A DNA stretch of 54,652 nt from a bacterium (lineage in GTDB: Bacteria > Elusimicrobiota > Elusimicrobia > UBA1565 > UBA9628). Positions within the stretch are counted from its first letter, which is position 1. Every line of letters starts with the position of its first letter. The DNA lies in the NCBI GenBank assembly GCA_021782205.1, contig JAJXVH010000014.1:1-54652 (forward strand), given 5' to 3'. Positions 1 to 54,652 of the stretch are shown here, piece by piece. The position numbers were made by a program, and so were the translations under genes. The notes beneath the pieces are model-generated. The model was not told where the DNA came from. It was given only the letters and a program-made list of their open reading frames with translations, and searched no databases.

Positions 1-7
1 TCCGCCC

Positions 8-1036
8 GTGGCGACGTCTCTCGCGGCGCCTTCCGCGGCGCTGGGCCTGCTCGCGGCCCCGCTGGCCGCCCTCGCCGCGGTCCCGACTTTCCCCGCGGCC
101 GCCCTCACGGTCGCCGCTCCCGCCGCGGCCGTCGCGCGAGCGGCCGCGCCTGCGAGCGCGCCCGCTCTGCCCGCTTTACGGGCCGCGTCGGCGTGGACGC
201 CTCCCGCGCGCCAGACCGCCGGAGAATCCCTGCGCTCCTCCGCGGCGGCGCCGTTCGAAGCGGATATTTCGGCTTCGCCCACGGCGGCCGCGACGGCCGA
301 AGCTCCCGCGCCTCGGATTTCGCCCGCCGACCTGGGCCGGTCATCCGAGCTCGCCGCCGCGCGCCCGGACTCCACTCCTCCCGCACCCCGCGCGCCCCGG
401 CCCAAGCCGTTCTTTCTGCGTCACTACCGGCTGGCGCGAAACGTCGTGGTCCCCTTGCTGAGGCTGATCTACCGCGTCGACGTGAGCGGCCGCCAGTTCC
501 TGCCCGCCGGGCCCGCGCTGATCGTGCCGAACCATGTCAGCTACTTGGACCCTCTGCTGGTCTCGTTGGCCGCCGACCGGCCGATGCGATACCTGATGTA
601 CCGCGGCCTCTACGAGACGCCGGGACTGGAGTGGCTGTTCCGCGCCCTCGGCGCCATGCCGATCTCCTCTAAAGACCCGCGGCCCGTCACCGCCGCCACG
701 CTGGAGCGCGCGCGCCAAGCGCTGGCGGACGGCGAGACGGTGGTGATCTTTCCCGAGGGCCACCTGACCTACGACGGCAAGCTTGACGCGTTTCGCTCCG
801 GCTTCCAGCGCATCGCCGCCGGCGCGAACGTCCCGGTGATTCCCGCAGGAGTGTCGGGGATGTGGGGCTCGGTCTTCTCGCGCGCGCCCGGAGCTTCGCT
901 CGGACGCGGCCTGCTGGCGCTCCTGCGCGCGCGGCGGCGCGTGTCCGTGCGGTTTGGACCCGCGCTCGACCGCGTCGACGCGGACTCGGCGCTGAAAAGA
1001 GTGACCGCCCTGCTCGGCGCCCCGGTCCGTCCGTAA
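8..1036 (+). CDS. plsC: 1-acyl-glycerol-3-phosphate acyltransferase (PlsC family) with long N-terminal extension
   Basis: Membrane-associated acyltransferase expected to acylate lysophosphatidic acid in phospholipid synthesis. The catalytic HX4D motif is His176-Asp181 (NHVSYLD), the FPEG motif is at residues 248-251, and a VPVIPAG motif follows. The family domain starts near residue 135; the first ~130 residues are an Ala/Pro-rich low-complexity stretch beginning with a hydrophobic, signal-like segment. The frame is open to the window edge, so the GTG at 8 may not be the true start and the gene may be 5'-truncated here. The family is clear; the exact acyl acceptor is not. Confidence 0.85.
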   Translation: MATSLAAPSAALGLLAAPLAALAAVPTFPAAALTVAAPAAAVARAAAPASAPALPALRAASAWTPPARQTAGESLRSSAAAPFEADISASPTAAATAEAPAPRISPADLGRSSELAAARPDSTPPAPRAPRPKPFFLRHYRLARNVVVPLLRLIYRVDVSGRQFLPAGPALIVPNHVSYLDPLLVSLAADRPMRYLMYRGLYETPGLEWLFRALGAMPISSKDPRPVTAATLERARQALADGETVVIFPEGHLTYDGKLDAFRSGFQRIAAGANVPVIPAGVSGMWGSVFSRAPGASLGRGLLALLRARRRVSVRFGPALDRVDADSALKRVTALLGAPVRP

Positions 1037-1051
1037 ATCCGGCCCCGGCTC

Positions 1052-2074
<1,023 letters not shown>

Positions 2075-2080
2075 GACGCG

Positions 2081-2086
2081 ATTTTA
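2081..2086 (-). promoter_or_regulatory. -10 element of the HtrA-like gene
   Basis: TAAAAT on the minus strand, 6 nt before the ATG. No convincing -35 is seen. The same element is duplicated in the right repeat copy, where it would drive only a 17-codon remnant. Confidence 0.5.
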
Positions 2087-2098
2087 TATCATTGCCCC

Positions 2099-2125
2099 GT
2101 GACTTCGCCGCTGCCGCGCTTCTAG
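2099..2125 (+). pseudogene. Truncated duplicate of the methyltransferase 5' end
   Basis: GTG followed by seven codons (MTSPLPRF) and a TAG. The functional copy at 10034 has CAG in place of this TAG, so a single c-to-t change at 2123 closes the frame. Similarity to the methyltransferase gene ends three codons later. It is a by-product of the 100-bp duplication. Confidence 0.85.
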
Positions 2126-2177
2126 CCCGAGAAGGCGCGAATCCCGGATTATAACGTGTCGCGACAGCCGGCCGGTC

Positions 2178-2206
2178 TGGACATGGCCGGCGGCGCGCCC
2201 TATACT
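2178..2206 (+). promoter_or_regulatory. Promoter of the first insert gene
   Basis: TGGACA at 2178-2183, a 17-bp spacer and TATACT at 2201-2206. The start codon follows 8 nt after the -10 element, so the transcript is probably leaderless or nearly so. Confidence 0.6.
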
Positions 2207-2214
2207 TCGGCGGT

Positions 2215-3330
2215 ATGGCGGATGGGAAACAAGTCTCGTGCGCCGCGGCTCTCGCGTCGCTTTCTTTAATCGCCTCCACCGTCGGTGCCTCCTGGAGAGT
2301 CGAGAAACTCGAGCCTTCTCCCGCGTTTCCTGTGCGTCATGTCTGCGACGCAACGCGTTGGCACCAGGATATCGTTAAGGAGAGAGGCCTCGCGATCATC
2401 GATCCGCTCTGCGCCGACTTGCGCGGGGACGGGCGCGAGCGCATGTACGCATCGCTCAGCGAGGGTCCGGTCGTCGAGATGGAACTGATGCCGGACGGCC
2501 CGCGAACTTCCGAAACGCTGATCGACGAACCGAACCCGGGCCTCGCCTCCGCCCCCCTTTCCATTGCGCCATACAAGCCCGGCGCGAATCCATCGCTGTT
2601 CGTCGGCGGCGCGGAGCGCGTCAATATTTTGACTTGGAACGACGGGCGCTGGGAGCGGGAAAGTCTCCCGACCGGGGACGGCTCCGGCCTCAGCGGCATC
2701 GCCTTCGGCGACGCCCGCGGAGACGGTCGCGCCAGAATCTACACCGCGTTCGACGGAAGCCTCGCGGAATACTCGCCGACTCCCCTCGGCTGGCACCGCC
2801 AGGTATTTTCCCCCAGGCTCGGAATGATCCGCAGGCTGGCCATCGAAAAAGCCGCGGGGCGGTCCGCCACGGCCTTGCGGCTGGAGACCGACCACGGCGT
2901 TTACTCCCTGCGCTGGCGCAACGAAGGACGAGTCGCGGTCCTGGACTTCGATGCCCGCAACCGGTCGCCGGAAGAGGCAACAGGCTTCTCCGCTCTCCTC
3001 CGGACTCGACTCTTCCAGATCGGCAACTGCCGCGTCCTGGAACGCTCCGCCGTCGTTACCCTTCTGCGAGAGCGGGCCTTGCTGTCAGCAGGACTTCTCG
3101 ACCCCGCGTCGGCTTCCCGGGCCGCGACGCTCTTGGGCACCGACCGCATCATCATCGGTTCGCTCGGGCGCGAAGCCGAAAAAAATTTCGCCGACGTCCG
3201 CATCGTATCGTCTCGGACCGGGACGGCCTCCCGTTCCGAATACGTCGTCTGGAACAGCGACGCCGAGATGGAAAAGGCCGTCGAACTCCTCGCTCAGGCC
3301 GCATGTCCGGACACGAGCCGCCCCCCATGA
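2215..3330 (+). CDS. Exported protein with propeller-like N-terminus and C-terminal CsgG/FlgO-like domain
   Basis: A signal peptide spans about residues 1-26. The middle contains repeated blocks of the form ADLRGDGRERMYA and GDARGDGRARIYT, typical of FG-GAP/VCBS-like beta-propeller blades. From about residue 240 to the end the sequence fits the CsgG/FlgO/TolB-N-like fold: VAVLDFDA, then RVLERS, then a Leu-rich helix and LGTDRIIIGSLGR, ending with a description-like DVRIVSSRTG strand. Such domains occur in envelope-assembly lipoproteins; this protein has no lipobox. It overlaps the next gene by ATGA and lies inside the repeat-bounded insert. The function is unknown. Confidence 0.75.
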   Translation: MADGKQVSCAAALASLSLIASTVGASWRVEKLEPSPAFPVRHVCDATRWHQDIVKERGLAIIDPLCADLRGDGRERMYASLSEGPVVEMELMPDGPRTSETLIDEPNPGLASAPLSIAPYKPGANPSLFVGGAERVNILTWNDGRWERESLPTGDGSGLSGIAFGDARGDGRARIYTAFDGSLAEYSPTPLGWHRQVFSPRLGMIRRLAIEKAAGRSATALRLETDHGVYSLRWRNEGRVAVLDFDARNRSPEEATGFSALLRTRLFQIGNCRVLERSAVVTLLRERALLSAGLLDPASASRAATLLGTDRIIIGSLGREAEKNFADVRIVSSRTGTASRSEYVVWNSDAEMEKAVELLAQAACPDTSRPP

Positions 3331-5549
3331 ACCGGCTCTTGCGCGCGACGGCGTTGGTCTTCGCCGCTCTTATCTTGACATCCCGCGTACGCGCGGTATG
3401 GTCGCGTTCCATCATCGCCGAGTTTCCTCGGGGAGCTCAAGGCGCGAAGCTCCTGCGCTTGGCTGAGGGTCCGGCGATCGCCGTCTTTGAAAACCCGAAG
3501 ACTCTCGATCTGTTCCGTCGGCACGACGGTGATTGGACCCGCACCAGCGTTCCGCTCCCCTATGACGAGGCGACGGACATCGAATCCTGCGCCTGCCGGG
3601 GCGACGGCGTCGTGCGACTCTATGTGACCTACAGCGCCGACCCGCACGTGACAGAAATCACCCCCGGCCCCAAAGGCTGGGGAATGGAGGACTTCGAGCC
3701 CGACGGCGAGCGGCTGACTGGAGTCCGCCCCGCGTCGGCCTACACGGACGCAATCGCCTGGGCGATCTCCCACGTTGATCACCGTCCGAGCCTGTTCATC
3801 CGCCGGCGTTTGGTCCAGAAGATTTTCGAATGCCGCTGGAACGCCGGTTGGCGCTGCAGCCCCGCCGCCGAGACCGCCGCCTACGGCTTCTGGGGAGACC
3901 TGAGGGCTAACATCCACGCCTGGTCCGCGAATGACATGCTCCTTGACGGCGGCGTTTTGCAAAAGCGCGATCCCTCGGGCTGGGCGAAAGTCATCGATTT
4001 TCACAGCGCTGGAGCGGTTGCGTCGCGGAGCGTCTTGCGCCGTCTCTACGTCTTCTGGCAGAAGCACCAAGTGATCGACTTAGATTCGGAGCTCCTTCCC
4101 ATCCGCTCGATCCCGATGCTGGAGGACGAATGGGCACCAGTCAACGCCCGCGCTCCCAGAGACGAAAGTCGACCGGACGATCCTGTCGTGCAGCAGATCG
4201 CTGTCCGCCGCGCTTACGATGCCGCGGGAGCGCCGCGCGGCAAGCACGTCGAGACCCTGTTCGGAACGCTGGAGGATCATCAGATCCACGAACTGCGCTG
4301 GAGCGGCGGGCGCTGGAAGGACCAGATCGTTGCCGCGCTGTCCGGGGACAGCCAGAAACCGCTTGTCGGCGACGCGCGCGGCGACGGCCTTGACCGGGTT
4401 TACGCGCTTGTCGACGACCGGGAGGGTTCTGACCGCCGCACAACACTATGGGAACTGACCTATTATCCGCGCCGCGCCGTCGTCCTTGCGCCCGATCCCG
4501 ACTCCGCGTCCTTGGCGCCGGCGGACCGACACCTGCTCGGCGAAATGATGCGCGCGGAAATGGGGCGACACGGCCACCTCGCCATCGTCGACACGCGGAG
4601 CCGCGCCGTCGCCCGGGAGGAGCGCTCTCTGACGGAACAAGGCGCCGGAGGAAATGCCGTCCCCGACGCGGCCGTACGCTGCCGAATCGAGGAGAAAAAC
4701 GGTCTTTATATAGTCTCCGCGCAACTCTCAACGAACGGCACGGCAAGCGCAATGGAATTCAAGGCATCTCCCTCCGCGCGCGCCGAGCTGCCTCAAGCAG
4801 TACTGGCCCTGGCGCGGCAAGTGGCGGAAGATTGGCCGCAGAATCTCGCCGAAGGCGCGGGATCTCCGGCGACCGCGCGGGCCGCGCCCACAGATTCGGC
4901 ACCGTCGCCAAAGGCCGCCGCTACGGGAGACTGCGACGTTCTGGTCATCCGCTACAAAGCGGTATGGTCCGATCCAAGCGTGACCCGCGCGATCGACGTC
5001 GCTCTGAACAGCCACTCGCGCCAAGAACGGACCGACGCGAGCGTCACCTCGATGGCCGCGTTGGGAATTCCAAAGAACTCCGATGGCCTCGCTCAGGCTC
5101 GCCGTCTGATCGCGTCTTCCACGCCGTGGTGCCGATATTGGGGATACCAGATCATCTCCTATCTGGAACTGGCCGGCGTGCGCGACGCCAATTCCGAACG
5201 CGACCTTGTCCGCGGGCTCCAGGACCCCGATGCGTCGTCACGACGCGGCGTCGTGCTGGCCCTGGGTGCCTACACGGATGCGACGCTGCTCCCTTCGCTC
5301 TATCGCATTTTCTCCGCCGACCCCAGCCCGGACGTGCGCATGAGCGCGGCCATCTCCTTGTCGGGCTCGGGGCTCTACACCCCGGAACAGCGGAGACGGA
5401 TGCTGCCGATCTTTCTACGGGTGCTCAAAGACCCAAGCCAGGATCATCAGACCCGCGAATGGGCGGCACACGCCATGAGCGACATCACTGGACAGGGTTT
5501 CGGAATGGACGAAGTGCGCTGGCAGGCTTGGATCACCGCTCACCCCTAA
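3327..5549 (+). CDS. Exported propeller / CsgG-like / HEAT-repeat protein
   Basis: The start ATG overlaps the stop of the preceding gene, so the pair should be translationally coupled. The 740-residue product has a signal peptide (about residues 1-23), an N-terminal part with the same GDARGDGLDRVYA-type blade motif as its neighbour, and a degenerate CsgG/FlgO-like region at about 381-510 (VVLAPDPD, then AIVDTRSRAV). The C-terminal ~120 residues show HEAT-like repeats (LQDPDASSRRGVVLALGAY, then SPDVRMSAAISLSG). The two genes look like diverged paralogues, the second having gained the repeat tail. The function is unknown; a periplasmic scaffold or sensor is an inference only. Confidence 0.7.
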   Translation: MNRLLRATALVFAALILTSRVRAVWSRSIIAEFPRGAQGAKLLRLAEGPAIAVFENPKTLDLFRRHDGDWTRTSVPLPYDEATDIESCACRGDGVVRLYVTYSADPHVTEITPGPKGWGMEDFEPDGERLTGVRPASAYTDAIAWAISHVDHRPSLFIRRRLVQKIFECRWNAGWRCSPAAETAAYGFWGDLRANIHAWSANDMLLDGGVLQKRDPSGWAKVIDFHSAGAVASRSVLRRLYVFWQKHQVIDLDSELLPIRSIPMLEDEWAPVNARAPRDESRPDDPVVQQIAVRRAYDAAGAPRGKHVETLFGTLEDHQIHELRWSGGRWKDQIVAALSGDSQKPLVGDARGDGLDRVYALVDDREGSDRRTTLWELTYYPRRAVVLAPDPDSASLAPADRHLLGEMMRAEMGRHGHLAIVDTRSRAVAREERSLTEQGAGGNAVPDAAVRCRIEEKNGLYIVSAQLSTNGTASAMEFKASPSARAELPQAVLALARQVAEDWPQNLAEGAGSPATARAAPTDSAPSPKAAATGDCDVLVIRYKAVWSDPSVTRAIDVALNSHSRQERTDASVTSMAALGIPKNSDGLAQARRLIASSTPWCRYWGYQIISYLELAGVRDANSERDLVRGLQDPDASSRRGVVLALGAYTDATLLPSLYRIFSADPSPDVRMSAAISLSGSGLYTPEQRRRMLPIFLRVLKDPSQDHQTREWAAHAMSDITGQGFGMDEVRWQAWITAHP

Positions 5550-5552
5550 GAC

Positions 5553-8471
5553 TCATTCCTTGTCGTAGCGGCGGTCCAGCGAGGCGATGTGAAGCCCGGC
5601 CCCGTCGGGTCCGTCCGCGAGAACAAAAGCCCGGTGGCCGACCATCAGCACGCTTTTGCCGGTAAAGTGCTCCGGATAACGCACGGTGCCCACGACGAAC
5701 GGCACGCGCGGCTGCGAGATATCGACGATCATCAATGAGTCGTTTCCGGAGGCGCTGGCCCCCGTGATGAGCAACCAATCCTTGTTGATCGACATTCCCC
5801 TCGGAAGCAGTTCGATGCCCGCACCGAGTCGCGGCGAGAACCGTTGGACTTCGACGGGATTGTCGACATCGATAATTCCCACGTAAGGATGGTCGGCGCC
5901 GTCGATCGCCGCGAAAACGCGATGCCCGCTGGCGGCGATGCCCGCGGCGCGGCCGGGAAGGGTGATCGTCTTGATTTGATGCGGTCGCGAAGAGACGGAC
6001 ACATCGAACACAGACAACGATGCGCCGGCCGTCTCGAACGCGCGTCCGCCGGAAATCACCAACGCCGCTATTCCCCGCGAGGATCCGCGAGTTCGCCCAA
6101 GCCGTTTTAGCGAACGCGCATCATAGATCTCCAGCCTATTATTGACGGCAACATAAAGCAGTCCCTCATGAGCGACGGCGCTTTTGATGCCCGACACGCT
6201 CAAGGATTCCAAATGCCGCGGCTGCGGAATCGTTTTGTCAATTTCATACGAATCGACGCCTCGATCGCCGATGACATCCAGCGTCGCGCCGGTGATCGCG
6301 ATCTCCACGACGCTCCCGCGCGTCGGATACGCCGCGACAATCTCCGGAGCCGCTTCTTTCTTCAACACCGCGAGATACCAGCCTTTCAGCCCGGCCGCAA
6401 CGTAGGCGAAGCGACCGTCGGCGCTCACCGCGACGTCCTTGTAACCGCGGCCCAGAAGCGGCGGCAAAGGCGTCGGAGAAAATCGATTCACACGGAACGT
6501 CGCCTGCGCCCTAATTCCGTGGTTGGAAACACGAATCGTCGCGGATCCCGTCTCGACGGCCAGGACGACGCCATCTTTTGTGACCGGGACCGCCTTCGGA
6601 TCGCTGGATTCATATCGCGTGCCCAAATCGGGAAGAGCGATGTCGCCGGTCGACCCATCGGAGAAATGTCCGATGACGCGCAGACGCAGCGTGGTGACTG
6701 CGGGCAATCCCGTGGACTGCACCGCGGGCACTCGGGTGATCTTGCCCGAATTCGGCACAATCTCCATGGATTTAAGACGCGCCGGCCGGGACTGGATCAC
6801 GACGCTCGCAATAAGCGCGCCGTTCTCCGCCGTAATCACGGCCGTTCCGGGGCCGTGCGCTTGCGCGACGCCCTCTCGAGACACGGAAATGACGGAAGGA
6901 GCGGAACTCCGATACCGAGTGCCTGTGATTGAGGAGGTGAGATTTGACGTCTGTCCGGAACCGGCCGTTCCCGTCACAAAGAGAGCGATCTTATCTCCGG
7001 GCTGACGGAGCACCGGACCTTCCGGCCCGATGGCGAGGCGATTCATCGCGTTCGCGGGTCTGATGTCGACGGTCACCGTCATCGTGGCCGTCATCTGTTG
7101 ATAGCGAGCCCGCAGAACCGTGCTTCCGGAGGCGAGCGCATACAGCAATCCCGTCGGACCTAGCGCCGCGACGCTCGTCTGATCGACCGAGAACTGCATG
7201 TCTTTATACCCCGTGATTTCTCCTTTGTTGCCGTTGCTGAATTGACCTTCCACCCGGGGGCGGGAATTGTCGCCTTTGAACCGAAAATAAATCGGCCCCT
7301 GCAAGCGCATGGACCGCAATTCGGAGCCCAAATTGACCTGGACGAAGCAGTTGTAGATTTGACCCCAGCCGATGATCTTGACCATCGTTAAGCCGTTTCC
7401 CCGTGCCTGGACTACGCCGCTCGGATCGACGCCCGCGACGCCAGGGTGGTCCGCCGAATAGCTCAACCCCATGTCCGAACCGCTCACGTCCCATCCGCCG
7501 ATGTAGCGACCGGAAGCATAGGTAAGGTTTGTCACATGGAGGGCTTGCCTCTCGCCCACGCGAGAGAATTCAAGCAGCTGGGAACTCGAGAAAAGTGACT
7601 GGAAGGCCGTTGCCTCCGGCAGCCCCCAATTCACGCTGCCGCCGGGCAATGACTCCACGCCCTCCGATACCGAACCCGGCGGCGCGGACCATGCTATGGA
7701 TTGACGGTACTCCTCGGCGCCCGCGGACGGCGGCGGACGCCTCGTCACCGTCGGCCTTACGACGCGGGGCTCACGCGCGGCCGCCGCGGACGCCGCGCCC
7801 GCCTTCTGCACCAGAAGCACGTGCGTCCACTCATAGCCTTGGGTCCGTCGCAGCACGTCGGCCCGCGGCGCAAGTTCCCTCAGGCGGTCCTCGGCGACGC
7901 GGCGCTCGACCGGATCCATGCGGTCTGCGGAATTCGCCGACAACTCTCGCTTCAAACGTTCGAATTCAGCCAGATCGGCCGGGGCGATGCCGTGGAACGG
8001 TCCCAGAGAGCCGTCACGCTTCTGATACCCGATCTCATCGTCGACCTGGGGCGAACCCAGCGCGAACAGGTCGCGGCGAAAAGCCGCGCGGCCAGTCTCT
8101 GGAACCCAAAGGCTCTGCCCGTAGGTCAGAGTGGCATCGACGATTCCGGGGTCCCAGCGCGCGGTCACGTCGCAGCCCGGGGTGAGGTCCGACGCGCCGG
8201 CGGCCGCGAACGCCGCGGCAAGCCCGTGCTGCGCGACGGAAAGATCGGCGACCGCGATCTGATAGAAACGCGGCTCGATCGCGGGCCGACAGCCTTCGCG
8301 GTCATAAACGAAGGTGAAGTAGCCGCCCGGTTTCAACGGCGGTCGCGGACGCTGCACGCCCTCGGCCGCCGAGGCCGAGAGCGCCGCCAGCACCAGCGCC
8401 GCTCCCGCAAGCGCGGCCGGGCGGAGCGTCGCGTGCGGGCTTCTTTCCGAGCCGCGGGCGGATTGCCTCAT
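5553..8471 (-). CDS. Large secreted protein with bacterial Ig-like domains and a C-terminal beta-propeller
   Basis: The 972-residue product starts at the ATG at 8471, 7 nt after the caspase-like gene's stop, with an N-terminal signal peptide. Residues ~40-300 match nothing I recognise. Residues ~335-664 hold about four BIG2-type Ig-like units, each with the SSDPKAVPVTKDGVV / GTAVITAENG pattern. Residues ~670-972 form a propeller with LVIVD-type repeats (SLMIVDISQPRVPFVVGTV; VGIIDVDNPVEVQRF). These folds are usual in surface adhesion or display. It is probably co-transcribed with the upstream caspase-like lipoprotein. Its stop lies 3 nt from that of the converging gene pair. Confidence 0.75.
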   Translation of the reverse strand: MRQSARGSERSPHATLRPAALAGAALVLAALSASAAEGVQRPRPPLKPGGYFTFVYDREGCRPAIEPRFYQIAVADLSVAQHGLAAAFAAAGASDLTPGCDVTARWDPGIVDATLTYGQSLWVPETGRAAFRRDLFALGSPQVDDEIGYQKRDGSLGPFHGIAPADLAEFERLKRELSANSADRMDPVERRVAEDRLRELAPRADVLRRTQGYEWTHVLLVQKAGAASAAAAREPRVVRPTVTRRPPPSAGAEEYRQSIAWSAPPGSVSEGVESLPGGSVNWGLPEATAFQSLFSSSQLLEFSRVGERQALHVTNLTYASGRYIGGWDVSGSDMGLSYSADHPGVAGVDPSGVVQARGNGLTMVKIIGWGQIYNCFVQVNLGSELRSMRLQGPIYFRFKGDNSRPRVEGQFSNGNKGEITGYKDMQFSVDQTSVAALGPTGLLYALASGSTVLRARYQQMTATMTVTVDIRPANAMNRLAIGPEGPVLRQPGDKIALFVTGTAGSGQTSNLTSSITGTRYRSSAPSVISVSREGVAQAHGPGTAVITAENGALIASVVIQSRPARLKSMEIVPNSGKITRVPAVQSTGLPAVTTLRLRVIGHFSDGSTGDIALPDLGTRYESSDPKAVPVTKDGVVLAVETGSATIRVSNHGIRAQATFRVNRFSPTPLPPLLGRGYKDVAVSADGRFAYVAAGLKGWYLAVLKKEAAPEIVAAYPTRGSVVEIAITGATLDVIGDRGVDSYEIDKTIPQPRHLESLSVSGIKSAVAHEGLLYVAVNNRLEIYDARSLKRLGRTRGSSRGIAALVISGGRAFETAGASLSVFDVSVSSRPHQIKTITLPGRAAGIAASGHRVFAAIDGADHPYVGIIDVDNPVEVQRFSPRLGAGIELLPRGMSINKDWLLITGASASGNDSLMIVDISQPRVPFVVGTVRYPEHFTGKSVLMVGHRAFVLADGPDGAGLHIASLDRRYDKE

Positions 8472-8478
8472 CGCGACG

Positions 8479-9855
8479 TCAGCGCGCAAGCAGCCCCTCC
8501 CCGCTGCCCGAAAATTGCGGAACCTGATCGCGACCGTACTTCTTCGCCGCCAGGACCGAAACCTCCGCCGCCACGTGGCGCTCCAGCGCCGGCCAGGAGG
8601 ACGGCGCCGTGGATCTTCGCGCGAGCTCACGAACGAGGAAATAGGTGAAAAGTGAGTGGCCTTTTTCCGGATACCACGAGGCGATCTGGCCGCCGCCCGC
8701 GGCCGTGATCAGGCTCACGCCCTGAGGGACGTCTGCCTTCGCCGCGCGCAGGACCAGCGGGCTGGCGTCGTGGATCAGGGCCCCTCCTCCACTTCCCCCG
8801 GAAAAGCAGGACTCGAGGACCACGGTCGCCCGGCGCGCACCCAGCTTCGAGAGATTCGTCAGAAGGACATCGCGAGGGTAGCCGTTGAGCTCGACGTAAT
8901 CTGGATTGGCGTCCGACGGAACCAAATAGGAGCGGCCGGTCTTCACGCTGGGCGCTCCATGGCCGGAGTAGTAGACGAAGACCTCCGCGGAACCGCGCGT
9001 TCGAAGACTCAGCAGACGCGACAGACGGCCGTGAGGATCACCCGGCCCGCCGAAAACGGTCTCCAACTCCGCCTTGGTCGGATCCTCGAGCTCGAGGACG
9101 TTTTCCTCGCGATAACCGAGCGAGCGCGTCAGATAAAGCTTCATGAGCCGCGCGTCCACGCGGGCGAACTCCGCGCGGGGAACGTCCTTATTTTTGTAGT
9201 CGCGCACGGAAATCACGACCCCAAAGGCGTCTGGCCTGACTCTCCGCGTCGTCGGCAGGCTGTCCGCAAGCGCGTCACGCCTGGACGGCACGGCACCGGT
9301 CGGGGCCCTCGCGCCTGCCGGCGCGGCGAGCGCGTCTCGGATCGCCGCCCGCGCCATCGCGTCAAGTTCTCCGGGCTGCGAGCCCCGCTCGACGACGGCA
9401 TTGATGATCTCGCCCGTCTCGACGCGCACGACGCGCGCCGTGAGGATGTAGCCCTCGCCCAGCTTGGAAAAACTTCCGAACGCCATCAAGCTTGCTCCCA
9501 AAAGACGGCCGACGCGGACCGCCGCCTCCTGGTCGACGATCTCGGCTTGGCCGACACGGAGCTCCTTGACCACCTCCTCGATTCGGGCGCGCTCCACAAG
9601 CCTCAGGTCGGAGCGCCCGGCGAGTTCGACGGACATTATCTCGGCCAACGTCCCGCCGAGGCCACGGAAGTCCGCATCGCCGGTGTTGTTGTTCAGCGGC
9701 AGTATCGCGATCGTCGCTGCGCCGCGCCGCGGAGCCGGCGCGGCCGCGGGCGCGGGGGAGTCAAATACGGGAGCTGCCGCGACGGAAACAGGACGGCGAG
9801 CGGCGCACCCGGCCGTCGCCAGCGCCGCGCACAGCGCGAAGATCGAGGCCTTCAC
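8479..9855 (-). CDS. Lipoprotein fusing a CsgG/FlgO-like domain to a caspase-like (C14) peptidase
   Basis: The GTG at 9855 is preferred because it gives a short Lys-then-hydrophobic lipoprotein signal ending ATAGC and sits after an AGGGG stretch; a TTG at 9870 is the alternative. Residues ~48-175 form a CsgG/FlgO-like domain (IAILPLNNNTGD, RLVERARIEEV, LLGASLMAFGSF). Residues ~205-458 are caspase-like: His299 in VYYSGHGAP and Cys350 in VLESCFSGG give the His-Cys dyad at a spacing normal for the family. The active site appears intact, so an active protease anchored to an envelope membrane is expected. Substrate and trigger are unknown. It heads a two-gene unit with the Ig-like protein. Confidence 0.82.
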   Translation of the reverse strand: MKASIFALCAALATAGCAARRPVSVAAAPVFDSPAPAAAPAPRRGAATIAILPLNNNTGDADFRGLGGTLAEIMSVELAGRSDLRLVERARIEEVVKELRVGQAEIVDQEAAVRVGRLLGASLMAFGSFSKLGEGYILTARVVRVETGEIINAVVERGSQPGELDAMARAAIRDALAAPAGARAPTGAVPSRRDALADSLPTTRRVRPDAFGVVISVRDYKNKDVPRAEFARVDARLMKLYLTRSLGYREENVLELEDPTKAELETVFGGPGDPHGRLSRLLSLRTRGSAEVFVYYSGHGAPSVKTGRSYLVPSDANPDYVELNGYPRDVLLTNLSKLGARRATVVLESCFSGGSGGGALIHDASPLVLRAAKADVPQGVSLITAAGGGQIASWYPEKGHSLFTYFLVRELARRSTAPSSWPALERHVAAEVSVLAAKKYGRDQVPQFSGSGEGLLAR

Positions 9856-9906
9856 GATCCCCTGCCCCAAACAGTCGGAGCGATTTGACGGGTACCCATG
9901 ACGTTG

Positions 9907-9935
9907 AGCGTAGCCCGCACGATGCCAAAGCGCAA
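9907..9935 (-). promoter_or_regulatory. Candidate promoter of the caspase-like gene
   Basis: On the minus strand, TTGCGC (9930-9935), a 17-bp spacer and TACGCT (9907-9912). The leader to the GTG would be about 45 nt. Both hexamers are weak, so this is tentative. Confidence 0.35.
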
Positions 9936-9955
9936 GGTCGGAACGTCTCTAGGAT

Positions 9956-10009
9956 CTACCTCGTCAGTGCCGCGGCCAACGCGACAACGAGAAAAAGAAG
10001 GGGCTTCAT
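9956..10009 (-). pseudogene. Truncated duplicate of the HtrA-like gene 5' end
   Basis: ATG plus 16 codons and a TAG. The first 14 residues (MKPLLFLVVALAAA) equal the protease signal peptide, then the frame runs into insert sequence (LTR, stop). The nearby 12-bp difference between the two copies can be explained by loss of one unit between short gccgcgg repeats. Confidence 0.8.
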
Positions 10010-10068
10010 GACGCGATTTTATATCATTGCCCCGTGACTTCGCCGCTGCCGCGCTTCCAGCCCGAGAA
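9969..10068. repeat. 100-bp direct repeat, right copy
   Basis: Matches 2034-2133 at 98 of 100 positions. This copy retains the functional start of the methyltransferase gene and a truncated start of the protease gene, the mirror image of the left copy. Similarity stops at 10069. Confidence 0.95.
10022..10027 (+). promoter_or_regulatory. -10 element of the methyltransferase gene
   Basis: TATCAT, 6 nt before the GTG start at 10034. It overlaps on the other strand the -10 of the protease remnant, so the two divergent leaderless promoters originally shared about 24 bp. Confidence 0.45.
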
Positions 10069-11029
10069 CGACGGCCAGGACCGCCACCCGCCGCGCTGCC
10101 CGGCTTGCGGGCACGGCGCGCCCGAGACGGCGCTGGCCTGCGCGGAGCCCGGCTTCGAGATCCTGCGCTGCCCCGACTGCGGCCTGGGCCGCACCTGGCC
10201 GCCGGTCGCGCCCGACCAGATCGCGGCCTGGTATCCGGAGCGCTACTACGGCAAGGGCAACGTGCGCTTCAACGCGCTCTTCGAGCGCCTGATCCGGCTG
10301 TTCCGCCGCCGCCGCGCGGACGTACTGCACAACCGCGTGCCGCGCGGGCCGGTGCTGGACGTGGGCTGCGGGCGCGGCTTCCTGCTGAGCTTCCTGCGCG
10401 AACTCGGCTACGAGCCGCACGGGGTGGAATTCTCCGACGTGGCCGCGCGTCATGCCCGCGAGACGCTCAAGCTTCCCGTCGCCGTTGAGGACTTCGCCTC
10501 CTCGCCCATCGAGCACGGCCGCTACAACGCCGTGATTTTCTGGCACTCGCTGGAGCATTTCTCCAATCCCGTCGCCGCCATCGCGCGCGCCTCCGAGGCG
10601 CTCAAGCCCGGCGGCGTGCTGGCCGTCGCGGTGCCCAACTACGGCAGCCTCCAGGCGCGCCTGTTCGGCCGCTATTGGTTCCATCTGGACGTGCCGCGCC
10701 ACTACTTTCACTTCACCGAACGGTCGCTGGAAGCCGTCCTGGCGCGCCACCGCCTGCGCGTCGTCCAGCTCGACCATTTCAGCTTCGAACAGAATCCCTA
10801 CGGCACCTTGCAGAGCTTCTACAACGCGCTGGGCTTCCGTTTCAACCTGCTCTACTCCCTGCTCAAGGACCCCAGCGCGCGCGCCGACGAGCTGGCGCGC
10901 TACCCGTTCCAGGTCGCCGCCATCGTCCTGCTTCTGGCGCCGCTGCTCCTGCTCTGCCTCGCGCTGGCGCCGCTGGAAGCCCTGCTGCGCTCGGGCGGCA
11001 CGATCGAGCTCTACGCGTTTAAAGAATAG
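10034..11029 (+). CDS. Class I SAM-dependent methyltransferase with N-terminal zinc-ribbon-like cysteines
   Basis: The 331-residue protein has two CxxC pairs (Cys22/Cys25 and Cys46/Cys49), suggesting a small metal-binding ribbon. It continues with a Rossmann methyltransferase domain carrying DVGCGRGF near residue 110 as the SAM-binding loop and SLEHFSNP as the post-motif. A hydrophobic segment at about 293-320 suggests membrane attachment. Proteins of this layout are common in polysaccharide and lipid-sugar gene clusters, and the downstream sugar-nucleotide operon fits that. The GTG start is supported by the upstream -10 and the duplicated region. Its substrate cannot be told. Confidence 0.85.
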   Translation: MTSPLPRFQPENDGQDRHPPRCPACGHGAPETALACAEPGFEILRCPDCGLGRTWPPVAPDQIAAWYPERYYGKGNVRFNALFERLIRLFRRRRADVLHNRVPRGPVLDVGCGRGFLLSFLRELGYEPHGVEFSDVAARHARETLKLPVAVEDFASSPIEHGRYNAVIFWHSLEHFSNPVAAIARASEALKPGGVLAVAVPNYGSLQARLFGRYWFHLDVPRHYFHFTERSLEAVLARHRLRVVQLDHFSFEQNPYGTLQSFYNALGFRFNLLYSLLKDPSARADELARYPFQVAAIVLLLAPLLLLCLALAPLEALLRSGGTIELYAFKE

Positions 11030-11039
11030 CGCGCGGCAC

Positions 11040-13184
11040 TTACGGGATCGTCAGCAGGCCGTTCTTGATCGTCAAGCCCGGCAGGTCGATGGCAAACGGC
11101 GTCTCCGGATTGGGATCCAAGGAGACGGTGAGGTCCTTGATGTGCCCGAACAGACCGACCGGCAGCGGCGTGCCCATGTAGGAGGCCGCCAGCACGCGCA
11201 CGCGCAGCACGCGCGCGGCGCGGTCCAGTTCCAGCGCCGCTTCCAGGGCGACCGGACGGCCATGCCAGCGGCCCTCGGCGCGCACGGTGCCGTCGAGCGT
11301 CACGCGGTCGAGCGTCAATCCGTGCAGCCGCGCGTTGGCGAACGCCAGCAACGACGCGGCACTCACCCGCCCGCTCTCGACGCGCAGGCGGTCCAGCCGC
11401 ATGATGCGGATGTTCGCGAACTCGACCCTGCGCACGTCTACACCCGGGATGGAGACGAAAGAGAAGTTATCCGCCCGCGCGCTCAGGCCGTCGACGGCCA
11501 GGCCGCGCACCGTCACGCCCGCCACGCTTAGTCGTGCGCTCTTCCACGCCGACAGGGCCGGGCTCCAGTCGTCGAAATCCAGACGCAGGCCAGAGCCGGA
11601 GGCCCCGTCCGCGCCGAACTCATCGACGATGAGACGCCGTCCGGGATAGGGCGCGGGCCGGCCCAGCCTCTGACGGTATAAAATCGCGGAGGACCCGTCG
11701 GGCAAGGGCCAGCGGGCGGTTTCCTGATAGCCGGTCTGGAACCAGCCGCCGATTTGGGTGATCTGATCGGCCGCCTCCGGCAGACCGCCGATGACGCCGG
11801 CGGGGCCCAGCGTACCGGTCTTGAGCAGGACGAACTCCGAGAGTTCGCACAGGCGCTTGTTGACGCCGCGCATGCTGATGCCGGGCAGGCCGAGAAGGCG
11901 CTGGGCCCAGTGGAACGTCGGGCCGTTGAAGTAGACGTCGTTGGCCACGAGCGTGACGTTGGTCAGCGGCCGCGACGGGTCGCGCTGCGCCGCGATGCGC
12001 CGCAGGATGTCCTCGATGTGCCAGTCCGCCGCCTCCGGCGGGCGGCTGACGAACAGAGGCAGGGGAACGAACGGAAGCGGGACGTCGAACGCCGGGATCC
12101 AGCCGAAGAAAAAGTTGATCAGGAAGATGAATTGGAGCAGGACCGCGCCCCAGCTGACCGAGTCCGGCCACGTCGCGGCGAAGGCCAGGCCCAGAGGCGC
12201 CAAGCCCGGCAAAAGAAAGCGCATCTGCCGGTTGGGCACGATCGTCCAGAACACGTAGGAGGTGACCACCCAGTAGGCCAGGATCCAGCCGTACTCGCGC
12301 CGCCGCGTGTACTGGGGAGCGATGAGTCCGATAAATCCCATCAACCACAGCAACGGACCCAGCGGGCCCGCCGCGTCGCGCAAATAGGTCAGCCACGCTC
12401 CGCCCTGCCAGAACGGCACCGCGAAGTCGGACGACGCCTGCACCAGGCGCGAGGGAAGCAGCGCCAGATGCGACCAATACCACGGCACGAACAGAGCCAA
12501 GGACAAGCCGGCGGCGGCCAGCACCTTCGGCCGCGCGCGGCGGTCGGAAACCGCGCGCGCCGCGATCAGGTAGGCCGGGATGAGGTAGCTGAAGAAGCTC
12601 CATTTATGGAGCATGCCGACCGCATACAGCGCGCCGAAGGCCAACGACGGAGCCCAAGAGGAGAACCCCTGGCTTTCGATGAGCGCCCAATACGCGGCCG
12701 CGGTCCAGGCGATGACGGACAGATCCACGAGCTGGGTCGTGTAGAGCTCCTGAATGCCGGGCGACGCGCAGAAGAGGAGCGTCGCGGCCAAAGCCCTCCC
12801 ATCGGGCAGGAAGCGCCAGGAGATGCCGAACAGCGAAACCGCGAGCACCGCCAGGTAGAGCCAGTTGTACCACAGCGCGGCGTGAGCCGGGTCGGGGGAG
12901 TCGTAGGCGCCGCGCAACAGAAGTTGGTAGGCGGGCGGAAACGGCGGCATGCCGGGCTTCGGGGCCAGATACCAGAAGTCCGACCAGCGCCCCGCGTTCA
13001 GCGCCTGGCGGTAGTCCAGAGCGATCTCCAGCTGGACCGCCTGGTCCCAGGCCGGCGGGCGGGTGTCGACGCGCACGAAGCGGCGCATCATGATCGCCTC
13101 GAACGCCAGGAAGGCCGCCAGGCCCAGGACGCTCAGGACCAGCGTTTTTCGCGACGGACGCAAAATAGGCCCAAATTCGTTCAT
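11040..13184 (-). CDS. GT-C-type (GT39-like) membrane glycosyltransferase with C-terminal LmeA/DUF2993-like domain
   Basis: The N-terminal ~400 residues contain many hydrophobic segments separated by short loops, and an early loop Asp (VDTRPPAWDQAV) typical of polyprenyl-phosphate-sugar-dependent GT-C enzymes. The last ~180 residues are different: a beta-rich, soluble sequence (VTVRGLAVDGLSARADNFSF, then LDRVTLDGTVRAEG) resembling the LmeA/DUF2993 lipid-binding fold. A fusion of transferase and lipid-binding module would place the latter in the periplasm. The gene is convergent with the methyltransferase gene, their stops 10 nt apart, and divergent from the nucleotidyltransferase gene. The acceptor is unknown. 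Confidence 0.72.
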   Translation of the reverse strand: MNEFGPILRPSRKTLVLSVLGLAAFLAFEAIMMRRFVRVDTRPPAWDQAVQLEIALDYRQALNAGRWSDFWYLAPKPGMPPFPPAYQLLLRGAYDSPDPAHAALWYNWLYLAVLAVSLFGISWRFLPDGRALAATLLFCASPGIQELYTTQLVDLSVIAWTAAAYWALIESQGFSSWAPSLAFGALYAVGMLHKWSFFSYLIPAYLIAARAVSDRRARPKVLAAAGLSLALFVPWYWSHLALLPSRLVQASSDFAVPFWQGGAWLTYLRDAAGPLGPLLWLMGFIGLIAPQYTRRREYGWILAYWVVTSYVFWTIVPNRQMRFLLPGLAPLGLAFAATWPDSVSWGAVLLQFIFLINFFFGWIPAFDVPLPFVPLPLFVSRPPEAADWHIEDILRRIAAQRDPSRPLTNVTLVANDVYFNGPTFHWAQRLLGLPGISMRGVNKRLCELSEFVLLKTGTLGPAGVIGGLPEAADQITQIGGWFQTGYQETARWPLPDGSSAILYRQRLGRPAPYPGRRLIVDEFGADGASGSGLRLDFDDWSPALSAWKSARLSVAGVTVRGLAVDGLSARADNFSFVSIPGVDVRRVEFANIRIMRLDRLRVESGRVSAASLLAFANARLHGLTLDRVTLDGTVRAEGRWHGRPVALEAALELDRAARVLRVRVLAASYMGTPLPVGLFGHIKDLTVSLDPNPETPFAIDLPGLTIKNGLLTIP

Positions 13185-13201
13185 CGCAGCGGTGCCATCT
13201 T

Positions 13202-13219
13202 AGTATATTTTTGTAGAAT
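13202..13219. promoter_or_regulatory. Overlapping divergent -10 elements
   Basis: TATACT on the minus strand (13202-13207) serves the glycosyltransferase gene with a 17-nt leader. TAGAAT on the plus strand (13214-13219) lies 9 nt before the nucleotidyltransferase ATG. The plus-strand context TTGTAGAATCC recurs exactly before the gene at 21169. Confidence 0.5.
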
Positions 13220-13228
13220 CCGCGGGCC

Positions 13229-14251
13229 ATGAAAGCTGCCATCCTGATCGGCGGGCAGGGCACGCGCCTGCGTCCGTTCACGCTGGACGCGCCCAAGCCC
13301 CTCCTGCCGGTCTTAAACCGCCCCTTTTTGGAATACCAGTTCCAGATCCTGCGCAAGTCCGGCGTGCGCGAGGTCGCGCTGTGCACGTCTTACCGCGCGC
13401 TGGACTTCCGCCGCGCCTTCGGCGACGGCCGCCGCCTGGGCCTGCGCCTGCGCTATGTGCGCGAGACCATGCCGCTGGGCACCGGCGGCGCGGCCAAGAA
13501 CGCGGAAAATCTTCTCCTCGGCGGCACGTCCTTGATCCTCAACGGCGACGTGCTCAACGCCTTCGACGTGCGCGCGTTCCTGAGCTTCCACCGCGCGCGC
13601 CGCGCGGAGATCTCCATCGCGCTGACGCGCGTCAAGGACCCCACCGCCTACGGCCTGGTCCTCACCGACGCCAAAGGCATGGTGCGCCGATTCTTGGAAA
13701 AACCGTCCTGGGACGAAGTGGAGACGAACACGATCAACGCCGGCGCCTACCTGTTCGAGCCCTCGGTGTTTTCGCACATCCCGGCGGGCAAGACTTATTC
13801 TTTGGAGCGCGGTCTATTTCCCGAGCGGCTGGCGGCCGGCGCCGCGCTGGCCGGCTGGGTGGCGCCCGGCTACTGGATCGACATCGGCACCGTCGAAAAA
13901 TACCTGCAGGTGCACCTGGATATTTTAGGCGGGCGCACGCCGTTCAAGCCCGGCGCGGGCGTGCGCACTCTCAAGGGCTTTGAAGGCGCGACCGTCGCGG
14001 CGGGCGCGGGCGCTCACGTGGCGGAGTTCGCGCGCTTTTCGGGCGGCGTCAGCTTGGGCCGCGGCGCGCGCGTGGGCCGCGGCGCGCAGTTGAGCGACTG
14101 CGTGGTGCTGGACGGCGCCGTGGTGGGCGACGGCGCTCGGCTTGACCGCTGCGTGGTGGGCGCGCACGCGCGCGTGGGCACGCACGCAACTTTGGGTCCC
14201 GGCACGGCGCTGGCCGGCGGCTCGCGCGTGGGAGACTACAGCCAGCTATGA
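13229..14251 (+). CDS. NDP-sugar pyrophosphorylase (hexose-1-phosphate nucleotidyltransferase) with hexapeptide tail
   Basis: Transfers a nucleoside monophosphate to a sugar-1-phosphate. The N-terminal signature GGQGTRLRPFT with the following PKPLLPV is intact, LNGDVLNAF supplies the metal-binding Asp, and FLEKPSWDE is the sugar-contact loop. From about residue 235 the protein turns into left-handed helix repeats, as in GlmU-type and mannose-1-phosphate guanylyltransferase-type enzymes. It opens a four-gene operon with a cupin isomerase, a phosphohexomutase and a second nucleotidyltransferase, which favours mannose-1-phosphate guanylyltransferase, but base and sugar specificity are not provable from sequence. 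Confidence 0.85.
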   Translation: MKAAILIGGQGTRLRPFTLDAPKPLLPVLNRPFLEYQFQILRKSGVREVALCTSYRALDFRRAFGDGRRLGLRLRYVRETMPLGTGGAAKNAENLLLGGTSLILNGDVLNAFDVRAFLSFHRARRAEISIALTRVKDPTAYGLVLTDAKGMVRRFLEKPSWDEVETNTINAGAYLFEPSVFSHIPAGKTYSLERGLFPERLAAGAALAGWVAPGYWIDIGTVEKYLQVHLDILGGRTPFKPGAGVRTLKGFEGATVAAGAGAHVAEFARFSGGVSLGRGARVGRGAQLSDCVVLDGAVVGDGARLDRCVVGAHARVGTHATLGPGTALAGGSRVGDYSQL

Positions 14252-14604
14252 AATTCAAGGTCAAGACCGTCGACAAGCCCTGGGGCCGCGAGCTGATCTT
14301 CGCGCACGCCCCGGGCAAGTACGCAGGCAAGATCCTGGTCATCGAGAAAGGCGGACGGCTGAGCCTGCAGTATCACCGGCGCAAGCACGAGAGCCTCTAC
14401 GTCTTAAAGGGCACGCTCACCTTGCGGCTGGGCAAGAAAACGATCACCGCCGGACCCGGCGCGGCCTTCGCGGTGCCGACCGGAACGATCCACCGCTTTC
14501 AGGCGCTGCACGGACGCGTGACGCTCGTCGAGGTCTCCACGACGGAGCTCGACGACGTGGTGCGGCTCCAGGACGATTACGGACGCACAGGGGATAAACG
14601 ATAA
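14248..14604 (+). CDS. Small cupin, type II mannose-6-phosphate isomerase-like
   Basis: A 118-residue single-domain cupin with KPWGRELIF at the start, LQYHRRKHESLYVLKG as the metal-binding His/Glu motif and PTGTIHRFQA supplying the second metal-binding His. It corresponds to the isolated C-terminal domain of bifunctional ManC proteins, which interconverts fructose-6-phosphate and mannose-6-phosphate. It overlaps the upstream gene by ATGA and the downstream gene by one base, so the operon is tightly coupled. Binding without catalysis is possible because stand-alone copies are poorly studied. Confidence 0.8.
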   Translation: MKFKVKTVDKPWGRELIFAHAPGKYAGKILVIEKGGRLSLQYHRRKHESLYVLKGTLTLRLGKKTITAGPGAAFAVPTGTIHRFQALHGRVTLVEVSTTELDDVVRLQDDYGRTGDKR

Positions 14605-16031
14605 TGGATCCAATCAAGTTCGGCACCGACGGCTGGCGCGGCGTCATCGCGCGCGACTTCACCTTCGAGAACGTGCGGCGCGCGGCCCAGGCCATCGCGG
14701 ACTACGTGAAGGAAGACCAAGCCCGCAACGTGCGCAAGAAGACGCCGCTGTCCGGGCCCATGGTCGTGGGCTACGACCGCCGCTTCCAGTCCGACGCGTT
14801 CGCGCGCGAGATCGCGCAGGTGCTGGAGGCCAACCACCTCAACCCCACCTTGCTGGCCGAGAGCCTGCCCACGCCCGCGATCAGCTACCTGTCGCGCAAG
14901 CTGGGCGGCGTGGGCGTGATGGTCACCGCCAGCCACAACCCGCCGCCCTACAACGGCGTCAAGATCAAGATCGACGGACGCGCGGCGCTGGAGGACGTCA
15001 CGCAGGGCGTGGAGTCCTGGGTGGGCCGCACCGCGCCCACGCGCGCGGCGGAGATCAAGATCAAGTCCTACCGCGACGCTTACCTGCAGTATCTGAAAGG
15101 CCGCTCCGACCTGGCGCAGATCAAGGCCAAGATCAAGAAGCCCGTGGTCGTCGACTACATGCACGGCGCGGGCTCGGGCCTGGCCGCGGACCTGATCGGC
15201 GGCAAGAACCTCGTCGAGATCCGCGCCGCGCACGACCCGTTGTTCGGCGGCGTGCATCCGGAGCCCATCGAGCAGTATCTGGGCGCGCTGTCCGAGGCGG
15301 TCAAGGCCCACAAGGCCGGCGTCGGCTTGGCGCTCGACGGCGACGCCGACCGCTTCGGCCTGGTCGACGAGAACGGCCGCTACCTGACGCCCTGCCAGGT
15401 CTTCCCGATGATCGTCCTCTACCTGATCGAAAAGAAGAAGTTCACGGGCAAGATCGTGCAGTCGGTGTCGCTGGGCTACCTGGCGGAGCGCATCGCCAAG
15501 GACAAGGGCGTGGCCTTCGAGCAGCTGCCGGTGGGCTTCAAGCACGTGGCCGAGAAGCTGGCCACGGGCGAGGCGCAGATCGCCGGCGAGGAATCCGGCG
15601 GCTACGCCTGGGCGGACAAGAGCGGCATCGCGGAGCGCGACGGCATGCTGACCGCGCTGCTCTTCCTTGAAATGATGGCGGCCACGGGCAAGACGCCGTC
15701 CCAGCTCTGGAAGGACGTGGAGACGAAATACGGCGCGAGCTTCTACAAGCGCATCGACTATCGCATCCACAAGCCGGTGGTCGACAAGGCGCTGTGGACC
15801 ACGAAGCTGGTCAAGAAGCTGCCCAAGAAGATCCTGAACACGGGCATCAAGGAACTGATCCAGATCGACGGGCTGAAGATCGTTTTGGAAGACGGGCATT
15901 GGCTGCTGATGCGCCCGTCGGGCACCGAGCCCTTGATGCGCGTCTACGCGGAGAGCGACAAGGCGGAGCGCACCCAGGCCCTGCTCGACCACGCCAAGAA
16001 GTGGGTCGCCCCCAGCCTCGGTGCGCACTGA
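14604..16031 (+). CDS. Phosphoglucomutase/phosphomannomutase family alpha-D-phosphohexomutase
   Basis: Converts hexose-6-phosphate and hexose-1-phosphate. Ser110 in TASHNPPPYNG is the phosphoserine nucleophile, the metal loop is DGDADR with Asp245, Asp247 and Asp249, GEESGGYA recognises the sugar, and RPSGTEPLMRVYAES near the C-terminus binds phosphate. The length (475 residues) is normal. It lies between the cupin isomerase and the second nucleotidyltransferase and would supply the hexose-1-phosphate they use. Glucose versus mannose preference is undetermined. Confidence 0.92.
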   Translation: MDPIKFGTDGWRGVIARDFTFENVRRAAQAIADYVKEDQARNVRKKTPLSGPMVVGYDRRFQSDAFAREIAQVLEANHLNPTLLAESLPTPAISYLSRKLGGVGVMVTASHNPPPYNGVKIKIDGRAALEDVTQGVESWVGRTAPTRAAEIKIKSYRDAYLQYLKGRSDLAQIKAKIKKPVVVDYMHGAGSGLAADLIGGKNLVEIRAAHDPLFGGVHPEPIEQYLGALSEAVKAHKAGVGLALDGDADRFGLVDENGRYLTPCQVFPMIVLYLIEKKKFTGKIVQSVSLGYLAERIAKDKGVAFEQLPVGFKHVAEKLATGEAQIAGEESGGYAWADKSGIAERDGMLTALLFLEMMAATGKTPSQLWKDVETKYGASFYKRIDYRIHKPVVDKALWTTKLVKKLPKKILNTGIKELIQIDGLKIVLEDGHWLLMRPSGTEPLMRVYAESDKAERTQALLDHAKKWVAPSLGAH

Positions 16032-16038
16032 GGTGGTC

Positions 16039-17082
16039 ATGGGTCCGCGCAAGGCGATGCTGCTGGCCGCCGGCGCCGGCACGCGCCTGCGCCCGCTGAC
16101 CTACGAGACGCCCAAGCCGATGGTGCCGGTCGTCAACCGGCCGGTGATCCACCACGTGCTCGACAACCTGCTCAAGCACGGCGTCGAGGAGGTGATGGTC
16201 AACCTGCACGCGCACCCGGAGCAGGTGCGCGGCTACTGCGGCGACGGCTCGCGCTGGAGCCTGAAGCTCGATTATTCGCTGGAGCCCAAGCTGCTGGGCA
16301 CCGCGGGCGCCATCAAGCGCGTGGAGGGCTTCCTGAAGGACGGCCCCTTCTTCGTCATGTCCGGCGACGGGCTGTCCGACATCGACCTGAGCGCGATGTA
16401 CGCCTTCCACCGCCGCCGCGGCTCCATGGCCACGATGGCGATCAAACGCGTGGACGCCCGCTTCGAGTACGGCGTGACAATGACGGACGCCTCTCAAAAA
16501 ATCAAAGGCTTCCTTGAAAAACCATCGTGGGGCGACGTGTTCTCCAACAAGGTCAACACCGGCATCTACCTCTTCGAGCCCGAGGTCCTCAAGCTCATCC
16601 CCAAGGACTCCGTCTACGATTTCGGCAACGACCTTTGGCCGAAGCTGCTCAAGATGAAGAAGCCGATCTACGCTTACGAGACCGAGTCCTACTGGTGCGA
16701 CGTCGGCAACCTGGCCGAGTACCGCCGCTGCCAGATCGACTGCCTGGACCGCAAGGCCTTGATCAACATCCCCGGCGCCGAAGTGCGCAAGGGCGTCTAT
16801 ATTCAGGAAGGCACCGTCGTGGACCCGCGCGCGCGCCTGATCGCGCCCGTGGTCATCGGCAAGGCCGGCCGCATCGCCGCCGGCGCCGTCGTGGGCCCCT
16901 ACTCCGTGATCGGCGACCGCGCGCAGATCGGCGCGGGCGCCCACCTAGAGCGCTGCATCCTCTTCGACAACGTGACCGTCGGCGAGGGCGTGCGCCTCAA
17001 CAACTGCATCATCGGCCCCAGCGGCAACGTCAAGGAGAACATCTCCGTGTTCGAGGCCGCCGTCCTCAACATCCGGCAGTAG
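16039..17082 (+). CDS. Second NDP-sugar pyrophosphorylase with hexapeptide tail
   Basis: GAGTRLRPLTYETPKPMVPV is the nucleotide-binding signature, MSGDGLSDIDLSAM the metal-binding stretch and GFLEKPSWGD the sugar loop. The C-terminal ~110 residues are hexapeptide repeats. The ATG at 16039 follows a gaggtgg ribosome-binding-like stretch; a GTG at 16021 would overlap the mutase gene by 11 bases. The protein is a paralogue of the first operon gene with the same order of domains, so the operon may make two activated sugars or use one copy as a regulatory partner, as GMPPA does in eukaryotes. That comparison is inference. Confidence 0.85.
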   Translation: MGPRKAMLLAAGAGTRLRPLTYETPKPMVPVVNRPVIHHVLDNLLKHGVEEVMVNLHAHPEQVRGYCGDGSRWSLKLDYSLEPKLLGTAGAIKRVEGFLKDGPFFVMSGDGLSDIDLSAMYAFHRRRGSMATMAIKRVDARFEYGVTMTDASQKIKGFLEKPSWGDVFSNKVNTGIYLFEPEVLKLIPKDSVYDFGNDLWPKLLKMKKPIYAYETESYWCDVGNLAEYRRCQIDCLDRKALINIPGAEVRKGVYIQEGTVVDPRARLIAPVVIGKAGRIAAGAVVGPYSVIGDRAQIGAGAHLERCILFDNVTVGEGVRLNNCIIGPSGNVKENISVFEAAVLNIRQ

Positions 17083-17097
17083 GCCGGCACGCGGCCA

Positions 17098-17625
17098 ATG
17101 GAGTTGCTGACCACCCGCCTGCGCCTGCGCCCGATTCGTCAGTCGGACGCCCCGCGCGTCTACGCGATGGCCTCGAGCCCTGGCGTCGCCGTGCCGGCCG
17201 GCTATCCGACTCCGAAGACTATTCGGGATAGTCGCACCTACGCCGCACGCGCGTCGGCCGAATGGCGCAAACGCAAGCCCCGGCAATTGACTTTCTCGAT
17301 TCTGAGACGGGGCGACACGATTTGGATCGGGCTCATCAGCCTTCGTTGGCCGCACAACGGCGTCGGTGAACTCGGCTACAGCCTCCACCCGGCATTCTGG
17401 GGGAACGGCTACGCCTCCGAGGCGGCCCGGCGCGTTGTCGCCTTAGCCTTCACAAAATTCGGCGCCCACCGCGTCCAAGCGACCTGCTGGGTCAAAAATC
17501 CGCGCTCCGCCGGGGTCCTAAAAAACGCCGGCCTGCGCAAAGAAGGCACGCTGCGCGGCTATCTGAAGCGGGGCCAGATCGTCCGGGACGAGTTCATGTT
17601 CGGTCTTGCTCGCCGCGAACGCTGA
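17098..17625 (+). CDS. GNAT N-acetyltransferase, RimJ/RimL-like
   Basis: A 175-residue acetyltransferase beginning LTTRLRLRPIRQSDAPRVY, with GELGYSLHPAFWGNGYASEA forming the acetyl-CoA pyrophosphate loop and NPRSAGVLKNAGLRKEGTLR as the C-terminal signature. The RimJ/RimL subgroup acetylates protein N-termini or small amines. It starts 16 nt after the nucleotidyltransferase and could be the last gene of that operon, but no functional link is evident. The same reading frame continues past its TGA for 70 codons. Confidence 0.88.
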   Translation: MELLTTRLRLRPIRQSDAPRVYAMASSPGVAVPAGYPTPKTIRDSRTYAARASAEWRKRKPRQLTFSILRRGDTIWIGLISLRWPHNGVGELGYSLHPAFWGNGYASEAARRVVALAFTKFGAHRVQATCWVKNPRSAGVLKNAGLRKEGTLRGYLKRGQIVRDEFMFGLARRER

Positions 17626-17869
17626 CAATTTTCGGCACCAAAGCTCTCCAAGCGCCAACGAATCAAGCACGACCCCAGCTCTTGCGTCGACAAGACGGTC
17701 GGACGCCGAGCTGCCGCCGAAGCCCCGATCCGGACCAAGGACACCGTCAGGCCCAAAGATCGGCACGCGGTCTTGTTCCTGCGCCGCAAGCTCGAGAACC
17801 ACTCCAAGTCCGGCGGCTCGACGACCGGCGAACCGTAAACGAAGCAAAACCCGCCCGTCGGTAAATTTG

Positions 17870-17875
17870 TATAAT
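17870..17875 (+). promoter_or_regulatory. -10 element of metK
   Basis: Perfect TATAAT; no clear -35 at the usual distance. Transcription would start near 17882, leaving a leader of about 50 nt that contains the hairpin at 17885-17921. Confidence 0.6.
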
Positions 17876-17884
17876 GCGCAAATC

Positions 17885-17921
17885 CTGTCGCCGGCGGCCC
17901 AAGCCGCCCACAGCGCGACAG
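17885..17921 (+). promoter_or_regulatory. Two-tier hairpin in the metK leader
   Basis: An outer stem pairs CTGTCGC (17885-17891) with GCGACAG (17915-17921). An inner stem pairs GGCGGC (17893-17898) with GCCGCC (17903-17908) around a CCAA loop. The structure ends just before the GGAGGA ribosome-binding site (17923-17928). It matches no SAM riboswitch class I can recall. A protein- or ligand-controlled leader is possible. Confidence 0.45.
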
Positions 17922-17933
17922 CGGAGGACGAAC

Positions 17934-19136
<1,203 letters not shown>

Positions 19137-19158
19137 AGTCTGGACGCGCCGCAATCAA

Positions 19159-19198
19159 AGGAGCCCCGCTCGCAAGAGCGGGGCTCCTCGCTTTTTTT
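19159..19198 (+). terminator. Rho-independent terminator of metK
   Basis: A perfect 13-bp stem (AGGAGCCCCGCTC and its complement, 19159-19188) with a GCAA loop is followed by seven T residues at 19192-19198. Confidence 0.93.
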
Positions 19199-19401
19199 GC
19201 CGCACGAACTCGACCCCCGCCCATTCATGGCAGGATGGTCCGCCGCTCGTCTTGCTTGGGTGGTGGCGAACGCTGTTCACTTACGCGCGACGGACCGGGT
19301 CGGCTTGGTTCTCCGTCATCCACAACAGCCGGCGCACGCCAGGCAGCGTCAGAGTCTTCAAGGCGGGATCGTAGAACTTTGATATAAAGCAAGGCGAAGC
19401 G

Positions 19402-21090
19402 ATGAAGACCGAGCGTCCGGACGGACTCGAGGCGGGCGTCGCGGCCGCGTTCGCCGCCGTCGCCGCAGCCTCGTTTCTGTTCAGCGGCGTCTTCAGCTTT
19501 ATGGCCCCGGGCGGAGCCTGGCTCAACGCCCCCTTGGGCGCCAGGCTGTGGGTCGAGTCGGACCCGGGCGGCTACTACCTGCTGAGCGCGGCTTCGCTGT
19601 ACTCTTCCGGCGGGCGCCTGCTCTATCCTGGTCATCCGGGACTGCCTCTACAGGTTCTCTTGAACGCCGTCGAATCGGTCTCCTACGCCTTGCGCGCGCC
19701 CGCCGACGCGAGGTTTGGTTTCGCCGCGTTCCTGGCGAAGCGCTCGGCGCACGTGTTCTTCCTGTCGAAGATGCTGATCACCGGGCTTCACGTTTTTTCG
19801 TTCGCGCTGTTGTACTTGTTCGCGCGGCGGCTTCTAGGCCGGACGCGCGCCGCTTTGCTCGCGGCGTTCGCCTACGCGACGTCCTTGCCGCCGCTGTACT
19901 ACCTGTCACGCGTTTCCGTCGAGCCGCTGATGATGATCTTTTTCTTCTCCTTGTTCCTGTGCGTCTGGCGTAGCCTGGAGGAGACGCAGCGCCGCCGAGC
20001 GGGCGCGGCGGCGTGGTGGTCCGCGCTGGGCGGAGCGGCGTCCGTCGCGGGGCTGGCGACGAAGTTCCATCTGCTGTGGCCGCTGCCGCTGCTCGGGTTC
20101 GGGCATCTGTTGCTGGGCGACGATCTCCCCGGTGCCCGCGGCGGCGCGGCGCGGGTGCGGGCGCGCGTCCCGGCGGCGGCGGCCTTCGCCGCGGCGGCCT
20201 TCGCGGCTCTCGCATCGACGACGAGCATTCTGGACTGGCGGGATTTCTTCGGATACTGGGGCGTCGGCGGCATGGGCGGCGGCTCCTGGGTGGCCGGCGC
20301 CGCCGGGCTCGTCGCGCGCCAGGCCGGAGTCGTCGCGGAGCTCGCCCGCGGCGTGGGACGGATGCCGGCGGCGGCGTATGTGCCCGGCGCGACGAAGACG
20401 GGGCTTTATCTCTTCTGCGAACTGCCGCTGTTGGGATTCGCGGCCTTCGGCGCGGTTCGTCTCTTCCTCCGCGCCGAGGAGCGGCGCGGGCGCTGGCTAT
20501 GGCTGGCGGCCGGCGTCGGCTACACGCTCCTCATTTGGGCTTATCGCTGTTTCGCCGTCAGCGGCGATTTCCACGGCTTCCACTACTTGTTCGTTTTCAC
20601 CGCGTTCTGCGCCGTCTTCTTCGGCGAGGCCGCCGACGCCCTTCTCGCACGCTTCGGCCCCGCGGCGGGATCCCGCGCGGCGCTCGCCGCGGCCGCCGTC
20701 CTGCTCGCGGCGGTTCACGCGGTGCCGCTGTGGGCCGTCTTCGACGGACGCGTCCGGGACGCTTTTTTCTACGCGCAGGTAGGCGCCTTAGACGAGGCGC
20801 GCGGAAGGCTCGCCGCCGGAGAACGCGTCGCGCTGATCGGACTGAGCCCGGAGGCCGCCGTCGCGGCTTCGGGCCTGGGGGTAATTCGTTACACGCCGCC
20901 GGACCGCTCCGCAGTGCTCGAGGAACTGGCCGGCGACTATGTCGCGGCGGATCGCGCGGGCCTCGAAAAGCTTCTCGCCGCTCCGGGTGCGCGCCCCATC
21001 GGCGCGGTCGTCGCGCTCGCGAACGTCGCAGGGGTGCCGACGGTGACGGGTCCGTTCGAACCGGCGCGCTGGCTCGCAACGGCGCGCTGA
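19402..21090 (+). CDS. Polytopic membrane protein, GT-C glycosyltransferase-like
   Basis: The 562-residue protein has about ten hydrophobic segments and an early lumenal-type loop (LWVESDPGGYYLLSAASLY) that resembles the first catalytic loop of GT-C enzymes, with an acidic residue followed by aromatic residues. RVSVEPLMMIFFFSLFL resembles the second conserved region. The C-terminal ~110 residues are soluble. The start at 19402 follows GGCGAAGC only weakly; TATAAA at 19383-19388 is a possible -10. It stands alone between metK and the CoA-transferase genes. Family membership is tentative. Confidence 0.6.
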   Translation: MKTERPDGLEAGVAAAFAAVAAASFLFSGVFSFMAPGGAWLNAPLGARLWVESDPGGYYLLSAASLYSSGGRLLYPGHPGLPLQVLLNAVESVSYALRAPADARFGFAAFLAKRSAHVFFLSKMLITGLHVFSFALLYLFARRLLGRTRAALLAAFAYATSLPPLYYLSRVSVEPLMMIFFFSLFLCVWRSLEETQRRRAGAAAWWSALGGAASVAGLATKFHLLWPLPLLGFGHLLLGDDLPGARGGAARVRARVPAAAAFAAAAFAALASTTSILDWRDFFGYWGVGGMGGGSWVAGAAGLVARQAGVVAELARGVGRMPAAAYVPGATKTGLYLFCELPLLGFAAFGAVRLFLRAEERRGRWLWLAAGVGYTLLIWAYRCFAVSGDFHGFHYLFVFTAFCAVFFGEAADALLARFGPAAGSRAALAAAAVLLAAVHAVPLWAVFDGRVRDAFFYAQVGALDEARGRLAAGERVALIGLSPEAAVAASGLGVIRYTPPDRSAVLEELAGDYVAADRAGLEKLLAAPGARPIGAVVALANVAGVPTVTGPFEPARWLATAR

Positions 21091-21153
21091 CCGAGGGCCG
21101 AGTTCCGGCTCCTCAAAGGCCGAGGGCGAGGAGCGCCAGAGCGCGCAGTATTG

Positions 21154-21159
21154 TAGAAT
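21154..21159 (+). promoter_or_regulatory. -10 element of the CoA-transferase operon
   Basis: TAGAAT, 9 nt before the ATG. The 11-mer TTGTAGAATCC around it is the same as that before the gene at 13229. Confidence 0.55.
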
Positions 21160-21168
21160 CCGAGAATC

Positions 21169-21876
21169 ATGAACAAGACCACGGCTTCCGCCGCCGAGGC
21201 GGTCAAGAACGTCCCCGACGGCGCCACCATACTGGTGGGCGGCTTCGGGGTGTGCGGCGTGCCCGAGAACCTGCTGACGGCGCTGCGCGCGCAGGGCGCG
21301 AAGAATTTGACGCTCGTCTCCAACAACGCGGGGCTGGACGAATTCGGCATCGGCACCCTGCTCAAGAACGGACAGGTCAAGAAGATGATCATGTCCTACG
21401 GCGGCGAGTGCAAGGCGTTCGAGGAGATGGCGCTGGACGGCCGGCTCCAGGTAGAGTGGAACCCGCAGGGAACGCTCGCCGAACGCATCCGGGCGGGGGG
21501 CGCCGGCGTGGCCGGCTTCTACACGCCGACCGGCTACGGCACGCCGGTGGCCGAGGGCAAGGAGACGCGGCAGTTCGACGGCCGCTGGCACGTCTTCGAG
21601 CGCGGCCTGCGCGCCGACTTCGCCTTCATCAAGGCCTGGAAGGGCGACGTGCTGGGCAACCTGGAATACCGCAAGACCGCGCGCAACTTCAACCAGGTCA
21701 TGGCCACCGCCGCCGAGACCGTGATCGCCGAGGTTGAACAGCTGGTGGAGGTTGGCGGCCTGCATCCCGACCACATCCACACGCCCGGCATCTACGTCGA
21801 CCATGTCCTGAAGGGCTCGAAATATCTGAAGCTGATCGAGAAACTCACCGTGAGGAAGGCGGCCGCCCATGTCTGA
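21169..21876 (+). CDS. scoA: 3-oxoacid CoA-transferase, subunit A
   Basis: Together with subunit B it moves CoA between succinyl-CoA (or another acyl-CoA) and a 3-ketoacid such as acetoacetate. The N-terminal [18 protein letters not shown] is the glycine-rich CoA-binding stretch of the family and [19 protein letters not shown] follows as expected. The length of 235 is normal for the alpha subunit. The gene overlaps subunit B by 8 bases. With the acyl-CoA dehydrogenase and thioesterase elsewhere in the window, it suggests use of ketone bodies or short fatty acids. Confidence 0.93.
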
Positions 21877-22534
21877 ACCCAAGGACGCGCGCGTCGTGAT
21901 CGCCCGGCAGGCCGCGCGCCTGCTCAAGGACGGCGACTACGTCAATCTGGGCATCGGCATTCCCACGCTCATTCCGAACTATCTCCCCCACGACGTCCAC
22001 ATCACCTTGCACACCGAAAACGGCATGCTGGGCTACGGCCCCTACCCGCACGAGGGCGAGCAGGACCCCGACCTGATCAACGCGGGCAAGGAGACGGTCA
22101 CCGAGCTTCCCGGTTGCTCCTACTTCGGCTCCGAGCAGTCCTTCGCCCTGGTGCGCGGCGGCCACCTGGCCGCCACCGTCCTGGGCGCCATGGAGGTCTC
22201 CGCGAGCGGCGACCTGGCCAACTGGATGATCCCCGGCAAGAAGGTCAAGGGCATGGGCGGAGCCATGGACATGGTCGCCGGCGCCAAGAAGGTCATCGTC
22301 GCCATGGAGCACGCCACCAAGGACGGCAAGCCCAAGATTTTGCCCCAGTGCACCTTGCCGCTGACGGGCAAGGGCGTGGTGCACGCGATCGTGACCGAGA
22401 TGGCCACCTTCGAGATCGGCAAGGACGGGCTGGTGCTGACCGCGCTGAATCCGGATTACACGCAAGACGCGGTCCGCCAGGCGACCGGAGCTCCGTTTAC
22501 GGTCTCCGCCGCGCTCCAGAGCTACGCGCGCTGA
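21869..22534 (+). CDS. scoB: 3-oxoacid CoA-transferase, subunit B
   Basis: The catalytic subunit: Glu in [12 protein letters not shown] forms the acyl-glutamyl anhydride and then the CoA thioester. [14 protein letters not shown] at the start and [19 protein letters not shown] in the middle are family signatures. The length of 221 is normal. Overlap with subunit A implies translational coupling and equal output of the two chains. Confidence 0.94.
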
Positions 22535-22548
22535 CGGCGTCGCCGCCG

Positions 22549-23478
22549 ATGAGTCCGGAACCCCCCGACGATCCGCCGCGCCGCGACTGGGTCTTCCTGC
22601 CTCCGGCCCTGCGCCCGGTCGCGCTCGCGCTTTCCGTCGGCGTCGTCGCGCTGTGGCTGTGGCAGTTGAACGTCGTGCGCCCCGACATTCCCGGCGCGCC
22701 CCGGCCGCCGGCGCCACGCCTGGAGACGGCGGATCAGGCTCCACTTTCGCAAATCGACATCACCGGCCCCGCGGCGGGGCGGGCGGCCAGCTCCTCGGCC
22801 CGGAACGCGGAATCAGCACTCGGCCTTATCCCGACAGACGCGGCTATTCCCGCGCCCGCGCGCGCCCAGGGCCGCGCCGTGGACGCGGGCGCACCTGCAC
22901 CCGACGCAACCGCGACCATGACCGAGCAGGCGCGCTCCGCGCGCAACGAAGAACTGATCGCCGGCCTGGAGCTCCAGAAAAAGAAAATGGGCATCGCCTC
23001 GGTCTCCCCGGACTACGGTCCCAGCGCGCAGGCCGCGGCGCTGCGCAAGGCAGGCCTCCTGCCGCCCGAAAAGCCGGCGGCACCCGTGCTCGGCGCGAGC
23101 GCGCCGCGCTTGATGACCACGCCCGGCACCGCCTCCGCGATCCCGGGTGAGCCCGCCCCCGGCGCGGCCGAGGCCGGCCCGGGACGCCCCGCGCCCGACG
23201 CCGGACTGGTCTTCAGCGACGCGCAGAGCCTGGCCTCTTCCTGGATACTGCTCGGCATGCCCGGCTCAGCGCCGACTGTCGATTTTTCGAGCGGACGCGC
23301 GCTCCTGATTAAGCCGTCCGTCTCGCGCATCGTCTCCGTGTCAACGACGGACGCCGCGGTCGTCGTCGTCTACCGCTCCCTGGCTCCCGAAGAAGAGCCC
23401 AACCCCGTCCGCGATCGCTTCACTTTGCTCCCCGCCCAGCCGGAGACGGTCGGCCTGTTCGACGCCACGCCGCGCTGA
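22549..23478 (+). CDS. Hypothetical membrane-anchored Ala/Pro-rich protein
   Basis: I do not recognise the 309-residue product. It has a short cytoplasmic N-terminus, one membrane segment at about residues 20-40 (VALALSVGVVALWLWQL) and a long Ala/Pro-rich, probably disordered outer region. The C-terminal ~100 residues look folded (LASSWILLGMPGSAPTVDFSS, then IVSVSTTDAAVVVVYRSL) and resemble small beta-domains that protect or measure ligand binding in secreted proteins. It starts 14 nt after scoB and ends before a terminator, so it is probably the last gene of that transcript. Confidence 0.65.
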   Translation: MSPEPPDDPPRRDWVFLPPALRPVALALSVGVVALWLWQLNVVRPDIPGAPRPPAPRLETADQAPLSQIDITGPAAGRAASSSARNAESALGLIPTDAAIPAPARAQGRAVDAGAPAPDATATMTEQARSARNEELIAGLELQKKKMGIASVSPDYGPSAQAAALRKAGLLPPEKPAAPVLGASAPRLMTTPGTASAIPGEPAPGAAEAGPGRPAPDAGLVFSDAQSLASSWILLGMPGSAPTVDFSSGRALLIKPSVSRIVSVSTTDAAVVVVYRSLAPEEEPNPVRDRFTLLPAQPETVGLFDATPR

Positions 23479-23659
23479 CGCCTGAACGCCTAGGGCTTTA
23501 GACCCAGACATGCCCGGGCCCCCCGACCCTGAAGCCGGCGCGCCGCCGCGGCTATCCTCTTTCCAACACCCCGCTTCCCCCTACCCGACGCGAGAGCGCC
23601 GGGATCCCGGAAGCGGAAGCCGCGGCAGGACGTAACGCCCCCTATCCGCGGCGGCCGTC

Positions 23660-23698
23660 GGGGAGCCCGCCTCCAAAGGCGGGCTCCCCCGTCTTTTT
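23660..23698 (+). terminator. Rho-independent terminator after the CoA-transferase operon
   Basis: GGGGAGCCCGCC (23660-23671) pairs perfectly with GGCGGGCTCCCC (23678-23689) around TCCAAA, followed by five T residues at 23694-23698. The -10 of the next gene begins 3 nt later. Confidence 0.9.
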
Positions 23699-23700
23699 GC

Positions 23701-23706
23701 TAGACT
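23701..23706 (+). promoter_or_regulatory. -10 element of the nitrilase-family gene
   Basis: TAGACT directly after the terminator and 8 nt before the ATG. The -35 position falls inside the terminator stem and shows no consensus. Confidence 0.45.
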
Positions 23707-23714
23707 CGGCCTCC

Positions 23715-24491
23715 ATGGAAATGCGCATCGGCGTCGTGCAGAATTCCCCGAAGTTCCTCAAGGCCCCGGCCAATATCCGCGCCTGCTTCGAGCTGATGGA
23801 CCAGCACGAGGCCGACCTGTGGGTACTGCCGGAGTTCTTCGCCTCCGGCTACAACTTCAAGACGAAGAAGGAAGCCGCGGCCTGCGCCGAGAAGGCCGAC
23901 GGCCCGTTGTCGAAGCTTCTGCAGGCCTACGCGGCCCAGCGCGACTGCGCGATCGTGGCTGGCTTCCCGGAGAAAGCCGGCGCCAAGCTCTACAACTCCG
24001 CTCTGCTGGCCACCGCGTCCAAAACGCGCGTCTACCGCAAGACGCACGTGTTCGGCGGAGAGAAGCGCTTCTTCTCCCCCGGCGACACCGGCTTTTGGAC
24101 CGAAAAGATCAAGGGCGTCTCCGTGGGCGTGATGATCTGCTTCGACTGGTTCTTCCCGGAAAGCGCGCGCACCCTGGCGCTCAAGGGCGCGCAGGTCATC
24201 GCGCACCCGGCCAACCTGGTCCTGCCCTGGGGTCCCGAAGGAATGAAAATTCGCTCCCTGGAAAACCGCGTGTTCACCGCCACCGCCGACCGCGTGGGCT
24301 CCGAGCGCGGCCTGGGCTTCATCGGGCAGTCGCAGATCGTCTCGCCCAACGGCTCGCTGCTGAGCCGCCTGGGCCACGACGAGGTCCGCGCCGCGGTCGT
24401 CTCCGTGGACGCCTGGACGGCGCGCGACAAGAAGGTGCACCCGGCCTGCGACCTGTTCGAGGACCGGCGCCCCAAGCTCTATGCCCGTTGA
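23715..24491 (+). CDS. Carbon-nitrogen hydrolase (nitrilase superfamily amidase)
   Basis: Cytoplasmic amide-cleaving enzyme. The catalytic triad is complete: Glu40 (LPEFFAS), Lys109 (YRKTHVF) and Cys142 (MICFDWFFPES). The length of 258 fits the single-domain branches (omega-amidase, N-carbamoyl-amidase and related). The ATG at 23715 is placed by the upstream -10; an ATG two codons later is possible. It overlaps the thioesterase gene by 11 bases. The substrate cannot be deduced. Confidence 0.9.
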   Translation: MEMRIGVVQNSPKFLKAPANIRACFELMDQHEADLWVLPEFFASGYNFKTKKEAAACAEKADGPLSKLLQAYAAQRDCAIVAGFPEKAGAKLYNSALLATASKTRVYRKTHVFGGEKRFFSPGDTGFWTEKIKGVSVGVMICFDWFFPESARTLALKGAQVIAHPANLVLPWGPEGMKIRSLENRVFTATADRVGSERGLGFIGQSQIVSPNGSLLSRLGHDEVRAAVVSVDAWTARDKKVHPACDLFEDRRPKLYAR

Positions 24492-24972
24492 GCGCCGCAA
24501 GTCCGCGTCCGCCGCGCCCCGGGCCGTGCGCGAGTCTCTCACCGAGGTCGCCGACTTGATGTTCCCGCCGGACGCCAACATGCACGGCACCGTCTTCGGC
24601 GGCAAGGTCCTGCAGATGGTCGACAAGGCCGCCTCGGTGTGCGCCATGCGCCACGCCGGCAAGCCCTGCGTGACCGTGGCCATGGAGCGCGTGGAGTTCC
24701 TGGTCCCCATCCGCGTGGGCACCTTCCTGATCGCCCAGGCGCGCGTACACCACGTCGGCCGGACCTCCATGGAGGTCGGCGTGGAGGTCTACGCCGAGGA
24801 CATGCCCGGCGGCACGCGCCAGCACACCAACTCCTGCCTGGTCACCATGGTGGCCGTGGACGCGCACGGCCACCCGGCCTCGGTTCCCGGACTATTGATG
24901 GAGACGCCGGAAGAAAAGGAGCGCTGGGCCGCCGCCGAGCGCCGCCGCGCCGCCCGCCGCGCCGGCGCCTGA
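24481..24972 (+). CDS. Acyl-CoA thioesterase, hotdog fold (YciA/BACH type)
   Basis: Hydrolyses acyl-CoA to free acid and CoA. The family motif NMHGTVFGGKVLQMVDKAAS contains the catalytic Asp of the HGTVFGG-x5-D pattern, and MERVEFLVPIRVG follows. The 163 residues form a single hotdog domain. The last ~25 residues are a charged Arg/Ala-rich tail. It is coupled by overlap to the nitrilase-family gene. Confidence 0.9.
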   Translation: MPVERRKSASAAPRAVRESLTEVADLMFPPDANMHGTVFGGKVLQMVDKAASVCAMRHAGKPCVTVAMERVEFLVPIRVGTFLIAQARVHHVGRTSMEVGVEVYAEDMPGGTRQHTNSCLVTMVAVDAHGHPASVPGLLMETPEEKERWAAAERRRAARRAGA

Positions 24973-24984
24973 CGGCCGTTCCAA

Positions 24985-25004
24985 GGGGGTGCTAAAATAC
25001 CCCC
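24985..25004 (+). terminator. Possible weak terminator after the thioesterase gene
   Basis: GGGGGT pairs with ACCCCC around an 8-nt AT-rich loop. There is no T tract, so its role is uncertain. Confidence 0.25.
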
Positions 25005-25026
25005 CCGAAAAGCGAATAAATGACAC

Positions 25027-25053
25027 TTGACGGACAATTCACCGTGATATAAT
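25027..25053 (+). promoter_or_regulatory. Promoter of the cold-shock gene
   Basis: TTGACG at 25027-25032 and perfect TATAAT at 25048-25053 with a short 15-bp spacer. The leader of about 66 nt is GC-rich and can fold (for example CCTC-CGCC-GAGG near 25077), as expected for a cold-shock mRNA. Confidence 0.65.
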
Positions 25054-25125
25054 CCGATTGCCCCGACGCCGGGGGGCCTCCGCCGAGGGGCTCGCGCAAG
25101 TCGCAAATCGAGGTTATACCGACAG

Positions 25126-25332
25126 ATGAGCATGCAAGGCAAGGTGAAGTGGTTCAACGATCAGAAGGGATACGGTTTCATTACCCCGGACGACGGCAGC
25201 GCGGAGGTCTTCGTGCATCACAGCGCGATCCAGGCCAACGGCTTCCGCTCCCTCTCGGAGAGCCAGTCGGTCCAGTTCGATCTCCTGCAGACGGACAAGG
25301 GTCCCAAGGCCGCGAACGTCGTCGCGCTCTAA
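25126..25332 (+). CDS. Cold-shock protein, CspA family
   Basis: A 68-residue single cold-shock domain that binds single-stranded RNA and DNA and melts RNA structure. RNP1 is KGYGFITP and RNP2 is VFVHHSAI; the opening [13 protein letters not shown] is standard. Two in-frame ATGs (25126 and 25132) are possible; the first is kept. The promoter, structured leader and terminator make it a single-gene unit. Confidence 0.96.
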
Positions 25333-25349
25333 GCCCGGACGCCCAAGAA

Positions 25350-25388
25350 GAGCCCCCGCCCGGACGCCCGGGCGGGGGCTCGACTTTT
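25350..25388 (+). terminator. Rho-independent terminator of the cold-shock gene
   Basis: A perfect 14-bp GC-rich stem (25350-25363 with 25368-25381, loop about 4 nt) followed by TTTT at 25385-25388. The next gene's -10 starts only 2 nt later. Confidence 0.88.
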
Positions 25389-25389
25389 C

Positions 25390-25395
25390 TATACT
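25390..25395 (+). promoter_or_regulatory. -10 element of the secreted protein gene
   Basis: TATACT, 7 nt before the ATG at 25403, immediately after the terminator. Confidence 0.5.
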
Positions 25396-25402
25396 CGCAG
25401 GG

Positions 25403-26107
25403 ATGACTTCATCGCGGGTTATTTTCATCCTGACCGTGTGCCTGGCCGTAGCACCCGCCATCGCCGCGCCCGCCTCCCGCGCGGCCCGCTTCCAAACCCT
25501 GATCGGCAAAGTCTTCACCCAGGAAACCGTCGCGAACATGGCCCGCAACAAGGACGAGGGCTACCGCTTCGAGACCTTCGACGCGCGCGCGGGCTACGCG
25601 CGCGTCGTCGGACCCTTCGACGGCCGCGACGATTTCTTCCTGCTTGCCGGCCGCGGCGGCGACGTGCTGATCATGGTGGAGTACTCCTGCGGCCCGGCCT
25701 GCACGCAAAAGGCCTCCGCTTACCGCTTCGCCGCGGACGCACGACCCGCCCACCTGGCGTTCAAGGACGTGCTCTCCTTGCCCGCGTTCGATGAACTTCG
25801 CCGCCGCTTGATGACCTTGTGCCTGGACGCGAGCGGTGATTTCGACACCGAGAGGGACGCGCGCGCGGCCGCCGCCCGCGACCTGCCCGCCTGTCCCTAC
25901 GCGCTGTCTCTGTCCAAGCGCGGCGGCCGCGGAACCATCTACGAAGCCTCCAACGTGGACGGCAGCGGCTACGCGCTCAGCGTGGCCAAGTCACGCGTCA
26001 CGCCGAAAGCCGCGCTGCGCTGGGACGGCCGCGCCTACACGGGCGTCGACGTCGTTGACGGCAACGACGTGCTCCTCCAGAGCGAACAGATGCGGGCGCT
26101 GTTCTAA
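25403..26107 (+). CDS. Hypothetical secreted protein
   Basis: The 234-residue product has a typical signal peptide (residues 1 to about 21, ending AIAA-P). The mature part begins with FQTLIGKVFTQETVANM and has a compact alpha/beta look with two Cys (YSCGPACTQ) that could form a disulfide or bind metal. I recognise no family. The ATG is supported by the -10 element 7 nt upstream. It converges with the rmuC gene; the two stops are 9 nt apart. Confidence 0.7.
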   Translation: MTSSRVIFILTVCLAVAPAIAAPASRAARFQTLIGKVFTQETVANMARNKDEGYRFETFDARAGYARVVGPFDGRDDFFLLAGRGGDVLIMVEYSCGPACTQKASAYRFAADARPAHLAFKDVLSLPAFDELRRRLMTLCLDASGDFDTERDARAAAARDLPACPYALSLSKRGGRGTIYEASNVDGSGYALSVAKSRVTPKAALRWDGRAYTGVDVVDGNDVLLQSEQMRALF

Positions 26108-26116
26108 GGACCGGCT

Positions 26117-27229
26117 TCAGCCCAGATCGGCCGGAAGCTTCGGCGGCTCGGGCTTCTCTTCGCCGCGGCGCACGCGCTCGATCTTCTGCACCGAGGCGTC
26201 CAGGCGCCGGAAAGAAACGTCGCTGATCTCGTCGTAGGCTTCCTGAAGCTTCTCCAGCTTCTTGCCCAGATCCTCGAAGCGGCCCTTGAACGTCTCGTAG
26301 GTGGCGCCGAACTGGGAGATCAGCTTGAGCACCTCCTGCGCGGCCTGCGAGAAATGGAACTGCTCGAAGGCCTGGCGCACCACGCCCAGCACCGCATACA
26401 GCGTGAACGGCGAACACAGCACGACCTTCTGCGTCAGCGCCTCGTCGACCAGCCCAGGAAAAGACTCCTGGATGAAGCCGTAGACCTGCTCGTTGGGTAT
26501 GAAGAGAAGAACGTAGTCGAGCGTTCCTTCCTCGGGGCTGACGTAGTCGCGTTTCTGGACTTCCTTGATGCGGCCCTTCACGTCGCGTTCGAAGTCCTTG
26601 CGCAGACGCGCGCGCTCGTCGTCGGTCGCGGCATGCGCGAAGCGCAGCCAGTTGTCGAGCGGGAACTTCACGTCCATATTGAGCTTCTTGCCCTCGGGCA
26701 GGAGGAAGGTGAAGTCGGGGCGCGAGGCGGAGGTTTCCAGGGTGCGGTTCTTGAGGTACTGCACGCCCTCCTGCAAACCGCTGGCGCGCAGGATGTCGTC
26801 GGCCATGCGCTCGCCCCACTGCCCCCGCGCGCGAGAGTTGTCGAGCAGGGCGCGCAGGCCCTCGGTGGACTGAGCCAGGCGCGAGGTCTGCGCGGCGGCG
26901 TCCTGCAGGCCCTTCTCCAGTGAGCCGTATTTCGTGGCGCGGTCGCTCTCGAAGCGGCGCATCGTCTCCTCGTAGGATTTCAGCTGTTCGGCCAGTCGGC
27001 CGACCACGCTCTCCACGGCCGCGCGTCGAGTGTCCAGCTCTCCGGCCTGGCGCACGCGCTCCGTGGAGAACTTTTGCTCGGCCAGCTCCAGCAGGTGCCG
27101 GAAGTCCTCGCCCAGCTGCGCGCGCTGGGCGGCCTCGTTCTTGCGCGCGGAGAAGAACACCGCGTAGAAGATGAAAAAAGACACGAACGCGCCGAAGGCG
27201 ACCGCCGCCAGGACCGCCAGCGCGCTCAC
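26117..27229 (-). CDS. rmuC: RmuC family protein
   Basis: RmuC-family proteins are linked to limiting DNA inversions and have a PD-(D/E)XK nuclease-like fold. The 370-residue product has one membrane segment at about residues 4-25, a coiled coil to about residue 130, then the domain with RGQWGERMADDILR, RPDFTFLLPEG, NMDVKFPLDNW and LFIPNEQVYGFI, all family signatures. The GTG at 27229 overlaps the SRPBCC gene's TGA (GTGA), so the two are coupled. Confidence 0.92.
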   Translation of the reverse strand: MSALAVLAAVAFGAFVSFFIFYAVFFSARKNEAAQRAQLGEDFRHLLELAEQKFSTERVRQAGELDTRRAAVESVVGRLAEQLKSYEETMRRFESDRATKYGSLEKGLQDAAAQTSRLAQSTEGLRALLDNSRARGQWGERMADDILRASGLQEGVQYLKNRTLETSASRPDFTFLLPEGKKLNMDVKFPLDNWLRFAHAATDDERARLRKDFERDVKGRIKEVQKRDYVSPEEGTLDYVLLFIPNEQVYGFIQESFPGLVDEALTQKVVLCSPFTLYAVLGVVRQAFEQFHFSQAAQEVLKLISQFGATYETFKGRFEDLGKKLEKLQEAYDEISDVSFRRLDASVQKIERVRRGEEKPEPPKLPADLG

Positions 27230-27768
27230 TTGCGCCGCCTCGTCAGAATACGCGCCGACTCCAGGTCCAGCAGTTCCATCTTGCACGTGCGCCCGGTCTC
27301 CAGGTAGAGCTGGAGCTTGGCCAGGCCGTCCTCCCACGCGCAGGCGTAGCCGCGGCGCAGTTCGTCGGCCGACGCGGCGGCGGAGAAGCCGGCGTGCAGC
27401 AAGGTGATTTCGCAGCCGGCCCCGCGCTTTTCGATGAACACGCTGACCAGCGGGGGCGCGCGTCGGTCGCCGCGCGCCGGACGGAACAGCCAGGCGACCT
27501 TGCTGCCCGCTTCTAGGTCCACGAACACGCCCTCGCGCTCGCCGAAGCCGTCGCAGCGCGTGCCGTCGGGGCGCTTGACGCGCGGCCAGACCATGCGCAC
27601 GCGGCCGCCGCTGCGCGCGTCGGTTTCCGCGCCCAGCAACCACCAGCGCGTGAGCTCGCGCGCGGACGTCAGGGCCCGATAGACGGCCGCGGGCTCGGCT
27701 TTGACGCGCGTCGTCAGTCGCACGTCGCGGGATTTTGAACGAGGGCGTCGGGCGGCGACCGCGGACAT
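27226..27768 (-). CDS. SRPBCC / AHSA1-like small-molecule-binding protein
   Basis: The 180-residue protein has the START-like fold pattern of AHSA1/CalC proteins: VKAEPAAVYRALTSARELTRWW, then GGRVRMVWPR and GCEITLLHAGF, and a final helix (YACAWEDGLAKLQLYLETGR). These proteins bind hydrophobic ligands or partner proteins; the ligand is unknown. It is coupled to rmuC, a pairing whose meaning is not clear. Confidence 0.83.
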   Translation of the reverse strand: MSAVAARRPRSKSRDVRLTTRVKAEPAAVYRALTSARELTRWWLLGAETDARSGGRVRMVWPRVKRPDGTRCDGFGEREGVFVDLEAGSKVAWLFRPARGDRRAPPLVSVFIEKRGAGCEITLLHAGFSAAASADELRRGYACAWEDGLAKLQLYLETGRTCKMELLDLESARILTRRRK

Positions 27769-27808
27769 GGAGGTCAGTTTAGCAGAGGCTTCGCGCCGCG
27801 GCCAGGGG

Positions 27809-28531
27809 TCAGTCGGCCCGGTGGATCAGAATCCGCGGCCCGCCGGGACCGTCGGTCAGCGGGTGGAAGGTCGTGACCAGGTCGATGAAGGCTTCCAGGT
27901 CGCGGTCAAAGGAGCGCTTGGTGGCCGGATAGCTGAGGACGTAGAAACCGTCGGGCAAGGTGATCACCGCGTACGCGTGCATGCGCCGGTTGTAGGGCTT
28001 GCCGTCGGGCCCGATGTCGACGCCCCAGCGGATGTTGTTCGGGACGCGGACCGGCGAGTAGACGATGAACATCTTCAGCGGCAGGCCCGACTCGCCGTGC
28101 GTCTTTGCGGGGATCTGCGAGGGCTTGGCGAGAATGCGGTATTGCCCCGTGGAGTCCTTGTCCGGCCCCATCAGGAAGACGGCTTTGTCCTCGCCGTAGC
28201 GGTAGTTGTAGACCTGACTCAAAGTCTGGTTGATATAGTCGTCGGCGCCGGAATACAGTTCGGCGCCGCCGTCGCGCAGGACGTGAGTGCGGTAGTTCCG
28301 ATACCACTTCACGCTGAAACTGGGCAGGCCGAACAAAAAATCCCGATCAAAAGGGCCCGTGAAGCGGGTCTCCGCGAAATCAGTGCCCTGGGCGTCCGTG
28401 TAGACGTTCCAGCCCCACGGCACCGTCGCCACGTAGTCGTTGAACGGCGAACGGTAATGGACGTTCCTGGGGGCGCGGCACGCGGCGAACGCGGCCAAAA
28501 GGACGCAGGCGGCGGCGGATTTCATGCGCAT
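27809..28531 (-). CDS. Hypothetical lipoprotein
   Basis: The ATG at 28531 (or 28525) gives a short signal ending LAAFAAC, with Cys as the lipidation site. The rest (~220 residues) contains VATVPWGWNVYTDAQGTDFA and FYVLSYPATKRSFDRDLEAF, the latter resembling proteins that use a short C-terminal segment to report stress or protein fate. No family is recognised with confidence. TATACT at 28545-28550 on the minus strand lies 13 nt before the start. Confidence 0.7.
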   Translation of the reverse strand: MRMKSAAACVLLAAFAACRAPRNVHYRSPFNDYVATVPWGWNVYTDAQGTDFAETRFTGPFDRDFLFGLPSFSVKWYRNYRTHVLRDGGAELYSGADDYINQTLSQVYNYRYGEDKAVFLMGPDKDSTGQYRILAKPSQIPAKTHGESGLPLKMFIVYSPVRVPNNIRWGVDIGPDGKPYNRRMHAYAVITLPDGFYVLSYPATKRSFDRDLEAFIDLVTTFHPLTDGPGGPRILIHRAD

Positions 28532-28592
28532 CGTCGGAAGGCGAGTATAACAGTCGAAAGGCGTTTTGTCCACAGAACCCGTCAACTTTGGC

Positions 28593-29987
28593 TCAGCGGC
28601 CGCCGGAGGAGCGCTTACGATAGACTTGCGCGAAGTCATCGGCATAGGCCGGCCGCCAGGCCGGATCGGCATCCAGAGCGCGCGGCGGCTCCCCCTCTTG
28701 CCGGCGGGGCACCACCGCGTAGTCGAAGCGATAGACGGCGTCAAGGGCTGGGAACGTGCGCGGCCAGGCCCCGGCCTCGGAGAGAAACGCGTCCGGATAC
28801 AGGCCCGGGCGCTCGTCGACGAACACGGGACGGCCGGTCAAACCGATCAGTTCCGCGCCGAACGCGGGATCATTGAACATTTGGCCGCGCACGCCCTGCG
28901 CGTCGAGAAAACGCGCCGCGCCTTCCAGCGCCGGCGCGCCGTAGCCGCGCGCGCCCGAGAGCGGCCGCGAGACGACCGCGTAATGTAGCCCCAAAATCAG
29001 CAAGGCCGCCGGAACTCCCCAGCGCAGCACGCGCTGAGGCGTGTCCGCGCGCGGCTTCACCGCGTGCCCCAGCGCCAGCGCCAGCACCGGGCAGGCCGCC
29101 ATCGCCGCCAGCGGCCGCAGCCCCGGCCGCGCCAGCGACAGCGCCAGCACCGTGGCCGAGGCCAGCGTGGTCACGAACTCCTGCTGGAGCGTCAACGCGC
29201 ACGCCCCCAACCCTAGCAGGATCAGCGCGCCCGCCGGAGAGATCAGCGCGGTCTGCCAGCGCGTCGCGCCGGAGGCGGCGTCGGCGAAAAGATGCTCGAA
29301 CACTCCATAGCCCAGCGGATTCCAGGAAAACGCGATCGCGCAGGCGGCAAACATGGCCCAGTACCCCAAGGCCGCGCGCGTGGCGCTGCGCAGGGAGGCC
29401 TTGAACGCCTTCAAGAACGTCAGCGCCAGCGCCAGCGACGCCGTCGCGCCGTGCATGTTCGCCCACAGCGCGGTCAGGCCCGCCGCGGCCGCGCTGTCGG
29501 CCAGGCGGAAGCGGTGCCGCGGCCGGAGCAGGCGCAGGAATAAGGCGAAAAAAAGAAAATCGAAAGCGGCGGGCGCCTCTAAAAATCCGGTCCAGGCGCA
29601 GCCCGCGGAGGCGGCCAGCAGGCCCGCGGCCGCCAGCGGGTTGCCGTGGCTGATGGGCAGCAGCAAAGCAAAGCCCGCCGCCGCGGCGGCCGACGTCAGC
29701 GCGCGAACCAGCTCCGGCCCGCCCAGCGCGTCCGCCTTGGCGAACAGGACGTCGGTCAGCCAGGAGTCCGGCGTCCACGGCGCGCGCGCGGCGCCGTAGG
29801 AAAACGGATCCGTGTGCGGCAGCGCGCCGCTGGAAAGAATGAAGCGGCCTGAGGCCAGATGAATCCAGGCGTCAGGGCCGTGCGGTCCGGCCCAGGCCAT
29901 GGAGAAGACGGTCGCAAAGAGCAGGGCGGCCAGCGGCCAGTGCGGGTGGTGCGGCTTTTCGTGCGCGTGCGCGGAAGCGGACTTCAT
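28593..29987 (-). CDS. Polytopic membrane protein, GT-C-like
   Basis: The 464-residue protein begins with a His-rich cytoplasmic tail and about ten membrane segments. The first outer loop (GPDAWIHLASGRFILSSG, then DPFSYGAARAPWTPDSWL) has the D-x-W-x-HLA-x-G and DPFSY pattern of a widespread membrane family related to polyprenyl-phosphate-sugar transferases. The final ~110 residues are soluble and periplasmic (FNDPAFGAELIGLTGRPVF). TACAAT at 29997-30002 lies 9 nt before the start on the minus strand. Substrate and precise family are unknown. Confidence 0.68.
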   Translation of the reverse strand: MKSASAHAHEKPHHPHWPLAALLFATVFSMAWAGPHGPDAWIHLASGRFILSSGALPHTDPFSYGAARAPWTPDSWLTDVLFAKADALGGPELVRALTSAAAAAGFALLLPISHGNPLAAAGLLAASAGCAWTGFLEAPAAFDFLFFALFLRLLRPRHRFRLADSAAAAGLTALWANMHGATASLALALTFLKAFKASLRSATRAALGYWAMFAACAIAFSWNPLGYGVFEHLFADAASGATRWQTALISPAGALILLGLGACALTLQQEFVTTLASATVLALSLARPGLRPLAAMAACPVLALALGHAVKPRADTPQRVLRWGVPAALLILGLHYAVVSRPLSGARGYGAPALEGAARFLDAQGVRGQMFNDPAFGAELIGLTGRPVFVDERPGLYPDAFLSEAGAWPRTFPALDAVYRFDYAVVPRRQEGEPPRALDADPAWRPAYADDFAQVYRKRSSGGR

Positions 29988-29996
29988 CGTGCGCTC

Positions 29997-30002
29997 ATTG
30001 TA
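29997..30002 (-). promoter_or_regulatory. -10 element of the membrane protein gene
   Basis: TACAAT on the minus strand, 9 nt from the ATG at 29987. Confidence 0.45.
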
Positions 30003-30027
30003 CCAGAATGACGCGGCCGCATTTGGC

Positions 30028-30033
30028 TACAAT
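30028..30033 (+). promoter_or_regulatory. -10 element of the acyl-CoA dehydrogenase gene
   Basis: TACAAT with a short leader that includes a GGAGG ribosome-binding site at about 30044-30048, 5 nt before the ATG. Confidence 0.5.
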
Positions 30034-30053
30034 GGGGACGCACGGAGGCTCCC

Positions 30054-31202
30054 ATGGATTTCAATCTCAGCGACGACCAGAAAACGATCCGCGACACGGT
30101 GCGCAAGTTCGCGCAGGCCCGCATCAAGCCGAAGGCGCACGAGCTTGACGAGAAGGAGGAGTGGTCGCTGGAACTGACGCGGGAAATGGGAGAGCTGGGC
30201 ATCTTCGGCCTGATCGTGCCCGAGGAGTTCGGCGGGCAGGGCCTGGACTATTCCTCCTATGTGATCGCCGTCGAGGAACTGGCGCGGGTGGACGGCTCCC
30301 ACGCGGCCACCGTCGCCGCCGGCGTCAGCCTGGGCATCGCTCCGCTCCTTTATTTCGGCACCCCGGAGCAGAAGAAAAAATACCTACCCCGCCTGGCCGC
30401 GGGCCAGGGCCTGTTCGCCTTCGGCCTGACCGAGCCCGGCGCGGGCTCCGACTCCCGCGGCTCCACGACCAAAGCCGTGGAGAATCCCGACGGCACGTGG
30501 ACGATCAACGGTGCCAAGATCTTCATCACCAACGGCTCCACCGAGATCACCGACGGCATCATCGTGCAGACGGTCAGCGGCGGCACGCCGGACGCGCCGG
30601 AGTTCACCTGCTTCATCGTCGAGAAGGGCACGAAGGGCTTCACGACGAAGACCATGCACAAGAAGCTGATGTGGCGCGCGTCGAACACCGCCGAGCTTTA
30701 TTTTTCCAACGTCACCGTGCCGGCCTCCGCGATGCTGGGCAAACGCGGCGCGGGCTCCAAGCAGATGCTCAAGACCTTGGACTCCGGCCGGCTGTCGATC
30801 GCGGCCATGGGCCTGGGCTGCGCGCAGGGCGCCTACGAGGCCGCGCTCTCCTACGCGCGTCAGCGCAAGCAGTTCGGCAAGCCCCTGTCGCGCTTCCAGG
30901 CCATCGGCTTCAAGCTGGCGGACATGGCGATGAAGATCGAACACGCGCGCACGTTCCTGTACCGCGCCTGCTGGCTGCGCGACACGCACCAGCCCTTCGG
31001 CACGGAGTCCGCGATGGCCAAGCTCTACTGCTCCGAGGTGGCGCAGGAGGTGGCCAATGAGGCCGTGCAGATCCACGGCGGCTACGGCCTGATGAAGGAG
31101 TTCGACGTGGAGCGCTTCTACCGCGATCAGCGTCTTCTGCAGATCGGCGAGGGCACGTCGGAAATCCAGCGCCTGGTCATCAGCCGCGCGATCGGCTGCT
31201 GA
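30054..31202 (+). CDS. Acyl-CoA dehydrogenase
   Basis: FAD enzyme that introduces the alpha-beta double bond of an acyl-CoA. It has LTEPGAGSDSRGSTTKA and FITNGSTEITD for FAD and substrate binding, RQFG-type RKQFGKPLSRFQ, VQIHGGYGLMKEFDVERFYRD, and Glu366 in QIGEGTSEIQR as catalytic base. That position is the one used by short/medium-chain and butyryl-CoA types. The length of 382 is typical. It is a single-gene unit with its own promoter. Chain length is not provable. Confidence 0.94.
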   Translation: MDFNLSDDQKTIRDTVRKFAQARIKPKAHELDEKEEWSLELTREMGELGIFGLIVPEEFGGQGLDYSSYVIAVEELARVDGSHAATVAAGVSLGIAPLLYFGTPEQKKKYLPRLAAGQGLFAFGLTEPGAGSDSRGSTTKAVENPDGTWTINGAKIFITNGSTEITDGIIVQTVSGGTPDAPEFTCFIVEKGTKGFTTKTMHKKLMWRASNTAELYFSNVTVPASAMLGKRGAGSKQMLKTLDSGRLSIAAMGLGCAQGAYEAALSYARQRKQFGKPLSRFQAIGFKLADMAMKIEHARTFLYRACWLRDTHQPFGTESAMAKLYCSEVAQEVANEAVQIHGGYGLMKEFDVERFYRDQRLLQIGEGTSEIQRLVISRAIGC

Positions 31203-31204
31203 CC

Positions 31205-31906
31205 TTAAGCGGCCGGCGGCCGCGACAAGAGGCGCAGGGACTCCCGAATGGCGGCGTTGCCGCCGTCGTCGGGAAAGGCCGCAGCCGCGCGCGCCCACTC
31301 GTCGCGCGCGGCGGGAAGGCCCGCGAAATAGTACGCCGCGCCCACGGCGATTTCAAGAGTGGTGGAGTTCGCAGCACCCGCCGCTTCCTCCAGCGCCAAG
31401 CGCGCGCGCCCGTCCAAGGTGCGTATCGCGCAGCGCGTGGCGGGCGTCAGCAGGAAATCCAAAGTCAGGCCGGCGTCGTCCTCCCGCGCGCCCGCGATGG
31501 TTTCCGCGAAAAGCGCGACCATGAGAAGACGCAGGGCGTGGCCGTCCAAGTCGTACGGGGCGCGGCGCGAGGTCTCCCGGTAGGCCAGGCACGCCGGAAC
31601 CAGCTGCTTGAGCGAGAGCAGGGCCGCCGCCCGCGCCGCGTGCGCCTCCAGGCATTGCGCGTCCAACGTCAGCGCCGCGTCCGCGTCCTTCAGCGCGCCC
31701 GAAAAATCCGCCCGCATGCGCCGCGACAGGCTGAGATACGCCGCGGGCAGCGCCGGCCGCGCATGGCCCCGCGCCGCGCGCGCCAAATCCGCCTCCGCCA
31801 GGGCGTTCTCGCGCCGCCACAGCGCCGAGCGCCCGCTCGCCAGCAGGCGCTGCGCCTCTGAGTTATCCGGCGCCGGCCCGGGAAAAAGCCGATCCAATAG
31901 ACCCAT
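31205..31906 (-). CDS. TPR-like repeat protein
   Basis: The 233-residue protein contains helical pairs with TPR-like spacing: SALWRRENALAEADLARAA, SGALKDADAALTLDAQCLEAH and LKQLVPACLAYRETSRRAPYD. There is no signal peptide, so it is probably cytoplasmic. The ATG at 31906 is preferred over a TTG at 31930. It converges with the dehydrogenase gene, stops 2 nt apart. The function is unknown. Confidence 0.65.
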   Translation of the reverse strand: MGLLDRLFPGPAPDNSEAQRLLASGRSALWRRENALAEADLARAARGHARPALPAAYLSLSRRMRADFSGALKDADAALTLDAQCLEAHAARAAALLSLKQLVPACLAYRETSRRAPYDLDGHALRLLMVALFAETIAGAREDDAGLTLDFLLTPATRCAIRTLDGRARLALEEAAGAANSTTLEIAVGAAYYFAGLPAARDEWARAAAAFPDDGGNAAIRESLRLLSRPPAA

Positions 31907-31937
31907 GTGCTCGTCGTCTCCGCGCCGCAAAAAATAA

Positions 31938-32009
31938 AGCCCGCGGCCGGGATTGAACCGGCGACCTACTGCTTACAAGGCAGTTGCTCTACCGCTGAGC
32001 TACGCGGGC
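31938..32009 (-). tRNA. tRNA-Thr (anticodon UGU)
   Basis: A complete cloverleaf on the minus strand: a 7-bp acceptor stem GCCCGCG/CGCGGGC, D-arm with AGCTCAGCGGTAGAGC, anticodon arm ACTGC-CTTGTAA-GCAGT with anticodon TGT, variable AGGTC, and T-arm with GGTTCAATCC. CCA is not encoded. It lies between the TPR-like gene and the topoisomerase gene. Confidence 0.96.
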
Positions 32010-32084
32010 GTTCGTCCTGATTTTACCGGATAACCGCGTCGCCCGCCAGGCCGCGCGATTTGACGCCGCCGCCGCGAATCGAAT

Positions 32085-33179
32085 TTAATCCAACCAATCC
32101 TTGTCCTTGAGCTTCTTGGGCAGATACTGCTTGGTCAGGTACTGGAAGTCCTTGTTGGCCAGCGCGTCCAGCTCGTATTTCAGACCGGAGGTGAGCATGC
32201 GTTTGATCTCGACCTGCCACTCCTTCTTCTGGAACCAGGGGTAGGCCATCAGCTCCTTGGCGCGGGAGATGTCCTTGTCGTTGAGCTTGATGCCCACGTT
32301 GCGGGGCAGGTCGTATTGGTCGGGGTCGGCCGACGACAGGCCCACGAATTTGGCGTGGGGGATGGCCATGCGCTGGCTCTCAAAAGCCAGGTTGATCGAA
32401 CCCTGCTTGACCACCGAATAGATGTAGTAGCCCCACGGGTCGTTGTCGACTAGGACGTAGACGGGCAGCTTCTTCTCCTCGTGGAGACGGCGCGCCAGGC
32501 GGCGCACGCCGCGCGGGGGCTGGCCGTTGCCGGTGAGCAGGATGCAGTTGTACTTGCGCCAGAACTTGTCCTCGGCCAGGCGGTTCCACTGCGTGCCCTT
32601 CTCGATGAGCAGGATGAAGTCCGCGGTGCACTTCTTGATCTGGAGGTATTCCTCCTCCACGATGGACGGCACGGAGTAGCCGCCCTTGCCCAGCTTGGAG
32701 CAGTCCACGCGGTCGCCGTCGTCCTCGAAGACCACGGGGCCGATGATGGTGCCGGCGTTCTCGGCGCGCACGTGGAACTCCTCGCGCAGCGCGGCCAGGC
32801 CCACCTCCAAGTCCTCGATGACCGGGTCGGACTCGGCTTGATCGTCGAAGGTGTTCTCGTGGGAGTCGCCCATCGTGTGCTTGGTGCGGTAGTAGATCTC
32901 GCGCAGGCTGGTGGTCAGATCCGCCTTCTGCAGCTCGTTGAGCGCGTCGGCCACCAGCATGGTCTGCATGAACTTCTTGGCCATGGCCACGTTGAAGAAG
33001 GTGCGCAGCTGCTTATTGGCGCCCATCTCGATGAAGCCCTTCTTCTCGTTGAACTTCACGTTGGAGAGCGAGCGCACCGGGATGGAGATCGACGGGTCCT
33101 TCTTTTTCTGCGCCGCCGTGATCACCAGATCGGCCAGGCCCACCAGCTTCTTCTCGACGGCAGGGTTGGTTTTCGTCAT
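32085..33179 (-). CDS. top6A: DNA topoisomerase VI subunit A (Spo11-like)
   Basis: The DNA-cleaving subunit of a type IIB topoisomerase. The winged-helix motif SLREIYYRTKHT carries the catalytic tyrosine (Tyr97 by alignment with Spo11). The Toprim domain is intact: Glu193 in LLIEKGTQWNR and the Asp245/Asp247 pair in LVDNDPWG. The length of 364 is normal. The ATG at 33179 lies 8 nt after TAGAAT on the minus strand. The enzyme is mainly archaeal and plant and is patchy in bacteria. The ATPase subunit B, usually encoded beside it, is not in this window, so B is encoded elsewhere or A acts alone or with another partner. Confidence 0.93.
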   Translation of the reverse strand: MTKTNPAVEKKLVGLADLVITAAQKKKDPSISIPVRSLSNVKFNEKKGFIEMGANKQLRTFFNVAMAKKFMQTMLVADALNELQKADLTTSLREIYYRTKHTMGDSHENTFDDQAESDPVIEDLEVGLAALREEFHVRAENAGTIIGPVVFEDDGDRVDCSKLGKGGYSVPSIVEEEYLQIKKCTADFILLIEKGTQWNRLAEDKFWRKYNCILLTGNGQPPRGVRRLARRLHEEKKLPVYVLVDNDPWGYYIYSVVKQGSINLAFESQRMAIPHAKFVGLSSADPDQYDLPRNVGIKLNDKDISRAKELMAYPWFQKKEWQVEIKRMLTSGLKYELDALANKDFQYLTKQYLPKKLKDKDWLD

Positions 33180-33187
33180 GCGGCGGG

Positions 33188-33193
33188 ATTCTA
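33188..33193 (-). promoter_or_regulatory. -10 element of the topoisomerase VI A gene
   Basis: TAGAAT on the minus strand, 8 nt from the ATG. Confidence 0.5.
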
Positions 33194-33221
33194 GCACACC
33201 GGGCCAAGGCCCGCCCACGCC

Positions 33222-33250
33222 TTGACGGAGGAAGCGGGGCCCCTCATACT
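33222..33250 (+). promoter_or_regulatory. Promoter of the YbjQ-family gene
   Basis: TTGACG at 33222-33227, a 17-bp spacer and CATACT at 33245-33250. The leader includes an AGGAGG ribosome-binding site a few bases before the ATG at 33289. Confidence 0.6.
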
Positions 33251-33288
33251 GCGTTGCCGCCGGTGACGCGGGCGACAGGAGGCCGCAT

Positions 33289-33621
33289 ATGAATCTTCCC
33301 GTGACCACCACCTTCGCCATCGACGGCTACCGCGTGCGCGAATATAAAGGCGTGGTGCGCGGCATCGTGGTGCGGGCGCCCACCATCTCCCAGGGCCTAC
33401 TCGGCGGCCTGAAGTCCATCATCGGCGGCCAGATCGGCGCCTACACGGAAATGTGCGAGCAGGCGCGCCAGCAGGCGCTCGACGAGATGCTGGAGCATGC
33501 CCGCCAACTGGGCGCCAACGCCGTCATCGGCATGAGCTACGACGCCACCGAAATCGGCGGTCGCGCCGCGGCCACCGAGGTCCTGTGCTACGGGACCGCC
33601 GTGATCGTGGAACGCGCGTAG
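33289..33621 (+). CDS. YbjQ / UPF0145 family protein
   Basis: The 110-residue protein fits the YbjQ family: GYRVREYKGVVRGIVVRAPT at the start, then an amphipathic helix region with EQARQQALDEMLEHARQLGA and NAVIGMSYDATEIG. Structures of the family are pentameric; a metal-binding role has been proposed but is unproved. It has its own promoter and strong ribosome-binding site, divergent from the topoisomerase gene. Confidence 0.9.
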   Translation: MNLPVTTTFAIDGYRVREYKGVVRGIVVRAPTISQGLLGGLKSIIGGQIGAYTEMCEQARQQALDEMLEHARQLGANAVIGMSYDATEIGGRAAATEVLCYGTAVIVERA

Positions 33622-33678
33622 GCGGTCGTGACCGGCCGCGCACGACCACTCCGCACCGCCCCCGCTGCGGCGGCGCGG

Positions 33679-34266
33679 CTATAGCCGGTTCTTGATCGCC
33701 CGGATCATCCCGCCCAGCACCGGGATCTTCGCATACAGGTTGGAGCCCGAATCCCAGTAGTCCTGGTGATAGATCACGCGCCCGTCCTTGTCGAAACGGA
33801 TGTGGCTGATGCCGATGGAACTTTGCACCTCGCCCTTGCGAAAGCGCCGGAAGGTCACGTCCATGCGCCAGCGCACGTAGACGCCCTCCGGCGTGGACGT
33901 GGCCTGCTCCACCTTGAGCGCGTAGTGGGTCAGCGCGTCGTCGCTGGACAGAAAATATTTCTCCAACGCGTCCACGTCGCGGATGGTCTTGAGCGTGTCG
34001 TTGAAGTAGAGCTGAGGCGCGTACACCTCGCGGATCTGCCCCCGGATCGTGCCCGTGGACAGGTCGGAGATGAACGCCGTGAAGCGCCGGACCGCGGCGG
34101 TTTCTTGCGCGCTGCCCGGCGCCGGCGCGCCCACCATTTTGGGATCGCTGGCGGCGAGGGCCTCCTCGTGGTCGCGGATGGAATTGATCGCGGGCGGCGC
34201 GGACGCGCAGCCCGCGGCGGCCAACGTCAAGATCACGACGGCAAGGCGGGGCAGGTCGAGTTTCAT
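33679..34266 (-). CDS. NTF2-like (SnoaL-type) lipoprotein
   Basis: A lipoprotein signal ends LAAAGC. The mature part has the cone-shaped NTF2-like fold pattern: AVRRFTAFISDLSTGTIRGQ, YAPQLYFNDTLKTIRDVDAL, a central strand VYVRWRMDVTF and the ending GRVIYHQDYWDSG. Related proteins bind small lipids or sugars, or act as isomerases. The ATG at 34266 follows AGGAGACCCC. It is next to, and in the same direction as, the S9 peptidase gene, but about 55 nt separate them. Confidence 0.82.
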   Translation of the reverse strand: MKLDLPRLAVVILTLAAAGCASAPPAINSIRDHEEALAASDPKMVGAPAPGSAQETAAVRRFTAFISDLSTGTIRGQIREVYAPQLYFNDTLKTIRDVDALEKYFLSSDDALTHYALKVEQATSTPEGVYVRWRMDVTFRRFRKGEVQSSIGISHIRFDKDGRVIYHQDYWDSGSNLYAKIPVLGGMIRAIKNRL

Positions 34267-34321
34267 GGGGTCTCCTGATTCAACCTAGTGGCCGTCGGCC
34301 CCGCGCTATTACAGGCCGGTG

Positions 34322-36406
34322 CTACGGCATCAGCTCTTTGAGCAGGAACGTGTACTCGATGGCGTAGCGCTTCACGGTCTGCTCCAGGTTCGCCGCCGCG
34401 CTGTGGCCGCCCTCGGTGTTCTCGTAGTACAAGACCGGCTGCCCCGCCTCCTCCAGGCGCGCGGCGAACTTGCGCGCGTGGCCCGGGTCCACCCGGTCGT
34501 CCTTGGTGGAGCTGTAGATCAGCGTCGGCGGGTAGCGCGCATCGGAGCGCACGTTCTGGTAGGGCGAGTAGCGCCGCAGATAGGCGGCTTGGGCGGGCAC
34601 GTCGGGGTCGCCGTACTCGCCGACCCAGGAATTGCCGGCCAGCAGGTGGCTGTAGCGCAGCATGTCGGTCAGCGGGACCTCGCACAGCACCGCGCCGAAC
34701 AACTCCGGGCGCTGGGTGAGCGCCGTGGCCACCAGCAGGCCGCCGTTGCTGCCGCCTTGAATGGCCAGACGGCGGGGCGAGGTCTCCTTGGTTTTGGACA
34801 GGTCCTCGGCCACCGCCTCGAAGTCGTCGAACGCGCGCTGGCGGTGCTCCTTGAGCGCCGCCTCGTGCCAGCGCGGGCCGAACTCCCCGCCGCCGCGGAT
34901 ATTGGCCAGAGCGAACGCCCCGCCGCGCGAGAGCCACAGGCGTCCGACCGTGGCGAGGTAGTAAGGATCCAGCGAAATCTCGAAGCCGCCGTAGCCGTAG
35001 AGCAAGGTGGGCGTGGTCCCGTCAAACGGCGCGGAGGAGCGGCGCACCAAAAAATAGGGCACGCGCGTGCCGTCTCGACTGACCGCCCAGCGCTGCTCGG
35101 CCGACAGTCCCGACGCGTCGAAGCGCGCGGGCAGGGAGCGCCACGTCTCCGGCTTCGGGTGCGCCGCTCCGCCGTCCCAGGCCAAGATGGAGCTGGGCGT
35201 CAGGAACGTCTCCACGTCGACCAGCAGAAGGTCGGAGAAGTCGTCGGCGGCCGCCACGTTCAAGGAGGCGCCGGAGGCGAAGGGCAGGCGCGAGACGCTC
35301 CAGCGCGCGCCGTCGCGGCGCGCGCGGAGCAGCACGCCCTGCACGTCGTCGAGCGTCGACAGATACAGCGCCGAGCGCGCGGAGCTCACGCCTTGCAAGG
35401 ACGTCTCCGCCGTGGGCGTCCACACCGTCTCCACGGCCGCGGCGTCTTTCGCGTCCACCGGCAGGGCGATCAACGCGCCGGCGGGGATGGTCGCGCCGGC
35501 GACGACCCATGGCGCGCGCAGGCTCGCGAGCACGCGGCCGTCGTACCAGCCGCGCAGTTCCGCGCCGCGCGGCAGGGGGATTTCGCGCGCAGTCCCGTCC
35601 GAGCCGATCAAGAACTTGCGCGAGGAAAAGAAGTCCAGCGCCTCCTCCACCACGGCCAGGCGCCCTTCCGGACGCCGTTGAACGGACGGCGAGACCGAGA
35701 CGTCCTCGACGCGGCCTTCATAAACGGTCCGCGCCTCGGACAGCGGCCGGCCGCGCTTCCACAGCTTGACCACGCGCGGATAGCCCGCCCGCGTCAACGT
35801 GCCCGGACCGAAATCGGTGCCCACCAGCAAGGCGTCGGCCGCGAACCATGCCACGTCGGATTTGGCCTCCGGCAAGACGAAGCCGCCGGCGACAAACGCC
35901 TTCTTCTCCGCGTCGAACTCGCGCACCACGACCGCGTCGCCGCCGCCGCGCGACAGCGACAGCAGGCAGCGCGACTGCTCGGGCTGGAGGCAGTCCGCGC
36001 CCTTCCAGACCCAGTTCTCTTTTTCCGACGCCGCCAGCGCGTCCAGGTCCAGCACCGTCTCCCAGCGCGGGCTCGGCTTGCGGTACTCCTCGGGCGTGGT
36101 GCGCCGCCAAATCCCGCGCACGTGCGCGGAGTCCTGCCAGAAATTGTAGAGCCGGCCGCCGCGCAGGGACGGCCACGGGATGCGGTCCGAAGCCAAAGTC
36201 ACCGCGCGCGCGTCGGCCTCCACGGACTTCCAACGCGGATCGGCGCGCAATTGGGAAAGCGTCTTCTCATCCTGACCCTTGACCCAAGCCAGCGCGCGCG
36301 GTGACTCGATCTGCTCCAGCCACAGCCGTGGGTCCGGCGCGTCGGCGGCCGCGGCGAAGACGGGAAGCACGGCCAGCAGGACGGCCAGACGGGTCTGGAA
36401 GTTCAT
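34322..36406 (-). CDS. Prolyl oligopeptidase family (S9) serine peptidase
   Basis: Exported peptidase with a signal peptide (about residues 1-19) and 694 residues, the usual size for the family. The N-terminal part is a seven-bladed propeller with the opening DPRLWLEQIESPRALAWVK. The C-terminal alpha/beta-hydrolase domain has Ser553 in QGGSNGGLL, the Asp within KDDRVDPGHA and His668 in EGGHSAA. It cleaves short proline-containing peptides. Its ATG overlaps the TGA of the RmlD-like gene, so the two are coupled although no pathway link is obvious. Confidence 0.93.
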   Translation of the reverse strand: MNFQTRLAVLLAVLPVFAAAADAPDPRLWLEQIESPRALAWVKGQDEKTLSQLRADPRWKSVEADARAVTLASDRIPWPSLRGGRLYNFWQDSAHVRGIWRRTTPEEYRKPSPRWETVLDLDALAASEKENWVWKGADCLQPEQSRCLLSLSRGGGDAVVVREFDAEKKAFVAGGFVLPEAKSDVAWFAADALLVGTDFGPGTLTRAGYPRVVKLWKRGRPLSEARTVYEGRVEDVSVSPSVQRRPEGRLAVVEEALDFFSSRKFLIGSDGTAREIPLPRGAELRGWYDGRVLASLRAPWVVAGATIPAGALIALPVDAKDAAAVETVWTPTAETSLQGVSSARSALYLSTLDDVQGVLLRARRDGARWSVSRLPFASGASLNVAAADDFSDLLLVDVETFLTPSSILAWDGGAAHPKPETWRSLPARFDASGLSAEQRWAVSRDGTRVPYFLVRRSSAPFDGTTPTLLYGYGGFEISLDPYYLATVGRLWLSRGGAFALANIRGGGEFGPRWHEAALKEHRQRAFDDFEAVAEDLSKTKETSPRRLAIQGGSNGGLLVATALTQRPELFGAVLCEVPLTDMLRYSHLLAGNSWVGEYGDPDVPAQAAYLRRYSPYQNVRSDARYPPTLIYSSTKDDRVDPGHARKFAARLEEAGQPVLYYENTEGGHSAAANLEQTVKRYAIEYTFLLKELMP

Positions 36407-37302
36407 GGATTCTCCGTTGCGCGCGCGGCCGCGGCCAGCGTCGCAAAGCCCTGGGCCAGCGCACGCGGCGCCAGGCCCAGCGCCGCGGCCAACCGCGACG
36501 AGTCGAGCGACGCGTCGCGCGGTCGCGGCGCGGGCTTGCGCTCGTCGGCCGCGCGCGTGGGACGCGCCAAGGCCGGGTCGAAGCCGAACGCTCGGCACAG
36601 CTCCAGCGCGGTCTCATGCCGCGTCAGCCGCTCCGCGCCGCCCCAGTGGAACACGCCCGCCAGGTCCGGGTCGGCCAGGACGCGCGCGATCACCTCCGGC
36701 AGCTGGTCGCCGTCGGTGGAGGCGCGCCACTGATCGACGTGGGCGGAAATGGGGCGTCCCGCCGACAGTGCCGCCAGCCACTCGTCGACGAAGCACGGCC
36801 GCGCGCCCAGCGGGCGGCCGTAGACGCTCGACACGCGCAGGACCACGGAGCCCGGCGCGCGCGACAGCACGGCTTCTTCCGCGGCCAGCTTCGTTCGGCC
36901 GTACACGGACAGAGGGTGGACCGGGTCGCTTTCGTTGTACCAGCCTTTCTCGCCGTCGAAGACCAGATCGGTGGACAGGTGGACCAGGCGCGCGCCCGCC
37001 CGCGCGCTCAGTTCCGCGACCAGGCGCGCGGCTTCCGGGTTCAGGCGCCGGGCCATGTCCGGATCCGCCTCGCACTCGTCGGGCCGGGCCGCGCCGCCGC
37101 AGTGGACGACGGCGGCGGGGCGGATGTCCTGGAAAGCGGCGCGCACGGAGGCCGGATCTTCCAGATCCAGGCGAACCGCGCCCGGCCCCTGCGCGCGACG
37201 CGAGGCGCGGACCACGTGCCAGTCCGACGCCAGCCCCGGCGCCAGCCGCGTGCCCAGAAATCCGGTCGCGCCGGTCAGCAGAAGGCAGGGCTTTTCTTTC
37301 AT
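36403..37302 (-). CDS. RmlD-like NAD(P)-dependent sugar-nucleotide reductase (extended SDR)
   Basis: TGATGFLGTRL is the dinucleotide-binding motif, STDLVFDGEKGWYNESD carries the catalytic Thr region and VYGRTKLAAE the Tyr-Lys pair. The pattern fits RmlD (dTDP-4-dehydrorhamnose reductase) and its relatives. The length of 299 is normal. The other rhamnose genes are not adjacent, so the actual substrate is open. The ATG at 37302 directly follows a CTAG that belongs to a palindromic repeat-like element shared with 23490-23509. Confidence 0.85.
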   Translation of the reverse strand: MKEKPCLLLTGATGFLGTRLAPGLASDWHVVRASRRAQGPGAVRLDLEDPASVRAAFQDIRPAAVVHCGGAARPDECEADPDMARRLNPEAARLVAELSARAGARLVHLSTDLVFDGEKGWYNESDPVHPLSVYGRTKLAAEEAVLSRAPGSVVLRVSSVYGRPLGARPCFVDEWLAALSAGRPISAHVDQWRASTDGDQLPEVIARVLADPDLAGVFHWGGAERLTRHETALELCRAFGFDPALARPTRAADERKPAPRPRDASLDSSRLAAALGLAPRALAQGFATLAAAARATENP

Positions 37303-37365
37303 CTAGGTCTTTAGGCCCAAACGGGCTTAGGCGTTCCGCCTCAGGCCGTCTCCGTCGGCAAACAC

Positions 37366-37371
37366 TATACT
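37366..37371 (+). promoter_or_regulatory. -10 element of the small secreted protein gene
   Basis: TATACT, 6 nt before the ATG at 37378; the clearest leaderless arrangement in the window. Confidence 0.55.
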
Positions 37372-37377
37372 CTATTC

Positions 37378-37788
37378 ATGAAGCACTGGATGTTGGCCGC
37401 GGCGGTGTTGGTCCTCTCCGTGAAGGCGGGGGCTGCCGACCTGCGCAATCGCGCCTTCGATCAGGCCGCGAAACTGGCCGCCGGTCAGGATTCTCCAGTG
37501 GTTTACGACGGCGCGCGCACTCTGCCCGCCGTCGAGCAGTTCGGCATGTCCGCCGCCCCAGCGGCGTCCGCCGCCGCGGGCACGGTCTTCACGGCCCCGA
37601 CCCATGAATCTCCTTCCGCCATCGACGACGTCCCCATGCCGCAGAACTTCGGAGTCGTGCCGCACCCCCTACTGCGCGCGGCAGCGCAGCCCAACTCGAC
37701 GCGTCGCCTGAACGCCCCGCTGGGCGCCTTGCTGGGCCTGGCCGCGGGATTTTCGCTGAGCTTCGGGCTGTCGAAAGCCCTGGCCTGA
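37378..37788 (+). CDS. Small secreted or membrane protein of unknown function
   Basis: A 136-residue protein with a signal peptide (residues 1-19, ending KAGA-A), an Ala/Pro-rich middle, and a C-terminal hydrophobic segment (LLGLAAGFSLSFGLSKAL) preceded by Arg-Arg. That end could be a membrane anchor or a sorting tail. The style matches the N-terminal extension of the acyltransferase at 8-1036. No family is recognised. It is a single-gene unit with promoter and terminator-like hairpin. Confidence 0.65.
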   Translation: MKHWMLAAAVLVLSVKAGAADLRNRAFDQAAKLAAGQDSPVVYDGARTLPAVEQFGMSAAPAASAAAGTVFTAPTHESPSAIDDVPMPQNFGVVPHPLLRAAAQPNSTRRLNAPLGALLGLAAGFSLSFGLSKALA

Positions 37789-37804
37789 CGTCACGCTCTT
37801 CCGC

Positions 37805-37837
37805 GGGAAGGCCGGCCCTGGAAAGGCCGGCCTTCCC
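37805..37837. terminator. Hairpin between convergent genes
   Basis: GGGAAGGCCGGCC (37805-37817) pairs with GGCCGGCCTTCCC (37825-37837) around CTGGAAA. The T tract after it is poor, but the position between two convergent genes suggests a terminator working in both directions. Confidence 0.65.
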
Positions 37838-37860
37838 AGTTTATGGGAATCTTGGCGTCG

Positions 37861-38856
37861 TCAGCGCACGATGAGGTGTGCCCGCTGGGCGGCGGGGCGT
37901 ATCACGGCGAGCGCTCCGGAGTTAAACTCGAGAAAATCGGACTCCACGCCGTCGCTGAAAATCACGCCTCCCTCGGACATCTGCGATTCGATCTCCAAAG
38001 GCTCGCCGTCGCCCACCGCCCCGGAAACCAGGCCGGCGGCGGACACGCGGCTGACGAACGGCTCGCGCACGACGAAGAACAATTCGCGGTCCTCCCAGCG
38101 CAGGACCGGGCGCGCGTTCGTCTCTCCGCCGCCGGCCAGCCCGTCGACCATGTTGAAGGCCGACGACAGCCAACCGGTTGATCCCGCCCCGGTGGAGACG
38201 ATCACGCCGCTCGACGAGTGGTTCTCGCTGCGGTCCTTCCAGCGGATCTGGTATCGCGCGGACACATGCGTCTTGGCGCCGACGAACAAATCGTTGAAGG
38301 CGAGCAGCCGCTGGCCGTCGTTGAGCGACGCCTCGGCCAAAGTGACTTCACGCACGCGCGCGCGGCCGCGCAGAACGTTCTCGACGGCGGCGACGGCGTC
38401 CTCCAGCCGGAAGGGCAGGAGAACCCCGTCGAAGCGCGCGGGATCGGGATTAACGCCGATGATCGGCTGGGAGCCGGCGTATTTCGCGCAGTTGGCGACC
38501 AGGCCGTCCTGGCCCAAGGTGAGCACCGCGTCGTGCTGGGTGAACAAATACGTCGGGACCAGCGAGCGATCGATCGGATGGACTTCCACGTTCAACCGCG
38601 AGAGGCGGCCGACAAGATCGCGCACGGCGGGCTGATAGACGTCGTCTTCGGATTGATACGCGGCCACGGCACCCTCGGCGCGCGCGTTCGCTTCCTTCAG
38701 CGAAATTTTCCGGCGCTGGACCAAGTCGTTGACCAGCTTCGACTTGATGTGGAACCCGGCTTGCCCGGGCGTGTTGTAGCGCGCGACCAACTCCTCCATG
38801 CGCGTTTTTCGCGTGACGACCACCACCTTCTCCAAACGCGGCTCGGCGAAGCTCAC
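37861..38856 (-). CDS. Divergent NAD-kinase-like (PpnK superfamily) protein
   Basis: The 331-residue protein has the NAD kinase domain order: LTLGQDGLVANCAK at 113-126 in the place of the usual GGDGT motif, FNDLFVG at 187-193 for the NE/D motif, and VIVSTGAGSTGWL at 218-230 for the glycine-rich motif. The second Gly of GGDGT is Gln116 and the Thr is Leu119, so catalysis may be altered; Asp117 is kept. About 95 extra N-terminal residues precede the domain. It follows an SPFH gene with 7 nt between stop and start, so both should be on one transcript. It may phosphorylate NAD or bind it as a sensor. Confidence 0.75.
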   Translation of the reverse strand: MSFAEPRLEKVVVVTRKTRMEELVARYNTPGQAGFHIKSKLVNDLVQRRKISLKEANARAEGAVAAYQSEDDVYQPAVRDLVGRLSRLNVEVHPIDRSLVPTYLFTQHDAVLTLGQDGLVANCAKYAGSQPIIGVNPDPARFDGVLLPFRLEDAVAAVENVLRGRARVREVTLAEASLNDGQRLLAFNDLFVGAKTHVSARYQIRWKDRSENHSSSGVIVSTGAGSTGWLSSAFNMVDGLAGGGETNARPVLRWEDRELFFVVREPFVSRVSAAGLVSGAVGDGEPLEIESQMSEGGVIFSDGVESDFLEFNSGALAVIRPAAQRAHLIVR

Positions 38857-38863
38857 GGCGCCC

Positions 38864-39826
38864 TCACTCTCCCGCTTTCTGAGTCAGCGTCTGGAGCAGA
38901 TCCGGCGAAATGTTCAACGTGCCGATTTTTTCCGCCTTTTCGGCCAGGTCGTGGAACGCCAGGGAGATCAGCATGTTCGAATCGACGCCGCCGCGGCCGA
39001 TCGCCATCAAGGTCCGCCAATCCACGCTCTTCAGAGGCGCGAGGCTCTGCTCGAGCGCGTACGCCTTCGACTCGGCCTCCTTGCGCTCGTTGGCGACCTT
39101 CTGCTCCAAAAGACTCACCCGCTGCTGCTCGATGGCGATCTCGGCGTTCATCTTGCTCTCGCGGATTTGGCGGCGTTTGGCCTCGACCGCCAACTCGGTG
39201 TTGAGCTCGCTCTCCTTGATCTTGCGCTCCTCCTCGACGGCCGCGTTGCGGCGCGCGTAGATGGCCTGATCCGCCTTGCGCAGGAACTGCTCGCGCGCTT
39301 CGGCCTCCAGTGCTTTGGCGGTCTCCGGCGTGGGGCGCACGGACAGGATCGACAACGCGATCACCTCGATGCCGTGAGCGCCCGGCAGCTCCGAGGCGCG
39401 GATTTTTTCCAGTAGCGACGCGATCAGCGCCTGAGTGCCGGAGACCGCGGCTTCCAGCGTCAGCGCTTGAACGGAAGAGTAGGCGACGGTCTGCGCGAGG
39501 TTGACCAGGCGATCGGCCAGCTTTTTAGGGTCGTCGCTGAGGTAGCCTCCGCGCGGTCCGACGGTGTAGTTGAGCAAGGAGGCCAGTTTCGCCGGATCCG
39601 CCACGCGGAAGCCGAGCTGTCCCTGAACAGTGACGGTCTGGAAATCCTTGGTCACCAATTGAAACGCGAACGGCACGTCGACCGTGTTGATCGGCACCGC
39701 CACGATCGATGATGTGGGAGCGTAGTAGAAGAATGAAAGACCGGCCCCGCTGCGCTGCACCGACCCGTTCTTGTAGTGCAGGACGAACACCGTCGGGTCC
39801 GCTTTGAAAAACTGTATGCCAAGCAT
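38864..39826 (-). CDS. SPFH (Band 7) domain membrane-scaffold protein
   Basis: The ATG at 39826 is preferred because AGGAGG lies 6 nt upstream; a GTG at 39853 is the alternative. The SPFH domain covers about residues 10-190 (VPFAFQLVTKDFQTVTVQGQL, then DRLVNLAQTVAYSSVQALTLE). A charged coiled coil follows to about residue 275 (EEERKIKESELNTELAVEAK). SPFH proteins form ring-like oligomers that scaffold membrane microdomains or proteases. There is no obvious N-terminal membrane span, so attachment would be by the first hydrophobic strand. It leads a two-gene operon with the NAD-kinase-like protein. Confidence 0.87.
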   Translation of the reverse strand: MLGIQFFKADPTVFVLHYKNGSVQRSGAGLSFFYYAPTSSIVAVPINTVDVPFAFQLVTKDFQTVTVQGQLGFRVADPAKLASLLNYTVGPRGGYLSDDPKKLADRLVNLAQTVAYSSVQALTLEAAVSGTQALIASLLEKIRASELPGAHGIEVIALSILSVRPTPETAKALEAEAREQFLRKADQAIYARRNAAVEEERKIKESELNTELAVEAKRRQIRESKMNAEIAIEQQRVSLLEQKVANERKEAESKAYALEQSLAPLKSVDWRTLMAIGRGGVDSNMLISLAFHDLAEKAEKIGTLNISPDLLQTLTQKAGE

Positions 39827-39911
39827 GCCGCCTCCTGCGCGATCAAAGTCCACGGAGTATGCCTCCGGCCCGCAGCGCTGTCAAGCCAAGGCGAGTTCGC
39901 TCGCCCCGGCC

Positions 39912-39940
39912 TTGACGCGGCGCGCCTCCCGGCTTAAAAT
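39912..39940 (+). promoter_or_regulatory. Promoter of the thioredoxin-like gene
   Basis: TTGACG at 39912-39917, a 17-bp spacer and TAAAAT at 39935-39940, with the ATG 6 nt later. This is the best plus-strand example of a full promoter directly abutting a start codon. Confidence 0.75.
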
Positions 39941-39946
39941 TCGTAT

Positions 39947-40471
39947 ATGCGACTGGCTCTGAAGATCGTGCTCGTGTTGGCGGTGCTGGCCATGATCAAG
40001 CCGTATCTGATCAGCCCGCGCACGGCGCCGATCGCCTACACGGACACCGGCGGCGTCGCGCGACGGCTGGGCGCGGGCAAGCCCGCGGTGGTGGTGCTGT
40101 GGGTCACGCCGTGCGCCTACTGCGCGCGCTCGCTGAGCGTGCTGGATGAAATCCGGCGGCTCTATCCCGAGCAAAACTTGGACGTCGTCGGATTCTACTT
40201 GAACAAGGCCGACGACAAGTCCATCGACGACATCACGCGCAACGAGGGCCATCAAATCACCATGGCCCAGGGCCAGCCCACCGGACCCTTCGTCGAGAAC
40301 CTCCTCAAAAGCCTGGACTTCCGCGGCACCGGGCGCGACATCTACGTGGTGCGCGCCGACGGCCGCTACGACGCCGTCGACGCCTCCGACCTGCGCGAGC
40401 CGCTGGGCCGAATCCGCGACCGCGTCCGCTCGCTCCTCCTCAATAAACTGGGCCTCAAAGAGCGCGGTTGA
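39947..40471 (+). CDS. Membrane-anchored thioredoxin-like protein (TlpA type)
   Basis: A 174-residue protein with one N-terminal membrane segment (residues ~4-20) and a thioredoxin-like domain facing the periplasm. The redox motif is Cys56-Ala-Tyr-Cys59 in WVTPCAYCARS. A later TGPFVENLLKSLDFRGTGRD stretch takes the place of the usual cis-Pro region. It probably reduces or isomerises disulfides of exported proteins. The next gene starts at a TTG that overlaps its TGA. Confidence 0.82.
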   Translation: MRLALKIVLVLAVLAMIKPYLISPRTAPIAYTDTGGVARRLGAGKPAVVVLWVTPCAYCARSLSVLDEIRRLYPEQNLDVVGFYLNKADDKSIDDITRNEGHQITMAQGQPTGPFVENLLKSLDFRGTGRDIYVVRADGRYDAVDASDLREPLGRIRDRVRSLLLNKLGLKERG

Positions 40472-40980
40472 TTATTCGCAAGGCGGAGCCGGCCGACGAC
40501 GACGCCGTCGGCGAATTGCTGATCGAGGCCTTCTTGTCCACCTACGCGCGCAAACTGCCCGGCGTGATTTATGACGACGCGCGAAAAAAAGATCTGCGCG
40601 ACGTGGCCGCCAAAAGAGCACGGGCCCTGGTGCTGGTCGCCGAGAAGGACGAGCGCGTGATCGGCACCGTGGCGATCTTCAAGCCGGGGGCGGACGGCTC
40701 CGAGGCGTGGCGTCCCAACACGGCGGATCTGCGGCACCTGGCCGTGGAGCCCGCGCACCACGGCCGCGGCGTGGCCGGTCCGCTGCTGGACCGCGCGGAG
40801 GCCGTCGCGCGCGACGAATGGAAAGTCGACGCGATCGGACTGCACGTGCGCCAAGGCGCCGACGGCGTGGCGCGTCTTTACGAGCGACGCGGCTACCGGC
40901 GCGACCCGTCGGGCGACCTGCGCAAGCCGACGGTGATGCTGGAGGCCTACCTGCTGACGTGGCCGCACGCACGCACCTGA
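40468..40980 (+). CDS. GNAT family N-acetyltransferase
   Basis: The 170-residue protein has the GNAT fold: RKAEPADDDAVGELL at the start, VLVAEKDERVIGTVAIF, then LRHLAVEPAHHGRGVAGPLL as the acetyl-CoA-binding motif, and VARLYERRGYRRDP at the end. The TTG start overlaps the preceding stop as TTGA, so it should be coupled to the thioredoxin-like gene. The acetyl acceptor is unknown. Confidence 0.83.
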   Translation: MIIRKAEPADDDAVGELLIEAFLSTYARKLPGVIYDDARKKDLRDVAAKRARALVLVAEKDERVIGTVAIFKPGADGSEAWRPNTADLRHLAVEPAHHGRGVAGPLLDRAEAVARDEWKVDAIGLHVRQGADGVARLYERRGYRRDPSGDLRKPTVMLEAYLLTWPHART

Positions 40981-40990
40981 CCGCGCGGCC

Positions 40991-41019
40991 TTGACAGAAA
41001 CGCGCGCGTCCGTTATAAC
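40991..41019 (+). promoter_or_regulatory. Promoter of the amidase gene
   Basis: Perfect TTGACA at 40991-40996, a 17-bp spacer and TATAAC at 41014-41019, followed by a ~47-nt leader. Confidence 0.8.
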
Positions 41020-41072
41020 CATGTGGACGGCGGGCCGCGGCGCCGGACGATCGACAACTAAGAGAGACCATC

Positions 41073-41840
41073 ATGCGCGTCCCCCTCGTCGTTTTCATCG
41101 TCGTCGGCGCATGCCTGCGCGCCGCCGCCATGTTGCCCGCGGCACCCCAACCTCCGTCGCAGCCGCGGCCGACCGCGCCGGTGATCCTAGACCCCGGCCA
41201 CGGCGGTGGCGATCTGGGGGCCGTGGTGCACGGCATTCAGGAAAAAGACATCGCGCTGGCGGTGGCGCGCAAGGTGCGCGACCGGCTGACGGCCTGGACG
41301 CCGGTCATGCTCACGCGCGAGGACGACCATTATGTCACGCTCGACCGCCGCGTGGTGGACGCCGCGGACTGGGACGGCGCGCTGTTCGTCTCCATTCATC
41401 TTAATCAGGTCCGCAGCCGGCGCAGCGCGGGTGCGGTGGTCTACAGCTTCGGCGCGACCGGCAGCCGCCGCCGCTCGCGCCGCCGTCACCGAAAGGTGCC
41501 GTGGATGCCGGCCCCGCCGCGCGTGGAGTCGCGCGGCGGCGACGCGCTGGCCCGCGCGATCGTGACGGAACTGCGGCGCGACGGGGTCAACGCCAAGCAG
41601 GCCCGCTCCGACTACTACGTCCTTAAGGAGCCCGCCGAACCCAGCGTGCTGGTGGAACTGGGCTACCTCAGCAACCCCGCCGAGGCCAAGCGCCTGACCG
41701 ACCCGGCCTATCAGGACCGCCTGGCCGACAGCCTGGCCAAGGCCATCCACGCCTTCGCCGTCGCGCGCGCGGTGCGCGGCCAGGCTCCGGTCGCGGCCGC
41801 GCTGGCCGAAGCTCCCGCGGCCGCCGCCAAAAACCTGTAG
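41073..41840 (+). CDS. N-acetylmuramoyl-L-alanine amidase (Amidase_3)
   Basis: Exported zinc enzyme that cuts the bond between muramic acid and the stem peptide. The zinc ligands and catalytic Glu are intact: His43 (LDPGHGGGD), Glu57 (QEKDIAL), His109 (SIHLN) and Glu195 (VELGYLSN). A signal peptide covers about residues 1-20. An unusual Arg/Ser-rich insert (about 130-142) interrupts the domain. The length of 255 suits a stand-alone catalytic domain without cell-wall-binding repeats. It probably acts in cell separation or wall turnover. Confidence 0.92.
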   Translation: MRVPLVVFIVVGACLRAAAMLPAAPQPPSQPRPTAPVILDPGHGGGDLGAVVHGIQEKDIALAVARKVRDRLTAWTPVMLTREDDHYVTLDRRVVDAADWDGALFVSIHLNQVRSRRSAGAVVYSFGATGSRRRSRRRHRKVPWMPAPPRVESRGGDALARAIVTELRRDGVNAKQARSDYYVLKEPAEPSVLVELGYLSNPAEAKRLTDPAYQDRLADSLAKAIHAFAVARAVRGQAPVAAALAEAPAAAAKNL

Positions 41841-41875
41841 CCCCCCGTCCGCCGGCGTTTGCTAACATGGCCGCC

Positions 41876-42427
41876 ATGAACGTTCGAGTGCTGGTCACCG
41901 GCGGCACGTTCGACAAGGACTACGATGAGCTGACCGGCGCTCTGTCCTTTCGCCGCACGCACGTGCCCGAGATGCTGCGCCTGGGCCGCTGCCGCCTGCG
42001 CGCGCGCGTGACCACGCTGATGATGAAGGACAGCCTGTTCATGACCGCCGCCGACCGCGGCCGCATACTGGCCGCCTGCCGCCGCGCGCCAGAGACGCGC
42101 CTGGTCGTCACCCACGGCACCGACACCCTGGCCGAGACCGCCGCCGTCCTGGGCCGCGGCCTGAAAGACAAGACCGTGGTGCTCACCGGCGCCATGCGCC
42201 CCTACCGCTTCGGCTCCTCCGACGGCCTGTTCAACCTGGGCTCCGCCCTCTCCTTCGCGCAAAGCCTGCCGCCCGGCGTCTACGTGGCCATGAACGGCCT
42301 GTGCTTTCCCTGGGACGACGTGCGCAAGGATAGGCGGCGCGGCGTATTCACGACGAAGCGAGTCAGCGCGGCCGCGGTCGGCGCGGAATCTCGAACCACG
42401 CGAACTCGTCAAGCGGGGCGCGGCTGA
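41876..42427 (+). CDS. Single-domain asparaginase-like protein
   Basis: The protein covers only the N-terminal domain of type I/II asparaginases. VLVTGGTFDKDYDE carries the first catalytic Thr, VVTHGTDTLAETAAVL carries the second Thr-Asp pair, and VLTGAMRPYRFGSSDG follows. Small asparaginase-domain proteins of this length are known and are likely active only as oligomers, if at all. The ATG at 41876 lies 7 nt after an extended -10 (TGCTAACAT); an ATG at 41867 overlaps it. The last ~20 residues overlap the convergent membrane-protein gene by 65 bases and look like a non-family tail. Confidence 0.82.
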   Translation: MNVRVLVTGGTFDKDYDELTGALSFRRTHVPEMLRLGRCRLRARVTTLMMKDSLFMTAADRGRILAACRRAPETRLVVTHGTDTLAETAAVLGRGLKDKTVVLTGAMRPYRFGSSDGLFNLGSALSFAQSLPPGVYVAMNGLCFPWDDVRKDRRRGVFTTKRVSAAAVGAESRTTRTRQAGRG

Positions 42428-43988
42428 TCGCGAAAGGCAGAAAGCCCCAGTCGTTTGAATAGAAGCCGGCCTGGGTGGTGCCGTCGCTCATCAGGCGCAA
42501 GGGGACCGCGTCGTCAAGCCGCCGCACCCGCGCGATCATCCTTTCGCTCGGCAGAAGCCGGTCCGCGTTGACGCGCGTGACAACGACCATATCTCCTGGG
42601 CGGGCCGCTTTCCAGCCGCCCGTCCCGGCGTCCAGCGCGGCCGCGCCGGCCTCCTCCATGTAGTACTGGAGACCCCAATGGCCCGTGAACCAGACTTTGC
42701 GGCCGCGAGCGATCTCGGCCGCGACGGGGCCGCGGGCGAACGCGCGCTGCGCGTCCGCGTAGCGCGCGTCGACGGCGGACAACGCCAGGCTCAGCGCCAG
42801 CGTGGACGCGACTCCCAACCAGGGCCGCGCGCGGACGTCGGCCGCCGCCGGGCGGCATTCCCAGCGGGATGCCAGACCCAGGACGAGCGCCGGGACCACG
42901 GGCAGAACGAAACGCGCGGCGACGATCGGGTAGACGGCGGCAAATCCCAGCGCCGAGAGCGTCCACGCCGTCCAGAGCTCCCGTCCGCGCGCGGCGCCGC
43001 GACGGGGTTCGAGCAGCAGAGACACCGCATAGAACGCCAGCGTGCTCAGCGTCGCGCCGAGCGTCCTGTCCAGTGGGCGCACAGCCAAGCCGGCGCGGTC
43101 TAGAAACGGCGCAAACAAAAGCGTCCCCCCGGCCAGACTCAAACCGAGGCGCAGGCGCCGCCCTCGGCCCGGCTCTTGCGCGAGATAAGGCCACGCGGCC
43201 ACGGCACCGCAGCCGCCGACGAACGCAGACAGCGAACGCAGACGATGGACGGCCAGCACGTTGCGGGCCGAAAAAATCCCCGCGAGAAAATTTCCCAGCG
43301 CGAAGACCCGGTGCGTCTCGAGCACGGCCGCGTCCAAAAGCGCTGGCGCGACCGCCAGCGCCAGAAACCCCGCGATGCGCCGCGGCGGCGCGCGGCGCAG
43401 CCAGAGATAAGCCGCAGCTGTCGCGACCAGGTAGGCCGCCGAATACTTGAACAGCAGGGCGGCGCCGATCGCCAGCGCGGAGGCCATGCGCCAGTCCCCG
43501 CGATTCTCCTCCTCGCCGCGGACGAGGGCATACAGCGCAAACAAACCAAGAGCCGTCAGCATCTTCTCCGGCATCAACGTCTGCATGCAGAGGAAATACG
43601 CGGGACTGGCGGCCGCCGCCAGCACGGGAGCAAGCGGCCTCTTTAAATAGCGCGCCGCCAGAAGATAGAGCGAGGCGGCCGCGACCATGTCCAAGGGAAG
43701 AAAGGCAAGCCGTACCAGCGCCTCGCCGCCGCTCCATTTCAGCGGGAGGGCGAGCAGGTAGGGCCAAGCCGCGGAGTGTATCTGCATCGCGGCGACGGGC
43801 AGCGCCGCGCCGTACCAGTTGTAGGAGAACGCGAACGGATGCAACGGATCGCGAAGGATCTGGCGCGCGATCGCAAGATAGTAGGGCTCGTCGATATGGT
43901 AGGCCCGGCGCAGGAACAACAGCGGCCCTAAAGCGCAAAAAACCAATGCTGCGGCAAGTCCGCGCGGCGGCGGCGTCTCTTGGCTCAA
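42363..43988 (-). CDS. Membrane glycosyltransferase, PMT/GT39-like
   Basis: The 541-residue protein has about eleven membrane segments. The first outer loop has HIDEPYYLAIARQIL, the acidic pair of GT-C enzymes, then AMQIHSAAWPYLLALPLKW. QTLMPEKMLTALGLFALYAL is the next family-like region. A C-terminal soluble part of ~130 residues follows (VWFTGHWGLQYYMEEAG). It probably transfers a sugar from a polyprenyl carrier at the membrane. The start is a TTG with weak support. It is one of four GT-C-like membrane proteins in this window, all scattered. Confidence 0.75.
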   Translation of the reverse strand: MSQETPPPRGLAAALVFCALGPLLFLRRAYHIDEPYYLAIARQILRDPLHPFAFSYNWYGAALPVAAMQIHSAAWPYLLALPLKWSGGEALVRLAFLPLDMVAAASLYLLAARYLKRPLAPVLAAAASPAYFLCMQTLMPEKMLTALGLFALYALVRGEEENRGDWRMASALAIGAALLFKYSAAYLVATAAAYLWLRRAPPRRIAGFLALAVAPALLDAAVLETHRVFALGNFLAGIFSARNVLAVHRLRSLSAFVGGCGAVAAWPYLAQEPGRGRRLRLGLSLAGGTLLFAPFLDRAGLAVRPLDRTLGATLSTLAFYAVSLLLEPRRGAARGRELWTAWTLSALGFAAVYPIVAARFVLPVVPALVLGLASRWECRPAAADVRARPWLGVASTLALSLALSAVDARYADAQRAFARGPVAAEIARGRKVWFTGHWGLQYYMEEAGAAALDAGTGGWKAARPGDMVVVTRVNADRLLPSERMIARVRRLDDAVPLRLMSDGTTQAGFYSNDWGFLPFAISRAPLDEFAWFEIPRRPRPR

Positions 43989-44073
43989 AGCGAGGTTCTT
44001 AGCCGTACTCGCGCATTCTACGAAACTCTGCTCCGTGATTACGGCCGTGAACTGCGCCCATCAAAGGCGCGCT

Positions 44074-45123
44074 CTAGAACAACCGCAGTTGATCGCCCAG
44101 CGGACGGCGGAAATGATCGGAGCGGCGCGGGGCGCGTTCCCGGTTGAGGCCCAGTCGGCGGCAGGTCAAGGCGAAGAGAGCGGCCAGGTGTTCGGCGAAG
44201 ATACCCTCTCCTTTCATGCGGGAGCCGAAGCGCGGATCGTTGAGGCGGCCGCCGCGCGCGGAACGGATTTGATGGAGCACCTTGTCCTTGCGGTCCGGAT
44301 AGTTCCGGGACAGCCAATCCTCGAATAACGGTCCCAGTTGATGGGGCAGACGCAGGGCCACGTAGCCCGCGGACGCGGCGCCGGCGTCCGCGGCCGCTTC
44401 TAAAAGCCGGGGCATCTCGTGGTCGTTCAGGCCCAGGATCATGGGCGCGGTCATGACGCCCACGGGAACGCCCGCCTTGGCCAGCGTGCGGATGGCGTCC
44501 AGCCGCCGCGCCGGCGTGGAGGCGCGCGGCTCCAGGCGCCGCGCCAGCTCCGCATCCAGCGTGGTCAAGGAGACGAACACGCGCGCGCAGTCCCAGCGCG
44601 CCAGCTCCGTCAGGACGTCCAAGTCGCGCGTCACCAGATGATTCTTCGTCACCAGCCCGCACGGATGGCGCGCGTCGGCCAGCACCTGCAGGCAGCGCCG
44701 CGTGACCTGGAGCTTGCGCTCGACGGGCTGATAGACGTCCGTCACGCCGCCCAGCGCGATCCAGTCCGGCTCCCAGGACGGTTTGGACAATTCGCGCGCC
44801 AGCAGTTCGGGCGCGTCCTCCTTGACGAAAATCATCGTCTCGAAATCCAGTCCGGACGACAGACCCAGATACTCGTGATAAGGCCGCGCGTAGCAGTAGA
44901 CGCAGCCGTGCTCGCAGCCGCGGTACGGGTTCAGGCTCCAGGTAAACGGAATGTCCGGGCTGTCGTTTTTGACCAGCACGGACTTCGAATGGTCCCGAAA
45001 GAAGCGCGTGGCCGGCGCCGGCCTCTCGGCCGGGTCCGTCTCCGCCTCCCACTCGCAGGAGATTTCGTCGAAGCGGTTGGCCGGATTCAGCCCCGTCCCG
45101 CGCCCGCGCGGCGACTCGTTCAT
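44074..45123 (-). CDS. Radical SAM protein, PA0069/Rv2578c family
   Basis: Iron-sulfur enzyme related to spore photoproduct lyase-like radical SAM proteins. Cys70, Cys74 and Cys77 (CEHGCVYC) bind the 4Fe-4S cluster; NPYRGCEHGC and ALGGVTDVYQPVE are family signatures, and the tail (LFALTCRRLGLNRE) is conserved. The ATG at 45123 is chosen because it is 6 nt after the -10 element. The promoter spacer holds an SOS-box-like palindrome, so induction by DNA damage is likely. The biochemical reaction of this family is not established; a role in DNA repair or modification would fit. Confidence 0.9.
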   Translation of the reverse strand: MNESPRGRGTGLNPANRFDEISCEWEAETDPAERPAPATRFFRDHSKSVLVKNDSPDIPFTWSLNPYRGCEHGCVYCYARPYHEYLGLSSGLDFETMIFVKEDAPELLARELSKPSWEPDWIALGGVTDVYQPVERKLQVTRRCLQVLADARHPCGLVTKNHLVTRDLDVLTELARWDCARVFVSLTTLDAELARRLEPRASTPARRLDAIRTLAKAGVPVGVMTAPMILGLNDHEMPRLLEAAADAGAASAGYVALRLPHQLGPLFEDWLSRNYPDRKDKVLHQIRSARGGRLNDPRFGSRMKGEGIFAEHLAALFALTCRRLGLNRERAPRRSDHFRRPLGDQLRLF

Positions 45124-45129
45124 GAAGAC

Positions 45130-45158
45130 AGCATAATCGAACATGTGTTCGATGTCAA
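45130..45158 (-). promoter_or_regulatory. Promoter of the radical SAM gene
   Basis: On the minus strand, perfect TTGACA (45153-45158), an exactly 17-bp spacer and TATGCT (45130-45135). Transcription should start at or next to the ATG at 45123. Confidence 0.85.
45137..45152. promoter_or_regulatory. SOS-box-like operator (LexA-type palindrome) inside the promoter spacer
   Basis: TCGAACATGTGTTCGA: 7-bp arms separated by 2 bp. The core CGAAC-N4-GTTCG is the form bound by LexA in Gram-positive bacteria and several other phyla. It fills the spacer between the -35 and -10 elements, a position where repressor binding blocks RNA polymerase. Confidence 0.7.
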
Positions 45159-45172
45159 GCGCCGCCGCCGAG

Positions 45173-47365
45173 CTACGGCGCGACGCTCAGGCGCGCGCTC
45201 AAGCCGCCGACGGAGGACGTGCCCACGGTGATGTCGTAGTCGCCCGGTTCCACGGCGAACTTCATGTCGCGGTCCAGGAAGCCCAGCTCCCGGGGGCCCA
45301 AGATGAAATCGACGCGGGCGTCCTCGCCGGGCTTGAGGCTGACACGGCGGAAGCCCTTGAGCTCCGCGACGGGGCGCGTGACGTCGGCCGTGCGGCGGCG
45401 CAGGTAGAGCTGAACCACCTCGTCTCCCGCGCGCGCGCCGTCGTTGGCCACGTAGACGCGCACGTCGGCGCGGCCGCCGGCGGAGAGGGAGACGGGGTCG
45501 ACGGCCAGGCCGGAGAGGGTGAACGTGGTATAAGAAAGGCCCCAGCCGAACGGGAACTGCGGGGTCCAGGGGCCGTCGATGTATTTCGAGGAGTAATGCT
45601 CCGAAGACGCGGGCCGTCCGCCGTTCTTGTGGTTGTAGTAGATCGGGATCTGGCCGACGGAGCGCGGGAAGGTCATCGTCAGCTTGCCTCCCGGGTCGAC
45701 ATCACCGAACAGCGCGTCGGCCACCGCGTCTCCGCCCTGGCTGCCCGGCTGCCAGGCTTCCAAAACCGCGGAGGCCGCGTCCAGCAAGGCGCCCAGCGCC
45801 AGCGGGCGGCCGCCCAGCAGGACCACCGCCGTGGGCTTGCCGGCGGCCAGCGCCGCGCGCGCCAGGTCCAACTGGCGTCCCGGCAAATCCAAGGTGCTGC
45901 GCCCGGACGCCTCGCCGGTCATGTCCGCCGTCTCGCCCAGCACCAGGATCACCGCGTCCGCCGCGCGCGCCGCCGCCGTGGCGGAGGAGATGTCGAGGTC
46001 GGAGAGAGCCCCGATCGTGCCGCCGGTGGAGACGATCACCGCCGCGCCGGGCAGGGCCGCGCGCACGCCGTCAAGCACCGTGCGCGCGTCCGCCTCGCGC
46101 CCATCACCGGACCAGGAGCCCAAGGTCGCGGCCCGATCGTCGGCCAAGGGGCCGATGACGGCCACGGACTTCAGCGCCTTGGACAAAGGCAAAACGTTTC
46201 CATCGTTCTTGAGCAGAACCAAGGAGCGCTGCGCGGCGCGGCGCGCCGCGGCGCGATTATCCGCGGAGAACAACGCCGCGCTCTCGCGGGACTGGTCGGC
46301 GTAAGGACGGTCGAACAGGCCCAGCAGGAACTTCACGCGCAGGACGCGGCGCACCGCCTCGTCCAACACGGTCGTGGGCACCTTGCCCGCGCGCAGCAGC
46401 GCGGGCAGGTTCGATGCGTAGTCCCGGCTGACCATCTCCATATCCACGCCCGCGCTCAGCGCCAGCCGCGCCGCGTCGGCGCCGTCGGCGGCCACGCCGT
46501 GGCTGATCAACTCGTCGACGGCGTTGTAGTCGCTGACCACGAAGCCGGGAAACTTCCACTCGCCGCGCAGGACCTGGGTCAGCGTGAACGCGTTGGCGGA
46601 GGCCGGCACGCCGTCCAAATCGTTGAACGCGCTCATGAAGGTCAAAGCACCCGCGTCCACGGCGGCCTGGAACGGCGGGAAATAAATCTCGCGCAAGGTG
46701 CGCTCGGATATTTCCGTGGTGTTGTAGTCCCGTCCGCCCTCGGCCGCGCCGTAGCCGACCCAGTGCTTGGCGCACGCGGCCACGCGGCCAGGCTGGGTGG
46801 GATCTTTTCCTTGATAACCGCGCACCCAGGCGCGCGCCATGATGGCGCCCAGATAGGGGTCCTCGCCCGCGCCCTCGGCCACGCGGCCCCAGCGCGGGTC
46901 GCGCGCGACGTCCACCATGGGCGAAAAAGTCCAACGCACGCCCGCGGCTTCCGCCTCCGTCGCCGCCGTGCGCGCGGCGTCCTTGACCAGGGCCGGGTCC
47001 CAGGTGGCGGCCAGCGCCAGCGGGATGGGAAACACCGTGCGGTAGCCGTGAATCACGTCGAAGCCGAACAGGATCGGGATCTTCAGGCGCGAATGCTCCA
47101 CGGCCTCGCGCTGGAGCGCGTTCACGTTCGTCGCCCCCCGCACGTTGAGCACGGAGCCGAGCAAGCCCTTGCGCGCCAGCTCGGCCTGCTCCGGCCGCGC
47201 CGTGCCGTCGGCCAAGCCGTCGAGCTGCTGAAGCTGGCCGAGTTTTTCTTCCAAGGTCATCTTCGACAGCAGATCTTGAACCTCCGTCTCCACGTCCGCG
47301 TTCAAGCCCGGCGCCGCGGCCGCGTGCGCGGGCGCGGCCAGAAGCGCGAGCAAAATCGGGATCAT
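45173..47365 (-). CDS. Glycoside hydrolase family 3 beta-glucosidase (BglX-like)
   Basis: Exported exo-acting beta-glucosidase of 730 residues with a signal peptide (about 1-17). The (beta/alpha)8 domain includes FGFDVIHGYRTVFPIPLALA and the nucleophile Asp279 in VVSDYNAVDEL. The second domain and a C-terminal fibronectin-III-like domain (DEVVQLYLRRRTADVTRPV) follow, as in BglX. The ATG overlaps the stop of the glucoamylase-family gene, and AGGAG precedes it. The pair resembles GH144-GH3 gene pairs known for beta-1,2-glucan use, so release of glucose from short beta-glucans is a fair inference. Confidence 0.93.
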   Translation of the reverse strand: MIPILLALLAAPAHAAAAPGLNADVETEVQDLLSKMTLEEKLGQLQQLDGLADGTARPEQAELARKGLLGSVLNVRGATNVNALQREAVEHSRLKIPILFGFDVIHGYRTVFPIPLALAATWDPALVKDAARTAATEAEAAGVRWTFSPMVDVARDPRWGRVAEGAGEDPYLGAIMARAWVRGYQGKDPTQPGRVAACAKHWVGYGAAEGGRDYNTTEISERTLREIYFPPFQAAVDAGALTFMSAFNDLDGVPASANAFTLTQVLRGEWKFPGFVVSDYNAVDELISHGVAADGADAARLALSAGVDMEMVSRDYASNLPALLRAGKVPTTVLDEAVRRVLRVKFLLGLFDRPYADQSRESAALFSADNRAAARRAAQRSLVLLKNDGNVLPLSKALKSVAVIGPLADDRAATLGSWSGDGREADARTVLDGVRAALPGAAVIVSTGGTIGALSDLDISSATAAARAADAVILVLGETADMTGEASGRSTLDLPGRQLDLARAALAAGKPTAVVLLGGRPLALGALLDAASAVLEAWQPGSQGGDAVADALFGDVDPGGKLTMTFPRSVGQIPIYYNHKNGGRPASSEHYSSKYIDGPWTPQFPFGWGLSYTTFTLSGLAVDPVSLSAGGRADVRVYVANDGARAGDEVVQLYLRRRTADVTRPVAELKGFRRVSLKPGEDARVDFILGPRELGFLDRDMKFAVEPGDYDITVGTSSVGGLSARLSVAP

Positions 47366-48744
47366 GGGGTCTCCTTTTTGAAGCCGACTTCGTTCATGGC
47401 GCGGCCGATCTCCGGGTTGCTCATGAACCAGCCCCAGATCTTGCCGTCGCGCTGATTTTCCGCGCTGAGCGCGGTGATGCCCTGATCGATGCCGATGACG
47501 TCCTTGTCCACCCAGCCGTCGGCCGGATTGAACGCGTCGACGAAGCCGTAGCGGCCGTAGATTTTACCGCCCCAGCGCTTTTTCATCTCGCGCAAGGCGT
47601 CGAGCGACTGCTCCGGCGTGAACATGATCGAGCCGCCGGGCGCGCAGGGGGCGACGGTGCCGTCGTCGGCGGCGCTGCGCGGCGGGCCGCCCCAGGCCTT
47701 ATAGCCGCCTTCCGTATCCGAGGCCGTGCCGCCCCAGACGTCGGCCGAGTACGTGGGCACGTCCTTCGACATGTCCGCGAAGAACTGACGCTGGGCCAGC
47801 GTGGCCGTGACGGAATTTTGGAAGTAGTCGATGCCGTGGCCGTCCTTGAGCCCGCGGAAATCCACGTAGGCCTGCGAGTATTGATGGATGAACAAGGGCG
47901 CGTCGCCGGCGATATACGTGTAGGTGCCGTAATGCACGCTCTCGCGCGCCCAGTCGTTCCACTCCGAGGGCGGGATCGGGTGCGTGGGCGAGCCGACGGC
48001 CAGCAGGTCCAGGATCATGTGCTCGCTGTAGCCGCCCCAGCGTGCGGGGATGAAGCCGTTCTCCGGCGTCCAGCCCATGGACAGCAGCGGCGGCGTCCCC
48101 TTCAGCATCCATGGAAAATCCACACGGTCGTAGATGGCGGTCGCCAGCGCGCGGATCTCCGGATCGCCGCCGAAGCACTGGCGCGCGGTCAGCACGCCGC
48201 CCAGCAGGAGCGCGGTGTCGATGGTGGAGACTTCGCTGCCGTAGGCGCGCGCGCCGGTGCGCGCGTCGATGAAGTGATAGAAGAAGCCGTGTTCCTGCGG
48301 CGCCGTGTTCAGCAGGAAGGTCAAAGTCGCCTTGGCGCGCGCGCGCGCCTGGTCGCGCGTCACCCAGCCGTGCGTAGCACCCGCGCACAGCGCGCTGAGC
48401 CCGAAGCCGGTGGCAGCCACGCTGGCGACGGGGTCGGCCGCCTTGGCGCCATCGGCCGCCGCGCGGTCCGGCACCTGGCCGGTCGCCGGGTCGGCCTGCT
48501 CCCAAAAATAAAGGAAGCCGCGGCGCTCCACGTCGTCGCGCAGTTCCACGTCGCTTTTGGGCAGAGGCTGCGCGGGCGGGGCCGCGGGCGCCGCGACCCC
48601 GGACGCGGACGGCGCGGCGGACGCGCCGCCCCGCGCGGCCGAGCCGTCGAAGCTTGCGGCGGCGGCCTGCGCGGCGGATTCGTCCGACGACGCGCGGGCG
48701 CTCGCGGCGGACAGGATCAGGCACGCGGCCAGCAGGCTTCTCAT
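47362..48744 (-). CDS. Glucoamylase-family (PF10091, GH144-like) secreted glucanase
   Basis: The ATG at 48744 is preferred (the -10 element TAGGAT lies 7 nt upstream); an ATG at 48753 overlaps that element. The signal peptide is followed by ~50 Ala/Ser-rich residues, then the domain: RRGFLYFWEQADPATGQVPD at the start, AATGFGLSALCAGATHGW, MGWTPENGFIPARWGGYSEH and FIHQYSQAYVDFRGL. This is an all-alpha glycosidase fold used by endo-beta-1,2-glucanases of GH144. It is coupled to the GH3 gene by ATGA overlap. Endo cleavage here followed by exo cleavage by GH3 is the likely scheme. Confidence 0.88.
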   Translation of the reverse strand: MRSLLAACLILSAASARASSDESAAQAAAASFDGSAARGGASAAPSASGVAAPAAPPAQPLPKSDVELRDDVERRGFLYFWEQADPATGQVPDRAAADGAKAADPVASVAATGFGLSALCAGATHGWVTRDQARARAKATLTFLLNTAPQEHGFFYHFIDARTGARAYGSEVSTIDTALLLGGVLTARQCFGGDPEIRALATAIYDRVDFPWMLKGTPPLLSMGWTPENGFIPARWGGYSEHMILDLLAVGSPTHPIPPSEWNDWARESVHYGTYTYIAGDAPLFIHQYSQAYVDFRGLKDGHGIDYFQNSVTATLAQRQFFADMSKDVPTYSADVWGGTASDTEGGYKAWGGPPRSAADDGTVAPCAPGGSIMFTPEQSLDALREMKKRWGGKIYGRYGFVDAFNPADGWVDKDVIGIDQGITALSAENQRDGKIWGWFMSNPEIGRAMNEVGFKKETP

Positions 48745-48751
48745 CTCCGCC

Positions 48752-48757
48752 ATCCTA
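48752..48757 (-). promoter_or_regulatory. -10 element of the glucanase operon
   Basis: TAGGAT with an upstream TGA (extended -10 form) on the minus strand, 7 nt from the ATG at 48744. Confidence 0.5.
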
Positions 48758-48828
48758 TCATGCCGGAAGGCAAAAATTCATCTCCGCCGCGACGTCCACC
48801 GGCGCGAAGCCGGTCGAGCTGCGTGGCC

Positions 48829-48856
48829 TTGACAATCGGCGTATTCCGGCTATCCT
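48829..48856 (+). promoter_or_regulatory. Promoter of the cysteine peptidase gene
   Basis: Perfect TTGACA (48829-48834), a 16-bp spacer and TATCCT (48851-48856). The leader of ~26 nt includes an AGGAGA ribosome-binding site at about 48877-48882. Confidence 0.75.
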
Positions 48857-48888
48857 TGAACTGTCCCGACTTACTCAGGAGAAACCCC

Positions 48889-50568
48889 TTGTCCCCTCGA
48901 AAAGTTGTGTGGAGTGCTTTGGCGCTGGCCGCGCTGTCATCGGCGGTCGGCGCGGCGGAAAACGAGCTGACGTTCGCGTTTACATGCACCGTCGGCGAGG
49001 ACAATCAGCCCGTCTGCCCCAAATCCGGGGCGCGCTGCGCCTTCAAGAACAAAAGCGGGACGCCGGTCACGTTCGACCTTCCATATCAGTTATACGAGGG
49101 TGCCTCGCGTCCCGACCCCGCCTGCGGCGAACTGAAGCTGGGTGATTTTCCGGAGGGCACGCAGTGCTTCCAAGTGACGGACCTGCCGAACTACATCTGC
49201 GATTACCTGCGCGCCAGCGGTCCTCCGTCGGGATTTGAAACGGTTTTCAATTCTCTGCCGACGCTCGCCGCGCAAAAATCGGCCGCAATCGATGAGATCG
49301 CCTCCGCGGACACCGCCTACGCGGCGTGGTTTGACTTTCGCATTCATGCAGACGCGTCGAAAATCCCGGCGGCGACACCGGACCTGGAAAAATGGAAGAA
49401 GCTGTCCTCGATGTTCAATACCGCATATGTGGGGTTGTACACCGTGGCGAAGCCGTTTCTTTGGCCGCCGTCAAAGCAGAACTCCTACATCAACGGCGAG
49501 GACCGCGCCGACCCCTGGACATACGCGGATTACATCGGGAATAGGCCGTCGCCGTCGCAAAACGCGTCATTCCCGGCCATCAGATCGGCGATGGACGCCA
49601 TCGAGGCGAAGCAGGTCGAAGCGGCCCGTCGGCGCGTGACCAGCCGACTTCCCAGCGGAATGAGCTTCAATGATTTGAACGAATCGTTCGATGGATCCCT
49701 GGGCAGCGGAGCGGCGCCGACGCCCGCGGTACCCGGACAGACCCGGCCGTCCGGGGCAACCCCAAAACCGGATTCGCCCCTCGACTTGACGGCCACGACG
49801 CCGCCCCCGTCGCCCGTCACCGCGGGAGTGACTTCCGACGGTTCCTCCGGCTGGTCGCTGTTGCCCAAACAAATGCCCACGGTCGCTCAATTGGGCATCT
49901 TCAGCCGGGGCTATAGCGACGGCGTCCAACGGCTCAAGGACCTTTCCGCCATGATGATCGCGCACGCGACGGGAAAAACCTACACCCTGGGAGATCCGCT
50001 GGACCGGGCACAGAACGGCTTACAACAGTTGGCCGGCAGTTGCGGCGTCGGCGCTCAGTACCAGGCGCTGGCCGCGCACGGCAAGATCGTGCCTATGCCG
50101 ACCTTGGCCCGGACCGCGGAAGACCACGGATGGTACGTGGAGATCAATAATATAAACGACCCCAACGGTCAGGTCGGGGGGACCGACTTCTCCAATGAGG
50201 GAAAACTTCTGGCCCTCAACGGCGTAGCCAATCGCGTGATCCAGAAGACCGACGCGGCTTCGCTCCAGAAGTGGCTCGTCACAAGCCCCAGCCACGACGC
50301 GATCGTGGACGTGAGGGCGAAGATCCTCTGGAACAATCCCAAGATTGGCGACGGCGTGGACCACGACATCTATATCAGCGGCGTGGAAATCAATCACGCC
50401 TCGGGCCAGATCGTCGGCTACTACATCAACGACACCGGCACCGGCGAAGCCGGGCGCTACGTGCCGGCCGAGACTTTCAATAAGGCTTGGGGAGGCGACA
50501 TGGTCGAAATCGGCGCGACGTCGAATTCGCCGACTCCCGCCGTCACGACGCTGCGAGGTGCGCCATGA
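48889..50568 (+). CDS. Secreted protein with a C-terminal C39-like cysteine peptidase domain
   Basis: The TTG at 48889 is the start because AGGAGA lies 6 nt upstream and a signal peptide follows at once (cleaved after VGA-A). The N-terminal ~260 residues contain six or more Cys and match no family I know. A Pro/Thr-rich linker spans ~275-320. The C-terminal domain has Cys385 in LAGSCGVGAQYQAL, His492 in GVDHDIYISGVE and Asp515 in GYYINDTGTG, then VPAETFNKAWGGDM: the order and spacing of C39-like or papain-like peptidases. The catalytic residues look intact. It overlaps the next gene by ATGA. The substrate is unknown. Confidence 0.72.
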   Translation: MSPRKVVWSALALAALSSAVGAAENELTFAFTCTVGEDNQPVCPKSGARCAFKNKSGTPVTFDLPYQLYEGASRPDPACGELKLGDFPEGTQCFQVTDLPNYICDYLRASGPPSGFETVFNSLPTLAAQKSAAIDEIASADTAYAAWFDFRIHADASKIPAATPDLEKWKKLSSMFNTAYVGLYTVAKPFLWPPSKQNSYINGEDRADPWTYADYIGNRPSPSQNASFPAIRSAMDAIEAKQVEAARRRVTSRLPSGMSFNDLNESFDGSLGSGAAPTPAVPGQTRPSGATPKPDSPLDLTATTPPPSPVTAGVTSDGSSGWSLLPKQMPTVAQLGIFSRGYSDGVQRLKDLSAMMIAHATGKTYTLGDPLDRAQNGLQQLAGSCGVGAQYQALAAHGKIVPMPTLARTAEDHGWYVEINNINDPNGQVGGTDFSNEGKLLALNGVANRVIQKTDAASLQKWLVTSPSHDAIVDVRAKILWNNPKIGDGVDHDIYISGVEINHASGQIVGYYINDTGTGEAGRYVPAETFNKAWGGDMVEIGATSNSPTPAVTTLRGAP

Positions 50569-51176
50569 TCTCGCCTCGCGCCCTGGCGGCGCTCGCCTTC
50601 GCGGCGGCGACTTGCGCGTGCGGCCGGCCGCACGAAGATTGGGTGGGGCGTCTGCAGGCCAATGATCTCTACCGGCGTGCCGATGCCGTGCGCGAATCAC
50701 CTTCCTGCTCCAAAGTTCTGCCAACGGAGTCCGGCCGCACCCTCCCGGTCCCCGAGCGCGCCGGCGGCTACGCGGTCCTGTTCTACCCCGTCTCCGTGTC
50801 GCCCGATCGTTCCGACGTGTCGACGCCGCGCTACCGCGCGGTCTTCGCTCCGGCCGCGACGCCGGCCGGCGACCGTTGCGAGCCGTTCAACAACGGCGCC
50901 TCCCGCATGCTGGGTCCCGCGGTGCCACCGGGGGTCTCGAACGAGGACTACTATCGCGCCGAGGCGCGCGTGTTCGAGTCCTTGCCGCGCGTCTCGGCGC
51001 TCTACGGCGCGGGGGCCGTGGCACCCGCCGACCGCCCGACGCTGACCAAATTTTTCGACGCGTTTACGACCATCGCCGAGCCGGGCTTGGCGGCGTATTA
51101 CTACCGCCTCAATCCCGACTTTTGGGAGTGGCTGCGGACCTCCGGCAGCCATTCCCTTCCCAAGCCGGAGTCCTGA
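50565..51176 (+). CDS. Small exported protein, partner of the cysteine peptidase
   Basis: The ATG overlaps the peptidase stop, so both are made together. The 203-residue product has a hydrophobic leader ending AAATCAC-G, perhaps a non-standard lipobox at the second Cys. The mature part is ~180 residues with two or three further Cys (SPSCSKVLP, GDRCEPF) and a C-terminal helical region (LTKFFDAFTTIAEPGLAAYYY). No family is recognised. By position it may be an inhibitor, anchor or chaperone for the peptidase, but nothing in the sequence proves it. Confidence 0.65.
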   Translation: MISPRALAALAFAAATCACGRPHEDWVGRLQANDLYRRADAVRESPSCSKVLPTESGRTLPVPERAGGYAVLFYPVSVSPDRSDVSTPRYRAVFAPAATPAGDRCEPFNNGASRMLGPAVPPGVSNEDYYRAEARVFESLPRVSALYGAGAVAPADRPTLTKFFDAFTTIAEPGLAAYYYRLNPDFWEWLRTSGSHSLPKPES

Positions 51177-51210
51177 CAGAAACTCCCGCGATGCCGGTTG
51201 ACGCCGCGCG

Positions 51211-52983
51211 TCAGACCGACAGCCGCCGGACTTCCTCTTCCTTAAGTTGGAGCGCGTTCTGCACGCGCTCCATGTCCGTGCCGACCTGGGTCACGCGCGC
51301 GAAGTCCTCGTAGAGCGCCGGGTCCGACATCTCGTGGGCCAGCGCCTCCAGCTCCACGTGCAGACGCGCCAGCTCGGCCGAGGCTTTTTCCAAGGCCTTG
51401 GCGCGGCGGCGCGCGTCCTTGCCGGCCTCGTACTGATTGTCGGCCTCGGAATTGGTGGGCGCGGGGGCGGCGTCGCGGCCCGCGGCGGCGGCGTCGTCGG
51501 CCAGGAGCTGGGCCTGGCGGTGGCGGAAATATTCGAAGTTGCCGGGGTAGACGGTGATCTTGCCTTGGACCACGTGCACCACGTGGTCGGCCACCGCGTT
51601 GAGAAAGTAGACGTCGTGGCTGATCGCGCAGATGGTGCCTTCGAACTTCTTGAGCGCCTCGACCAAGGCCTCCACGCTGGTCAGGTCCAGGTGGGTGGTG
51701 GGCTCGTCGAGCAGGAGGACGTTGGGCGGGTCCAGCAGGAGCTTGGCCAGCTGCAGGCGGGATTTCTCGCCGCCGGAGAGGACCTTGACCTTCTTGTGCA
51801 CCATGTCGCCCGGAAACAGAAACGTACCCAGCACGGTGCGCGTGAACAGGTCGCCGTTGAGGCGGCCCACGCTGGTGGCCTCCTGCAACACCGTGCGCTC
51901 CGGCTCCAACTGGCCCTCGCGGTGCTGTGAAAAATAGCCCACCTTCACGTTGTGGCCGAGGATGCGCTCGCCCGAGTCGATGGGGATGATGTCGCCCAGG
52001 ACCTTGAGCAAGGTGGACTTGCCCGCGCCGTTGGGACCGACGAAGGCCATCTTCTGGCCGCGCTCCAGCTCGAAGTTCAGGCCTTCGTAGACCTTGGTGG
52101 GGCCGTAGGACTTGCACGCGTCCTTGAGGCGCAGGACCGTGGTGCCGGTGCGGCCGGGCTGCGGGAAGGAGATGCTGACCGCCTTCGACGACGGCGGCAG
52201 GACGATCTCCTCCACCTTCTCCAGCTTCTTCATCACGCTCTGCACGCGCGACGCGGTGGACGCGCGCGCGCGGTTGCGCATGATGAACTCCTTCATGTCG
52301 GCGATCTCGTCTTGCTGCTGCTTCCAGGCGGACTCCAGGCGCGCGCGCGCGGCCTCGCGCTCGGCGATGAAGCCGTCGTAGTTCGTGTTGTACTTCTTAA
52401 GGCGCTTCTCCTCCACGGCCAGGATCGCCGAGCAGACCTCGTCGATGAACGCGCGGTCGTGCGAGATCATCAGGATGGCGCCGGGGTAGGACTTCAGGTA
52501 TTCCTGGAACCACAGCAACGTCTCCAGGTCCAGATGGTTGGTGGGCTCGTCGAGCAGGAGCAGCTGCGGCTCCTCGACCAGCAGGCGCGCCAGCGCCGCG
52601 CGCATGGCCCAGCCGCCGGACAGCTCCGAGAGGTGCCGGTCGAAGTCCTTGACCTTGAAGCCCAGCCCCATCAAAATCTTCTTGGCCTTCGCCGTCTCGC
52701 GCCCGTCCGGGTCCGCGCGGTGCGCCAGCGCCGTCTCCAGCACCGTCTCCGGGCCGATAGGCGGATTTTCCTGAGGCAGGTAGCCGGCCTTGGCGCCCCG
52801 CTTCCATTCGATGCCGCCCGAATCCGGCTCCTCCTCGCCCAGCAGCATCTTGAACAGCGTGGACTTGCCCGCGCCGTTGGGCCCCACCAGCGCGTAGCGG
52901 TCGCCCGCGTTGAGCTGGAGGTCGGCCCCATCGTACAGGAGCTGGTCGCCGAAGGATTTCTTGAGGCCGCGCACGGAGATCAT
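51211..52983 (-). CDS. ABC-F family ATPase
   Basis: A soluble tandem ATPase without membrane domains. Both halves have Walker A (GPNGAGKST), the signature (LSGGWAMRAALARLL in the first, LSGGEKSRLQLAKLL in the second) and Walker B (LLLLDEPTNHLD and LLLDEPTTHLD). The linker between the halves is the charged helix pair that reaches the ribosome in ABC-F proteins. A C-terminal coiled coil (~510-590) resembles those of Uup and YheS. These proteins rescue stalled ribosomes or protect against antibiotics. TAGAAT lies 9 nt before the ATG on the minus strand. Confidence 0.94.
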   Translation of the reverse strand: MISVRGLKKSFGDQLLYDGADLQLNAGDRYALVGPNGAGKSTLFKMLLGEEEPDSGGIEWKRGAKAGYLPQENPPIGPETVLETALAHRADPDGRETAKAKKILMGLGFKVKDFDRHLSELSGGWAMRAALARLLVEEPQLLLLDEPTNHLDLETLLWFQEYLKSYPGAILMISHDRAFIDEVCSAILAVEEKRLKKYNTNYDGFIAEREAARARLESAWKQQQDEIADMKEFIMRNRARASTASRVQSVMKKLEKVEEIVLPPSSKAVSISFPQPGRTGTTVLRLKDACKSYGPTKVYEGLNFELERGQKMAFVGPNGAGKSTLLKVLGDIIPIDSGERILGHNVKVGYFSQHREGQLEPERTVLQEATSVGRLNGDLFTRTVLGTFLFPGDMVHKKVKVLSGGEKSRLQLAKLLLDPPNVLLLDEPTTHLDLTSVEALVEALKKFEGTICAISHDVYFLNAVADHVVHVVQGKITVYPGNFEYFRHRQAQLLADDAAAAGRDAAPAPTNSEADNQYEAGKDARRRAKALEKASAELARLHVELEALAHEMSDPALYEDFARVTQVGTDMERVQNALQLKEEEVRRLSV

Positions 52984-52992
52984 AGGATGAAG

Positions 52993-52998
52993 ATTCTA
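52993..52998 (-). promoter_or_regulatory. -10 element of the ABC-F gene
   Basis: TAGAAT on the minus strand, 9 nt from the ATG at 52983. Confidence 0.45.
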
Positions 52999-53018
52999 CC
53001 TTTGCGCGCGCCCGGCCG

Positions 53019-53816
53019 CTACTCCGCTTCCAGGCGGAAGCCCAGCATCTGCGGCAGGCGCACCGGCACGGGCTTGCCGTTGAGGCCCAAGGCGGGAGAG
53101 AAGATCATGCGCGCGGCCACGCGGCGGGCGGCGGCGTCGAAGGCGGGGCTGGCGGAGCCCACGACTTCCGCGTTCCAGACGCGTCCGTTGACGTCGATGT
53201 GGATCATCAAGGTGACGTCGGCTTCGTGGCCCTGGGCGCGTTCGCCGACGGGGTATTCGGTGAGCATGGCCTTGCGCACCACGTCGGCGTTGAGCAGGTG
53301 CGGGAAGGCCGTCAGCGGCGTGCCCCCGTGGCCGTGGCCGCCGACCACGCCCTCATCGGAACCTTCGCCGGAGCCGCCGACCTTGGCCGCGGTGCCTTGA
53401 CCGCCCAAAGCACCCCCGGGCGTGGAGACCGTGTCGTCGCCTTTGGCCGAGCCGGGACCGGTCGGGACTTGCGGCTTGTCGAGCTTCTTGGTGTCCGGGC
53501 TGGGCAGGACCCAGTCCTTGGGCGGCTCGGGCGGTTTCGGCGGCGCGGGCGGCGGCGGTTTGGGCGGCGGGGCCGTCAGTTCCGCGGTGCGGTTGACCGC
53601 GGCCGCCTTGCCGGGCACCAGCGGCTTGGGCGCGCCCAGCTTGGCCGGACCGTCGCCAAGAATGGAACTGGTGATCTCGATCTCCATCGGCGGCGGCTCT
53701 GACGGAGCCCACGAGACGCGCGCCAGCGCCAACAAGAGCCCGAGCAAAACGCCGTGCAGGGCCAAAGACCAGCCCAGCGAACGCGCCGGAGGCGGAGCCT
53801 CGGGCGCGCGGTTCAC
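53019..53816 (-). CDS. tonB: TonB-family energy transducer
   Basis: Links the inner-membrane proton channel to outer-membrane receptors. One membrane segment near the N-terminus (LGWSLALHGVLLGLLLALA) is followed by a long Pro/Lys/Gly-rich spacer across the periplasm and a C-terminal TonB domain (EADVTLMIHIDVNGRVWNAE, then SPAFDAAARRVAARMIFSP). The GTG start overlaps the exbD stop (GTGA). Together with exbD and exbB it forms a complete operon that suggests outer-membrane TonB-dependent uptake. Confidence 0.9.
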   Translation of the reverse strand: MNRAPEAPPPARSLGWSLALHGVLLGLLLALARVSWAPSEPPPMEIEITSSILGDGPAKLGAPKPLVPGKAAAVNRTAELTAPPPKPPPPAPPKPPEPPKDWVLPSPDTKKLDKPQVPTGPGSAKGDDTVSTPGGALGGQGTAAKVGGSGEGSDEGVVGGHGHGGTPLTAFPHLLNADVVRKAMLTEYPVGERAQGHEADVTLMIHIDVNGRVWNAEVVGSASPAFDAAARRVAARMIFSPALGLNGKPVPVRLPQMLGFRLEAE

Positions 53817-54217
53817 TTGCGCACCACCTCCAGCCCCACCTTATGCACCCCGGCCGCGCGGATGTCGTCGAGCAGGGCCGTGACCTCTCCGTAAGGCAAA
53901 GATTTATCGGCGGCCACGGTCACCGGCTGCTCGGGGCTCAGGCGCACCGCCTCGCTCAACTGCTTGATCAACTGGTCTCGCGTCACACCGCGGCCCGACA
54001 ACGTCAGCGCGCGTTTGGCGTCCAGCGCCACGGTCAGCGCGTCGGTGGCGGTGCGGTCGTGGTGCGCGGCGCGCGGCACGTCCACCTTGATGGCGCGGCG
54101 CGCGATCAGCGGGGCCGTGGCCATCATGATGATCAGCACCACCAAGGTCACGTCCACCAGCGGGGTGACGTTGATGCCGGTGATGGGCCCGTCGCCGTCG
54201 TCGGAGGAAGCCTGCAC
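53813..54217 (-). CDS. exbD: ExbD/TolR family biopolymer transport protein
   Basis: A 134-residue protein with one membrane helix that starts INVTPLVDVTLVVLIIMMA; the Asp in LVDVTLV is the proton-carrying residue. The periplasmic part has TVAADKSLPYGEVTALLDDI, normal for the family. The GTG at 54217 is preferred because it puts the helix at the usual distance from the N-terminus; it begins 5 nt after the exbB stop. It works as part of the ExbB-ExbD motor. Confidence 0.9.
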   Translation of the reverse strand: MQASSDDGDGPITGINVTPLVDVTLVVLIIMMATAPLIARRAIKVDVPRAAHHDRTATDALTVALDAKRALTLSGRGVTRDQLIKQLSEAVRLSPEQPVTVAADKSLPYGEVTALLDDIRAAGVHKVGLEVVRK

Positions 54218-54222
54218 GCGGC

Positions 54223-54652
54223 TTATTTCCGGCGCGCTTCGGCGCGCGCGACGTCGCCCAGGCGGCGGCCCAGCGCCTCGGTCTCCGACAGCAGGTCGCG
54301 CGTGCGCTTCTGCAGCGCGTTGAAGGCGAACACGCACGGGATGGCCACCAGCAGCCCCACCGCGGTCGCGACCAGCGCCTCGGACAGGCCCGCCATCACC
54401 ACCTCGGGGCCGGCGCCCGCCTCGGCCAAATCATGGAAGGCCTTGATGACGCCCAGCACCGTGCCGAACAATCCGATGAAGGGCGCGTTGTTGCCGAGCG
54501 TGCCCAGCATGGTCAGGCGGAACTCCAAGCGCCGCCTCTCGTCGGCCAGCGCCGCGGCCAGGTGCGCGGCGGACGGCTCCGGTCCGCGCTCCAGCGCGGC
54601 CAGCGCCTCGCCCAGCGCGCGCGCCGAGGCGCCCGGGTGCGCGTCCAGCGCT
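54223..54652 (-). CDS. exbB: ExbB/TolQ/MotA proton channel protein, 5' part missing
   Basis: The reading frame is open to the window edge, so the N-terminus is not seen. The visible part includes [21 protein letters not shown] and [21 protein letters not shown], the two conserved membrane segments of the family, and ends with a charged helix. About 40 residues upstream of the first of these fit the cytoplasmic domain. It is the first gene of the exbB-exbD-tonB run. Confidence 0.92.

Follow-up and report, generated by a model that had tools for sequence, protein, structure and literature searches.

We analysed a DNA window of 54,652 nucleotides, which is the whole of one contig (C160) of a 3.09-Mb genome. 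Four genes, here called A to D, lie in a cassette inserted between htrA and a methyltransferase gene near the start of the window. The features of the cassette and its borders are as follows.

2034-2133, no strand: direct repeat, left copy; 100 bp with 98% identity to 9969-10068, present as a single copy in the relative G165
2134-9968, no strand: inserted segment (cassette) between htrA and the methyltransferase gene; empty site in relatives, low GC3
2215-3330, plus strand: gene A; 371 aa with a signal peptide, FG-GAP/propeller-like repeats and a CsgG-like domain
2956-3165, plus strand: CsgG-like domain of A (Pfam search, whole genome)
3327-5549, plus strand: gene B; 740 aa with a signal peptide, a 7-bladed propeller, a CsgG-like domain and HEAT repeats
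3384-4478, plus strand: 7-bladed beta-propeller of B, aa 20-384 (AlphaFold2 model against the PDB)
4467-4871, plus strand: degenerate CsgG-like domain of B (hhalign against a CsgG-domain alignment)
5166-5363, plus strand: HEAT repeats of B (Pfam HEAT_2, 1.1e-10), missing from both homologues
5553-8471, minus strand: gene C; 972 aa with a signal peptide, a novel N-terminal domain, Ig-like domains and a probable C-terminal propeller
7689-8471, minus strand: N-terminal domain of C, common to a stand-alone protein beside a B homologue in the genome G180
8479-9855, minus strand: gene D; GTG start, 458 aa, lipoprotein with CsgG/LpoB-like and C14 caspase domains
8506-9219, minus strand: caspase (peptidase C14) domain of D, His at about 8959-8961 and Cys at about 8806-8808
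9457-9726, minus strand: CsgG/LpoB-like domain of D (Pfam and PDB profile searches)
9969-10068, no strand: direct repeat, right copy; 100 bp, pairs with the left copy at 2034-2133

A preliminary description of this DNA had placed four genes in two converging pairs, with the large Ig-like protein co-directional with the protease, and this arrangement was borne out. A to B and D to C form two tight convergent pairs, in which the A and B frames share ATGA, 7 bases separate the stop of D from the start of C on the same strand, and 3 bases lie between the stop codons of B and C. Each of the four genes is intact and has a coding-type codon-position GC pattern. Their GC3 was 0.74-0.79, whereas that of the 15 other genes in the window was 0.904 (SD 0.036, minimum 0.85). 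Export signals were recognised in the sequences of all four proteins, supporting the common export that had been proposed for them.

The 100-bp repeats at the borders each contain the start of htrA, a short intergenic stretch and the start of the methyltransferase gene. The empty site, at which htrA lies directly beside the methyltransferase gene, was found in 11 of the 12 other genomes of the same genus examined, and the same adjacency without an insert was also present in five further genomes that belong to the family but to other genera. The two repeat copies at the cassette differ from each other at two positions and from the single copy in the closest relative (G165) at about a tenth of positions; the insertion is therefore probably younger than the split from G165. 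The repeat, the empty site in relatives and the drop in GC3 support the earlier proposal of an inserted segment whose genes moved jointly and, judged from the sequence, the cassette is a recent insertion and a horizontally acquired block. Note that the 100-bp target duplication leaves htrA and the methyltransferase gene each with its own start region. A chimeric assembly was also considered; the two slightly diverged 100-bp copies, the intact flanks and the operonic genes argue for a true insertion. Neither a recombinase nor a transposase was seen at the insertion, nor were terminal inverted repeats. In G180, related genes lie elsewhere (C63) and the htrA site is empty, indicating that this site is not a fixed one. 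Similar flanking repeats were not found at the related loci of G180 and of a further genome, G089.

CsgG/FlgO-like regions had been noticed in three of the proteins, and all three passed CsgG profiles, A and D by Pfam and B by profile-profile comparison. The match of A to Pfam CsgG was above the cut-off (E 4.6e-7), and a whole-genome Pfam search gave only four CsgG matches in the window genome, two of which are in the cassette. Pfam gave no CsgG match in B, whose CsgG-like domain is degenerate and was detected by profile-profile comparison only, residues about 400-503 matching the CsgG-domain profile (hhalign P 86.6, E 4.4e-6). The B homologue in G089 scored 20.0 against the Pfam CsgG cut-off of 20.8. 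FlgO gave no Pfam match for A to D at E ≤ 10, a search from which weak matches may be filtered out. The AlphaFold2 model of B had a whole-model pLDDT of 59, was best in the propeller and was used for that part. Residues 20-384 of the model matched 7-bladed propellers with Z up to 22 (VIA, model against the PDB); these fill the list of the fold search, from which CsgG is absent. The middle domain of the model has the order helix-helix-strand-strand-strand-helix. Propeller-like N-termini had been assigned to two proteins; that of B is confident, and the FG-GAP_3 match of A (6e-5) falls just below the Pfam cut-off. The HEAT repeats reported for one protein were recovered in B. A and B are related to each other (profile comparison, E 3.6e-7), both having a propeller and a CsgG-like domain.

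D carries a lipoprotein signal (ATAGC), a Pfam CsgG match above the cut-off (1e-5) and a Pfam C14 match of 3.2e-11 (43.8 bits against a cut-off of 21.4). Its His/Cys dyad is intact, since SGHG and ESCFSG align with homologues, and the lipoprotein with an intact caspase-like active site described earlier is thus confirmed at the level of sequence. D is predicted to be a protease anchored in the membrane and is related to the caspases that act in programmed cell death. In PDB profile searches, the best solved relative of its CsgG-type domain was CsgG (4.7e-5), with LpoB at 4.6e-4. However, this domain of about 130 aa aligns with LpoB in one piece and with CsgG in two, and it covers positions 7-102 of the 210 in the Pfam CsgG profile, that is, the first half only. 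The stretch at which the alignment with CsgG splits carries a membrane hairpin in the CsgG structure. The split and the half-profile match make a pore unlikely and argue for an LpoB-like soluble domain. The N-terminus of D is part of a wider family of stand-alone lipoproteins; its best six relatives are all short lipoproteins without a caspase, five of which adjoin another CsgG/FlgO-type gene. Elsewhere in the phylum, the nearest relatives of the caspase half carry WD40, TIG or other N-termini, so that D most likely arose by fusion of two parts that are otherwise separate.

C had been described as an Ig-like and propeller protein. The Ig part stands, with matches to Big_2 in Pfam (3e-6) and to a phage Ig-domain family (1.6e-11). 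On the other hand, LVIVD was below the cut-off (0.067), so that the propeller at the C-terminus is probable rather than proven. The N-terminal domain resembles the G180 protein (BLAST 2.6e-12, 28% over 195 aa) and was found in 2 of 295 genomes only, namely the window genome and G180. A resemblance of this domain to DUF4349, seen by eye, was dropped because Pfam DUF4349 had no match in the window genome. The AlphaFold2 model of C (pLDDT 34) was unusable and was set aside.

The preliminary description had proposed that the four genes work together as one system, and a gene-neighbourhood survey of the 295 genomes of the phylum gave partial co-occurrence: parts of the set recur in two genomes, and the complete A-D set was seen once. 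The B family occurs in three genomes (the window genome, G180 and G089), and the only clear full relative of A is in G089 (E 6.6e-28). The G089 locus (L064) has homologues of A and B, in this order, and a convergent gene for a CsgG lipoprotein that resembles the N-terminus of D and has no caspase (weak FlgO match, 0.03); the contig stops about 500 bases beyond this gene. This combination of A, B and a CsgG lipoprotein belongs to a family other than that of the window genome. In G180 (L103), the gene of the C-domain protein comes directly after a B homologue, which it overlaps by ATGA. Each rare family thus lies beside another of the set, which makes chance adjacency unlikely. The HEAT repeats of B, the Ig/propeller part of C and the caspase of D are specific to the window copy among the loci found, and, since the caspase has no counterpart in G089 and G180, the core can exist without it. 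A scan of 84,980 species, which extended the search beyond the phylum, returned only the two related loci already known, viral contigs and plasmids gave no relatives of the cassette, and no described CsgG-caspase system was found in the literature. Across the collections covered, the combination and its two unnamed families (those of A/B and of the N-terminal domain of C) are rare and come from Elusimicrobiota only. The cassette is probably a real but rare, undescribed system, for which the recurring combinations speak; within the 295 genomes, only the window genome had the complete set, the fusion to a caspase and the Ig/propeller part of C.

As for the function of this system, we tentatively favour an envelope complex built on LpoB/CsgG-type contacts, in which a caspase has been grafted onto lipoprotein D and would be activated by clustering. 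A, B and D would associate with one another by way of the CsgG/LpoB-type domains, on the periplasmic side of the outer membrane, and the propellers of A and B and the Ig/propeller part of C would bind a ligand or a surface partner. Such binding would then cluster D, the caspase domains would become active by proximity, and the activated caspase would cleave an envelope protein, for which C, encoded in the same operon, is the first candidate. Exported caspases are grafted phylum-wide onto varied N-terminal modules, including WD40, Kelch, ankyrin, TIG and lipoprotein domains. The reading of the cassette as a sensor-protease module, offered in the preliminary description, is a reasonable inference. 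A broader claim, that the cassette represents a class of envelope signalling module not described before, with a caspase coupled to an outer-membrane CsgG/LpoB-type assembly, triggered by surface signals and spread horizontally among Elusimicrobiota, appears unlikely at present. The cassette is a new combination of known kinds of domain with two unnamed families.

Known systems resemble the cassette in parts. The N-terminus of D matches both LpoB, the peptidoglycan synthase activator, and CsgG, the curli channel, and D has a lipoprotein signal. Unlike CsgG, however, its domain appears to have no room for the membrane hairpins and is fused to a caspase, and the partners in the cassette are propeller proteins, not a penicillin-binding protein or CsgE/F. 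No Pfam domain of the curli partners CsgA/B/E/F was present in A, B or C. D also matches the EACC1-associated C14 caspases (NCBIfam NF047832) over residues 218 to 420 (E 3.1e-16, dyad intact), but its score of 59.5 against the cut-off of 140 bits means that it is not a member by this model; moreover, D is an exported lipoprotein, and no EACC1 or NTPase partner gene was seen. The sortase PorU belongs to a caspase-like clan. An envelope propeller protein works with this surface cysteine peptidase (PMC5121618), and the likeness of the cassette to PorU and the Type IX secretion system is one of analogy only, with no sequence match, D being C14 and not C25. The NCBIfam scan reported no T9SS C-terminal sorting domain in C. 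On genomic islands of Neisseria, the CsgG-likened lipoprotein MafA is encoded with the protein that it serves, MafB (PMC7738311). The cassette is comparable in that a CsgG-type lipoprotein is encoded on a mobile segment together with a protein that it may serve; no toxin or immunity gene was seen here.

The main rival to the envelope complex is a passive mosaic, in which four accessory envelope genes were carried together by chance and do no joint work, D being one more member of an expansion of exported caspases. This is quite possible, given that the window genome has nine C14 matches, that D-type caspases occur in 89 of 295 genomes, that CsgG-type proteins are likewise common in the phylum, and that the complete set was seen once. 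Several points bear against chance. The B family is rare (3 of 295 genomes), as is the C-domain family (2 of 295), and wherever the C domain occurs it lies next to B, in one of the two genomes with the ATGA overlap. Moreover, A, B and a CsgG lipoprotein come together again in another family, and A/B and D/C are tight operons. Roles in cell death or secretion are less supported. Known bacterial defence systems include C14 proteases, D matches the PADLOC caspase model (E 1.7e-4), the cassette is mobile, and the Ig domain of C resembles those of phage structural proteins; all would suit an effector of cell killing or lysis that is set off when the envelope senses a phage or a neighbour. Such a module is nevertheless quite unlikely, because all four proteins carry export signals, unlike the known caspase defence effectors, which to our knowledge are cytoplasmic, because no gasdermin, nucleotide sensor or defence neighbour was seen, and because PADLOC, beyond the weak caspase match of D, had no match for A, B or C. 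We consider it equally unlikely that D, with A/B, is an outer-membrane channel that exports C and that the caspase processes the exported protein, on the model of CsgG exporting curli or of MafA/MafB as proposed. CsgG as the best solved relative of D, the adhesin-type Ig-like domains of C and the service of a lipoprotein to a co-encoded secreted protein on the Neisseria islands would fit such a unit, but the features that speak against a pore in D, namely the short domain, the split at the hairpin stretch and the half-profile match, weigh against it.

The best-known bacterial caspases are cytoplasmic. Exported ones are numerous in this phylum. The cassette, in which a caspase is tied on a mobile element to a recurrent pair with a CsgG/LpoB-type lipoprotein, offers a concrete candidate for a caspase at work in the cell envelope and, if the broader claim above is true, for extracytoplasmic caspase signalling in bacteria. 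It also provides two unnamed families to follow, the A/B propeller-CsgG proteins and the N-terminal domain of C. A survey of 2012 reported no caspases from the Elusimicrobia genomes then available (PMC3501461).

Several further observations were made on caspases and CsgG-type genes of the phylum. The nine C14 matches in the window genome (G000, 3.1 Mb; loci L065-L072) have ankyrin, Kelch, cytochrome-like and other N-termini. Three genomes of the family have a gene with a caspase domain within a bacterial-microcompartment locus, flanked on either side by BMC and EutN shell genes, at the following positions.

7297-8697 of L113: microcompartment caspase gene
7007-8422 of L115: microcompartment caspase gene
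5450-6793 of L072 (window genome, C18): microcompartment caspase gene; His/Cys dyad apparently lost

Exported caspase genes often form adjacent pairs (L114, L117, L118 and L130). In the L117 pair (5875-7254 and 7233-8699), the catalytic Cys is replaced by Gly in one member, which suggests a pair of one active and one inactive protein. In addition, short CsgG/LpoB-type lipoprotein genes lie beside CsgG/FlgO-type genes in distant families of the phylum (L144, L145, L147 and L148), and the two may constitute an undescribed two-gene unit.
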